Source of the DNA: Pomphorhynchus laevis
Lineage: Eukaryota; Acanthocephala; Palaeacanthocephala; Echinorhynchida; Pomphorhynchidae
Length of the DNA: 64,000 nt
Direction of reading: 5' to 3'
Assembly: GCA_012934845.2 (NCBI GenBank)
Contig: WNNJ02001288.1
Location: forward strand, 124,001-188,000
Each line of letters opens with the position of its first letter. The first letter of the stretch is position 1. Shown piece after piece: positions 1 through 64,000 of this stretch. The translations under genes and the position numbers were made by a program. The notes under the pieces were generated by a model that saw only the letters and a program-made list of their open reading frames with translations, made no database searches and was not told where the DNA came from.

Positions 1-1863
1 TCATTTGTATTGTTAAATTCAATGTATCCAGGAGCGGACTGATCAATTGACGATGGAAGAGAGTCAAATGCCAGATCAAGTGCCTGGAAGGGGTTCATTC
101 TTCGTGTGGGATTTTCCATTATGCGGTTAGTAATCTCGTAATACGGTCGGTTTAACATATCAATGCTAGATAATATAGCTTTTGAATTTCCTATCATGAG
201 TGCTATTGATATTCGTTGAAAGAGCCGTGCAGATGCGATGCTGTATGGTATAGATGATCGAATTGCTAAGTATCGGGCGATTCGTCTGATGATTTTCTCC
301 CCTTCCATATTCCAGCCGCCGTAACACTCCAAGACTGCAGGTATGAAGTTATATCTCGTATCAATTAGCAGCTGCGTAACCAGGCACATAAGCTGACTGG
401 CGAAGAAAGGATTTCTGTAGTGGATGTCTTACCGCAAAGTCTATGGCATCTGAAGGATCCCCGTAGATCAGAATATCGGCTGGCCGTTCTTGTAGATTTT
501 GGACAAGGTTGCGAACCTCGCAACCCACATGCATTCCTGCTGATTGTGCCGCCTGGAGAACGACGTCACGAATTCCATTATGACGCATTCCTGGAAAACC
601 ACCGTAGTTGCAAGTTAGTGCATGGAAGCCCTCAGCATCTGCGTTTCGAAAACATCGACTACAACGGTAGTCACTTGGAGCAATTTGCAGGGCTAACCAC
701 ATTCTTATAATAATTGTAAATTCTTGGTAGGTAAGAGCTAGGCCGAGACTTCGATTTGGGGCGCATTGTAACCATGCGTTCGCATGTGGCTGTGATACCG
801 CTATTAGTCTGGCCCTTGTCCGATCATCTCCTGTGTCTAATATATTTTTCCGCTTCTCCGAGTCGGTTTTGAACGATATTTGATGTTGTCTTGTGGATGA
901 AGCCTGTTGTTCCACTTCTGCTCCGTGTAGCGCAAGTATTTCATTCGCGTTTACAAATCCCGGAATTGTATTTGGATCCTGGTTCACAAACGCGGCCACT
1001 GTGCTGACGCTTGCAGCAAAGGCTGCCGCTCTGTGTTTGTTTGTACTCCTAAGGCCCAGATCGCCCATTTTTAGTGGGAGGTCAACTTGAGATCGTGTTC
1101 GCGCTGACAGTTGTATTGAAGCGATGATTTCCATCGCCCGTATCACAGCATTATCAAACTGCTTACAGAAAAGTTCGGTGCTTGCTGGATCTACATTCCT
1201 CATTAGGAATGCTATTCGTTGAGCGGAAGCACAGTGGCGCAATAGCAGGTAGGCCATTAGCGTCCGGAAGCGACGCGACAAGCTCTGTGTTATTTACTAG
1301 GTTTGGTAAGTAACTATTTATGAGATATGCTTATACAAACTCTTGCGAACCAATTGGGCATCACAAAAAAAAGTAAAATTGCCGTCAATCTTGGTATGTG
1401 GAGAGTGAGTCCATCCTGTCTGCATTAAGATAATTGATTCTGTGTGGCCTATTAATTCGGTTTTTTGCCAATTCATTGATAGTCCGATTTTTTCCAGCTC
1501 ATTTGCAATCATGTTTAATGTGATAGCAACTGCCTTGGGTTCACCTCCAATTATTCCATCGTCTAAATACCACTTGTTAAAACTGATACCTATAACCGAG
1601 TTGACTTTCCGAATAATCGGTTGGATTGCCAGTGCGAAAAGGAATGGGCCCAGAAGGTCCCCTTGTTGTACTCCTGCTGACGATGTAAGGCTTTTTGCTG
1701 CTCCAAATCGTAATTTTGATGGTTGCGAGTAGCACCATTTGATCCACGGTCCGATATAAGGTGCTTCAATGTCGACTGCGTCAATAAAGCATTGCCTGTC
1801 AACTGTATTAAAGGCGTTCAAAACATCCACTTTCGCCCATACCCAATTTTCCGAGGTATGCAT
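1..1863 (-). mobile_element. Non-LTR retrotransposon remnant: RT plus C-terminal zinc/endonuclease-like region
   Basis: Decayed polymerase of a non-LTR retrotransposon, reading from 1863 down to the window edge. The piece at 1318-1863 has RT motif A (DVLNAFNTVDRQ), motif B (GVQQGDLLGPFLFALAIQP) and a YLDD catalytic box. The piece at 361-1281 continues it: a CxxC...HxxxxC zinc-like motif (CSRC, then HALTC) followed by RHNGIRD, then RPADIL and IDFAV. That layout resembles the zinc knuckle and restriction-like endonuclease of site-targeting LINEs. After a stop at 361-363 the same protein resumes in another frame (YNFIPAVLECYGGWN) and stays recognisable to base 1. The N-terminal RT fingers are missing, so it is 5'-truncated and frameshifted. 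The 49.5-50.2 kb fragment carries the same C-terminus (YNFMPAVVESFGGWN). The endonuclease assignment is inference from motif order; clade unassigned. Confidence 0.75.
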
Positions 1864-2131
1864 TTAAATAAAAAACGAAATTTAAAATAAGTCATTTTTA
1901 TGAATTGACTAATGAATAACATACTTTGTATTGTCCGTTATAATAAATAAAGTATGTTGTTTATTATTGAATAATAAATAGCAGACGTTGTATTTTGAGG
2001 CAACAAAATATGTAGCCTATTTAATATGTACATATATTAACAATGTATTTCCGGACACTCGAGTGAAGAGAGGGGTTAAGCTGTCAATCGATCACTACCT
2101 TGTAGTTAGTAAAATTCGATGATAGAACTGG

Positions 2132-4335
2132 ATGCTAGACAAGCCTGGTAAACCCAAACGTTGTTCGAGGGCGTGCTGGAAGCGTCTAGCAGATGTTTCT
2201 GTCAAAGAACGTTTTTCTGGCAGCATCCCAGAAGACTTCTCTCGGTTGTCAGAAGAGGTGAAGAGCATTGATCAAGAATGGGAGATGTTCAGCTCCTCGC
2301 TTGCCAAAGCAACTGTGAAAAGTTGTAGCTCGAAAGCCTTTGGCGCTTGTCTCAGAAGAAATACTCGAACTGCTTAGTGGACACCAGTAGTTATAGATTT
2401 GGTCCAACAGAAGAAGCTGGCTTATAAGGCAACTTTATCAGATAAATCAGTAGAAGCTGTAGACAAGTACCGGCGGACAGAGAGAGCTTCAGCTCTAGCA
2501 GTTACCGAAGCCAAGAAGGCGGCTTGGAAGAAGTTTGGGGATCACATAGAACTTGATTATAGGTCAGCTTCGAAGATGTTCTGGAGGACGATCATTAACC
2601 TTCGTGTTGGAAAGCAGAAAACTTCTCAAACTGTCTATGACAAAGCAGGATCTATGCTGACTGACATTGAAGAAATTCTTCGTTGTTGGAAAGACCATTT
2701 TAGGAGTCTCCTTAAGCCGATGGATATGCATTTTCTTGAAGAAGTATAGCCTTTAGAACCAACGGAAGAGCTCATCTCTTTGGAAGAGGTAATTGCTGTT
2801 AAAACCTTCGTAATGGCAAGTCTTCTGGAGTAGACGAGATTTGACCTGAAGATTTAAAGGCTCTCGACGTTGTTGGCATGAAGTGGCTAGCACGGATCTT
2901 TATTGCTGCGTGGAAATCCTGCAAGGTTCCTAGTGTGTGGCGAACTGAAGTGGTACCTCTTTACTCTCTCAACTATCCTCGAACAGTCTTAGGAGTTCGC
3001 CCAACCGGTCTACATGTGTTTTGAAATTTGGAGAAGGCGTTCGACCGAGTTCCGCGATATATGTTGTAGGAGATACTAAGGGAGTATGGAGTACCACACT
3101 ATCTTCGGGTACCTGTGGCTTATCTGTATGAACAAAGTATGAGTTATGTTCGTGTTCTAGGTATGAAGTCTGAATCATTTCTAGTAGGCGTTGGGCTTCG
3201 TAATGGTTGTCCTTTGTCTGCACTTTTGTTTATTGTTTACATGGACAAAATTACGAGACGGGCTGCTCTGCCAGTTGCCGGTTTTCAGTTCAGTTTCATC
3301 AGGATACCATCTCTGATTTTTGCAGATGATGTTGTTTTGTTGAATTCTTGTCCTGAGGACTTACAATACTACTAAATCGATTTACGATGTAATTCTATGC
3401 AATAGTGGATGTTGGTTAGTACCTCCATTACTGTCTCTATGTGTTCGATTCGGATTCAGGTGCCAATGTCAATCCAGATTAAGAAAAAGGTTCTTCCTGG
3501 TGTCTAGGATTTCAAGTATATTGGAATCTATTGCAGATGATGTTGTTTTGTTGAATTCTTGTCCTGAGGACTTGCAATACTACTAGATCGATTTACGATG
3601 TAATTCTAAGCAGCAGGGGATGTTGGTTAGTATCTCCATTACTGTCTCTATGTGTTCGATTCGGATTCAGGTGCCAATGTCAATCCAGATTAAGGAAAAT
3701 GTTCTTCCCGGTGTCTAGCATTTTAAGTATCTTGGGACGGCAGTAACATCAGGGAGATTGAGAATTCAGATATGTGCAGCTAACCAGCAATGCGTTCTTT
3801 GTACAGATCTGTCGTGGTGAAGCGGGAGTGGAGTGTTCTGGCGAAGCATTCGGTTTTACACGCAATCTTTGTTCCTATCTTAAACTATTGTCATGAGGTT
3901 TGGGTTATGACTGAAAGGATAAGATCTCGGATACAGGCGACCGAAATGAGGTTCCTTCGCGGTGTGGCTGGTCTTTGCCTTAGAGATAATGTTAGAAATT
4001 CTGTCATCCAGGATTGACTCGGAGTAAGGTCGATAATTTTCTACATCAAAGAAAATCAGTTGAGGTGGATAAGACACGTTTTGAGGATGTCTAGGAATCG
4101 CCTTCCTCAGAGGGATTTCCATGCTGGACTGTCTGAAAATAAACCTCGAGGTGGACCTCGATACCGGTGGAGTGATCAAATATCGAATCTGTTTGAAGAC
4201 CGCCTTGAGCTATCTGAAAGATAATTCTGGTCTGTCGCCCTGGATCGCGATGTCAGCAGTATTTTGGTTCGTTCATTGCCTCCACGACCCGACACTTAGA
4301 CTAGTGGTTGACAAGAAAAATCTGGTGTAATATTA
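2132..4335 (+). mobile_element. Non-LTR (LINE) reverse transcriptase remnant with FADD box
   Basis: Decayed LINE polymerase in several frames. 2132-2377 and 2399-2749 hold the region before the RT (IINLRVGKQKT, CWKDHFRSLL). 3115-3375 carries RVLGMKSESF, motif B (GLRNGCPLSALLFIVYMDKI) and the catalytic LIFADDVVLL. 3790-4017 encodes the post-RT segment (YRSVVVKREWSVL, HEVWVMTERIRSRIQ, FLRGVAGLCLRDNVR), and 4121-4330 the arginine-rich tail. This wording is typical of a LINE family common in fish and invertebrates. It is unrelated in sequence to the opposite-strand element at 1-1863. Stops and frameshifts make it inactive. About 211 bp around the FADD box is tandemly duplicated (3321-3531 and 3532-3742). 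Clade not assigned. Confidence 0.8.
3321..3742 (+). repeat. Tandem duplication of about 211 bp spanning the RT FADD box
   Basis: The segment starting at 3321 is repeated in direct orientation from 3532 with few differences. Each copy begins at the FADD codons and runs through the following 200 bp. The break in the reading frame lies between them, so the duplication is part of the inactivation. Confidence 0.85.
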
Positions 4336-4339
4336 TTTA

Positions 4340-4700
4340 TTTTTCCTTGTCAAGAAATTGTTGTATTGTTACTATTACCATGCTACATCATTAGCATGTT
4401 TTTCGCCCCACTGTTATGTTGAGTATCGAAATAAAGCCCGAAACCTGATATTATAGCAGTTCCCCTATTTAACCTATAATATGATTTCTAATACATTGCA
4501 TACTATCTATTAATCAGTTTAAAATGATGAATTATAAAATCTATTACGTTATAAACACTTGAACAATAGGAAATCTTAGCATTAAAATATATTTATTTTT
4601 AAATTTATTCATTGTACAAAATACGTATAATTAGTTAACTGATCTGATTTATTATATTCTTAATAAAATTTTGAAAATAGCCATGATAAATTGGCTTTAG
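4340..4700 (+). mobile_element. Naiad-type Penelope element 3' end fragment
   Basis: Matches the 3' untranslated end of the Naiad element at 21.9-22.3 kb. A diverged copy of the conserved structured motif lies at 4381-4468 (CATCATTAGCATG, then CCGAAACCTGATA and TAGCAG), followed by an AT-rich tail with the terminal signature GTTAACTGATCTGATTTA near 4634. No RT codons are attached. 4700-5640 is AT-rich with only short unsupported ORFs; I see no feature there. Confidence 0.6.
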
Positions 4701-5639
4701 TTTCATTACTGTTGTTAAGCAGTGCCTTTTCTAGTAATTTATATTTGAACTGTTCCAATGTTCAAACCTTCTATTTGAACAAATCTTCATTTGGACTAAT
4801 AATTGGAAACATACGACAGCTGTGACTATAACATCTTTATGAAGCAATTTTAATTTGTAATCCTCTGATGTAATCATCAGAGTATCTATAATCCTCTGAT
4901 GGCCTAAAATCAATGTATCGCCAATGGACCATTTAAGATCAACATTCTCGTAACAGAACTCTGATGATCTATTTATTATGTGTAAATGCTTTAAACTAAT
5001 GGCCACATCATAATCTTGTTTTGCACTCACAATTAGAACACATTTTGCATGTATAATTCGGTCATTATGTTCACTCTAGATTTGAATCGACACTAAATAG
5101 CTGATCAAAAAGCTTTATAGGATCTATTAATCGTGTTAGCCGATTTCGAATATATTATCGTGGCATCATCGAAGTTTCTTTATTTAATAATAAATAATGT
5201 TATTTATACTGTAATATTTTCGTTAATTCATTTTATTCATTATCGTTATCTTATTCCATCCATAGTCGCAGCACTGCAGTTGAGTATATCACAATATTTA
5301 ATAACCATATGCTATTGAACTTGTTATATTTTAAATGATCTGAACCATCGGCAAACGTTAATAACTTCAATAAATGATATTCTTAAAACATTCAGTATTT
5401 GATAAGTAAATGCACACGCATTATACAAGTTTATCTGCCTGATTAAATTTTTAAGAAGTCTGGAAATTGCATCTTCAATTTAAGATTTTTATATATTTGA
5501 GAGTAGCGACTGGAGTACGATAGTACTCTAGTCGCTAGTACTCCAACAGAGTACGATACATTTCAGTATTCATGTTAGTCATCAACTATACTGAAATGTA
5601 GCGTACTGCTATTAGCTTATAGATGGGATAAAAGCAACA

Positions 5640-5910
5640 TGCAGAATAAAAAAATATTCAGTTGATATACAAACAGGTATATCAACTTAAAATATTAGTT
5701 TTATTAAGAATAAGGCTACATGGATAAATTTGTTAACTTCTTGAATAAAAATTGTTAGAGTTAAATACACATATATCATCAATATATCGAAACATATATT
5801 TCATATCTTTAAATAATTTAGATTTATTTTTGAAACAATTATGAACAAATTCATATTCTATAAAGCTTAAAAATAAGTCAGTAAAATTTAATTCCATACA
5901 TGAAGACGTA
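5640..5910 (-). mobile_element. Naiad reverse transcriptase fragment
   Basis: The minus strand encodes the RT motif C region of the Naiad family: the equivalents of [24 protein letters not shown] and the following VFNS stretch can be read with interruptions. It is a short, dead piece and lines up with 56,500-56,720 on the same strand. Confidence 0.6.
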
Positions 5911-5934
5911 TTGAATTAAAGTTAAAACCTTTGT

Positions 5935-6110
5935 AATTTTCTAAGGATGGTAGCGGGAGCTATGGAAATATTGTGACTTTATGGAATAAAACTTTTGTAT
6001 TTCCACTCACTATGTTCTTTCTTATTATTTTACAGAACTATAAAGAAGGAATAAATGGGTATTTTCATAATGGTGGACCTCATCAACTACTGGTCCAATA
6101 TCTACGTTTT
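5935..6110 (+). repeat. Penelope pseudo-LTR fragment with degenerate hammerhead-like core
   Basis: Contains CTAAGGATGGTAGCGGGAGC then CTATGGAAATATT and the phrase GGAATAAAAC. The same order recurs at 26,280 and in other orientations at 17,274 and 18,440. It corresponds to a decayed CUGANGA / stem II / GAAA hammerhead layout known from canonical Penelope pLTRs. 6180-7110 is AT-rich sequence in which I see no feature. Confidence 0.45.
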
Positions 6111-7114
6111 ACGTTTCGGTTATTTTAATGTTGATTAACGATCACTCGACTCTGCTTTATTGACAATTAGATGTAACGAAGGACCTTTACATTTTTCAAA
6201 TTTAATTCTACCTTTAACAACAATATAATCATACACAAATGTAAAAATTGAAATATCTTAATCTTAAAAACAATTATGAATTCATTAAACAATTATCTAT
6301 ATTATATATATTTTAAAGATTAAGAAGTTAATCTTTAAAAAGATTAACTCTGTATTAAAAAGTTATCTATTAAAAATTTACTCTGTATAAATTTACTCTG
6401 TATTAAGCCATCAAAAACTGCCGATATACAACTTGCATTTATATTTTATAAAATATATAATATTAACTTAGTTTAAATCTTTTTTTGATTTAAAACGTTA
6501 AATATAACTATGGAATTCAAATATATATATTATAATTTATTATATAAATTATATATTTTAATTTATTATCATATATTAAAAGTGTTATATATTAAATATA
6601 TAAAATTATATATTTTAATTTATGTTTTACTATATGCCAAAGTTATTTATTAATTTTTAAGTTAAAATCTACAATTATTATGATTTTTATATCTTTTTAA
6701 TTGTACATTATCCTTTAAACCGTAATGTCAAAAAATTATATTGAGTTAATTTCGTAATTTGTTTCATAACTTTAATAACATAAAATGTAAATGCTACTCG
6801 ACATAAATGGGCATTCATCTAATTTTCTCTCGTATCCTAAATGTAAACTTTGGATGATTGTGTTAAATAATTAAAAAGTATTATTTATATTATATTCATT
6901 TCAAAAAAATATTTTATCAAGTTAAAATATTAATAAATATTAATACTTTATTGATATCAACTATATTAGAACAATTAGCTCTTCTTGGATATTTTCAATA
7001 TCTCTCACAGGATTAACATCACCATCCACATGTACAATTTCCTCGTTTGAAAACGCCCCTTAATAATATTATTACTTAATAATAAAGCTAAATATTTATA
7101 AATATTCATTGGTA

Positions 7115-7682
7115 TGATGAAGATATATAGAATGCTGCCTAGTGTTTATGCCTCCTTGTGGGGAAAACATAGTGATTTATTTATGAGTACACCATTGGGT
7201 GTCCCAGGGCAGGTGTAACATCTAATTATATTTTATATATTTGTACACTTGAAGGTATCCCAGTAAAACAGCATTTCTATCAAAAGGAATTTAGTGCCTG
7301 ATGCATTGTTGAAATGCAATACGCACTTCCATGCACAGAGCTTATGCTAAATTTCCTCTGATGGTTCAGATTAAGGGTAGTTCTGCTTTTTGAGCTCTGA
7401 ACACTGTTTAAGCGTGTGCTAAGGTGTCCATGGATGATTATTAAAGTCACGGTACTGATAAGTTCCGTAAGAGCGAAACGCGTATACCGTTGTTGAAGTT
7501 TGTCGTCACACATAGGATGACTGGGCATACGTAGCGACTTTGAATATTGCAAGAATAATTCGATTCTATTTCGTGATCTGATGAGGATATATAGAATGCT
7601 GCCTGGTGTTAATGCCTCCTTGTAGGGGAAACAGTGATTTATTTATAAGTACACCATTGGGTGTCCTAGGGCAGGTGTAACA
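7115..7682 (-). repeat. Pair of ~105-bp direct repeats flanking 358 bp (TRIM-like)
   Basis: 7115-7220 and 7579-7682 are about 90% identical direct repeats. Read on the minus strand both start TGTTACACCTGCCC and end TCATCA, the TG...CA form of LTR ends. The interior (7221-7578) has only a 90-codon ORF without recognisable domains. I see no clear target duplication or primer-binding site, so a miniature LTR element is only one reading; a simple duplication is the alternative. Confidence 0.4.
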
Positions 7683-7732
7683 TCAAATTATAGGGAATAT
7701 ATATAAATTATATATATCATAGCAACATCTAC

Positions 7733-7830
7733 AATAACGCAGATTTTACAAAGTAATAAACAATAACGCAGATTTTACTTGACGTTTCGGAATTTGCTAT
7801 CTTCAATTTTCTAAAATTCTAAAATAATCA
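7733..7830 (-). repeat. Penelope pLTR fragment with hammerhead-like core
   Basis: On the minus strand TTGAAGATAGCAAATTCCG runs into GAAACGTC, the CUGANGA...GAAAC-GUC pattern with the first base and stem II damaged. A short direct repeat of CAATAACGCAGATTTTAC (7733 and 7761) sits downstream on that strand. 7840-8280 is AT-rich without visible features. Confidence 0.4.
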
Positions 7831-8281
7831 GTGGAACATGTGGTGAAAATTTGTATAGGAACGATGCGAAAGTAGAATATAGAATATTATAAATAATATT
7901 ATATAAAATAATATTATATTATATAATATTTTATAGAATATATATTATAAATATGATTCCATATCGAATATTTAGAATAGTGTATATTTAGAATCAAATA
8001 TCGACAGAACAATTTTTATAGCAGCAACCTTATAAGGTGACTGAAACTTAATAGGTGACTATTTTTATATAATTTTTGTTCAATTAAATGTTAATGCAAT
8101 GTTAGGAACATTGCATTAACATCAATTGTATTTATCTAGTTGACATTGAATGAATTTACAATAAACATATTTCGCATGAATAAAAATATTTTAAACTCTT
8201 AAGAAGAAAACTCTCAAGAGTACCTAAGAGGAAATACGTCATAAAATAAAACATTGAATTAAACATTGAGAATATTAAAAT

Positions 8282-9640
8282 TTCATTGCTATTCTTTTTA
8301 CAAATCTAGATTTAGCAGATATTAAGGATGCGTTAGAAAAATTAATTAATCTTATATTCGGAAAAAGATATACATATATATGTTATAATAATTATAACGC
8401 CTATCTAACAAAAATTAAACCATCAAATAAATATAAATATATGGATAAAATTGAATTAATAGAATCCTTAAATATTTTGATAAATCAAAATTATTTAAAA
8501 GTAGGGACATCTATATTTTGACAAGTAAAATGTGTTCCAATGGAAGGTAATACTGGTATAAAACACTATTTCAGTATTAATTCTAAAAAAGAATTTTTAG
8601 AACAAGCAGAAGGAATAAATTTTCAAATTATAAATACATACGATTTTAGTACGTTTTATGCAAATCTAGATTTAGTAGATATTAAAGAAGCGTTAGTAAA
8701 ATTAATTAATCTTATATTCGTAAAACGATATACATATATATGTTATAATAATTATAACGCCTATCTAACAAAAATTAAACCATCAAATAAATATAAATAT
8801 ATGGATAAAATTGAATTAATAGAATCCTTAAATATTTTGATAAATCAAAATTATTTAAAGTAAGGACATCTATATTTAGACAGATAAAAGGTGTTCCAAT
8901 GGGTGGTAATTGTAGCCTAATTATAGCTAACTTGTTTTTAAGCTTTATAGAATATGAATTTGTTCATAACTGTGTAAAAATAAATCTAAATTATATAAAG
9001 ATATGAAATATATGTTTCGATACATTGATGATATATGTGTATTTAATTCTAATAATTTTTATTCAATAAGCGAACAAATTTATCCAGGTAGCCTCATTCT
9101 TAATAAAAACCAATATTAATGATAAAGAAGGCGTATATCTAGATATGAACATTAAATTAACATCAATTAAAACTACTTTTAATTTATATCGTAAAGATGA
9201 CATATTTAAATTTACAAGAAACATATTTTTGCATGAGCATTTATGCGTAGCATATAATATAAAATATAATACATTAAATAATAAAATTTTAAGAATTGCA
9301 ACAATTTGTAACGATATTGGTTTTCTTCAAAATCATTTAAATACTTTAATAGATACATATTTTAAAATAGGTTACTATAAAAATTAAATCAAACAGAAAA
9401 TAGTAAAATATATAAATCAACACAATAATATAAAGAATAAATTTAAACTCTTAATTGGAAAATTTTAATGGATGGAAATAAATAGTTGTTAGAATAAGAT
9501 ACTAGATAATCAGATTTCATCAATAACAAATATAGCATTAGCATGTATTTTGCTCAGCTGTTATGCAGAGGGGTCGATACATGATGATCTCTATTCCTTA
9601 TACTGATACAGTGTATATTATTTATTAGTCAATGAAATTT
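8282..9640 (+). mobile_element. Naiad RT and 3' end, internally duplicated and decayed
   Basis: Two overlapping blocks of the same RT segment lie in tandem. 8310-8530 reads LDLADIKDALEKL then [20 protein letters not shown]. 8540-8863 begins again with [17 protein letters not shown] and [20 protein letters not shown]. It continues into [20 protein letters not shown] at about 9016-9045 and the C-terminal [16 protein letters not shown] (9289-9340). The 3' region holds the structured motif in a shortened form (9510-9588) and the tail. Frameshifts and stops make it inactive. The catalytic box and downstream residues identify the family by comparison with 19.2-22.3 kb. Confidence 0.8.
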
Positions 9641-9909
9641 GAATTTTATTAAATTTTTCTGACTTTTCTTAATTGCATAGAGTAAAAATACAAAGGATCA
9701 TCCGGAAAAGTTTTCAGCTTAATAGTTTAATTTATTTTTATTAATATTATGTCGATTTATTTATTTTATGAATTTTGGTTGGATATATTTTTATAGTATC
9801 CTAGTTTATAATATGTATCTACTCAATTATTTAAATATTTTTGAAGTAAAACAATATTATAACATATTATGGTAATTTTTTAAATTTCATTATTAAATGT
9901 ATTATATTT

Positions 9910-9960
9910 GTTCTGGTTGTAGCACGACATTATCCTAACAGGTATTGTTCCAATCCTTGA
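9910..9960 (-). repeat. SINE body fragment
   Basis: About 50 bp (AGCACGACATTATCCTAACA and following) matches the body of the SINE copies at 11,450 and 11,850. It marks the left edge of the purine-rich block below. Confidence 0.5.
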
Positions 9961-11215
9961 TAAAAGAAAAGATTTATTTTTACGTGGCGAATGCGTGCCG
10001 GCGCACGCTTACACGACCACAACAACTAAAAAATCAAAAAAAATCTAAATCATGTTTCGATGAGGTGGGTACGGAGGCGGAATTTGAATGCAATAAAGAA
10101 GGGAGCGCGGCGGACGTCAAGTGGGAGCTAATTCCAGGCGAGTGAGGCGGCGACGAGGAAGGATCGAAGATCGTAGTTGTTAGAGTAATTGGGAACGTAG
10201 AGTAAGAGAGAATTACGGGAACGCAGTGATAAAGAGAGGTGGGGCGAGTGTAGTCTAAGAAAGAAAGTGAATGAACAATGGGGAGCCGACAGCGATGAGA
10301 CGAAAGGTAACGAGAAGAAGGCGGAGTTGTATGCGGATGCGGATGGTAGGCCAGGAGACTTGAGCACGATATGTGGATGTGTGGTCAAAGCGACGAAGAC
10401 GTATGAGCACTCGAATGGCGGAGTTTATGATACGTCTTACGGGTAGGATGATGGATTTTGGAGAATTGCAGACAAGGCTGAGGCAGTAATCGATTTTAGG
10501 GAAAGGAACCGATGAAAGAAGAGATAAAGGAACAGAAGTCGATAAGCGGGCGAATACGGCGGATGTCATGGAGAATTAAGTTAGACGAGCGGATTTTGTC
10601 GCGGACGAAGGATTTAAGGGAAAGGTGATCATCGAAATGGGATCCGAAGAAAGTGAGATTGTGAACTACGGGGATGATTGGTGATAAAAAATATACAGGG
10701 GAGGAGATATTTTATGTTGACGTGGAGGATCCACATCATTTTAGACTTGTCTGGGTTTATAACGAGACAAAGACGAGAGAGACGTTTTCAGATATAAGAA
10801 AGACAGTTGGAGGCAGAAATTGTGATATCGTGTATGCGATGGGCGGGTGCATGAACATATATGAGGACGTCAACGGCGTATTGCATGACATTAAAGGATT
10901 AGGGTTTGATAAACGGAGAGAGATCGCCGAGTAGATGAGAGATCGCCATGTAGAAGATAGATACAACACGACGTTTATAACGAGACGAAGATTGGAGAGA
11001 CGTTTGTAGATAGAAGAATGACTGTTGAGGCAGAAATTGCGATATCGTGTATGCGATGGGCGTGTGCATGATCATATATGAAGATGTCATAGGCCTATTG
11101 CATGATTTTAAAGGAGTAAGGTTTGATAAACGGAGATAGATCGCTGAGTAGAAGAGAGATCGCCGAGTAGAAGAGAGATCGACATGTAGAAGAGCGATAC
11201 AGCAAAACGTTACTA
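9960..11215. repeat. Purine-rich, GC-elevated block with an internal ~225-bp duplication
   Basis: The base composition differs sharply from the flanks: long purine runs on the plus strand and far more G+C. Two diverged direct copies lie at about 10,755-10,970 and 10,975-11,215. Both contain ATATCGTGTATGCGATGGGC and TTTGATAAACGGAGA, and they end in repeats of AGAGAGATCGCC. ORFs (10,674-10,934 and smaller) have no domain I recognise. It may be a decayed LINE or LTR interior; purine-rich endonuclease regions of some insect LINEs look similar, but no motif proves it. Lying between SINE pieces, it could also belong to a larger composite repeat. Confidence 0.4.
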
Positions 11216-11239
11216 ATCAGTTTATAAATTTCTGTATAT

Positions 11240-11665
11240 TACTTTTTGTAGGGGATCGTATTCTCACGATCCTACATTTTGTTTGCCATCCTACATTTTT
11301 TCGGATCAAACATACCTTTTATTTATGAAACCTACTTTTTGTTTGTTATACGCTAGCCGGATTACTATTTTTAATGCAGCCTCTTGCAATTAATGCTTTT
11401 TAATTTAAATTGATTGAATCTGCGAGCTGAAATTCTTCTTATTATTGTGTGATATTATCCTCACAATTATTGTTTCTATTTTTGATACAGCAGGAAGCTC
11501 TAATCATCATGGTTGGGTATCATCAGCTGCGTACCCATAACTTCATTTCACGTTTCGACCTTTATTACCTGCTTACTCGTACACTCATGCTGATCGGATT
11601 TGAACGCAGGACGTCTGTATCGCGATTCAACGCTACATCCACTAGGCTATCTGTTCCAGTGGTAT
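11240..11665 (-). mobile_element. tRNA-derived SINE, copy 1, with hammerhead-like segment
   Basis: Read on the minus strand, the head near 11,660 has a Pol III A box (TAGCCTAGTGGATG, 11,636-11,649) and a B box (GTTCAAATCC, 11,596-11,605) at tRNA spacing. Next come GGTCGAAACGTGAAA and CAGCTGATGATACCC (11,515-11,560), a hammerhead-like pair of elements. Then comes a body, and a tail with the short hairpin GGATCGTGAGAATACGATCC. The A and B boxes make a tRNA-derived SINE likely. It is not a functional tRNA gene, because no 3' acceptor strand closes the cloverleaf. Confidence 0.7.
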
Positions 11666-11689
11666 AAAAATACATTTATTTATATTTAC

Positions 11690-12022
11690 TTTTGGTAGAG
11701 GATCGTATTCTAACGATTTATTAAAAACTACCATATGTGTATGATCCGCTAGCCGGATCACTAATTTTATGATACCACTTTCAGTGATTTCTATTAATTT
11801 AACTTGATTGCATATGTGAGCTGAAATTCTTCTGATTATGGCATAGCATTGTCCTCACGGGTATTGTTCCTATTCGTGATACATCAAGACACTACTAATC
11901 AGTCTGGGTGGGTCTCATCAGCAGCTGACCCAGACTTAAATTTCACGTTTCGACCATTATTATCTACTTACTCCGTACACTGGTGCTAATCGGATTCGAA
12001 CTCAGGACGTCTGTATCTCTAC
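11690..12022 (-). mobile_element. tRNA-derived SINE, copy 2, 5'-truncated, with best hammerhead-like core
   Basis: Direct repeat of copy 1, about 75-80% identical. The B box is perfect (GTTCGAATCC, 11,992-12,001) but the A box is absent, so the head is truncated. At 11,911-11,956 the minus strand reads GGTCGAAAC ... GTC ... CTGATGAGACC. GGTC and GACC can pair as stem II, and GAAAC...GTC gives a 2-bp stem III with a GUC site. That is the order of a type II hammerhead. Stem I is weak in my hand folding. Confidence 0.65.
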
Positions 12023-12801
12023 ATATTAAAGTCACAATTAATTCTCCGAGTCTTAGCTTTAGTTTAAAACCTGTTAATTACGAGTACATCAATTTCTTGA
12101 TGAATAATAAATATTTATTCTTGCATTGATGTATATGAGTGTATATAAGTGGTGGAAATTCAAAATCGTCTTATCCAAATGTGATATGACTGTTTCTTCT
12201 GTGGAATAATCAATTTTTCGTAAAATGTGTTTCTTTGCCTAGACAAAAAGATAATTTGTAATTTGTAAAATATAAGCGATACATTAATTGTGTGAGCATG
12301 CATGCACAACAGATACAACATTTATTCCAGGATTATTAGAGCAGGAAAAGCACTTTCGAGACCGTATTTTGTTTCGATCGTGTATATATATACTAGATTT
12401 ATTCTTTTTACGCAAATGCAACATAAATGCAAGAGTTGACATATGCGATCATTTTTTATAAATCACTATATTTATGATTTTAGTCGAATAATACACGAAT
12501 CACTGGGGGATGATTGGATGACGTAGCTTCTGCATTCCGATATTCTTCCCAAACAGACGCGTTGCAGCTTCCCTTATTGTCATTTTTTACTACAGTTTAT
12601 TATATTACCTATATAGCGTAACCGAGTTCGGCAGATCACGGCAGTTTTTCCTATCCGTTGTAATTAAAGGGATAGAGAAAAGCAAGAGGGTAATTTAAGT
12701 GTTTGATTTTAAGTATTAAATCTTTGAAAAATTTAGGTTTCGGACAAAATATATCCTGTGAAAAAATTGTAATTTGTTTTTTTTGATGATTATGTAAGAA
12801 A

Positions 12802-12867
12802 ATGATTCCAAAACGGCAAAGCGGTATTGTTAAAGACCAATCGACAGACAGTGGCAGTATTAAAAGC
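12802..12867 (+). CDS. CACNB-like: Calcium channel beta subunit, exon 1 (start exon)
   Basis: Encodes 22 residues ([12 protein letters not shown]..., ending SIKS) and ends in phase 0 at donor GTAAGA. An in-frame TGA lies just upstream of ATG. The phase fits exon 2, and short variable N-termini are normal in this family. This exon is inferred from splice signals and phase, without transcript evidence. Upstream, 12,500-12,790 is less AT-rich and could hold the promoter and leader; I see no decisive promoter motif. Confidence 0.65.
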
Positions 12868-15800
12868 GTAAGACAATATATTTAAAACAATTCTATATTT
12901 AAATTACACGTTAAATTACTCAATGTGTAATTATAAGTAATCATTACATCAATTTATGATGTTCTATTCCTAAGTGATGACTAAATGAAATCGTTTTGAG
13001 TTAAATTATAATTATAAGTTATAATTGCCGTGAGATCATCTGGCAACTTTGTTGTGGTAACAAAAATTTAATGAAAAATGCTAAGCCCAGCCATATAATC
13101 AACACTTACTCACTATTTGACATTCACTTAAATAAATAGATTTCCAGATCAGTTCATTTAATCTGTGAAATGTAAGGTTGTTATACTGCTCTATGCTTTA
13201 ATCCTAAAAATATGTGTCTGCAACTGAGCGTACGAATATAGTCACGAACCAGTTGTAACACTACATCGACACCATCATCCTGCGCCGACGTTAGTACTCA
13301 GTGGATCATCAGGACGATGGCACTGAGCACTAACGTTGTTTAACATGATGTAATACTTGGATGGTCTATAAGGAATCCAGCTAGTCGTTGAAAAATTGCA
13401 CTAAGCTTTTCTGCGAATTCGTAGACTACTTACCGGTCTAACACTTTTCGAAATGGATTTCCTGAACGCAGGGACTGAGCACTAACGATTAAACACGCTG
13501 TAATACTTGAATGATCTATATAGAATCCAGCTAGTCTATGAACAATTGCACGAAACTTTCCTTGATAAATATTTCATAAATATTAATATCTTTTTTATTG
13601 CGAACCATCCCAGAGAATTCAAAAAGAACTTTATTCATTTGATATTTCGACTGTACTTTGCAGTCCTTTTCAATCTAAAATTAGAAGAAAATATTACACA
13701 AAAGAAAATTCAATTAAAAATAATGCAACTAAGTTATAACCCCATCGGCAATAGCTGATTTCATTTTGGCAACCTTATCACGATGTCTAACAAGTAATTA
13801 GTTTACATCTTTTTGTACGTCTTGTGAAGGGAATTTTAAAGACCAGTTAGATTTATTCCTTTCCATTGTAAGAGAGATGGAAATGTACAATTATTCCAAA
13901 ACGAGCCTACGTCCTAACTGTTTTTCTTTATGTAGGATATCTGTGCTTTCGAAATCAATGTTATGGCCGGTTTCAATAACATGATTGAATATTGCTGAAG
14001 ATGCATCACTTTTCTTCAGGTTGTATTTATGTTGGTACGTCCTCTTTTTTAAACCTTGTTTAGTTTGTCCAACATAGGTCTTCTCACAATCTGAACACGG
14101 AATGGTATAAATTACATATTGTGATGCTGCAACTGGTTTCCTTTTGAAAATGCCACTAAGTCTCGCACCAGTTTTGTAGTACACTTTTGTACTGATCTTA
14201 AACTTTGAAGTTAACTTCGACAATCGTCTCTTTAAAGTATTATTGATGAACGTTTATTTAACGTGTTTCATATCTAGCTGTGTGGTCGACGTTCTAGGCA
14301 ACTGGCTTGCCCTTATCGCAATTGTAAAAGACCGTTTTATCGCCCATTCCGGATATTGACATTCCCTTAATGTGCGATTTATTCTCCAATGCTCTCTGTG
14401 TTTGTATTCTCTGTTACTGCATACTGTCAGGACTATAATAATAGGTCTAAAGGAAATACTTAACAAACATGACAAGGCAATTTAGTGGAAAGTTAATTGT
14501 GAAGACATGGAAAATGTAATAAATTTCCTAGATGTTAAAGTGTTAAGACGTAATAATATCATCTTAACAGACGTTTTTAGAATACCGGATATCCCACATA
14601 CGCTTACTCCTTAGACTACATATATCCCGGAAGGATACAAAATTTCAGCGGCCAGATCTTTGTTTAGAAGAGCCCTGACGGTGGAGCCCCGGGGCTATAA
14701 CTTAGTTACATTATTTTTAATTGAATTTTCTTTTGTGTAATATTTTTCTTCTATTTTTAGAATGCAAAGGACTGCTAAGTACAGTCGAAATATCAAATAA
14801 ATAAAGTACTTTTTGTATTCTCGGGGATGGTTCGCAATAAAAAAAAGTTACTTTTGACCCGAAAGTAATTCTCAACGATATGAACAAATATTAATATATT
14901 TATGAAATATTTATAAAAATTTCATAAATATTTGTAAATATAGAATTGCATAAAACTCCTGCGAATTTGTATAACCCTTAACGATCTAACACTTTTCGAA
15001 AATAGATTTCGAGAGCAGTTCATGTAAAATGTAAGGATGCTATACTGATCTATTCGAGATCCATAAATGGTGGTCATATATTTAGTTATTACACAACGTA
15101 ATAAAAACCCAACGAAAATACATAAATGTTAATTTATTTTAAAACGTTTCTGCCATATACCTTCTTCTGTTGTGTCAAGAAGAGTGTCCACGAAACATTT
15201 GTAAACATTAAAAAAGTATATCTGCAGGTTGAAAGATTGCTATTGAAATATAAATTTCAATAGCAACTTTCTAACCTGCAGGTATAGTCGTTTTAATGCT
15301 TACATTTTTTTCATTGAATTTTCAGAAAATAGACAATTTGCGGAATCTTTAAGATAATCGTCTGAATTTCTCCAATCTTCGCTCATCTTCAGTAGTGCTT
15401 TCCTATCGCCAATGTACTATTTATCTGGCTAAATTCGCAAAGTTCTGAATTAACCAATAACCAACCATTTATTTGCAACTTACCACATTTCACAGTAAAG
15501 AAAACACGTGTGAATCCAGAGTTTTCGTCACTTACATCGGTGATAACCCAAGTTTCTTGCCAATTTCCGAGAAGTCTAAACGTTTGTTAATTTTGCAAGA
15601 TTCTGTTCATGGATATCATTCATAATAAAATGTGTAATGTGTATATTTCATTTTACAAAAGAGACCATTTATTTATCTGTAAGTTCTGTCTTTAAAGGTC
15701 TACGCTTTACCATATGTTTAACAGCTGGTGATAAGTTGTGGCTACTGACAAAAGCTGAGACGTCATGAATTACGCATAATTCGCTTAAATGTTTTACAAA

Positions 15801-18800
15801 ACTTTTATCTATTAGCTGGTCTATTTTTTGGTCTATTAGCCGGGGTCTTTTGATGTTTACGTTCATTTCGTTTTTGATGTTTATTTATTAATATGTTTTC
15901 TAAATCGTTGGCTCTTCTGTTAAATCGCTATATTCTATTGAATTCGCGTTGACTCTTTGCTCCATTGTGCGAAATCGGTATAGGACCCATTTTAATTTTA
16001 TCGGGGTATGAAGACGCATTACATGAAAGTTCATTGCATCATCGAAGGAGATTGATCCAAGATTGTGGTAGAACGAAGTTGCAATTGATATTTTTGAAGC
16101 ACTACGTTTGAAGTGAAGTGTGAAAATCCATTAGACTGTTTCTCCGTTTATTTCTTACTATTAATCAGATAACCTTCGGTAAGTTGTACATTTGTTGTGA
16201 TTCATTAAGTTACTGCTATTTTCAGTTTCATTGATCTTTTATTGATTTTTATTTTTTATTTTTTATTCCGAAATTGATTTCTGATTTTTTTCGCTAAAAA
16301 TGTATTTTTCACAAAGCTACATTAATATTTATATTTAAACTTAACTGTTTAACAGGAATCTGCTGACACACACAGCCTTCGAAGTTTTGAAATTGACAAT
16401 GTTGTTGATAGAGAGTTTGGCAGTCAGGACGGAAGTTTTCAGGAAAAGACAGTTGAGGAGTTGGAACAATTGTTAGAACATTGCAAGGTGTGTTTTAAAA
16501 AATGTCAAAGCGTGCCGGCTAACATATTAATATAACAATTCTAAACTATTAATTGGGACAAGATATAAAACGAATTTTTCTGAGTCACTTGCTATTAAAC
16601 AGAAACAATAACACATTTTACTATCTCATAGAAGCAAATTTATATTGGCTACAAAATATGGTATCATCCCGACTATAGATTATACCATATTTTGTAGCCG
16701 ATATAAATTTGTTTCTATGAGATAGTAAATTCGTGTTATTGTTTCTGTTTAATCTGCACTTTTTAGATTCTAGAGTGTGCAGTATTCAATATACTGCACG
16801 CTAAGCTCAATATTCGAATTTTATTAATGAACTGGAAACTATCCAAGTTATTAAGATTATCAATATAGTCATTTGTATACGATTCAATTATTAAATACGC
16901 CTATTTTGTATTTTATTGTTATCGACTTTAATTAAATAAATAAAGTTTTAATCGTAAAGAATTATTTTACTTTTAATCGTAAAGAATTCTTAACTTTAAA
17001 TCTGAATGAATTCTTAACTTTAAATCGGAAAGAATTCTTTACTTTAAATCTGAATGAATTCTTAAATTTAAATCGGAAAGAATTCTTAACTTTAAATCGG
17101 AAAGAATTATTAACTTTTAATCGGAAAGAATTCTTTCCGATTAAAAGCATCACCATTTGCAGTATTATATTAACTTGTGTTTATTTTAGATTTAGAAAAA
17201 TCAAATGTTTCTTCTAAGTTCATATATTATATAAATAATAAATCGATATAAAATTATATAAAATTACAATATATCGATAGCTCCTGTTATCATCTGTAGG
17301 AAAATTACAATTAGTTCATTAAATAAATAAGCATAAATTTTATTATTTAGTTAAATATTCAAAATTTGTAAAAAAAAGGAAAGAACATGAATGAAAATTT
17401 TTTTACACTATTTCTAGTATTATCTTATATCAAAGAAAACACTATTTGCAGTTATTAACTTTTGTTTATTTTAGATTTGTCTTGAATTATTTAAGTTCCT
17501 ATAATTTGAGAGCAAATGCATAAGTTTATATTTAGTTTATAAGCTAATCAAGTACTTGAAGTGTATTTTACAATTTGTTATTAGCATAAACATATATATT
17601 ATGTGCTACTTTGTTAAAATACTTAGTCGGCAACTTATGGAATCTCATAATCCCCGACCAAGAGTATTATGATCATTTTTCAAGCTTAAATATTCAGGAG
17701 ATCATATCTTGATAAATGCGTATGGTGCTTTAGTTTACAACGTATAGACACAATCAAATCAAATTACTGATGTTGTTTAATCTTTACAACTAAATTAATC
17801 TTTAATCCCTTCAACCGTTACTCCTGTTGATGTAAATTGGATCAGTTGTTTTCTTATTTTGTAATGACATTTAGTTAAATTCGATTGTGTTGAAGTTTTA
17901 GACCAAACCTGTGGCCTTTGCCATTCGAACAAACATTTCATACTCACCATCAATTGAAGATATGGGTCCTATTCCGGAGAAGGTTATTGGATTTTCAGAA
18001 AATGAATTCATGCATATAAAAGATGTGCGTTTGTATTTAATTTTGAAATTTTGTTTAGAGAACTTTCTGTTTAAATTCAGCGCTACAATAATGATTGGTG
18101 GATTGGTCGTCGTGTTGTCATCAATGCACCACTAGGATTTATCCCTTCGCCAATGAAAATTGAAAGGATAAGATCGAATAATGAAATTAAAAAGTATTTG
18201 CGTTTTACAATTCATCAAATTTATATGACATGTGTTAAGTAGTAAATCTATTGTTGGTGCCTTTCAAATTAGCCGTCCAAAATCCGGAGGTAACGATTAC
18301 AAAATTTGCGAAATAATTAAATATTTTCAAAATATTATTATAAAAATATGAAAATAATATTAATTATAAATAAATTATCTTAATTAATAGTTATTAATAA
18401 ATTTGTAAATATACCGACACAATTAAATTAGTTTTATTCCAAAAATTTAAATATTTCGACAGCTCTTGCTATCGAAATATAATGGAATGCATGCTTTGTC
18501 GAAATTTAAAACATGACTTGTATTATTAGATTATATTATTATATTATAATAAAATATGATAATATATTATATAATATAGGATAATATTATATCTAAACTT
18601 CAATTATATATAAATTATTATATTGTATTTAAAAAATATATATTACAAAATCCTTAAATTATAAATTCAAATAAATAATTAAACTAAAATGATATTTTAA
18701 AAAAGAAATATGCTTTATTGTTGGGAATAATATTATCCATTTTATAAAATAGGCATCTTGTTTTACACGTGACAGGTAATTACTTTCATATGATGGAATA

Positions 18801-21800
18801 TTAGTTTAATCAAAATTAACATAATATGGGATTTAGTTCCCAACATATCACATATTTAAAGAGTTATCCAAATTAGATAATGCTGTCAAGCAAAACCAAG
18901 TAGAAAATTCAGAAAATTTATTCAAAGGATAGATGAAAATTAGTAGAAACATAATACTATACGTATTATTATAATACTATATAGAGTATAGTTATACTAC
19001 TATAGTTATATAGAGTATATTATAATACTATAAAGAGTGAAGATTGTAGATCTTTATAGATCTTGTTTCAGCCTGCAATCGCCTTAAGCACGGTAGCCCC
19101 CTGTCAGATGCTGATGGATGACCCGTTGTAAGTTTAGTCTGAGTCAACTAAACTAGGTGGCGACACCGTAAAAGCAACGTTAAAAATTATGGCTTAAAAA
19201 TTACATGTACTCAACCAGATTGGAAAAATACGTAAGTGATAATGATTTTATTTTAGATCTTTTAAATGTAACAGAAAAAATTGTATAGTTTGTGATGTTA
19301 TAAATAATAATTGCATTGTAAGTAATACGACAAACAAATGTTTTTCATTAAATATTAATAATAATTGTAACCGCAATATCGCAGGTGTAGTGTATCTAAT
19401 AAAATGTACATGTGGATTACAGTATATTGGAAAAAATATCAAATGTTAAAAACTATGTTTAGGCAACATATATAATATACAGCATAATAGTCAAACTATA
19501 TTTCATAAACATATGAGATTAATAGGACATGATATTAAAAACTGTAAATTATTTATTTTAGAACATATTATCGAAGAAAACATTTCAATATTAAATCAAA
19601 AACTTTTAGAAAAAGAAGATATTAGGATTAAAACGCTTAATTCCATATACCCATTAGAATTGAATGACGTTGTACAAGGAATTGGCAGAAGTAGTATAGT
19701 AAATAATAAACAACTATATTATAATAATCCGGTTAAACGCACACCAAGAAGTCATGGTGATAAGAGGAATTGAAAAAATAGAGTTAAAAATATAAAAAAA
19801 GATATGTATATAAATGAACAGTTAGAAATATTAAAAGAAATTTTAAGGGATAATAAGCTAAAAGATCTTTATGTAAATATAAGAAGTTTTTCTAAATATA
19901 TCATATGTTCAATAAATCAAAGATTAATTGACGACTATGATAGGTTAAGTTGTATAATAGACAGTTTTTGTAATATAAAATACTATAATCGTACAATAAA
20001 TGTAAATAATAACAATAGAAAATATACATTAACCATAAACTTCATTAATAAATGTATAGATAACATAAATATAGCCGGACTTTTAAATAATTCTAAAAGT
20101 AAAGAAATAATAGAGTTTGATTTAAGTAAATATATTCCTAAAATAAGGTATAAACTCCTACCACCATTAGGACGAAAAATTTGTAATTATAATACAGAAT
20201 TAAAATCAATATGTAAAGACAATATTAGAAACATAATGTAAACAGAATGCAATTGTAAAAGTCTTAGTTTTGATAAAATAAATGAACATATATGTACCCA
20301 TAATCTAGAATTAATTGAAAATTGTGAATTAAGAAAGCTGCTATCGAAAGGGTATAAATATAGATTAAATAACAACGACAAAAATAAAATTTACAGTTCG
20401 TTATATAATAACTTAAATGATTACTTTAGTAAGCTGATTAATAGTGAAAGCTCGAATATATCTAAGATAAAAATTTGGAAAGATTATATATTTGATAAAA
20501 TTAAAAATAAAATGAAAATAACAAACAATTATAAAAGGAAAGATAAAATTAATAAAGATATGTATAAAGAACTTACTAAATTAAAGGATAACTATATAAT
20601 AACAACTATTGATAAAGCTAGTAATAACTTTGTCTTCATATGCAAAAAGCTTTATTATGATATACTAATGAAAGAGGTTAATTCTAATGATTTAAATGTA
20701 AATCCAGCATATGAACGTAGTGAGTTGAGTTTAGAAACAATTATTACAAGTCACTGTTCTATAATGGATAAAAAGGGTATAAAGGTTGAATCAGATAATA
20801 AAACTATACCTATATTATATTGGAATCCAAAATTACATAAAAATCCAATAAAACCTAGGTTCATATGTAGTGCGTTTAAATGTACATTAAAACCACTTTC
20901 GGTCCATATGAATAAAATACTTGAAGTAATTAAAGCACACTTCAAAAATTATTGTAAGTTAATCGAAATTAATACTGGTATAAAACACTATTTCAGTATT
21001 AATTCTACAAAAGAATTTTTAGAACAGACAAAAGGAATAAATTTTCAAAATATAAATACATACGATTTTAGTACGCTTTATACAAATCTAGATTTAGTAG
21101 ATATTAAAGAAGCGTTAGTAAAATTAATTAACCTTATATTCGGAAAAAGATATACATATATATGTTATAATAATTATAACGCCTATCTAACAAAAATTAA
21201 ACCATCAAATAAATATAAATATATGGATAAAATTGAATTAATAGAATCCTTAAATATTTTGATAAATCAAAATTATTTAAAAGTAGGGACATCTATATTT
21301 TGACAAGTAAAATGTGTTCCAATGGCTGGTAATAGTAGCCCAATTATAGCTGACTTGTTTTTAAGCTTTATAGAATATAAATTTGTTCATAACTGTGTAA
21401 AAACTAAATCTAAACAATATAAATATATGAAATATATGTTTCGATACATTGATGATATATGTGTATTTAATTCTAATAATTTTTATTCAATTTAGTGAGC
21501 ACATTTATCCAGAAAGCCTTATTCTTAACAAAACCAATATTGATGATAAAGGTGTATATCTAGATATGAACATTAAATTAACATTAACTAAAACTACTAT
21601 TAATTTATATCGTTAAAGATGACATATTTAAATTTACAAGAAACATATTTTTGCATGAGCATTCATGCATAACATATAATATAAAATATAATACATTAAA
21701 TAATGAAATTTTAAGAATTGCAACAATATGTAATGATATTGGCTTTCTTCAAAATCATTTAAATAATTTAAATAGATACATATTTTAAACTAGATTACTA

Positions 21801-24800
21801 TAAAAATAACATCAAGCAGAAAATAGTAAAATATATAAATCAACACAATAATATAAAGAATAAATTTAAACTCTTAGGTGGCAAATTTTTATGGATGGAT
21901 AATAAATAATATACTTTGCATTAGAATAAGATACTAGATAGTTATTTCAGAGGAAATACATCATTAGCATGTATTTGGCCCCGCTGCTATGTTGGGTAGA
22001 GGAGTTAGGGGCCGAAACCTGATAGCATAGCAGTTCCTCCTGATGACCTCTAATTCTTATTATGATACAACGTCTGTTATTTATTAGTCAATTCATAAAA
22101 ATGACGTTTATTTTAAATTTTATTTTTTATTTTTATTTTTTTTAACTTGATTTAAATTATAGAAAATCTAAAAACAATTATTAATTTTATTATTTAATTA
22201 TTAAATTTTGATTTAGCATTATTATGTTTTGTTTATTTTATAATTATATAACAATACGTAGACTCAGTTAGCTGATTTGATTATATTTTGTATTCATAAT
22301 ACTATATGTATTTGTAGTACAGACCCCATAGTTAAGGATATTCGTAAATGTAAGATCTCTACTACTGAAACTGCCCCATGTAGGAATTTGTTGGGGATAA
22401 AGAGTAACTCTATTATTATGATGGTATAGTGAATCTTCCAAAGCTTTATCAAGACCTATGTTACCGATCCAGCTTGATGGTATCTCCTTCCAGCTGACAA
22501 ACTTATGTTTCTTCAAAATCTTCCAGAAAGAAGACTGAGATGGATTAAGGCGAGCAATGCTAGCCTTATCTCTGCTTAATATGAGTCTATACATTGAACT
22601 CTAATATTCTTTCGATAGAGCTTGTATTAAGGAAGCAGAGAGATTGGAGAGACGTAATGCGAAGATATATAGGAATTGAATCGGGTTAAACTCTCACAAC
22701 CAACAACAGGTGAGATCTTAATAGTGGCTTGAAAGAGGGTTACTGACTGAATCAAGGGGAACCTCCTTCTCAGCAAAGTATCTTCCTTCACCGCCAACCA
22801 AGTAGGTTTTGCGAGTTGGTCAGTTGTTGACGTGACTGCTCAGTACAGAAGGGCTTAAGCAGCCACTTCACATGTTGCAGTAGGATGTCGAGGAGATAAT
22901 TATTCTCTGTGCAATTGAGGTAGGGAGTTGTGGTTTGTATAAGATAATCGTCCCTAGCTCTGCATAGTGCTGATTTAACCCAACGACCAGTACTGTAGTT
23001 GAAGTCACCAAGAATCATATCATAGTCGCTGTCTTATATACTGCAAATAGGTCACGGTTCTTTTTAATCTTCTCAAGTCGAATATAGATATTGGCTATGT
23101 TAATGCGTACATACTGAAGCATTCATCGATATGAGCCACTTTATTTATTAGCTTCCAATTACCGCTTTTCATGGATAATTTGATTCCTTTTTTTACCATT
23201 TGCGGTTGAAGAAGTTCTTTGTTCAACATGTACTGGAGCCAGAAGCTTAATCGCCGAGACCAATTGATTTATCTAATTCTCGAAACTTTTAGTTTGCTCT
23301 GCCATTTCCCCCTCCATGATGTCTTTGAAATCTTGATAATCACTTTTAAACGAGTAAAGGCATCGATGATTTAAGAGTCCACACCTTTTAGGTATGTTTT
23401 AATTACATCAGAAAAGGTTGACACTGTTGCTAAATAATACTTGAAATGCTGGCTTTGATATTCTTAAAAAACCTTATATTTTTTCAAGTGTGCAAGATTA
23501 TTCAATCCGCAGTTTGAGCATATCAGGCCTTTGTATTTTGGCAACTACCCATATGTTTGAGTCTTGCAAGTGGGATATTGCGGTGCAAAATCGCCAGTTA
23601 AGCCCCAGTGGCCCCACTGATGACATTTTTGACAGTTTGGGTATGTGACGTCATTGAATGATATATGTTGGAAAGTAAGATTTGTCTCCAGAAAGGGGTT
23701 AAACGCATTCTTCGGCAATATCATGGCGTTGTCTTATATTGTTGTGGCAAACGCGCTGGTAGTAACGATTCATCTTTTCTTTTGATATAACGCACGTCGG
23801 CCAGTTTAAATGCTTTTTCAATTCTTTAATGTCATCATCAAGGGATGTATCAATATTATTGATTTTTACAGTTACCAAGATGGCATTATGCTCTACAATA
23901 CCAAGATGTCACAGTGCGTTTCCAAAATGATCAGTGTATGGTTGGGCCAACTCGTTGGTAGTAAATGAAATTCTGTATGTTTCTAAATACTTTCTGGCAG
24001 AATTGTAGATTATTCTGCCGGGATATTTCCCAACGAAGGATTTTAAAAACAGTTTGAAATAATCGTCGACTTTCTGTGGAGAGCTTATTCTTATCTACAC
24101 AAGGTTTACAAAGTTTTAACAGGGGGAAGTTTAATTGAATTAAGTAAAATTGCACTAACCTGCTTTTGTTCGTCAACTTTGGAAAAGAAATCGCTGTAAG
24201 AAGTCGTACTTTTCATGTTTTCTTTGTGATGATATTGTTGTTACAGTTTACATTTTTTCTTCGTCGACATGAACATATTTTCAACGCTGTCGGAGCTATC
24301 AGAGGTTTGTACTTTTCCAGCAAAAATGCAAGACATTTCAGTTATATTCCAGAAATTTCAACCATTTCGTGTACAAAGAACGGTATAAACGAATTCTCTA
24401 ATGTCAGTAACGATTTAATATTTTATGGTAACGGAGGTGATGCTTTTCAGCTGAGCTCCTCCTGTAAAGAAATTTGATCATCTCGTCAGTATTTCAAGGA
24501 TATTTTTCGAATTACTGAGATCATTTATATCTAGATGCGAAACTAGATTTATCTTAAACTCTACAAGAATAACAGGCAATAATTACCGTATCTCATTCGT
24601 GTCTTCTGGGCTTGCCGAACTGTGTTAACTGTGTATTACAGCACCCAGCGTGGTTACGTAAATGTACGGTGTTCAAAGCTTACCAGAAGCTGCATTTGGG
24701 TTCCTCTGGTAAACAAATGGCCAACTATATCATCCATACTGCTGCCCTGATTCATCACGTCGGCGAAGCTTACAAAACTCTAGAACTCCAGATGAATGCC

Positions 24801-27800
24801 AAATTCGCGGCCATGTAGTCCATGATTAAAAATCAAGTGAATCAACACCCCAACGAAGATATCCGCAAAATGACGCTTATTCACGTGCACTGTATCCCCT
24901 TTGAAGGTACACAAGAAGGGAAGGGCGTGGAGTATACATCAGAGAGATGATAATTCTCACTCCGGACAAGGAGCGGCCATCATTCCCGCTTGTAGGGCCG
25001 GATGAGCGTACACCATTGCAATATGAAGTAATTTCTGCTCGTTTTCACTGTAAATCATTCAGTGGAACTCGAGAGGTGTTTCTGCATTTAGTCTTTTATC
25101 TGGTCGAGATGCAGATGTTATAGTCCTTCTGGAAACTAGATCTATCTCGTATCTCCAGGACATTACTCGGTTTATTTCAAAGTAATAACCTCCCACTTTT
25201 CTCCGTGCATAACCCCACCTCACTCTTCTTCTCAAGGTCTTTTAACTTTAATTAAATGCTATTTAAGATCATCCCTCATTTTAAATTATTCTTGCCTAGC
25301 CCTGACTTGCTTAGCGTTAACATCTAGAAGAACGGTAAACGCATCATTTCAGTCGATATCTATATTCGGCTGGGTGATATTCACAATAACTGTAACTTCC
25401 TGGACCGTATATTGGGTAGCGGCTATGGCATGTTACAAGGATCCTCACTTTCTCCATCTTATATATTGCTGCTTCTATTATACTCTTCAAAACATTTATA
25501 CGCGATCGCGCCAACATCCTAGTTTTCTGAACGCAGGTGAAAATATGTAGTCTCCGACACCAGCCGCTTCCTTTTAAGATTAAAAGACCATTACCATAAT
25601 CCAATCATATTCACAACTCCCCCAAATTCCAGGTGGTTGTGTTTAATGATGCTCCTGCGACAAATAAAAAGCAAGATAGACTAGCAATTTTAACTCTCTC
25701 TTCTATATTAAACAATCAACCACTCCTTACCTTTACACATCTAGTAAAATACCTGGGGTGTACCATTACGATTTAATGGTCGATATGTTCAGACTTGAAT
25801 AAATTCAAGAGTGTACTGAAGAGAACTAAATGTGCCCTGAAACATTTGTCATGAAGTGAGAAAGATCAGGTGCACCTCTGCGGTTAGGCAATCTCAGGAT
25901 TGGTCTTCTTTTCTAGAGTACGTCCCACATAACAAATACCAAGGTATCTGAAGCAACTCATTTAGAGATTACCTTCCATAGTATACCTTGACTGAACTCT
26001 CAGGTGTGAGAGACCTTGAATAATTCAAACGGAAGCCAGCGCACTGTGTAGGCTGATGGGATCTGATCCCCATGGCCTGGCAGTGGAAAAACAACCAAAT
26101 GAATCATATTTATTGTTCTATCAAGATATATTTTTTATGCTTAACCAAATTTATTTATCATTTTTTTGTATTAATAAAATCTTTATTATTATTTTTCTTT
26201 GATGTTGTTGCAAATTTTGAGTATTTGTCTAAAAGGCAAAATTGATGCTATTTTGTTTAATGAACTTTTTGTAATTTTCCTAAAGATTATAGCAGGAGAT
26301 ATCGAAATATTGTTAATATTTTGGAATAAAACTAATTTCTTCGTTTTTACAAAATTATAAGAAATAAATGGATATTTTCAATGATTATTAATAATTTTAA
26401 AATATAATGGTTTTTTATGTGTCATAATTTGTAAAATCTATTGAACTAAATCAGTTTTATTAATTTCATACATTATTTTAGTAGATATAAGCACTAATGA
26501 TCTAGTGGTAACACAAGAAGACCAAGAAACGGGGCAGGATCAGTCAAAAATTGCCACACAGGTCGGACAGCCGAAAATTGCAACACTTAAAGAAAAACGA
26601 AAAATGTTTTTTAGAAAGGTATATTGATAGATATTTGATTTATAATATCTTATAAACAGCATTTAAAGGCAATGATCTTTTCATAATTTACCACAAGAAA
26701 TGTTTCCTTTAAATTTTTTTTGGCTATTTCTCAAGTTTTAAAATTAGTTTGAAGAAAACAAATAATAAACTTTTATTTTGCCAAGATATATAATTTACCA
26801 AAAAATGTTTTACCCAAAAAACTAAAGTACATAGATGCGATTAAACTATTTTCTGTCCCTGTACTTGAAAAATGATTTAAAAATCGTTATTTAGTTTATT
26901 ATTTTACCTTTTATAATTGTCTAATTTCATGTCTTGTTTATCATTTCATCCTTTGAAATCAACCTGGGTTTTATTTTCCATCTACATAACATACATGTAC
27001 ACTTAGTTAATTTATTTGTTAATAAATAAATAAATTAATTTATTAATTCCTTTTAATTTATTTGTTAATTTATTTATTTATTAATCTATTAAAATTATTA
27101 TTTAATATTTGATTAATGTACTACTTATTTTTTCATAATTTCGAATATACTGGAAATCAGGTTCTCTCCAGAAGTTGCTTTATCCATCCTTTTTTGGATA
27201 TCAGAAAAGTATAATCTCCTTGAGTTGATTATTTTGTAATATATAGGCAATTAATGACAGCAAATTCAAATTAATATGCACACGAAATCTAAAGATTAAC
27301 TCTAAATATTAAAGGTTTAATTTTGCGTTTATATTCAAACCCACATGATAGACATTTAGAGTCTTATTTAGATTGTATTGCCTTTTCGTACAGTGAACTA
27401 AGTGAATATTATTAACGAGTATATCTTGGATTCGCTCACAAAATGCAAAATGTCCAAACGAAGCAGCCAACTTTTTAAATCTTTATTCTATGACAAACTT
27501 AAAATAAAGTTATTAAATTTCCAAAATACTAAACTTGTCAATACTTTAGTAAGTAAAATGTATAATAGATAAATAATTCTAGTGTCACACATTTGTCGAT
27601 CTACTTTACATACAAGTTGGGTTAGCTCTTTCGTCTATTTCCTTATAATATTTCTAACTGTAATATGTTAAATCAATCAAATTACAAAATGCATGCACAT
27701 TCAAAACTTATATTGCAAATGTACAATATATAATTAATATGATTAACTGTAATATGTTAATTACATAATTAACATATTAAATTAAAAAATTCAATTTAAA

Positions 27801-30800
27801 AAATTTATTTTTTTTAATTAAAATTATAATTTGAACAAATAACTTAAATCTAATATTAATGTGAATCGGAATTAATTAAATTTATTAAATTAATTAAATT
27901 CTTATCACCATAAACTGAGTACTTTGTAGAGAAAGGATTTTAAACTCATCTAAAAAGTGAATAGATTTTTAAAATATACAAAAAATAATGCATTTTTCAA
28001 ATGTGTGAACTAACAATATCTTTGCTGTTTAAAGGCAGTTACATTGCATCCACCATACGACGTTGTACCAAATATGCGTCCAGTTATTTTGATCGGTCCA
28101 TCATTAAAAGGATACGATGTAACGGACATGATGCAGAAAGCTGTTTTTGATTTTCTTAAAACCCGCTACGAAGGTTCAATCACAATAACTCGTATAACAG
28201 CCGATATTTCATTAGCCAAACGAACTTGTTCTGTCGGTGTTTCTACAAGTAAAGGAGCGCTATCAATTATGGAAAGAAGCGTAGCTAGTACAAAACAAAT
28301 ATCAGACAATCTGCGCGGGATTTTCGATGAAATTGAACGCATATTTGAACTTGCTCGATCACTTAATCTCGTCGTGCTAGATTGTGACACAATCAACCAT
28401 CCCGCACAAATGCAGAAGACTTCACTATCGCCTATTTTAGTATATTTAAAAATTAGTTCTCCAAAAGTGAGTATTAAAATCAATAATTATAAATTATACT
28501 TTAAAATTTATAAAATTTAAATTTTACCTTTTTCATTGATATTTGCTATAAATTTGAAATTTTATTGATTTAAATATTTATAAATTTGCAAATTTATAAA
28601 TTTGTTATTAAAATTAATTCTTTTATATAAATTGATTCATTTTATTGCTTTTTCAATTAGAAATAAATAATAATTATTACTTTGTAATAATTTACAGTAG
28701 AATTGCAAAATAAGATTAAACAAACACAATTTAAGTAGCAAAAGAAAAAAGAAAAATTCTCAAGTTCAACAGCCTGCGTATCCATTCATATGTTCCTAAA
28801 TTCATTTTGAATTTTATATTTTTAAAATAAATAATGTTTTTTTGAATATAGTTTTATTTTATATTTTTTAAGTATACTTTATTTCATTTTTATATTTTAT
28901 TTTGATTTATTTGTAAAAGTATTGAGTAAAATTAAAACTTAATTAACTTTGTAATTAATTACTTTCAATTAATTTTAAATTAATAGGTTCTGAAATGAAC
29001 GAAATCAAATTAACTTCAATCATCGTCAATTTCATTAATTTAACGTCACAAATGTCTTAAATAAAATATATATTTTAAAAATTAACATTTTTATCGTTTT
29101 TATTCGGCTGTAATTCGTTCTAAACGGTTAGAAAATTACGGAGCAAATCGACAAAGTGAATTTGATCGCCACATTCGTAAGGTGACATTTCCTTTTACAA
29201 AGAATGAGACGAAGCAAGTTTTAAAGGAATCAATAGTGTCTGTATTAATAAGAATCGTTGTACCTTTTTATACAAACATAAAAGCTTTTAAGCCTCTAAG
29301 ATGCAATTATTACAAATACTGATGTGATCCGATTGGTGACAAAAGTTTTAAAAGAATCCCTAGTGTTGTTATAGAGGATAACTGTAATTTTCATGAAATT
29401 ACTTATTATCTTATAAAAAAACATTTTGTTATTAATTTATTTTGTAATAAATTTGACCTTGTTATAATTGTAAAGATCCTGTGCTTAGATTTTAAATTTT
29501 AGATTTAACATAACTTTAGAATTTCGGAGCAGGATGAACAAAACTCCAATTTATTTTTATAATACGTTAACTGCAATGGTATCACCAGAAAATCAAAACG
29601 TAATTTGAACACATTACATTTTGTTTATGTGATGATGCTAAATAAAGTTATATATTTGTTTGTAAGCCGTTAGTTTTTTATCAGCTTAGGAAACTTAAAT
29701 TAAAGAAAAAAACCAGGGTGTATCAATTTGTGATAACATTCAAGCATTCATTAAAATTAATAAATTAAATTTTGATTGGATTCTACAAAATATGATGCTT
29801 ATATGACATTAATTTTTGGTAATATTTTCAATTATTCAACGAAATACATCAGAAGTAAAATTAGAAATACGATTATTTGACTTTCATGATACGAAAGAAC
29901 TCTTCTCCATCGGTAATGAATAAAGATAAGTTTGAAATAACTGAGTTTGATCCATTTATTAGAATGAACAAATTGCGTTTTTGATTTCTGTTGATGCTAC
30001 ATCAGTTGCTAAAAGTCAATCCGTGTTTTGTTGATCCTACTCTGAAATTCTTAAGTTAATAAATGGATCGATTATATTTGATGTTATTTAAATTTTAATC
30101 TTCACATTTAGTAACAAAAATCAGTTTTTTATGTTTGCAATAATTTGTTATCCTCATAACATTAACTTTCTTATTCTCACTAGCGAATTTATATATTTGT
30201 TAGTAATCCGTTAACTTTTTATCAGCTTAATAATTAAATTTATGAAATTAAATTAGTGATTTATGATATTCTAAGTGCGTGGCTTGTTATACCTTGTGGT
30301 AAGGTAATTTTTAGAATAAAGTTCTTTCATTATACGAAAGAACTCTTCTCCATCGGTAAAAATTAAGATCAGTTTGAAATAACTAAAATACATTATATCG
30401 ACGAAATGCATTATAAATAGAATTAGTAATAAGACCCATCAGATTTTAAAAAGTCTAATGGATCAAAAAAATCTAATTGTCTCATTTTCTTGTTTTTTAA
30501 ACAAGAAAATGAGACATTAAAAAGTAAAATAGAGCGAAAAACGAAGAAATACAAACAATCGATAAGAAATAGAAACAAAAAGAAACTAATTCCCAAGCAA
30601 ATAAGAATAGCTAAAAAATAAAAATAGAGATATGCAAATAAGACAGCAAAATAGCAATAAAAAATTATCCGTTTTTTATAATTATAATTAAATAATTATA
30701 TTATGTTAAGAAAAATAGAAAAATTTGAAATGTTAAATATTTGTAGAAGATAAAGATTTGGAATGCTAAAAGATAGTTACTAACAATAAGATAATTTTAA

Positions 30801-33800
30801 ATTTTAATTCGAATCGTTATATTTTGTGTTTTCCTTTTGTAATTAAATATTTATTATTTGGTATTTTCATTTTCTATTTTGTTGCTTTTATTTTACAGGA
30901 AAACTAATCATTTCTAATTTATTTAATCAATTAATTATCGATTAATTATCGATTATTTCAAGATTGTATTTAATTATCTTGTGATTGTCGATTGATATTA
31001 CGCTTATGGTCATTATTTCATTGTTAGACCTAGCGAATTATGGCTCGCTATACTTTGACTACGACGCCTTATAAGTAGCTAGCAAACATATTCTGTTTAG
31101 GTACTTCAGAAATTGATCAAGAGCAGAGGAAAATCTCAGACAAAAAATCTTAATGTTCAACTGGTAGTAGCTGAAAAGCTTAGCCAATGTCCAACGGTAA
31201 ATTATATTTTGGATTCCTCAATTTATGTATCATTTAAAATTAAAAATTTCACAAATTTACAAATTAAAAAAAATTAAAAATTTCACATTCATGTGTGTAA
31301 CCAATCAAAATTAGTATCGCTTACTAATTTGCTCTTTTATATCGATTTATATTATCGATTTCTATTGCTTTCTATTGCTATATAATTATGTGATTTAATA
31401 TCATTTAATAATTCGTCGTTTTAAATTTGAATCATCCAACATAGTAAGCCAAGTATCGCATAATGATAAATATAGCTAACTTAATGTATCTTAAGTATCT
31501 TAATGTATCGTTATGCAGTATTTATATATAAAATGTATCGATTTATCCAGTATTTTTATCAACCGATAATAATTAAAATACCATCTATTAGAATAAAGAT
31601 TATGTAGCAGGATGATGTCTTGGTATCATATTGGAACTACTAGATGAAATGAACTGTTTTGTTGTCAAAATGTAAATTCAATATTAACAAGTTTAAATTA
31701 TCCTTTGTTTAAATAATCCAATGTTGTCCACAACAACATTTCGGGTTTATTCTCTTCACCTACACTGCCGTCTTCTCAAACTTTCTGTACAGAGACTCAG
31801 TCTAATGTAATTCATTAAGAGAATATTCCATAATCATAATGTAGGATTAACACATCAGCTTGTTTCCTTCGATGAAAAGAAGCAGTGGGTTGTCTTTGGG
31901 AACCCATGTAAAAATACTCTTGTAGTTGAAACTTCTTTTCTGAAAAAAAATTCTTTATAAAATTTATAAAATACTTGTTCCAGAGAATTGGATCAGAGGT
32001 CATCAATGTTTGATGACCTCTAATAGGATTAGCGGTCATCAAACATTATATTCAATTATTGTAAGTAATTCATTTGTTAATAAAAACGGTAATATAATGT
32101 AAAACACTATCTGTATTATATATATTATAATATAGTATATTATATAGTATATTAAATCTATATTATGTCTATTATATCAAGTTACAATTTAAAATTTAAA
32201 TTCAAAATAAAAGTTAATTTTTTGAATTGACTAATAAATAACAAATTATGTATCAGAATAAGGATTAGAGAAATTCAATAAATTTATTTATAAATAATAA
32301 CCTTATAATCAGATAACTGAGTCTACTTATTTTATTCTAAATAATAATGATAAATAATAACTAATTATATAAAATTTTATACAATTTATATTTATATCAA
32401 CTTAAAATTTAAAATAAGAGTCAATTTTAAGATTGAATTTTATTAAATTTTGTTATTTTATAAATAATATACGATATATTTGAAAATAAATAGTATATAT
32501 TACGTGTATATATACATGTAATTTATACATGTATGTATTTGTATTTTTAAATAGTTAATAATGATCTATAAGTTGTAATTTACATATTATAGCAATTGTT
32601 AAAATTTTCTTATTTAATGTATTATATTTATAAATATAAATAATAAACGATTGTTATATAAGATTTTATATAAGCAACATTTCTTTTTTAATTAAAAATA
32701 AAATAAAACAATCATTTCCATGAAAATTAACGTTTGCGACAACAGTATTAAGTTACAATAATAGCATTTATTGCGGCTAACTGTAACAACACATTAATTA
32801 AGTATAATATCCACAAATAATAAAACTTTGATTGCGTAAAGCAGATCAGCTTACTGAGTCTACGTATTTTATACAATATATAAATAAAATGAATAAATAA
32901 TTATAAGATTTTATCTAATTTATATCAAGTTAAAAATAAAAAATTGAAATTTAAAATAAACGTAATTTTTATGAATTGACAAATAAATAGCATACGTTGT
33001 ATCAGAATACGGATTAGAGCTCATCAGGTGGAACTGCTATGTTATCAGTTTTCGGCCCCAATTTCTCGACCCAGCATAGTAGCGGGGTCAAATACGTGTT
33101 CAAGACGTATTTCCTCTGATGAAATTTTATTATTTATTATTACATTATTCAAATAACAAGGTATCTTATTATTGTCAGTCAATAATTGTCTAGTGTTAAA
33201 CGAACTTTTTAATATTAATTATTGAGAAGACCCACCCATTGATATTTGGGTGTCTTTTATATAACTAATAGTTAGATAATCTACTGCTATCTTACTGTTT
33301 TAAATAAAAATTTATGATTTTTATTCTTATTATTGGCTGAAGAACAACTTGTTGACGGAAACATTAAATATAATCAACTAAAGTCTTTATTTATTAGAAA
33401 TAATACTAATAATATTGCGAAATTGAATATTTGAATATTAATTTTCTTTGCTTTAGTTTATTGAACTATAAAAATATTGTCTTTCCGTTTTTTACAGTCT
33501 GCCTTTGATATTATTCTTGATAAAAATCAACTGGATGATGCATGCTCATCACTTGCTCAATATCTGGATAATTATTGGGATGCAACACATCCGAAACTTA
33601 CAGAGCCAACTGAGAAAGTAATTAGACCCGAACCGTTAACAGCATCAGCCTCTCCTCGCCGCTCTCACGTTCCTCTACCACCGCCACCAATACCATCCGA
33701 TTTGATGTTGTCTAGATTATTGATGACGCGGACGGCCAACGAAGGGCAAACTCGACTTTATTCGCCAGAATCTGTACACGTAGTTCGCCCACAGTGGCAA

Positions 33801-33983
33801 ATGCCTATAAACAACACATTTTCCAATATGATTCCGCAACAATTTATGCCCGCAAACCATACTGAAAATATCAAAGTTACGCCTATTACAGCCACGGAAC
33901 CCATACATGTAAAACTTTTTACCTTACCTCCATCAGAGCAGCAATCTCCGAACTTCGGTCGTCACCGTTTGAAACTACAGTGA
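12802..33983 (+). CDS. CACNB-like: Voltage-gated calcium channel beta subunit gene, eight coding exons
   Basis: Cytoplasmic auxiliary subunit that binds the alpha-1 pore I-II linker and promotes channel trafficking and gating. Exons: 12802-12867, 16356-16487, 17902-18024, 18081-18193, 26492-26618, 28035-28466, 31101-31196, 33498-33983; about 524 codons, within the usual 480-660. The family order is intact: variable N-terminus with SADTHS, SH3 ([10 protein letters not shown] to DWWIGRR, then [10 protein letters not shown]), HOOK linker, then guanylate-kinase-like domain ([76 protein letters not shown]) and a proline-rich tail. The start ATG has an in-frame TGA 12 bases upstream. All junctions keep phase if exon 4 ends at 18193 and exon 5 starts at 26492; that junction is least certain. 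Intron 3 is only 56 bp; intron 4 is 8.3 kb, filled by retroelements. Confidence 0.92.
13130..15070. mobile_element. Canonical Penelope-like element fragments in inverted arrangement
   Basis: 13,891-14,223 (-) encodes a GIY-YIG endonuclease end: [33 protein letters not shown], then NHVIETGH. This C-terminal type is found in canonical Penelope elements. On the opposite strand 14,508-14,640 encodes the palm end of an RT ([19 protein letters not shown]). Around them are inverted arms, 13,600-13,746 and 14,694-14,842, near-identical over ~147 bp. Outer pLTR-like sequence contains a ~155-bp direct repeat (13,319 and 13,474) and a 15-bp-arm hairpin (13,289-13,335). Such scrambled tandem/inverted inserts are characteristic of Penelope elements. 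All coding pieces are dead. Confidence 0.75.
15201..15303. repeat. 103-bp near-perfect palindrome
   Basis: Inverted arms of about 49 bp meet at a 4-5 bp centre. The inner arms (CTGCAGGTT..., ATTGCTATTGAAAT) are almost perfect and the outer arms match with a few changes (GTAAACATTAAAA against TTTTAATGCTTAC). It lies in intron 1 of the calcium channel gene. It could be a foldback MITE. Confidence 0.75.
15484..15575 (-). other. Exon-like segment on the opposite strand (unrecognised)
   Basis: The minus strand reads [20 protein letters not shown] then [10 protein letters not shown], bounded by an acceptor (CGTTTAG) and a perfect donor (GTAAGT). The open frame continues past the donor for about 35 more codons. 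I do not recognise the protein. It may be an exon of a nested gene or a piece of a transposon ORF. Nearby ORF 15,669-15,866 (-) is also unrecognised. Confidence 0.25.
16356..16487 (+). CDS. CACNB-like: Calcium channel beta subunit, exon 2
   Basis: Acceptor ...TTTAACAG, donor GTGTGT, 44 codons, phase 0 at both ends. The [15 protein letters not shown] start matches the conserved GSADSxTSRPS region, and the acidic stretch ending [11 protein letters not shown] precedes the SH3 strand encoded by exon 3. Confidence 0.9.
16594..16753. repeat. 160-bp hairpin element (foldback MITE-like)
   Basis: Arms of about 71 bp (16,594-16,664 and 16,682-16,753) are inverted and over 90% identical, with a 17-bp centre. 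The ends read ATTAAACAGAAAC and GTTTCTGTTTAAT. It lies in intron 2 of the calcium channel gene. Transcribed, it would form a long hairpin. Confidence 0.8.
16946..17147. repeat. 24-bp minisatellite ending in a 34-bp perfect palindrome
   Basis: Eight to nine units of roughly TTTAAATCGGAAAGAATTCT plus TAAC. The 64-codon ORF across it is just the repeat translated (NSFRFKVK). 17,114-17,147 is a perfect palindrome centred on GAATTC in which the last unit is inverted. Confidence 0.85.
17265..17310 (-). repeat. Penelope pLTR hammerhead-like core, degenerate
   Basis: Minus strand: CTACAGATGATAACAGGAGC then TATCGATATATTG, the same layout as the cores at 5,941 and 26,280 with substitutions. A related piece lies at about 18,440-18,485 (-), with GATAGCAAGAGCTGTCGAAA. 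Stem II and GAAA are visible; CUGANGA is damaged. Confidence 0.35.
17902..18024 (+). CDS. CACNB-like: Calcium channel beta subunit, exon 3 (SH3, first part)
   Basis: Acceptor TTTTAG, donor GTGCGT, 41 codons, phase 0. Encodes [17 protein letters not shown] and [11 protein letters not shown], the first SH3 strands of the beta subunit. Confidence 0.93.
18081..18193 (+). CDS. CACNB-like: Calcium channel beta subunit, exon 4 (SH3, second part)
   Basis: Follows a 56-bp intron (18025-18080). Encodes [13 protein letters not shown] and [18 protein letters not shown]. The usual WWIGRLVKEG...VGFIPSP spacing is altered ([11 protein letters not shown]). The 3' end is either 18193 (donor GTATTT, phase 2) or 18201 (donor GTTTTA, phase 1); the first agrees with an exon 5 start at 26492, the second with 26482. 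An unseen small alternative exon between them is possible, since this region is alternatively spliced in other animals. Confidence 0.8.
18490..19066. other. AT-rich intron sequence with short A/T palindromes
   Basis: No coding or RNA feature seen. 18,950-19,035 consists of alternating inverted repeats of TATAGAGTATA/TATACTATA type. Confidence 0.5.
19067..19181. other. GC-rich structured island just 5' of the Naiad element
   Basis: 115 bp of balanced base composition inside very AT-rich DNA. It contains a 7-bp hairpin (AGTTTAG, 19,130, with CTAAACT, 19,148) and a GGTG-GCGA-CACC hairpin with a GNRA-type loop (19,156-19,167). It abuts the Naiad coding region, so it may be its 5' untranslated end. 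No ribozyme core fits. Confidence 0.4.
19190..22290 (+). mobile_element. Naiad-type Penelope-like element (N-terminal GIY-YIG), near complete, inactivated
   Basis: Reference copy for this window. From 19,246 to 21,490 one reading frame runs with only four internal stops (about 19,447, 19,771, 20,239, 21,301). Domain order: zinc-like CNRKNCIVC (19,267-19,293), GIY-YIG endonuclease [15 protein letters not shown] (19,390-19,434), linker with the CxC motif TECNCKS (20,242-20,262), then [12 protein letters not shown] and IKPRF, motif [11 protein letters not shown] (21,061-21,090), an extra segment between A and B ([15 protein letters not shown] and following), motif B region [16 protein letters not shown], catalytic YIDD (21,445-21,456), then [10 protein letters not shown]. 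Endonuclease before RT, the CxC linker and the insertion between A and B define the Naiad branch rather than canonical Penelope. The 3' untranslated part holds a structured motif (21,947-22,046) and ends near GACTCAGTTAGCTGATTTGA. It lies in intron 4 of the calcium channel gene. Confidence 0.85.
21947..22046 (+). ncRNA. Conserved ~100-nt motif with potential pseudoknot at Naiad 3' end
   Basis: Outer stem TCAGAGGAA with TTCCTCCTGA; hairpin AAATACAT with ATGTATTT; then GGCCCC and CTGCTATG, pairing with GGGGCC and CATAGCAG in the interlocked order a-b-a'-b'. Flanking arms (AATAAATAATA... before, ...TTATTTATT after) extend the fold. Six other copies occur in the window. The function is unknown; hand checks show strong primary conservation but no clear compensatory changes. 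Confidence 0.55.
22290..24490 (-). mobile_element. Non-LTR retrotransposon remnant (ORF1 and endonuclease part)
   Basis: Read leftwards: an ORF1-like stretch (about 24,480-23,660) with an RNA-binding-like segment ([14 protein letters not shown]), then degenerate zinc knuckles at 23,640-23,510 ([22 protein letters not shown]), then an APE-type endonuclease region with [10 protein letters not shown] (about 23,018-22,985). ORFs at 22,268-22,594 and 23,931-24,176 are parts of it. The GDFN box and knuckle order indicate a Jockey/CR1/I-like LINE. Many stops. Confidence 0.65.
24600..25960 (+). mobile_element. Non-LTR retrotransposon remnant, opposite orientation
   Basis: 24,612-24,818 encodes a last ORF1 zinc knuckle ([20 protein letters not shown]). 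Around 25,360-25,480 lies RT motif B ([14 protein letters not shown]), and 25,640-25,860 gives the post-palm phrase [10 protein letters not shown] and [16 protein letters not shown]. The order matches a Jockey/I-like LINE with most of ORF2 deleted. It is head to head with the previous element. 25,960-26,275 shows nothing clear. Confidence 0.6.
26275..26345 (+). repeat. Penelope pLTR hammerhead-like core
   Basis: CTAAAGATTATAGCAGGAGA then TATCGAAATATT and GGAATAAAAC: stem II (TATAGC-AGGA-GATATC, imperfect) followed by GAAA. It is just upstream of exon 5. Intron 5 (26,619-28,034) is otherwise AT-rich and featureless. Confidence 0.4.
26492..26618 (+). CDS. CACNB-like: Calcium channel beta subunit, exon 5 (HOOK region)
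   Basis: Encodes a polar linker rich in Q, D and T ending [11 protein letters not shown], equivalent to the KEKRKPFFKK run before the guanylate-kinase domain. The donor GTATAT follows a complete codon. Three closely spaced AG acceptors (exon starts 26482, 26485, 26492) are possible; only 26492 fits donor 18193. Confidence 0.8.
28035..28466 (+). CDS. CACNB-like: Calcium channel beta subunit, exon 6 (guanylate-kinase-like domain, main part)
   Basis: 144 codons, phase 0, acceptor TTTAAAG, donor GTGAGT. Carries [50 protein letters not shown] and [19 protein letters not shown] up to ISSPK. The P-loop is of the degenerate kind normal for this non-catalytic family. The loop [11 protein letters not shown] differs from the commoner NNPSK loop. 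Confidence 0.96.
29095..29323 (+). pseudogene. Unassigned protein-like reading frame in intron 6
   Basis: An open frame without a starting ATG encodes [20 protein letters not shown], then [20 protein letters not shown] and [11 protein letters not shown] before a stop; it can be followed a little beyond. A donor-like AAGGTGACA lies inside. The composition looks protein-like rather than random, but I cannot assign a family. It may be a retro- or transposon-derived relic. The rest of intron 6 (28,467-31,100) is AT-rich with no other visible feature. Confidence 0.25.
31101..31196 (+). CDS. CACNB-like: Calcium channel beta subunit, exon 7
   Basis: 32 codons, phase 0: [20 protein letters not shown] through EKLSQCPT, flanked by acceptor CTGTTTAG and donor GTAAAT. 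The boundaries fall at the same residues as in other animal beta subunits. Confidence 0.95.
31985..32300. repeat. Hairpin and Naiad tail piece lacking the structured motif
   Basis: A perfect 11-bp stem GAGGTCATCAA with TTGATGACCTC sits near 31,996-32,020. Its arm equals the outer edge of the Naiad 3' motif. At 32,205-32,270 the usual motif flank (GAATTGACTAATAAATAAC ... GGATTAGAG) is present, but the 100-nt motif itself is missing. Confidence 0.5.
32310..33180 (-). mobile_element. Tandem Naiad 3' tails with structured motif
   Basis: Two tail copies in the same orientation: 32,310-32,430 (starting with the TAACTGAGTCTAC signature) and 32,843-33,121, the second with the structured motif at 33,021-33,121 on the minus strand. 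No coding part is attached. It lies in intron 7 of the calcium channel gene. Confidence 0.65.
33498..33983 (+). CDS. CACNB-like: Calcium channel beta subunit, exon 8 (last)
   Basis: Acceptor TTTTTTACAG, then [20 protein letters not shown] and [12 protein letters not shown], ending the guanylate-kinase-like domain. A 120-residue, low-similarity tail with a proline run ([10 protein letters not shown]) ends at TGA 33981-33983. A partial, broken copy of this exon lies at 50,797-51,117. Confidence 0.95.
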
Positions 33984-35700
33984 ATTAAAAATCTTTATTT
34001 CAATGTACAAAATTTTCAGAAATCACCTTTAACCAGAAATTAACAAAATGACTCATTTTAAAATATTGAGATTTTATATACAAATAAAACTATCGCAGTT
34101 GATGTCCATAATTTACTTTCTAACTGTTAAGATGACCAGTTTATGTTTCCAGTTACAATCAAAATGATACATGCTGGGAAACATGCTTTGCGAATGTCAA
34201 ATAAAACAAACATAGTTCTTATCTATTTGTTATGTTATTGAACACTAAAAGTCTTGCTCAAATTTATTTACGACTACATATGTCGTGAATGACCACAACT
34301 CGGCTCTTTAATAAAATTTGCTTAGCGGAAATAATTAATTATTTCTGTTAATAGTTAATCATTATATAGAATAATTAAATAAGTATGAAAATAGTTACAT
34401 ATTAAAAACTATAGAAAATTTTTATTTAATATTTAACTTTTTATTTTAAATTATGTATCAAATTAATTAATTTTAATTTTTAATTTTATTTTTTTAATAA
34501 ATTTTAATTAATAATTAAATGATTTTTTATATTGCACTGATAGCTGTCACCGTCATAAGGTAATAAACAAAATCCTTACAAAACGAAAAATTAAAGCTTG
34601 TTAATGAATTACATTTCATTAAACCATATGTTAATGATATTTTAATAGTGAATATATAACAATATATTTGCTACAGTATTTAGAAAAACAAAATATAAAA
34701 AAAATAGAAATAAAGAATGATTTTTGAGTTTTATTAAGTTTTATTAATACTGTTTTATTTACATGAGTCAGCAAACTTTTTGCATACTATAAAATGTTGC
34801 TACAATAAATTTGAAGGGAACGACATATCATCTTCTATCAATTGAAGATGCATATCATTTCATAGTATTCTTTTTGTTACATTATAATTATATATATTAA
34901 ATAATTATATTCTAAATTCAATATAACGAGAAATCTATTATCTAGAATTACTTTGATGAAATGTGGCCATTTACATTAAGAAATTAGAAACTGGTGAGCA
35001 GTCTTGTTTGTTTACTAGCTTTTAAAAATGGTAATATAATTTTATAAAACTTTTGATATTTTGTTTCAGGAATCATAATTTTTGTACCTAATTTTTAAAA
35101 TTATACAAGAATAAGTAGGAAAGCAGAAACCGACAAGACAGAAGACACTTTCGATAGGCAATTTTGTGAAATTGCTTATACTTTAGATCGATTTTATTTT
35201 CTGTTCGTATCATTAAAATATTACAAAAAAGGAATATAATTTATGATTAATGGTATTATAACTTCATCATTTTACACGTTCTATATTTGATGTACGTTTG
35301 GCATTTTTGTTTCAAGATTTTTGTCATTTTTTTTGTACGCAGCTTTAGTAATATTAAAAAAGTAAAGGAGTTTGATAAAGAAAAATAATTAAGGAAACAA
35401 AAATATAAAAAAATTATGAATTTTTCTATAATGAAAATATATATAATTCAATGTTTGCTTGTTTTGAAATAATTGAAAGATGAATTATTTCAGATTCGTT
35501 CAACAATTTTATTTTGTTTTTCCAATATCAATTCATTTTGTTCAAATGAATTTCCTAATATTCCTTTATATCTGTTAAATTTAAAATTATGAAAAACTTT
35601 AGAAATTCGAAAGAATTGATATTTTGAATACGTAGTCTATTAGTTTGCTCTAACAATTATTTAGCAGTAAAAAGAAAGCGTTGAAAATACTAAACAGATT
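33984..35700. other. Intergenic AT-rich DNA; possible polyadenylation signal for the calcium channel gene
   Basis: AATAAA at about 34,083-34,088, 100 bp after the stop, is the best nearby polyadenylation signal for the plus-strand gene. The rest shows no genes or recognisable repeats. Confidence 0.4.
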
Positions 35701-35775
35701 ATGGGAATTAACGAGTATAAAAAATCTAACAGCGGAATTTAATTTATTTTAAAATTAATAAAATATTAATCAACT

Positions 35776-36936
35776 TTAGTGACAATTGTTACAGTTAGGA
35801 TGGCATCTTTTCATACTAGAACATTTACATCCACCACTTGAATCTCCTGGTCCTTTTGGACCCCATCTAGGTCCCTTTGTGGCCCAGCATAACTGAAGTT
35901 TGCACATTGTACAAACAAGCGCATCGCATCCCGCTACTTTCTCAATCAAGACCTTGCACCTAGGGCATAACATTGCTAAGCCGTTGTTAATTCGCTGTTC
36001 AGCATCTTTTACAGTAGCCTGCCAACATTTTCTATCACGAAGACTTTCCATTGAAGATTTATACTGACTACATGTCTTACCTTCATGTTGGGCTTTACAT
36101 GCAACGCAATTTACTTTGTTACACTGAAGACATTTAAAATTTAATCCTTCCTTAATGTCACCGTCATAGATCACCATTCCAGGGCAATTAACGGAAAAGC
36201 ATTGGAGCCTTGATTGTCCCGGAAGTAATTCTGCTTTCATAACACTTAAGCGATGCAGTCTAGCCATGACTTCGGGTGTACATATTGCTCTTAGCTCACA
36301 TTCTGTAATTGAGCCTGAGCAGTTTTGTATCGGACATTTGATATCCGGTTCTGTAGAATTGCTGGCATATTCTTTTAAACACTGTTCGCAAACTTCATGT
36401 AAGCATGATCTTAAACGTATTCCTCTATTACTTTTAAATACGTTTGCTTCAATGTCTTCAAAGCAAATCGGGCACGATATTCTATTCGAGCAAATTACGA
36501 TACTTTGAGTGTATGCATTTGTTAGTGCTTTCATGGTGTCGGAATTCAGTATATCCGCGGGAATTATATTGGCACTAGTTAACATGGTTACATTCTTTGA
36601 ATCATTCTGCAGTGCATGTTCAACACTAATATGGTGTAAGCGATCAATGATATCTTTTGAACTGACTGCAAGTATTTCTGATTCTAAAATCGGAAATGAA
36701 CACTCCGGAAGAGGGCATAAAATTTCCGGGTTCTTTGTTTCCCCTACAATATGATGAAATAGGCAATTTCGACAAATTTCATGAAGACATGATTTCAATC
36801 TAATTCCAGGTTTGTCACTAAAAGGCCCGTTAGTTGAATGCGATAAACAAAGCGGGCATTTGATTGCCGTTTCGCAGTATACGATAAGTTTTTGACTATA
36901 TTCTTCTATCTTCTTTAGAAAATCAATTGACGACAT
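35776..36936 (-). CDS. RBCK1-like: HOIL-1-like RBR E3 ubiquitin ligase with duplicated RING1
   Basis: Intronless 386-residue protein. RBR ligases take ubiquitin from an E2 on RING1 and pass it through a catalytic cysteine in RING2; HOIL-1 belongs to the LUBAC complex in animals studied. Domains: RING (C27, C30, C50, H52, C55, C58, C74, C79), a second very similar RING (C155, C158, C178, H180, C183, C186, C201, C206), IBR (C246, C251, C269, C272, C277, C280, H284, C289), RING2 (C324, C327 onward) with GCDALVCTMC, whose C342 matches the HOIL-1 catalytic cysteine. The end, WATKGPRWGPKGPGDSSGGC to NCNNCH, is the HOIL-1 signature. UBL and NZF domains of vertebrate HOIL-1 are absent. Both RINGs share GIRL[KR]SCLHE[IV]C, indicating internal duplication. 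The frame is intact, so it is probably functional. A retrocopy origin is possible because there are no introns. Confidence 0.85.
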   Translation of the reverse strand: MSSIDFLKKIEEYSQKLIVYCETAIKCPLCLSHSTNGPFSDKPGIRLKSCLHEICRNCLFHHIVGETKNPEILCPLPECSFPILESEILAVSSKDIIDRLHHISVEHALQNDSKNVTMLTSANIIPADILNSDTMKALTNAYTQSIVICSNRISCPICFEDIEANVFKSNRGIRLRSCLHEVCEQCLKEYASNSTEPDIKCPIQNCSGSITECELRAICTPEVMARLHRLSVMKAELLPGQSRLQCFSVNCPGMVIYDGDIKEGLNFKCLQCNKVNCVACKAQHEGKTCSQYKSSMESLRDRKCWQATVKDAEQRINNGLAMLCPRCKVLIEKVAGCDALVCTMCKLQLCWATKGPRWGPKGPGDSSGGCKCSSMKRCHPNCNNCH

Positions 36937-37079
36937 ATTATAGAATGATTAAGATTCTAAATTGAGATTCAATATTACTGTAATATCTAATATTACATTT
37001 CTCGTACAAGTTAGAGCATTGAAATTTCATGTGATTAATCTTGATAAATCGTATCTTAAATGCTCTCTAACATAATTAA

Positions 37080-37335
37080 TAAAATATTTAGAATTATTGA
37101 GCTGGATCAAAGAAAAGTGGAAAGCTTTTTATATTTCGCTAACCTCTGCTAGCATCTTCAGAAAATTACAATTTAAGTAAAATATTTTTTTATGTAAAAA
37201 AATAAAAATATTTTCTTTGTAAAAAAATTCAAAACGATCGCTGCCATGTTCTTTGAGCAGGTGCTGCTTAAATTAGCGATAAACAGCAGCTTTCAGTGTT
37301 GTTTGAATTGAGACACGATATCTGCAACTTTGAAG
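37080..37335 (-). repeat. Penelope pLTR with hammerhead-like core
   Basis: Minus strand 37,134-37,161 reads CTGAAGATGCTAGCAGAGG then TTAGCGAAA: an intact CUGANGA, stem II GCTAGC/GTTAGC with an AGAG loop, and GAAA. The sequence is homologous, inverted, to the interior of the 1,231-bp tandem units downstream (for example 39,690-39,910). Confidence 0.55.
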
Positions 37336-37345
37336 GTACACAAAA

Positions 37346-37573
37346 TTGAAAAAGAAATCAAAATATGATAATGATGGAGTTGTTTATAAAATTTCTTGGT
37401 TAGAATGCGATAAAATATATGTGGATCGAACAGGCCAATCATTAGCTACTAGATTAAAACAACACAAACACACACTCAAAAAGGGCCTAAGTAGCGCTAT
37501 TGTAGGCCATAGTTTAAATTATAATCACAATATTGACTATAATACTGTTATAGTCAATATTATACATTATTAA
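37346..37573 (+). pseudogene. GIY-YIG endonuclease fragment of a canonical Penelope element
   Basis: 75 codons: GVVYKISWLECDKIYVDRTG, LATRLKQHKHTLKKG, IVGHSLNYNHNIDY. YVD replaces the YIG/YVG box glycine, so it is inactive. It directly abuts an inverted pLTR on its left and a Naiad tail on its right. The TA at about 37,555 is the unoccupied form of a site that is occupied in the tandem units. Confidence 0.75.
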
Positions 37574-37658
37574 ATCAGCTAACTGAGTCTACGTATTTAA
37601 TATGATTATAAAATAAACAAAACATAATAATGCTATATCAAAATTTAATAATTAAATA

Positions 37659-38822
37659 CAGAGTATTTCATTATTATAGACCCCTTTTTGCATTATTATA
37701 GACCCCTATTTGCATTATTATAGACCCCTATTTGCATTATTATAGAACCCTTTTTGCATTATTATGTACCCCTATTTGCATTATTATAGACCCCTTTTTG
37801 CATTATTATAGACCCCTTTTTGCATTATTATAGACCCCTTTTTGCATTATTATAGACCCCTTTTTGCATTATTATAGACCCCTATTTGCATTATTATAGA
37901 ACCCTATTTGCATTATTATAGAACCCTTTCTGCATTATTATGGACCCCTATTTGCATTATTATAGAACATATTTAAATAAAAATTTTACCCAAGAATGAA
38001 TTCTCAAAATTCAGAACCCAGTAGAGAACATGAAGAAAAAACACGCAAAAAGAGACAAGTGATTACCAGAAACATTATAGAATGTTTTCTCAATCAGCAG
38101 GGAAAGGACTTAACCTTTAAGGACATGTCTTCTATATTAAACCTATCAAAAAGTACAGTAAAAAGGTTATATAAGAAATATCTCAATGGGGATTTTGTTG
38201 ATTTAACAAATTTTAAAACTGCTGGAGAGAAAAAAACATTGAACTTGAAACATTTGTCGTTTGAGAAAAGCATTTTATCTACAGAGATAGCTTCTAACCC
38301 ATGCGCAAGTTTAAAAACACTGGCATCTACTCTTTCTTCATACAATGCTTTAGGTTCCTATTCCATTTCAACCGTCTCAAGAATCATAAAGAAAATGAAT
38401 TACACAAGGAAGACGCTGACCATAGTTACAAATGATAACTTCATAATGACTGGATACTTTGAACATATGAGAAGATGGGTTTTACAAGCAATTGTACATG
38501 CTGATTTTATTTAAATTAAATACCTTTTTAAATTTTTAGTTTTAAAATTATATTATGGTTATTCGTAAAAAATAACATGAACCAAAGCAACCTGAAGGAG
38601 GAGTCTATAATAATGCAAATAGGGGTCTATAATAATGCAAATAGGGGTCTATAATAATGCAAAAAGGGGTCTATAATAATGCAAATAGGGGTCCATAATA
38701 ATGTAAAAAGGGTTCTACAATAATGCAAATAGGGGTCTAGAATAATGCAAATAGGGGTCTATAATAATGCAAAAAGGGGTCTATAATAATGCAAAAAGGG
38801 TCTATAATAATGAAATACTCTG
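37659..38822 (+). mobile_element. Mariner/Tc1-type foldback element with 22-bp subterminal repeat arrays
   Basis: The ends are inverted: CAGAGTATTTCATTATTATA on the left and its complement, TATAATAATGAAATACTCTG, on the right, flanked by TA on both sides (37,657-37,658; 38,823-38,824). Each end consists of direct 22-bp units (CATTATTATAGACCCCTWTTTG): about 13.5 on the left (37,669-37,966) and about 10 inverted on the right (38,600-38,812). A Naiad tail at 22,175-22,210 shows the same host sequence with a single TA and no insert. The TA duplication and encoded protein point to the IS630/Tc1/mariner superfamily; the repeat-built arms recall foldback elements. Confidence 0.85.
37996..38514 (+). 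CDS. Helix-turn-helix DNA-binding protein (transposase N-terminus only)
   Basis: 172 codons, intact, between the two repeat arrays. Residues about 18-62 form a first HTH (FKDMSSILNLSKSTVKRLYK); a linker with TAGEKKTLN follows; residues about 95-145 form a second HTH (NPCASLKTLASTLSS ... YSISTVSRIIKKMNYTRK). This is the bipartite DNA-binding layout of Tc1/mariner/IS630 transposases. The frame ends at VHADFI, just where the first catalytic aspartate is expected, so no DDE domain is present. The ORF could bind the 22-bp repeats and act as a repressor or helper-dependent relic; this is inference. Confidence 0.7.
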   Translation: MNSQNSEPSREHEEKTRKKRQVITRNIIECFLNQQGKDLTFKDMSSILNLSKSTVKRLYKKYLNGDFVDLTNFKTAGEKKTLNLKHLSFEKSILSTEIASNPCASLKTLASTLSSYNALGSYSISTVSRIIKKMNYTRKTLTIVTNDNFIMTGYFEHMRRWVLQAIVHADFI

Positions 38823-39149
38823 TAATAAAATTAATAATTGTTTTTTAGATTTTCTATAATTTAAATCAAGTTAAAAAAATGAAATTTAAAATAAACGTTA
38901 TTTTTATGAATTGACAAATGAATAACAGACGTTGTATCAGAATAAGAATTAGAGGTCATCAGGAGGAACTGCTATGCTATCAGGTTTCGGCCCCTAACTC
39001 CTCTACCCAACATAGCAGCGGGGCCAAATACATGCTAATGATGTATTTCCTCTGAAATAACTATCTAGTATCTTATTCTAATACAAAGTATATTATTTAT
39101 TATCCATCCATAAAAATTTGCCACTTAAGAGTTTAAATTTATTCTTTAT

Positions 39150-39266
39150 ATTATATTATAATATATTATATTATAATACAATATATTATATATTATATAT
39201 TATAATATAATATATTATATTATAATATATTATATGTTATAATATATGTTATATATGTTATATTAT
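39150..39266. repeat. AT microsatellite
   Basis: Almost pure TATTATAATATA-type sequence between the Naiad 3' end and the tandem array; similar runs lie inside each tandem unit. Confidence 0.8.
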
Positions 39267-42200
39267 ATGTTATATATTATATTATATTTTATATATTATA
39301 TGTTATATATGTTATAATATATTATATTATATTATAATATATTATATGTTATAATATATGTTATAATATATATATTATATGTTATAATACTAGCAAAAGA
39401 AACCAATTGTTTAAATAGAAAAATTCTTAAAAATAATAGAACAATGCAGAATAATAAACCTGATGTAACGTTAAATATTTTGTAAATATTTTGTATACGA
39501 TTCTTTAGATTAAATAATCTTTTCTATTTTTATTTTTAAACTTTATTTAATTTTTCTACTAATTTTAATTATTATTTTTTATATATTTTTTAACTTTTTA
39601 AAATTATTTATTTCGAATTAAAATATTTGTGATTATTTGTGCTTTGTTTCTAAACTATTTTGAATCATCATTCTTTATTATATTTTCAAAAGTTGTCGAA
39701 ATCGTGTCAAAAATTCAAACAGCAGTGAAAGCAGCTTTTTATCGCTAATAATAGCAGCACCTGTCCAAATCAAATGACGGCGATCGTTTTGATTTTTTTA
39801 TATGTAAGCATTTACATTTTGAAAACCATTGTAATTTTCTGAAGATACGAACAGAGGTTAGCGGAATATTAATATAAAAATTCATTTCTTTAATCCAGCA
39901 CCAACAATTCTTTATCAAAAATGGATTATTATCAAATATTTTTAATAAAACATTTCATAAATTTCATAAATATATTTTTTTAATTTCATAAATTTAAAAA
40001 TTAAACAATCTTTCAAAATAAATTATGATCAATTATTTATCACAATGTAACTTATGAAATTTACATGTCCGTTATATATAAACAAAATCTTAAAACTACA
40101 TATGTAATGCTTTTTTAATCCATCACTCTAACGAATTATTGATTTAATCCTTGGTATTTACCCTGAACTGAAATGTAAATTTTTAATGGATGCAGTTAAG
40201 TATTTAAATAGAGATATGGCATTATGACTGAATAAACAATTATTTTTAACATTGTACTTTATATTATAAATATACAATTAATAAACAATTATACTTTATA
40301 TAATAAAAAAAAGTGATCTATAATAATGGGAAAAGTGATCTATAATAATGGGAAAAGTGATCTATAATAATGGGAAAAGTGATCTATAATAATGGGAAAA
40401 GTGATCTATAATAATGAAAACCTCTGTAGTCAATATTATACATTATTAAATCAGCTAACTGAGTCTACGTATTTAATATGATTATAAAATAAACATTATG
40501 TTATATATTATATTATATTTTATATATTATATGTTATATATGTTATAATATATTATATTATATTATAATATATTATATGTTATAATATATGTTATAATAT
40601 ATATATTATATGTTATAATACTAGCAAAAGAAACCAATTGTTTAAATAGAAAAATTCTTAAAAATAATTGAACAATGCAGAATAATAAACCTGATGTAAG
40701 GTTAAATATTTTGTAAATATTTTGTATACGATTCTTTAGATTAAATAATCTTTTCTATTTTTATTTTTAAACTTTATTTAATTTTTCTACTAATTTTAAT
40801 TATTATTTTTTATATATTTTTTAACTTTTTAAAATTATTTATTTCGAATTAAAATATTTGTGATTATTTGTGCTTTGTTTCTAAACTATTTTGAATCATC
40901 ATTCTTTATTATATTTTCAAAAGTTGTCGAAATCGTGTCAAAAATTCAAACAGCAGTGAAAGCAGCTTTTTATCGCTAATAATAGCAGCACCTGTCCAAA
41001 TCAAATGACGGCGATCGTTTTGATTTTTTTATATGTAAGCATTTACATTTTGAAAACCATTGTAATTTTCTGAAGATACTAACAGAGGTTAGCGGAATAT
41101 TAATATAAAAATTCATTTCTTTAATCCAGCACCAACAATTCTTTATCAAAAATGGATTATTATCAAATATTTTTAATAAAACATTTCATAAATTTCATAA
41201 ATATATTTTTTTAATTTCATAAATTTAAAAATTAAACAATCTTTCAAAATAAATTATGATCAATTATTTATCACAATGTAACTTATGAAATTTACATGTC
41301 CGTTATATATAAACAAAATCTTAAAACTACATATGTAATGCTTTTTTAATCCATCACTCTAACGAATTATTGATTTAATCCTTGGTATTTACCCTGAACT
41401 GAAATGTAAATTTTTAATGGATGCAGTTAAGTATTTAAATAGAGATATGGCATTATGACTGAATAAACAATTATTTTTAACATTGTACTTTATATTATAA
41501 ATATACAATTAATAAACAATTATACTTTATATAATAAAAAAAAGTGATCTATAATAATGGGAAAAGTGATCTATAATAATGGGAAAAGTGATCTATAATA
41601 ATGGGAAAAGTGATCTATAATAATGGGAAAAGTGATCTATAATAATGAAAACCTCTGTAGTCAATATTATACATTATTAAATCAGCTAACTGAGTCTACG
41701 TATTTAATATGATTATAAAATAAACATTATGTTATATATTATATTATATTTTATATATTATATGTTATATATGTTATAATATATTATATTATATTATAAT
41801 ATATTATATGTTATAATATATGTTATAATATATATATTATATGTTATAATACTAGCAAAAGAAACCAATTGTTTAAATAGAAAAATTCTTAAAAATAATT
41901 GAACAATGCAGAATAATAAACCTGATGTAACGTTAAATATTTTGTAAATATTTTGTATACGATTCTTTAGATTAAATAATCTTTTCTATTTTTATTTTTA
42001 AACTTTATTTAATTTTTCTACTAATTTTAATTATTATTTTTTATATATTTTTTAACTTTTTAAAATTATTTATTTCGAATTAAAATATTTGTGATTATTT
42101 GTGCTTTGTTTCTAAACTATTTTGAATCATCATTCTTTATTATATTTTCAAAAGTTGTCGAAATCGTGTCAAAAATTCAAACAGCAGTGAAAGCAGCTTT

Positions 42201-42769
42201 TTATCGCTAATAATAGCAGCACCTGTCCAAATCAAATGACGGCGATCGTTTTGATTTTTTTATATGTAAGCATTTACATTTTGAAAACCATTGTAATTTT
42301 CTGAAGATACTAACAGAGGTTAGCGGAATATTAATATAAAAATTCATTTCTTTAATCCAGCACCAACAATTCTTTATCAAAAATGGATTATTATCAAATA
42401 TTTTTAATAAAACATTTCATAAATTTCATAAATATATTTTTTTAATTTCATAAATTTAAAAATTAAACAATCTTTCAAAATAAATTATGATCAATTATTT
42501 ATCACAATGTAACTTATGAAATTTACATGTCCGTTATATATAAACAAAATCTTAAAACTACATATGTAATGCTTTTTTAATCCATCACTCTAACGAATTA
42601 TTGATTTAATCCTTGGTATTTACCCTGAACTGAAATGTAAATTTTTAATGGATGCAGTTAAGTATTTAAATAGAGATATGGCATTATGACTGAATAAACA
42701 ATTATTTTTAACATTGTACTTTATATTATAAATATACAATTAATAAACAATTATACTTTATATAATAAA
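39267..42769 (+). repeat. 1,231-bp macrosatellite, three near-identical tandem copies
   Basis: Copies 39,267-40,497, 40,498-41,728 and 41,729-42,769 (the last truncated). The landmark TAGCAAAAGA recurs at 39,391, 40,622 and 41,853, exactly 1,231 apart, and I see only a handful of substitutions. Each unit contains a Penelope pLTR with a hammerhead-like core (39,839; 41,070; 42,301). Copies 1 and 2 also contain a 22-bp array (GTGATCTATAATAATGGGAA type, five units, 40,310-40,432 and 41,541-41,663) ending CTCTG-TA, then a bit of Penelope endonuclease sequence and a Naiad tail end. No genes. Confidence 0.9.
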
Positions 42770-43407
42770 TATACACCGCTTTAATTGATATATAAATATC
42801 GTATAATATTATATATTTTTTAAATATATTATTCTTATAATATAATTATTATATTTAAATTATAAGGTTATTTTTTAAACTTAAAAATATTTATAAAAAG
42901 AAAATAGTAAAAGTATAATATTAGATTATAATATCATAATATTATTACATGTAATATTATATTATAATATTACGTATAATATTATATGATTATTTTATAT
43001 ACTAAATATGATTTGGTATTTTTATTGTATATGTAGAAATCACATTGTGCGTGTTCTAGACAAAATTAAGGAAACAGTTTAATAGTTTAAAAATTAGTAT
43101 AAGAATTTTTTGCCAACAAAACAGCAATCAAGAATTAAATATAAGAAAAATATCAAATATTATAAATAATAAAATATTATGTAATTATTATATAATTATG
43201 AATAAAATAATTAACTTCACAATATAGATAATTTCAACAATATAATGTATAATATGATTATATATAATTCCAACAATATACGACTGCTTGCTGAGAATTA
43301 CGACTACCTGCTGAGATCCACTTTAAAATATGATATCATCTACATGTTCAGTTCCCTGAAAGTTATGATAATATTCAAATACGTTTTAGTGTCACCAACC
43401 CAAGCTA
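42770..43407. other. AT-rich DNA without identified features
   Basis: Mostly TATTATAATATTA-type sequence; short ORFs only. Confidence 0.5.
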
Positions 43408-45655
43408 AACTGACCAAGCTTAGACTTATTATCAGTGGGCACCGACGAAATATGATGTTAATCCCGGATTCACATTGTGGTGGCAACAATTTGATAGCAT
43501 GAAACAATTAAATTATACACGCAAATTACATTTACAAAATTGTATATAATAATACATCCGAACACAATTTAAAGTAATAATTTTTGTATAAAAATGTATT
43601 AATTCAAGTTATCAATTTTGTGATCTCAGGACAAAACACTAACAATTTAGTCACGATACTCTAAAAGTTTCGGTTAAATAAAAAGCTTTCGGGTTGATTT
43701 AAAGTATAAAATTTTCAATTTCTACCTGTTTAATTCGCATCAAAACTTTAATTCTTTGATTTTATTAAAAGTCTAGTATTAAGGGTACTGATTTCTAAAT
43801 ATGATTGAAATTATATTAACTAAGAAAATATTGTAAATGGCATTTAGCAATTTCTTATGTGGCAAAATTCATTTTATTCAGTTTCTGATTTAAAAAAGAG
43901 AATGTAGATATTATAAAACGGTCATATTATACCATAATAAAAACTATATTATGACGAAAATGCTTTTATATATAAAATGAAAATGCTCTACAGCCCGATC
44001 CAACAGCGAGCCTGTGTTGCCCTCTTGTTGATAAAAGCAGTAAAACAATAATATTCATACTAGTTAATTATTCAGTCATTTTCAGTTGGTATTATTATAG
44101 AATTTAAAAGTCTAAAAATACGGAATGTAATTGGTTAATAACCAACAATGTTCGTTCACCACAAAACTCAATATCATCGGAAATAAATTGACGATTGAAC
44201 ACACAAATTAGTAATCAGTAAAAAATCGTAATTTCATCTTTATTCGCATGATGTATAAACAATCCGTGCTAAAATCTTTATTGATTCACATTTACAATTT
44301 ATAGATTTAAAAATTATAACGCGCAATTTAAAATATAAAATAAAAATGTCTTATAACTAATTATATAATAAAATTAGTTCAAAGTTCTGACAATAATAAA
44401 CTGATTACAATTGAATTATCCTTGATAATAGTGTATCCACATGCCACCGAAATATTTGATTAAAATTGTATAAATAATCATCTCTTCGCCTAACAATGTA
44501 ATAAAATGAAACCCTTAAAATAAATTTAAGCCATTTGAGCCAGACAGAACCGAGTTATCAATATAGAATATCTATTTAGCAGAATGTGAGATAGTTTGAT
44601 GCCATATATCTTTAGCCAAGCAGATTGTTTTTATGATCACATCTACATTTAAGTTTAGTTTAACTTGATTTATTTTACATTATTGTTTCACTTTAGTAAA
44701 GAATTTTTTGCCACCCGACAGACACTTGGAATTTTATCCTCTGAAATAAGAATCAGCATTTTATATATAAAAGCATATCTTTGTTTAGAACTTCAAAAAT
44801 CAAATGACTTACATAGGTTAACAGAATACTATTTGATATTTCAATCCTTTAGTCGTTTGTCGGTGCTAAATGACTGTATTTATTTGGCAAAATATGTACA
44901 ACACAATCATTACGGAAACACTACTGCCGCAAATTCGATCACCGCCAAAACGATCACAAAGCTGCTTGCAGCAACTGGTATTCTCGCCGTTTCAGATCAT
45001 TTATTCTCTCCCACATGATTTTGCAACACTAACATTCACACCTTATCATCAATCATTGCTTCTATCCCTTTTCATTCAAATTTAGAAAGTTATCTTTGCT
45101 ACCATTCAAAAATGTTTTAATGTTAACTACCACATATTAATTAGTGCTAACTGCTAGTACCTTACATATTCTAAATGACCAAGCTTAGTCTTATTATCAG
45201 TGGGCAACAACGAAATATGATGTTAATCCCGGATTCACATTGTGGTGGCAACAATTTGATAGCATGAAACAATTGAATTATACACGCAAACTACATTTAC
45301 AAAATTGTATATAATAATACATCCGAACACAATTTAAAGTAATAATTTTTGTATAAAAACTTATTAATTCAAGTTATCAATTTTGTGATCAGTATAAAAT
45401 TTTCGGTTTTCTACATTTGTAATTCGCATCATAAATTTAATTCTCTTATTTTATGAAAGGTCTAGTATTAAAAGTACTGATTTCTATCTATAATTGAGAT
45501 TATGATATCAACTAAGAAAATATTGTAGATGGCATTTAGCAATTATGCCGTAAAATTATCATTTTGTTTATCATATATAAAATGAAAATGCTCTGCAGCC
45601 CGATCCGACAGCCAGTCTGCGTTGCTTATTTGTGGAATAATGCAGTAAATTATAT
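43408..45655 (+). repeat. Direct repeat pair (43,408-44,050 and 45,172-45,655)
   Basis: Both copies run from TGACCAAGCTTAG through AATCCCGGATTCACATTGTG, a GTCTAGTATTAA block and GAAAATGCTCT[AG]CAGCCCGATCC. The second copy has internal deletions. ORFs spanning them have no recognisable domain. The 1.1 kb between them, with a 117-codon ORF at 44,665-45,018, shows nothing I can identify. It could be a decayed LTR pair or a segmental duplication. Confidence 0.6.
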
Positions 45656-45788
45656 ATTATATTATTATTTTTTAAATTATAATAAATTATTCAAAAATAA
45701 GACAGCTTAAATGTTACCCTCTAATGTGTCCGAAGTGTCAATTCAAATTCTGATTTTTTAGTTCAAAGGGAGTTGATCGTACAAATCG

Positions 45789-45960
45789 ACTTAGATTGGT
45801 GCGTCCAATCTAAGTAATAGACTATATTACTTAATATAATATATTTTATTATTATATAAATAATAATATTGCCCAGTTTTTGAAAAAAACAGGGCAATAT
45901 ATAATTTTATATATTGCTCAGTTTTTGACAAAACTGGGCAATATGTTAGTGGTGGCAACA
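45789..45960. repeat. Hairpin cluster
   Basis: A perfect 10-bp stem CTTAGATTGG with CCAATCTAAG sits at about 45,789-45,813. Two interleaved inverted repeats of ATTGCCCAGTTTT / AAAACTGGGCAAT lie at 45,869-45,955. Confidence 0.6.
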
Positions 45961-46045
45961 GATGATCGAAGAGCTGCCAATTTCCTCTTGCAGCGTTTAA
46001 GCTGTGCAGTGCAGCGGGGAAAATGCAGCGTGCCTGTTAGAGGTC
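45945..46045 (+). pseudogene. LINE C-terminal fragment
   Basis: Encodes DDRRAANFLLQRLSCAVQRG then KCSVPVRG, resembling the C-terminal end (FQRISIALMIGN, FQEASSALMRGSARA) of the zinc/endonuclease LINEs at 1-1863 and 49.5 kb. Too short to classify further. Confidence 0.45.
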
Positions 46046-48689
46046 GCTCGAGACGGAAACCTTCCAACTTAACGATACTGAAATATCACAAACTATACAA
46101 TTTTTTTCTGTACCTTTTATTTAATCTATATTTATATAAACAATATCATTTTAATCATTAATCATATAATAATGAATCTCCGTTTTGGTTGAATTAATGC
46201 TATATGGCAAAATCGATCATGTATCCTGTTAGTTTCGATATCATGTTCCAAATTAATTATATCAGATAATATAATTATTGTTATATTATATTATTAATGT
46301 CATATTCTTATGTTTGAATACGTAAGTTTGTTTAAATTGTTTTAGTGCGTGTTTTAATTGATAAATGTAACACATTACATATTGATATAAAATATCCACA
46401 TTTACTGTAACTTGTAATTGCTTAATAGTTTATTAATGGTATAAGAACTGTGGCAAATATAATACTTTTTAATAAAAAAACAGACACAAAGGAAAATAAA
46501 CGGATCTAATATAATAAATAAACGTATATTAGTAAACGTTTATTAATTTATATCAATAAACGTATCTGATATATGTAAAAATATGTAGACTCTATTAGCT
46601 GATCTAATTATAAAAATACATTTACATAATTAAAAATTGTGGTAAAACGAATTATTTTACGAGTTTATCATACAAAATCGAAATAACACAAAAAAACGAT
46701 AATCCATCAGTTCCAAACCGATAATTAGTTTATATTTTGTATTTACTTATCTTGAAAAAAAGCGTTTGATATGCAAATACAGTTAATAAAGGTAGTCAAT
46801 TGTGAGTAAATACCGGACCGCATTCGCTTATTTTATAATAAAACTTGTGGTTACTTGTAATTTCGAATCTTAAGTAAGAGAATATTACAAATCTTACATT
46901 ATCTACAATGTAAAGATCTACAATGGTCTACCGGTTTTCAGATATTATACGAAAACGTATATTTAGGCTTTGAATTTTTTTGAATTTCTTATTAATTATA
47001 ATCATGATTTTTGTGTGGATCTTAGTAAAAATTGAATTGGATTCTTTCACTAAAAATAATGCAGCTAATTACAAATTAATAACATCCGAATACACAACAC
47101 AAAATCAGAACAGTTTTAAAAGTTAATATCATGATTTCTTCCAGTTAGTCAGCAATTCGGAGATAACAGGATCTACAAGCATATACCAACCCACCGCCTT
47201 CCGACTAAGCCATTCAGGGTATCCCACACAGCTAAGGATATAGTCGAGGCGTACTTTAATCGGTAGTATCTACGAGAGGAACTTCATAAATCTTATTCTT
47301 TGCTTTGATGGACATGCTCTCGAATAGTAAACTAATCTCGAGATTGCCCAGGTGCACCAATAGCGCACTTGGACACTTTCTCTTTATGACAGACGTTGGG
47401 CCCGTTTCAGGACCCATCTAGCTCGCTTAAAAAACTAAATGAATACCGCTTTATAATTGATGTTTATTAATGCAATAAGCAACTAATTATATGCAACAAG
47501 CACCGACCGGTTTTTGGCTACTAAAGATGCATGATTATGCAGATGAATTAATACTTGTGGTATCACAGTTGATAAATCTGAAAATACGCATTTACATAGA
47601 TAACGCGGATTATCTCCGTTAATCCTAATTGATATCTCACTTACTTTTCAAAACCAAAGGATCAGTTAAAATTATCATAGAAGATCTATGAATTTCCTCG
47701 AATTCAAATCGATATAATAGAGATTTATTTGTTTAGAATATATCAAATCAAAAGCAATATTACAATATTATTGTTAATTGTCATTCTCATTATTTAGATG
47801 TTCTGTTTTCATTGTTCAATATACCATTTACAGCAGCGATCATCTTACTACAATTACTTTATGTTTCGACTATACATTCTCCTTAGTGGATCTGTTAGTA
47901 ACATAATTTTCAGATATCGAACTTCTTTGAATCTTTGCTATTAAGTAAATTAAGCTCCCCATGACACTAAAATTACAGTTTAACTCAAGTAAAACTTAAA
48001 ATTATATTTTTTACTCAAAATTAATAATTCTTAAATTCCATCAATAAATCATATTCCACCGATTACTTGATTCATTACTGTGATGGCATACGTCCTAGGC
48101 TACTTGTTAAACCAATTAGTATTCTGCGAGTATATTTTAAGTTCAATATATTTTACTAAAAATATTAATAAATATACTACGCTTTTTTTTAAAAAATTCG
48201 AGAATTTGTTGCGTATTTAACACGAAATGAATGCAATTCGAAGTACAACAATGTCATATTTTGCAATGGCTCATCAACAGCTATCAATTCGAAACAAACA
48301 CGCAAGTAATTAAAAGTATCGATTCTCTTTGTTGTGATTATGTGAATAAATAAGCATCAAGTGTCCACCTGACACTTAAATATAACAGAATTAATTTACA
48401 TAAACTAACCTATCTATTACTTAAACAGCTGAATAAAATTTGGATGTATACCGATGTACTGCATGTTCAATCGAGCTTACCACATGATTTTAATGACCTT
48501 TATAACGTTTCTTGACCTATTTTTACAACACAGTATATGTTAGAAATGCTATTTTGCAAAGTCGAGAAGTCGTTGTGTCTAGCCGTTGGCGAAGAATTTG
48601 TAAATTAGAATTAAGAGCAACTAACTTTGAATAAATCTCTAATTCAATTATCTTTTTTATCAACAAAATTATTTGTCGGTTAACTAATA
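46046..48689. other. AT-rich DNA; a possible decayed LINE piece at 47,150-47,440
   Basis: The 47,150-47,440 stretch is clearly less AT-rich, and its minus strand reads in fragments like a decayed LINE RT tail (LGNLEISLLFESMSI), with many breaks. The rest shows no features. Confidence 0.3.
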
Positions 48690-49138
48690 TAATTTGCTAC
48701 AAATTTTATTTTCTACAAATTTAATTTTCAAATTATCTTAATTATAATATCCAATAAAATTAGACTAGTCAAGGGTATCAAATGTAACTAGTCATGGTCC
48801 TGATGCAAAATTCAAATGCTATATTTTGTTTTTGCTCAAATTTAGACCCTAAATAATCAGGACATAAAACTAAAAGTGAAATACGTTTTATTTTCATATT
48901 TACATAAATGTATCTCTAGAAAACAATTTGCTTGCCGGGATATTGATTTTAAGTCCTTTATGTGCATTTAATGTTAGTATTTGATGTTGGTGTGCTGTAG
49001 CGTCATTTGATATTAAAAGTTTAAAATAAGTTTTATTTCATTAAAAGACATTCCCCTTCTTGCTATTTTAACGCTAAAATTTTAAGTAAAAAACAGAACA
49101 ATATTACAGTGCTATAATAAATAATCAATGTCAACTTT

Positions 49139-49335
49139 TTCCTAGGTTAGTCATGATTTGCCGTAGCTCGGATGCCGATGTGAAACCATTCTCGTCCTTA
49201 TCAAAAACCTTGAAGGATTCGCGGTATTCTCCTCGTTGTCAGTGTTCCTCAATTTCGTGCCTGTCATATTGAGAGATTCGATAAAGTTAAAGGATCCCTT
49301 GTTCTCCGCGACCACTTCGTTGTTGTCTCCTGTTG
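49139..49335 (-). pseudogene. Calmodulin-like EF-hand pseudogene fragment
   Basis: Minus strand encodes ENKGSFNFIESLNMTGTKLR and NTDNEE, then after a one-base frameshift [20 protein letters not shown] and LRQIMTNLG. This aligns without gaps with calmodulin from the end of EF-hand 2 through EF-hand 3 and the linker (GNGTIDFPEFL ... KDTDSEEE ... FDKDGNGFISAAELRH). The third loop keeps D, D, N and the final E. There is no intron within the matched part, and stops lie upstream and downstream, so it is a dead copy, probably retroposed. It was found by eye; no long ORF covers it. Confidence 0.75.
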
Positions 49336-49485
49336 ATCAATTACTATCGTTAATGACGTAAGGCTTCGTCGTCACAGGTTTGTGCGATGAAATGACAGGA
49401 CGTCGTTCTCTGTGAACATGTGTGACTCGGGATGGGACACGATTGCAGCTGTAGCTACTGCTACTTCGCTGTTTTCCAATTAAAC

Positions 49486-50158
49486 CTAAATCGCTCGCGC
49501 ACTTCCGCGCATTAAGGCCGAAGATGCTTCCTGGAATATCCTTGTAGCTGCTTTCGGGAAAGGGGCGCCTAATACCCGATTTTCAAAAGTGGCGATTTTA
49601 CGGACCAAAGCCTCGCCCCTGTCGTTCCATCCTCCAAAGCTCTCTACTACTGCTGGCATAAAGTTGTAACCGACGGACTCTACGCTCTGTTTATACTTAC
49701 AACATTTGACGCCTTCTGCGTAAGCGTGTGCTGTCGAACCTCCGATCGTTCCGGCCATAGATACGTAAGTCGGTTGTAAAGTGTTTGTCACGGCCAAATC
49801 TACAGCCTCGGGTGGGTCCCCAGTGAGAAGGATATCTGCCGGACTCTCCTGTAAGTCCGCTAGGAAGTGACGCGTTTCCAACCCCATGTGCATCCTCGCT
49901 CGTTGGGCGGCGCGAAAGAAAACGATTTGAGTAGAATCATGCCTGATGCCCCCGAACTGGTAAGTTAGAGCATGCAACCCATAACGATCGCCGTGAAGGT
50001 AGCATCGGCTGCATCTGTAAGCGCTGGGCGATTATAGAATCTTTAACCACATACGGATAAGGGCGCATAATTGGGATGACGGAAAATCGGTTTGTGACGC
50101 CTATTTGGGAATTACGTGTAGCCATGCCGATGCATGCGGTTGGGCGACGGCCAAACAC
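49486..50158 (-). mobile_element. Non-LTR retrotransposon C-terminus (zinc/endonuclease-like type)
   Basis: 49,486-49,977 encodes HALTYQFGGIRHDSTQIVFF, RPADILL-like SPADILLTGDPPEAVDLAV, YNFMPAVVESFGGWN and FQEASSALMRGSAR. It is the same C-terminal domain as at 1-1281. The next frame up (to 50,158) continues the same element with a frameshift. The codons are GC-rich, unlike the surrounding DNA, suggesting a more recent or different-origin insertion. Confidence 0.75.
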
Positions 50159-50796
50159 CTGACTTTGTCGAAAATATAATTTTCTACAAATCTAATTTTT
50201 TACAAATTTTATATTCTATAAATTTAATTTTCTTCAAATTAATTTTCTAGTTAACCTAATTATATTAATACTACAAAATTAGACTAGTCAACCAAATGTA
50301 ACTAGTCATGGTCCTGATACAAAATTCAAATGCTATATTTTGTTATTGTTCGATTTTAGCCCCTGAGTAATCAGGGCATAAACATAAAATTGAAATACGT
50401 TTTTTATAATTTACATAAATGTGTCTCTAGAAAACAATATGCCTGCCAGGATATTGATTTTAAGTCTTTTATGTGCATTAAATGTTAGTATTTAATGTTG
50501 GTGTGTTGTAGCGCCATTTGATATTAAAAGTTTAAAATAAGCTTTATTTCATTAAAAGACATTCCCCTTCTTGCTATAAACCTTTTACTCTTTACAATTG
50601 TAATCAAGTAGTTTCCGATACATCATAGTCATTTTTATTTTTGCAATAATATATGCCTTCTCCATTAAAGAACTAATTTTTAATTTTTGTCTATTTTATT
50701 AAATTCAATAAAATTCACAATAAGCAAAATTAAAGATTTGTATTTATCTAAATAACAAAAGATACTTGAATTAATACTTTATGGAAATATTGAATT

Positions 50797-51117
50797 GAAC
50801 CGTTACCTGCAGCAGCCTCTCTTCGCCGCTCTCACGTTCCTCTATCACCACCACCAATACCATCCGATTTGATGTTGTCTACATTAATGATAACGCGGAC
50901 GGCCAATGAAGGGCAAACTCGACTTTATTCGCCAGAATCTGTGCATGTAGTTCGCCCCACAGTGGCAAATGCCTATAAACAACACATTTTCCAATATGAT
51001 TCCGCGACAATTTATGCCTGCAAACCATACTGAAAATATCAAAGTCACGTCCATTATAGCCACGGAACCCTCACATATGAAACATTTTACCTTACCTTCA
51101 TTAGAGCAGCAATTTCC
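50797..51117 (+). pseudogene. Broken copy of calcium channel beta subunit last exon
   Basis: About 320 bp is over 90% identical to 33,630-33,952 (for example GCCGCTCTCACGTTCCTCTA and ATGCCTATAAACAACACATT). An extra C at the copy's GTTCGCCCCACAGTGG shifts the frame, and both ends are cut within the exon. Only exonic sequence is copied, which allows either a retrocopy fragment or a small local duplication. Confidence 0.9.
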
Positions 51118-51119
51118 TA

Positions 51120-51340
51120 AAGAAAGCCAATATCATTAAATATTATGGCAATTATAAAATTTCATTATTTAATTTATTTATTAAATATTATATGGTATGC
51201 ATGAATGCTCATGCAAAAATTTGTATATGATAAATGATTTTAATTTAATGTTCACATTTTTCGCTTCTGAGTTTTGATTCATTTTTATATTATTTTGCTG
51301 ATTTATATATTTTACTATTTTCTCTTTGATGATAGTTGTA
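51120..51340 (-). mobile_element. Naiad C-terminal fragment
   Basis: The minus strand matches the end of the Naiad RT (ATGAGCATTCATGCATACCA region and the preceding AATTTAATGTTCACAT), abutting the exon copy on its left. 51,340-51,880 has repeated Naiad tail ends (GACTCGGTTAACTAATCTAA at 51,565) but no coding part. Confidence 0.55.
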
Positions 51341-51880
51341 TAGTAACCTAATTTAAAATATGGATCTTAAAATAATTAAAGTGATTTTGAATAAAACCAA
51401 TATCATTAATTAATATATCGATACTGTTTCATATCTTTATATTTTTTGAATTTTAAAAATAAATTTGATCGCAATATAAATTTAAATTGTTTAAAATCTT
51501 ATATAATTATTTATTATTCATAATTATAACTTTATTTTTATTTATTTATAGTATAAAATATGTAGACTCGGTTAACTAATCTAATTTGTGGTTTACGATT
51601 TTATGTTTGATATTATTTTTATAGTAACCTAGTTTAAAATATATATACAATTTTTTAAATGATTTTGGAGAAAACCAATGTTATTACAAATTGTTGCAAT
51701 CCTTATAATTTCATTATTTAATGCTATATATTAAATGCTATATTTTATTTATAAATTTCAAACAAAATATTTTCATACTTACAATATTAACTACATACAA
51801 AAAGAAAGTCAACAAGCAAAGGAATTTAATTCGCGAATCGATTGCTTAACTAAGGAAGACACAAACGACAACCGCGACAG

Positions 51881-52855
51881 ATGGAGCAAATGAACGCAAG
51901 CAAAACTATTTTAAGAACATCCAACCGAGTAATGTCTACTTCTTCACATTGCTGTTCCTGTAACAGTAAAAACTCAATATGTCGAAGTTGCATTTGTGCT
52001 AAGGCTGGCCGTACTTGCGTGGACTGCCTTGCTCAAAACTGCGAAAACGATAATTCTAAAGAAATAAACCGATCACGATCTATAGATAGCCATCTACCTC
52101 TAAATAGTGAAAATTCCACATTACGCTACAACGACATCTCAACAACTCGTCTTGGAGATTCTGTGTCGCAATTCAATCCTTCTCTTGCTGCTAGCGCTAT
52201 TCAGATTTCAAACTGTGTATTACCATCCTTGTCATCTATTATCACACAAGGGGAGTTTGTTTCACTAGATTTAAAGTGTAACGCGTTGGATTGTCCGATA
52301 TATTTTCCCGTAAATGTGCCATGCCGAGTTTCCAGGGAATTTTTCACACGAGATACTTTGTGTGGGTTATGTTCTGCTAAGTTATTATCTGACTTAAAAC
52401 AGTCGTTAGCGAGCGCCAATTCCTCTATTAATGATTTACAAACAAGAATAGAATTTCTCAATCTCACTTATTCGCCTTCCGTGCCAACTTTTAATCCAGA
52501 GTCCTCAATACCTCGTCAAACTTTCGTATCTATTATCCGCAAAGAAGTGACTCGCTCAGTACTCGCAACATCTCAATTCGATGGTCAATCAACATCTCTC
52601 CTAACAATAATTCAAGCATGTGATAGGCAACAACGGCCCTCATCAAATGTAATAATACGTGGACTACCTAAGTCATCAGACGATCTTGCTTTAGTATTGG
52701 ATCGTATCGCATCGTTAAACGTGTCTTTTGCATCCACATGTCGTTTGCATTTACGCCGACTTCCTGCAAAACGTCAAGATATTCCTCCGTGGATACTTGT
52801 TACATCTGATGAAGCAACCGCCAAAACTAACACAGACACTAACCCCCAAAACTAA
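51881..52855 (+). CDS. LINE ORF1-like protein with Cys-rich N-terminus
   Basis: Intact 324-codon ORF. N-terminus: Cys cluster CCSCNSKNSICRSCICAKAG then CVDCLAQNC, similar to CXC-type zinc motifs. Middle: a second Cys set (CNALDCPIYF, CGLCSAKL), then a short coiled-coil-like stretch (SLASANSSINDLQTRIEFL). C-terminus: an RRM-like segment (NVIIRGLPKSSDDLALVLD, then WILVTSDEATAK), as in ORF1 proteins of many LINEs. A frameshifted relative of the Cys cluster stands at the head of the LINE at 57.8 kb. The frame ends where a canonical Penelope RT begins in another frame, so the two are probably a junction of separate elements. Role: RNA-binding in retrotransposition, inferred. Confidence 0.65.
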   Translation: MEQMNASKTILRTSNRVMSTSSHCCSCNSKNSICRSCICAKAGRTCVDCLAQNCENDNSKEINRSRSIDSHLPLNSENSTLRYNDISTTRLGDSVSQFNPSLAASAIQISNCVLPSLSSIITQGEFVSLDLKCNALDCPIYFPVNVPCRVSREFFTRDTLCGLCSAKLLSDLKQSLASANSSINDLQTRIEFLNLTYSPSVPTFNPESSIPRQTFVSIIRKEVTRSVLATSQFDGQSTSLLTIIQACDRQQRPSSNVIIRGLPKSSDDLALVLDRIASLNVSFASTCRLHLRRLPAKRQDIPPWILVTSDEATAKTNTDTNPQN

Positions 52856-54320
52856 TATTTCACATGCTGTCAAAGAGGATATTCGGGGATTAAGGGATAA
52901 CAGTGACTTAATTATCTCCAAGGCTGATAAGATAAATTGTACCGTAGTGATGGATAAAAATGAAAACAACGTGAAAATGCTCGAAATACTGCGGGATCGA
53001 AACACTTTTTAAGCTACAGACAGGGATCTCACACTTCGTAATTCACATAAATTGATAACCATCTTGAAATATTTTTCCACTGTCTACCGAAGATTCATAA
53101 ACAAGGCGTTCCACTTCGCCCCATTGTATTAATGTTGGACTCATTTAATTACGAGGCTGGTAAATTTCTCGCTAATATTCTACGCTCACATGTCTTGGCT
53201 ATTCCCTCTAAGGTTCTAAACAGCGTAGACTTTGTGAATCGTATCCGTACATTAGAAATGGGTGATCAAGAGTTTTGTATTTTCACACTAGACGTGAAGT
53301 CCCTTTTCACTAATGTATTAACCAATGAAGCAATAGACGCAGCATTGGGATTGATTTCGCCTCCTTGGTCAGAACAACGACACCTAAAACCGTTGGATGG
53401 GTATAGGTATATTGATGACATTTTCGTGGTATGGCTTGGTGCTAAAAATGATGCTTTAGACTTTGTCGATTTCTTAAATGGCAATCATCCCCGCATCGGG
53501 TTAAGTATATCTTGGCTGGAAAATGACCTTTTGCCATTTCTAGATTGTGAAGTCAATGCAAAAAACATACACATTACTAGAGTGTACAGAAAAAGACACA
53601 GAAACTGACACATATATTCGATGGGATAATAACCACAGCTCAGCGACTAAGTTAAGCATTTTTCGTGGGTTTTGTTTCAGTGCATACCGGGTTAGTAGCT
53701 CGCATGAGTATCTCGAGTCTGAGCTCACTCAACTAACCAGAAATTTTGTCAAGCTGGGCTATCCTTTGAATGCGCTTCTTGAACAGATAAAAGTGTCAAA
53801 ATCAATTAGTCGCAATGAGAATGTGTCAAAGTCTATAGCTTTGTCTCTGATGAAACACTTCTTTGCTATTCCAAACCTCGGGAACTTAAATGTTTGTCTG
53901 CGAGCAAAGTTAACAGTTTGATTACATTGTCTAAGTTACCAATAGAAATTGTGGTTTCATCTCGCTCTTGTAACACAGTACAATCAATAATTAAACCGTC
54001 ACAGCGTAGCAAAGATCAGCGTGTTAACGGCATTTATAACATCACTTGTAGAGAATGTCCATCTTTTTATTAGTCAAACTGGCAGAACACTGTGTAAGCG
54101 AGTCGGGGAACACAAAAGTGCACTGTCCACCTGCGGTAAATCAGCAGTCGCCGATCACGCGAATATTACTAGATACACTATCGATTTTGATGGCGCCAGT
54201 ATAATTTGCCAAATTAGATCATATCATCGGCGAATTTTAACAGAAACGGTGGTAATTAAACTACTAGAGCCTAACCTCAATGGACAAAACGAATTTAATT
54301 TGCACATAGTTTGACTTGTA
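52850..54320 (+). mobile_element. Canonical Penelope-like element (C-terminal GIY-YIG), decayed
   Basis: RT pieces in order: SDLIISKADKINCTVVMD, VPLRPIVLM, motif A FTLDVKSLFTNV (about 53,281-53,316), catalytic YRYIDDIFVVW, then LPFLDCEV and VYRKRHRN. The C-terminal endonuclease lies at 54,025-54,300: GIYNITCRECPSFY, SQTGRTLCKRVGEHKSAL, AVADHANI, with one frameshift inside. RT motif B is deleted between A and C, so the polymerase cannot work. Here the endonuclease follows the RT, the reverse of the Naiad copies. 54,320-54,560 is an AT-rich tail. Confidence 0.85.
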
Positions 54321-54559
54321 TTTTGGTTTTTGTTGCTCAACTGTTGTCTCTTTTCAGATTAATCCTGACGATGTCCACAATTGGTGGAAGAAATATTGAT
54401 AACAAAATCTTAAACGTTTTTAACGTTTTTTGGCTGGGTTTGACCCTAAAGCCATTCACAAATATTTATTATTTATAATTATTTATCATTATTTTTAATT
54501 TATGTATAGTATAAAATAAGTAAACTCGGTTAACTGATCTGATTTGTATAGTTTAAGTT

Positions 54560-55960
54560 TTTAACAGTAATGAAGAAACTCATATTCTAGATTTTAAATT
54601 CATATTCATATTTTATATAGTTATTTCATATCTTTATATAATTTAGATTTATTTTTAAGCAGTTTTGAAAATATTATATAAAGCTTAAAAATAAGTCAGC
54701 TATAATTGGGCTACTATTATATCTCATTGGAACGTTACTTGTTTGATTATAGATGTCCCTACATTTAAATAATTTAAATTTATCGAAATATTTTAAGCTC
54801 TTGATTATTAAATTATATACGTATATTTACTTGATAACTGAATTTTTGTTTAAACATTCTTTTGTAGAATTAATACTGAAATAGTTGTATACCAAAATTA
54901 ATTTCGATTCTCTACAATATTTCTTGAAGTGTGCTTTAATTCCATCAAGTATTTAATTTATATATAAACATAAATGGGTTTAATTATGATTACCTTATAA
55001 TATTTTTAATGTATTTTAATTACCGAAAGTATTTTATTCACAAAAATAGAAAGTTGTTGAAATGTACATTAAAAATCACAACGTACGAACCTAGGCTTTA
55101 TTAGATTTTTATGTAATTTTTGATTCCAGAATATAATATCGCTTCTTTAATACCCGCTAAATCAAAATTTGCATAAAGCTTGCTCAAATCGTAATTATAT
55201 TTTGAAAATTTATGAATTTTGTGAGTTCTAAAAATTCTTTGTGAAATTAATGCATAAATAGTGCTTTATGTCATCATAAGTTATTAGAGTTGTTTTACAG
55301 AGTGGATTAAATGTACATTTATAACACTACAGAAGAACACAGGTTTTATAGGATTTTTGTATGATTTAGGAATCCAATATAATCAACCATAGAACAGTGA
55401 CTTGTAATAATTGTTTCTAAATAAAATCACTATGTTTATTTGTTGTGTTTACATTTAAATTATTATAATTTACCTCTTTCATTAGTATATCATAATTAAG
55501 CTTTATGCATATAAAAACCACGTAATTACTAGCTTTATCAATAGTTTTTATTATATAGTTTTCTTCTAATTTAGTTAGTTTTAACACATATCTTTATTTA
55601 GTAAATCTTTCCTTTTATAATTGTTTGTTATTTTCATTTTCTTTTTAATTTCATCAAATATATAATCTTTCCAAATTTTTATCTTTAGCGTATTTTCACC
55701 TTAAATCTAACTGCATATTTTTATTAATTTTATCTTTCCTTTTATAACGGCTTGTTATTTTAATTTTCTTTTAAATTTTATTAAATAATCTTCCCACATT
55801 TTAATTTTAGATGTATTTGAGCTTTTGCTATTAATATCAGCATACCAAAGTAAGAATTTAAGTCATCATAAAACGAATTGTAAATTTTATTTTTATCGTT
55901 TTTATTAAATCTATATTAATATCCTTTTGATAGAATTTTTCTTAATTCGTCATTATCGAT
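54560..55960 (-). mobile_element. Naiad copy, highly decayed
   Basis: The minus strand carries recognisable RT pieces (the equivalent of [12 protein letters not shown] near 54,700 and of the YWNPKLHKN region further right), all broken by stops. It precedes the better copy at 56,055-57,720 in the same orientation, suggesting tandem insertion. Confidence 0.6.
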
Positions 55961-56054
55961 TAATAAAAATTATAAGTACATATATATTTTCATATATTTT
56001 ATCAAAATTAAGACTTTTTCGATTGCATGCTGTTTCTGTGGTAATCATTTTTTA

Positions 56055-57720
56055 GAGATCATCAAGAGGAACTGCTATGCTATCAGGTTTCGGCCTCTAA
56101 TCACTCGATCCAACGTAGCCGCGGGGCCGGATGCATGCTAAGGACGTATTTCCTCCGATTAAATGTGATTATGTAGTATCTTATTCTAATAAAAAGTATA
56201 TAATTTTTTATCCATCAACAAAAATTTCCCGCTAATGATTTTAAATTTATTATTAATATTATTGTGTTGATTTATATATTTTACTATTTTATGTTTGAAG
56301 GTATTTTTATAGTAACCTAGTTTAAAATTATTGCATTTTTTAAAGTTTATTATTTATATTATATGGTATGCATGAATGCTCTTGCAAAAATATGTTTCTC
56401 GTAAATTTAAATATGTCATCTTTACGATATAAATTAATAGTAGTTTAAGTTAATGTTAATTTAATGTTCATATCTAGATACACACCTTCTTTATCATTAA
56501 TATTGGTTTTGTTAAGAATGACGCTACCTGGATAAATTTGTTCGTTTATTGAATAAAAATTAGTAGAGTTAAATACACATAAATCATCAATATATCGAAA
56601 CATATATTTCATATATTTATATAATTTAGATTTATTTTTTAAACAGTTATGAACAAATTTATATTCTATAAAGCTTAAAAATAAGTCAGCTATAATTGGG
56701 TTACAATTACCTCCCATTGGAACACCTTTTATCTGTCTAAATATAGATGTCCTTACTTTAAATAATTTTGATTTATCAAAATATTTAAGGATTCTATTAA
56801 TTCAATTTTATCCATATATTTATATTTATTTGATGGTTTAATTTTTGTTAGATAGGCGTTATAATTATTATAACATATATATGTATATCGTTTTACGAAT
56901 ATAAGATTAATTAATTTTACTAACGCTTCTTTAATATCTGCTAAATCTAGATTTGTGTAAATCATACTAAAATCGTACCTATTTATATTCTGAAAATTTA
57001 TTCCTTTTGTCTGTTCTAAAAATTCTTTTGTAGAATTAATGCTGAAATAGTGTTTTATACCTGTATTAATTTCGATTACCCTACAATATTTTTGATGTGT
57101 GGTTTAATTACTTTAAGTATTTTATTTATATAAACAGAAAGTGATGTTAATGCACATTTAAAAGCACTACATGTGAGCCTAGGTTCTATTGGATTTTTAT
57201 GTAATTTTGGATTCCAATTAATATAGGTATAGTTTTATAATCTGATTCAATTTCAATACCCTTTTTACCAAGTCAAAAATTGACTTGTAATAATTGTTTC
57301 TAAATTAAAATCACTACATTTATGTTGTGTTTATATTTATATCATAAATATAAACATAAATATATTCATAAATATATTTTATACATAAATATATTATATT
57401 TATAATTAACTTCAGTATATCATAATAAAGCTCTTTGCATATAAAGACAAAGTTATTTCTAGCTTTATCAATAGTTGTTATTATATAGTAATGCTTTAAT
57501 TTAGTAAGTTCTGTATACATGTCTTTATTAATTTGATCTTTCCTTTTATAATTGTTTGTTATTTTAATTTTCTCTCTAATTTTATCTAATATATAAGTTT
57601 TCCAAATGTTTATCTTTGATGTATTTAAGCTTTTACTATTAATCAGCTTACCAAAGTAAGCATTTAAGTCGTTATAAAACGATGTGTAATTTTTTTATTG
57701 TTATTATTATTTAATTTATA
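56055..57720 (-). mobile_element. Naiad copy, RT half and 3' end
   Basis: Read leftwards: KDMYTELTKL...[17 protein letters not shown] (57,520-57,400), motif A region IYTNLDLADIKEALV (56,965), the A-B insertion ([20 protein letters not shown]), motif [21 protein letters not shown] (56,717), catalytic [20 protein letters not shown] (about 56,460), then the 3' end with the structured motif (56,059-56,158). Frame breaks occur, but the catalytic half 56,445-56,717 is open. 57,340-57,410 has an AT-rich expansion. Confidence 0.8.
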
Positions 57721-57819
57721 TTAAAAAATTGAATGACTTAAAAAATTCTTAAACTATTCTAACAACAATCCATCCAGTTCCAGATCAATCCAGTTCCATT
57801 TAATTCTACATAACCCACT

Positions 57820-60800
57820 AATGAATGACTCGTGGAAAGCCACTACAAGGTGTAAGATGCTGCGCTTGTAACAGTACAGGCTGTGTGTAAAGGATGTAAG
57901 TGTGCCAAACGGTGTTAAATGTTTCAACTGCCTTGCAAAAAATTGCCAAAATCGAATTGTTCAGAATGCTCGATCTATGATTACTGATATGTCCTAAAAT
58001 ATCTACTGAACATTTTATCGATCGATAAAAAGAGAATATATCTATATCAGAAGCCTTTAAAGAAGTGGTATACTGGAAGCCTAATATATTTCATTTACCA
58101 CAGTGTAACGCTAGTCATTACTTTGTTAATCGTCTAGTGTCATGTTATAATCAAATTGGTAATGCATTACCGGGAGAAAACATAGCGTTGGAAACCGCAA
58201 CTGTGTTGTGTCGGTGCATTTTGCGAGGATTTGGTTCGAAGGAAGTTAGTCTTACAAGGAAAGCAATAGAACGACGACTGAAGTTATGGGATGAAGAAAA
58301 CATAGTAGAGCTGTACGCAATCATTTCTAGCCAGACGCGGAAGAACGAGGATAACAGTAGCAAGTACCGTTTCATCATCACAATGACTCAGTAGTGACAA
58401 AAAAGAGACCTGCGCTGGCATTTGCCAGTGCTTTGCTAACGATCCTATTTGGTGAAGCAGTAGTGCTGATATAGCACTCAATGTGAAGTTACCAGAAATC
58501 TTTCTGGTACTTCATACACATGACTCGTCTGCCGTCTGCCAGTCCTCCTCTGTATCCAGCAGTCGGAGGGATCTGGCACTGATGAGTCATTGTGACGACG
58601 AAACGGTAATTGCTACTGTTATCGTCGTTCTTCCGCGTCAGGCTAGAAATGATTGCGTACATAATTCACGCGGAATGGTCTCACACTCCCTCTTGATAAT
58701 AAAGCTGATAAAGGAGGGTCGTGTTCTTCAATCACGTAAATTTTCAATTAGAGATTCGATAGTAAATAACCAAAATTGGCATCTAAGATTTCGAAAATTA
58801 ATGGAAAATGACAAGGCAACCGCTCTAATGAGCTTTTGGAAATGAATGGAAAGGATACGGTATTTTAGATTTGCAATCATTAGTCAAGGGTAAAACTGTG
58901 AAAGATATTCTAAATGAGTTACATCCTAATGCATCACCAATACATGAAGACTCTGTATTAGTACATTCATTGGAAGGAGTGATCAATCATCATTCTGTGT
59001 TATTTGATGATATTGACGATAAAGCAATTATTCAGGCAGCATCCAAAATACATGGAAGTGCGGGCCCTTTGGGTGTAGATGCATTAATGTGGAAACGGAT
59101 GCTTACTTCTTTTAGAAGTGCTTCTAAGACACTAGCTCAGAGTATGGCGGATTTTTCGAGACGTTTAGCGTCAGAGCATATTGATGCAGATCACCTAAAA
59201 GCTTTTACTGTCAGCAGATTAATTCCGTTAAGTAAACATCCCAGGGTAAGGCCAATCAGTATAGGGGAAGATGCACTGCGTATAATCGGAAAAGTAATAT
59301 TAAAGAAAATACAAAATGACATTGAACATGTATCCGGATCTGTTCAATTGTGTGCGGGTCAAAAAATGTGGGATTTACGCTGCGATTCATTCAATCCGAG
59401 ACAAATTCACCCCTGATAACAAAATATGTTCTTGTAATAGATGCAGTTAACACATTTTATCTAGTTAACAGAAAACTAGCGCTTGCAAATATTTCAAAAG
59501 TGTGCCCTGTCCTGTCAGTTGTCCTATCGAATACATACAAAAAAACCAGCGCTTTTAATTATCGCAGAAGATTGTATTTCATCTAACGAAGGATTCACTC
59601 AAAGGGGATCCCTTGGCAATGTCCGCCTTTGCTGCTGCGTCTCATCCACTAATTAGAATATTAGAAAAAAATGCTCCACGTTTTACATAAATGGTACGCG
59701 GATGATGTGAGTTGTGTAGAAGTAGAAGATTTACTGAAAGTTTGGAATATGATTTTGGTTAAAGGACCAAAATTTGGTTTCTTTTGTAAATGTGAGTAAA
59801 TGTAGATTGCTGGTTAACAACAGTAACTCTTACTTATCGAAGTCTTTATCATGAATTTGGAATTCAATTTCAATTAGTAAACAACGGATTAGAAATTCTT
59901 GGTAGTCTAGTTGGAACATTCGATTATACAAAACAGGTTGTAATGGACAAAGTTGCCAAGTGGAAGTTACATATATCAACTCTATCGGAAATAGCAGGGA
60001 ATGATCGCCATATAGCATTTTCAGCTTTGACCTTCTCTATGTAACATAAATGGCTTTACCTACAAAGAACATGTCAGTGTGAACCATCCTGGGTCAAGCC
60101 CTTGAACGATGAAATATTCAACGTACTGTTGCCGGTAATCACAGATCAGATACAAACTGGTGAAATTATGAAATTGGTATTTAAATTGACTACACGAGAT
60201 GGAGGTTTAGGAGTTGTTGATACTTATGATAATGTTACTGAAGAATATCGACGATAAAAAACCTGTGTAGACCCTTGATAGGTGTCAAAGGAGAGTTGTT
60301 GCGAATAACTCAAAGTAAATTACTACACGAAATCAAAAATCAAAAACGACAAATTTCAAGGGAATTTAAAGAGACTTTTTTACCAAGAACTGAAGATACA
60401 CTCAAAAAATCGATAAGTTTTGCTGCTGAAAATGGTGCATTTGTTTGGATACATACGATACATCACTTAATTATCACCTAAACGCAACATGTTTCAGAGA
60501 TGCTCTGGCAGCCAGGTACAGGTGGATGCCAATAAACGCGCCAAAAAATGTCACTGTGGAGAGAACTTCAATATGCCCCACGCACTTTCATGCAAAACTC
60601 GAGCACTTCCTAGCATACGGCATGATGACATTCGAGATTTAATTGCAGATGTAATGACACACACCTGCCATGGAGTATCAATAGAGCCACACTTAAAACC
60701 AGTATATGACACAACATTTTACAAATAAATCAACATGCAGATACAGAGACACGCGTCTAGACATTGTGTGTATGGGTATGAATGGAGGAAGATTTGAGCG

Positions 60801-61245
60801 ATCGTTTTTCGATATTTGTTTTTAACACACATGCTCCATCCCACGCTCAGAAGAGTTGTGAATCGTGCTACTAATATCACGAAGAGAGGAAAAAGACAAA
60901 ATATTTTGAAAGAGTGTTGGAAATCGAACATGCCTCTATCATTCCAATTGCATTTTCTACCCTAGGTGGTGTAGGCCCAGATGGCACAAGGTGTTTGAAA
61001 ACATAAGCACACCGATTATCCGTCAAACGCAACGCTAGTTATGCAGATTGCATAGGATGGTTAAGGCAAAAAAATGGATTTGCTCTTGCTAGATCAGTGT
61101 AGATGTGTATAAGATTGGCAAGATCGACTTTGCATCGTCCAGTTCACAGTAATGCAATTCACATGTTTGCTGAAACTAGTGAAGCGAGTGGGTAGCTGAA
61201 AAACAATAAAGGTTATTCGGCAGTAAAATTAGGGCCCATTTGCGG
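57820..61245 (+). mobile_element. Non-LTR retrotransposon, decayed, Cys-rich head to zinc/endonuclease tail
   Basis: Order along the plus strand: Cys cluster near 57,850-57,960 (CxCAKR, CFNCLAKNC) in shifting frames; 58,065-58,394 (LETATVLCRCILRGFGSKEV); 58,871-59,416, the RT fingers (GPLGVDALMWKRML, RVRPISIGEDALRIIGKVIL); motif A as VDAVNTFYLVNRK; WYADDVSCVE near 59,690; zinc motif KKCHCGENFNMPHALSC (60,548-60,600) with IRHDDIRDLIADVMT; and 60,750-61,200 GGRFERSFFDICF and HASIIPIAFSTLGGVG. It resembles a LINE type common in cnidarians and other invertebrates; the clade is not assigned. Frameshifts throughout. An inverted duplication (58,317-58,400 against 58,580-58,660) disrupts it. Confidence 0.75.
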
Positions 61246-61284
61246 GTAACCTCAAAAATGTAAATGTGTTGTTAAAAAATGTTT

Positions 61285-62150
61285 TCATTTAAAAATATAT
61301 ATTTAATCTATATTTATACCCTTTTGATAGCATTTTCCTTAATTCGATGTTTTTAATTAATTCTAGGTAATGAGTGCATATATGTTCATTTATTTTATCA
61401 AAATTAATACTTTTACAATTGCATTCTGTTTCCATTATGTTTCTAATATTATCGTTACATATTGATTTTAATTCTTTATTATAATTACAAATTTTTCGTC
61501 CTAATGGTGGTAGGAGTTTATACCTTATTTTAGGAATATATTTACTTAAATCTGACCCTATTATTTCTTTACTTTTAGAATTATTTAAAAGTCTGGCTAT
61601 ATATATGTTATATATACATTTATTAATGAAGTTTATGGTTAATGTATATTTTCTATTGTTATTATTAACATTTATTGTACGATTATAGTATTTTGTACTA
61701 CAATAACTGTCTATTATACAACTTAGCCTATCATAGTCGTTAATTAATTTTTGATTTATTGAACATATGATATCTTTGGAAAACTTCCTATATTTACATA
61801 AAGATCTTTTAGCCTGTTATCACTTAAAAGTTGTTTTAATATTTCTAATCGTTCATTTATATACATATCTTTTTTAATATTTTTAACTCTATTTTTCTTA
61901 TTCCTTTTATCACCATGACTTCTTGGTTTGTGTTTAACCGGATTATTATAATATAGTTGTTTATTATGTACTATACTACTTCTGTCAATTCCTTGTACTA
62001 CGTCATTCAATCCTAATGGGTACATGGAATTAAGATTTAAATCCAAAAATCTTCTCTTTCTAATAGATTTTGATTTAATATTGCCTTATTTTCTTCAATA
62101 ATATATTCTAAAATAAATAATTTACAGTATCCTATATCATGTGCAATAAT
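61285..62150 (-). mobile_element. Naiad N-terminal half (endonuclease end to CxC linker)
   Basis: The minus strand encodes [20 protein letters not shown], then [20 protein letters not shown], then the linker, with intact ETECNCKS (around 61,405-61,430), ending at [10 protein letters not shown]. It shows sense codons where the 19-22 kb copy has stops at 19,771 (KK) and 20,239 (E), so those stops are mutations. Confidence 0.75.
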
Positions 62151-63480
62151 ATTCTAAAAATAACATATTTAAATTTGCAAGGAACATATTTAACAAATTT
62201 ACAAGAAACATATTTTTGCATGAGCATTCATGCGTACCATATACTATTAAATATAAAACATAAAATAATGAAATTATTATAATTGGCATAATTTGTAACG
62301 ATATTGGTTTTCTTCAAAATCATTTAAATTATTTAATAGATGCATAAAAATATAAAAATATAATTAAACAAAAAATAGTTAAATGTATAAATCAACACAA
62401 TATTATTAAAAATAAACTTAAATTATATAAAGATATGAAATATATGTTCCGATATACTGATGAAATATGTGTATTTAACTCTAATAATTTTAATTCAACA
62501 AGTGAACAAATTTATTCAAACAGCCTTATTTGTAATTAAACTAATATTGGTGATCAAGAAGGTATATATCTAGATATGAACATTAAATTAACATCAATTA
62601 AATCTATTAAAATTATTAAAATTATTAAAATATATTAAAATCACATATTTAAATTTAAAAAGTCATAAGCTTTCATTAGCATTCATGTATTCCACCAATA
62701 TTATAATATTATATTACAATATTATAATATATTATTACAATATTATATGTATTATAATAAAATACATTTAATAATGACATTTTAAAAATTTCCATAAAAC
62801 GAAATAATATTAACTTTCTTAAAAGTCATTTAAATAATTAAATAGATGCATATTTTAAACTAGGTTACTATAAAAATAACATCAAGCAGATATCTATATT
62901 TAGCAATATTAAAGAAGCATTTTAAAAATTAATTAATCTTATATTCGGAAAAAGATATACAATATATGTTATAATATAACAGAAAATAGTAAAATATATA
63001 AATCAACAAAAATAAATTTAAAATCATTAGCGGAATAATAAAATAATACAAATAATTAAATAGTAAATAGTAAAATATATAAATCAACTTAAATAAAGGA
63101 ACATATTTATGTATAAAAAATAATGTACTTTGTATTATAATAAGATATTAGCTAATCAAATTTAATCAGAGGAAATACGTCATTAGCATGTATTTGGCCC
63201 AGCTGCTATGTTGGGTCGATAAATAGGGACCGAATACCTGATTACATTGCAGTTCCTTCTGATAACTGCTATTCCTTTTCGAATATATCGTATATTATTT
63301 ATTAGTCAATTTATAATAATTAATATTTATTTCAAATTTTAATTATTAATTTTATTTTGTAATAAATATAAATTGTGTAAGATCTCATATAATTATGCAT
63401 TATTTATAATTATTTATCTTTATTTTTAATTTATATATTATATAAAATACGTAAACTCCGCTATCTGATTTCATTTACCT
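62150..63480 (+). mobile_element. Naiad 3' half, opposite orientation to its neighbour
   Basis: Scrambled 3' pieces: FLHEHSC-like and [15 protein letters not shown] (62,210-62,340), [18 protein letters not shown] (62,437-62,500, YTDE replacing YIDD), [10 protein letters not shown], then the structured motif (63,166-63,264) and the tail ending in CGTAAACTCCGCTATCTGAT. With the minus-strand half to its left it forms a head-to-head inverted pair. Confidence 0.7.
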
Positions 63481-63554
63481 ATCATGACCGAAATAACATA
63501 AAATTCTTTCGTATCTGTGTTGTATATTTATGTATGTTGTGTCATTGCATTTTT

Positions 63555-63592
63555 GCTTGATAAGGACGCTACCGTCGAAAGCTAGCATTATT
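63555..63592 (+). repeat. Hammerhead-like core
   Basis: CTTGATAAGGACGCTACCGT then CGAAAGC: stem II GACG-CTAC-CGTC is perfect and is followed by GAAA. The CUGANGA box is changed to CTTGATAAG. It resembles Penelope pLTR hammerheads. 63,600-64,000 shows no other feature. Confidence 0.45.
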
Positions 63593-64000
63593 TTTCATAA
63601 TAAATTAATCTTATCAATAATTTCCATCAACTCAAGAAAGTTCACCTTGACAAGAAAGCAAATCTCGTTTATTTTATATTAAATAAAATATCAATCATAT
63701 TATGAATATATGTAAGAAAAATTTTATTAAAATTTTAAGAATTTTCTAAGTTGACAATTTCTACAGATTCCTACTTTTAAAATTCTTGATCGCAGATTTT
63801 CTAATTCATAAAATGTTTTTACTTTATTATGACAACCAAATGTGTTACCATCAAATTTAAAATCTGTTTCTAATTATGTATTGATATACAAATCTATCAA
63901 ATCGCAAAACAACTGAATTGTGTTCTTGTTCCTAATTGCTTGTTTCATCATAAACATAATTATAGCAAAATTGTATATAAATCCTACACGCAAAACGTTT

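Follow-up and report, generated by a model that had tools for sequence, protein, structure and literature searches.

The window, by which we mean the whole stretch of 64,000 nucleotides analysed here from Pomphorhynchus laevis, contains a TA-flanked element at 37,659-38,822 whose inverted ends are built of tandemly repeated units of 22 bp. The element begins with CAGAG at 37,659, finishes with CTCTG at 38,822, and is enclosed by the two copies of a TA target-site duplication (37,657-37,658 on the left and 38,823-38,824 on the right), just as a sequence-only reading of this DNA had described. Its left end (plus strand) consists of a 10-bp tip, CAGAGTATTT, at 37,659-37,668, and of an array of 14 cores at 37,669-37,966 in which all 13 spacings are 22 bp. 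The right end (minus strand) comprises an array of 10 cores at 38,604-38,812, with eight of its nine spacings at 22 bp and one at 21 bp, and a 10-bp tip at 38,813-38,822, which reads AAATACTCTG on the plus strand. Tandem Repeats Finder (TRF) delimits the same structures, with a period of 22 bp in each, at 37,669-37,966 (13.5 copies, 93% matches) and 38,599-38,817 (10.0 copies, 90% matches), in agreement with the core count and with inverted ends of about 300 and 220 bp made of 22-bp direct repeats, as had been proposed; taken as the distance between the outer end and the innermost core, arm length is 308 bp on the left and 219 bp on the right. Self-identity at a lag of 22 is 0.90 in the left arm and 0.84 in the right arm, against a mean of 0.28 at the other lags from 5 to 44, lag 44 itself being left out.

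The empty target site is found in the same window. When the flanks of the element are joined by script with one TA and aligned to a second copy of the host repeat (21,901-22,330), 230 of 256 alignment columns are identical and the alignment runs uninterrupted across a single TA at 22,191-22,192, which confirms the uninserted host sequence reported earlier. Together, the arrays of the window element and its empty site are far beyond chance, and the feature is a real, well-delimited transposon, ordinary in its class and unusual in the architecture of its ends. Further copies of the host-repeat tail lie at 38,823-39,101, 32,866-33,119, 63,115-63,358 and 56,052-56,206, with 80-93% identity to 21,901-22,330. 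A literature search on Naiad, the name that the sequence-only reading gave to this host sequence, found nothing.

Between the arms lies an open reading frame of 172 aa (37,996-38,514, plus strand) that includes both predicted helix-turn-helix (HTH) regions and the last 30 residues of the transposase, the DDE domain being absent. Its product aligns in frame to residues 1-144 and 321-350 only of the intact 350-aa transposase; about 534 bp with the catalytic domain have therefore been lost in comparison with full copies, while the predicted HTH regions were kept, and the deletion junction, marked by a short overlap, falls at 38,417-38,427 (plus strand). The window copy is thus a non-autonomous deletion derivative, which retains its ends and has had its catalytic domain removed by an in-frame deletion. 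Many family members match the element query as two pieces, 1-769 and 763-1164, with about 530 bp between them. The junction of the window copy, sought on both strands of 80 loci with up to four substitutions allowed, was present only in the window copy itself, so that any movement of this copy after the deletion is at most putative. With its arms and the putative DNA-binding half of its gene preserved, it could be moved in trans, and its protein might compete with the intact transposase and so act in repression.

Elsewhere in the window, the open frame at 28,014-28,520 contains a guanylate-kinase domain and is presumably part of a calcium-channel beta subunit; read in this way, it fits an animal contig. 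A single RING-type zinc-finger frame at 35,776-36,948 is 91% identical to P. laevis GJ496_007001, which itself matches the same contig with 100% identity at 188,474-189,547, about 28 kb off; the frame in the window is a local duplicate of that gene. Two frames, at 361-1863 and 49,486-50,031, we take to be pieces of non-LTR retrotransposons; a Pfam scan of 361-1293 gave no match at an E value of 0.01. Upstream of the empty host-repeat copy are two further open reading frames (19,774-21,303), one without a Pfam match and one with a match below the cut-off. A 24-bp tandem array of 7.9 copies at 16,946-17,135 has a consensus unlike the 22-bp units. Rfam gave 0 matches in the whole window at the gathering threshold, and a permissive Rfam search of the host-repeat tail (21,850-22,400) found no hammerhead ribozyme, its one hit being to a microRNA at chance level (E 1.8).

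Relatives of the element were sought in the P. laevis (Acanthocephala) assembly of 249.4 Mb in 3,242 contigs, which differs somewhat in size and contig number from the published description of the genome (260 Mb in 4,021 contigs, with repeats at 63% and DNA transposons at 2.94%; PMC7310846); by word search, 'Tc1' does not occur in the main text of that paper (PMC7310846). The element search yielded at least 204 matching pieces, with 40 of 161 candidates scored. Among 23 loci of the family to which the window copy belongs (family A), 18 could be delimited at both ends, the tips being located with up to three substitutions; all 18 are flanked by TA on both sides, and their lengths range from 1,038 to 3,124 bp. 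Four further copies with full frames (L038, L040, L041 and L046; 1,437-1,653 bp) also have TA on both sides, and TA is likewise present in six loci with only one recognisable end. The sequence-only reading had named copies without TA duplications or with unrelated ends as evidence that would count against it; every delimited family-A copy (22/22) is TA-flanked. In the 18 copies, all 36 arms have their first core starting 10 bp in from the tip of the element.

The search for full-length relatives with a DDE domain, suggested on the same occasion, was equally productive, as intact copies are present elsewhere in the genome. Searched as a protein, the transposase matched ten best places that all cover residues 1-350, six of them without an internal stop, and full copies encode an intact DD34E transposase of 349-350 aa (349 codons in L008, 350 in L010). 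The protein matches PF13358 (DDE_3) with E values of 1.1e-26 (L010) and 4e-28 (L008), and the DD34E spacing is seen from D257 to E292 in an alignment of 16 proteins. The fold is predicted to resemble those of Mos1 and Sleeping Beauty, with Mos1 (4u7b) aligning to the model over residues 19-350 at an rmsd of 12 Å, and the model places helices at 25-63 and 88-133, two putative HTH regions; no Pfam HTH match to the transposase was above the cut-off. The element family is a Tc1/mariner cut-and-paste transposon of the DD34E type with a TA target, and the assignment made earlier to Tc1/mariner holds on the TA duplication and on the DDE_3 transposase with DD34E of the relatives. The term 'foldback', applied at the same time, fits the arms only, which are long, inverted and built of repeats, because the transposase is Tc1/mariner-like.

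Family-A arms carry from 2 to 36 units in one run, and the left part of L008 contains 66 cores with interruptions. Two copies, L002 and L016, have only two or three units on one side, and long arrays are thus not always kept in this family. Nor is arm length tied to an intact gene: L008 (3,124 bp) and L010 (2,424 bp) are long copies with intact frames, but a first suspicion that the longest arms go with intact genes was given up on account of L038, L040, L041 and L046, which have full frames at 1,437-1,653 bp. When unit variants are used as barcodes, L007 and L027 each show the order C-D-B-A-A in their two arms, and a nine-unit block is present twice in the left arm of L010; from these orders, whole blocks of units seem to be gained and lost. 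L002 and L023 are rearranged: one of their arms repeats the left end in inverted orientation and extends into the gene body, a kind of rearrangement expected of long inverted arms.

Six transposase families of the genome (A-F) carry 22-bp arrays locked to their ends, and of these B-F share about 30-60% amino acid identity with A; relatives of family A stand at about 59%, 56%, 53% and lower identity. Thirteen loci outside family A were examined (L066-L072 and the more distant L073-L078), and 22-bp arrays occur at both ends in ten of them (L066-L073, L077 and L078). Twelve loci were grouped into families: B (L066, L067), C (L068), D (L069-L072), E (L073, L075, L076) and F (L077, L078). The remaining one, L074, is a more distant transposase relative that was excluded from the families on its stops and a degenerate 21-bp repeat (2299-2381) on one side only. 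The ends follow a common plan, in which TA is followed by a 10-bp tip beginning with CA (usually CAG) and then by units composed of the consensus core CANTWTTATA and 12 further bp. Across families A-F, 508 of 530 spacings are exactly 22 bp (A, 392/409; B, 24/26; C, 17/17; D, 57/60; E, 11/11; F, 7/7), with cores matched at up to two substitutions (three for E and F) and a run taken to stop at any spacing not within 17-27 bp (family A) or 18-26 bp (families B-F). The unit consensi are CATTATTATAGACCCCTATTTG for A, CATTTTTATAGACACCTTTTCT for B, CATTATTATAGATCACTTTTCC for C, CAGTTTTATAGGCAACTTTTTT for D, CAATTTTATATACCCATTTATT for E and CATTTTTATATGTACAAGTATT for F; counted by eye, nine positions are identical in all six, eight of these among the first ten.

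The tips conform to this plan with a few exceptions. In L066-L072, 12 of 14 ends read TA-CAG with the core at position 11; counting against the plan, one end of L068 (family C) has GT-CAG instead of TA, and one end of L066 (family B) has TA-CAC instead of TACAG. The latter, the '5pr' end of L066, starts with TA-CACC and resembles an inner unit and not a normal tip; it is either a truncation or an inner unit used as a transposon end. In families E and F, the seven fully seen ends have TA-CA, eight bases and then the first unit, the outer end of L076 lying outside the sequence stretch examined. These two families have 2-4 contiguous units in the scored run (up to 5.1 copies by TRF). Further points against the interpretation given below are L075 and L076, with an array on one side only, and L073, whose outermost cores begin with AA and not CA; the one-sided repeat of L074 and the short arms of L002 and L016 belong here too. 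A composite pattern, TACAG-N5-TT-CAKTWTTATAG, which fits the usual tips of A, C and D and not those of B, E and F, has 162 matches in the genome, against 0 for the reversed pattern. Array ends belong to a whole clade in this genome and not to one odd element. Two mariner-type loci, L079 and L080 (of three matches to PF01359), showed no 22-bp array; they are a weak control, because no inverted ends could be delimited in them.

To the observed arrays, their geometry, the TA flanks, the empty site, the deletion and the intact relatives, we add an interpretation to which we give a probability of roughly 0.8, namely that the window element is a non-autonomous deletion copy from a Tc1/mariner clade in which each inverted end is a phased array of units, 22 bp long, that bind the transposase. 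One unit would be the putative footprint of the predicted N-terminal two-HTH domain of one transposase, and, since one such domain would cover one unit, the molecules may pack head to tail, starting at the tip and proceeding inward. The outermost unit, alone in adjoining a TACA tip, would position the catalytic domain for cleavage, and TACA at the cut could make cleavage select that unit, while the inner units would raise the local concentration of transposase and help to pair the ends. The number of units would be free to change through block duplication and loss, with the period held. The proposal that the units are binding sites for the transposase gains strength from the 22-bp geometry, which is equally fixed in the five other families.

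The main weakness of this interpretation is that the period of a tandem array can simply be inherited, since slippage adds whole units. The arrays might accordingly be passive products of slippage, in which only the outermost unit is bound and the inner ones are satellite-like and homogenised. The wide range of unit numbers in family A (2 to 36 per run, and 66 cores in the left part of L008) and the block duplication in L010 speak for such a process, and there is a precedent in Drosophila, where the repeats in the terminal inverted repeats (TIRs) of Tetris expand into satellite arrays (PMC4079207). Passive decay should, however, scatter the spacings through indels, whereas all six families, at about 30-60% identity to A, retain the period, most of the core and the offset of 10 bp at the tip, and the geometry holds even where there are only about 2-5 units. 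Because such few-unit families, at about 30-40% identity to A, keep the period and most of the core, a period maintained by descent alone is disfavoured, and we consider passive slippage unlikely.

It is more improbable still that the units bind a host factor, or serve as a promoter or silencer array, instead of being transposase sites. The arrays flank the gene and could contain its promoter, and the promoter activity of the Bari3 TIR is lowered by its own transposase (PMC4120734), but a promoter array would leave unexplained why each of the two arms has such units, in opposite orientation and phased to the cleavage site. As for a true foldback element of another superfamily (FB or Galileo/P) that merely resembles Tc1/mariner, long and internally repetitive inverted arms could indeed fold back; this origin was already disfavoured by the DDE_3 domain with DD34E, the predicted Mos1/Sleeping Beauty fold and the TA duplication, and we attach next to no probability to it.

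Tc1-mariner ends carry two or three direct repeats (PMC4120734); the Bari1 transposase binds three, the middle one weakly (PMC3828361), and Sleeping Beauty has two sites per end with an ordered assembly (PMC7827188). Members of this IR/DR group, which includes Sleeping Beauty, Bari, Paris, S and Minos, share a Tc1/mariner transposase and a TA target with the present element (PMC4120734, PMC3828361, PMC7827188), and the direct repeats inside their long inverted ends are transposase sites, as the units here putatively are. In that group the ends measure about 220-250 bp and contain two or three repeats, unlike the arms of family A, each with 2 to 36 contiguous units at a 22-bp period. The IR/DR pattern of two or three separated repeats per end is not seen here; E and F, with few units, come nearest, yet theirs are contiguous.

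Structurally, the long inverted ends with internal tandem repeats are foldback-like, and are shared with Galileo (P superfamily) and with Foldback-like elements including Tetris (PMC3688188, PMC4079207). In Galileo, repeats inside the long ends are secondary transposase sites for which binding has been shown (PMC3688188), but that element belongs to another superfamily, whereas the present transposase carries DDE_3 and has no match to a THAP domain (P-type) at E up to 1. Tetris differs in being non-autonomous and in having repeats of about 220 bp (PMC4079207). The HvSm family of Hydra and Schmidtea has DD34E, a TA duplication and a Hydra host (PMC7325037), and Hydra proteins are among the distant relatives found here; it differs in its TIRs, for which the consulted passages give 15, 20 and 56 bp and mention no arrays (PMC7325037). 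A literature search of titles and the beginnings of abstracts, with subscription journals and Repbase mostly outside its coverage, found no Tc1/mariner ends made of long 22-bp arrays. End recognition in Tc1/mariner elements has been modelled on few sites per end, such as the two of Sleeping Beauty (PMC7827188), and 2 to 36 near-identical, phased putative sites, whose 22-bp period is preserved even between distant families, form a natural series for testing site number, spacing and end choice directly. The arrays also suggest a simple answer to the question of what purpose long repetitive ends serve in foldback-like elements.

The closest named relatives of these transposases are microsporidian. 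Among the 120 matches listed of 913 to the family-A protein, the closest named one is from Dictyocoela muelleri, a microsporidian (60%), the nearest of all is P0001 (74%), and proteins from Hydra and Cucumispora are more distant. In likeness of protein sequence, on which this comparison is based, the Tc1/mariner transposases of Dictyocoela and Cucumispora are the closest named. A tree of 48 rows places families A-D, together with seven Dictyocoela and four other sequences, in a 15-member clade (98/95), and family C is sister to the Dictyocoela protein P0004 (100/99), with 84% identity over 363 residues; nothing closer to family C than P0004 was among the 120 matches listed of 296. An identity of 84% between an animal and a microsporidian suggests horizontal transfer between family C and the D. 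muelleri transposase. Alternatively, the match may stem from contamination of the microsporidian assembly. Family C itself sits in the worm's own contigs, with ends of this family in the window: a truncated end at 40,309-40,426 (minus strand) has five 22-bp units, the same as those of L068, and the tip AAAACCTCTG, followed by TA, and a second copy of it is found at 41,540-41,657 (minus strand).

Gammarids are the intermediate hosts of P. laevis. Dictyocoela, according to the title of one paper, infects gammarid amphipods, and transposon exchange between microsporidia and animals has already been published (PMC4202319); according to the P. laevis genome paper, proteins derived from amphipods or teleosts are not increased (PMC7310846). 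A literature search combining acanthocephala, microsporidia, transposon and horizontal transfer found nothing. The 84% match between a parasitic worm and a microsporidian, two parasites with possibly shared hosts, adds a likely instance of transposon transfer. A broader proposal, that the clade has swapped a short terminal repeat for a phased array holding a head-to-tail transposase filament of variable length and has crossed repeatedly between acanthocephalan and microsporidia, perhaps in amphipods that both infect, is tentative, and we judge the odds to be somewhat against it. In a scan of viral contigs there were eight matching loci, with identities of 25-32%, and a single IMG/VR record series accounts for all of them.

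The second of the two family-C ends lies inside a tandem duplication of 1,231 bp. This stretch is present at 39,266-42,769 in three tandem copies, the last of them shorter, that are 99.8% identical, and at its two junctions the truncated family-C end adjoins a piece of the host-repeat tail that flanks the element at 37,659-38,822.
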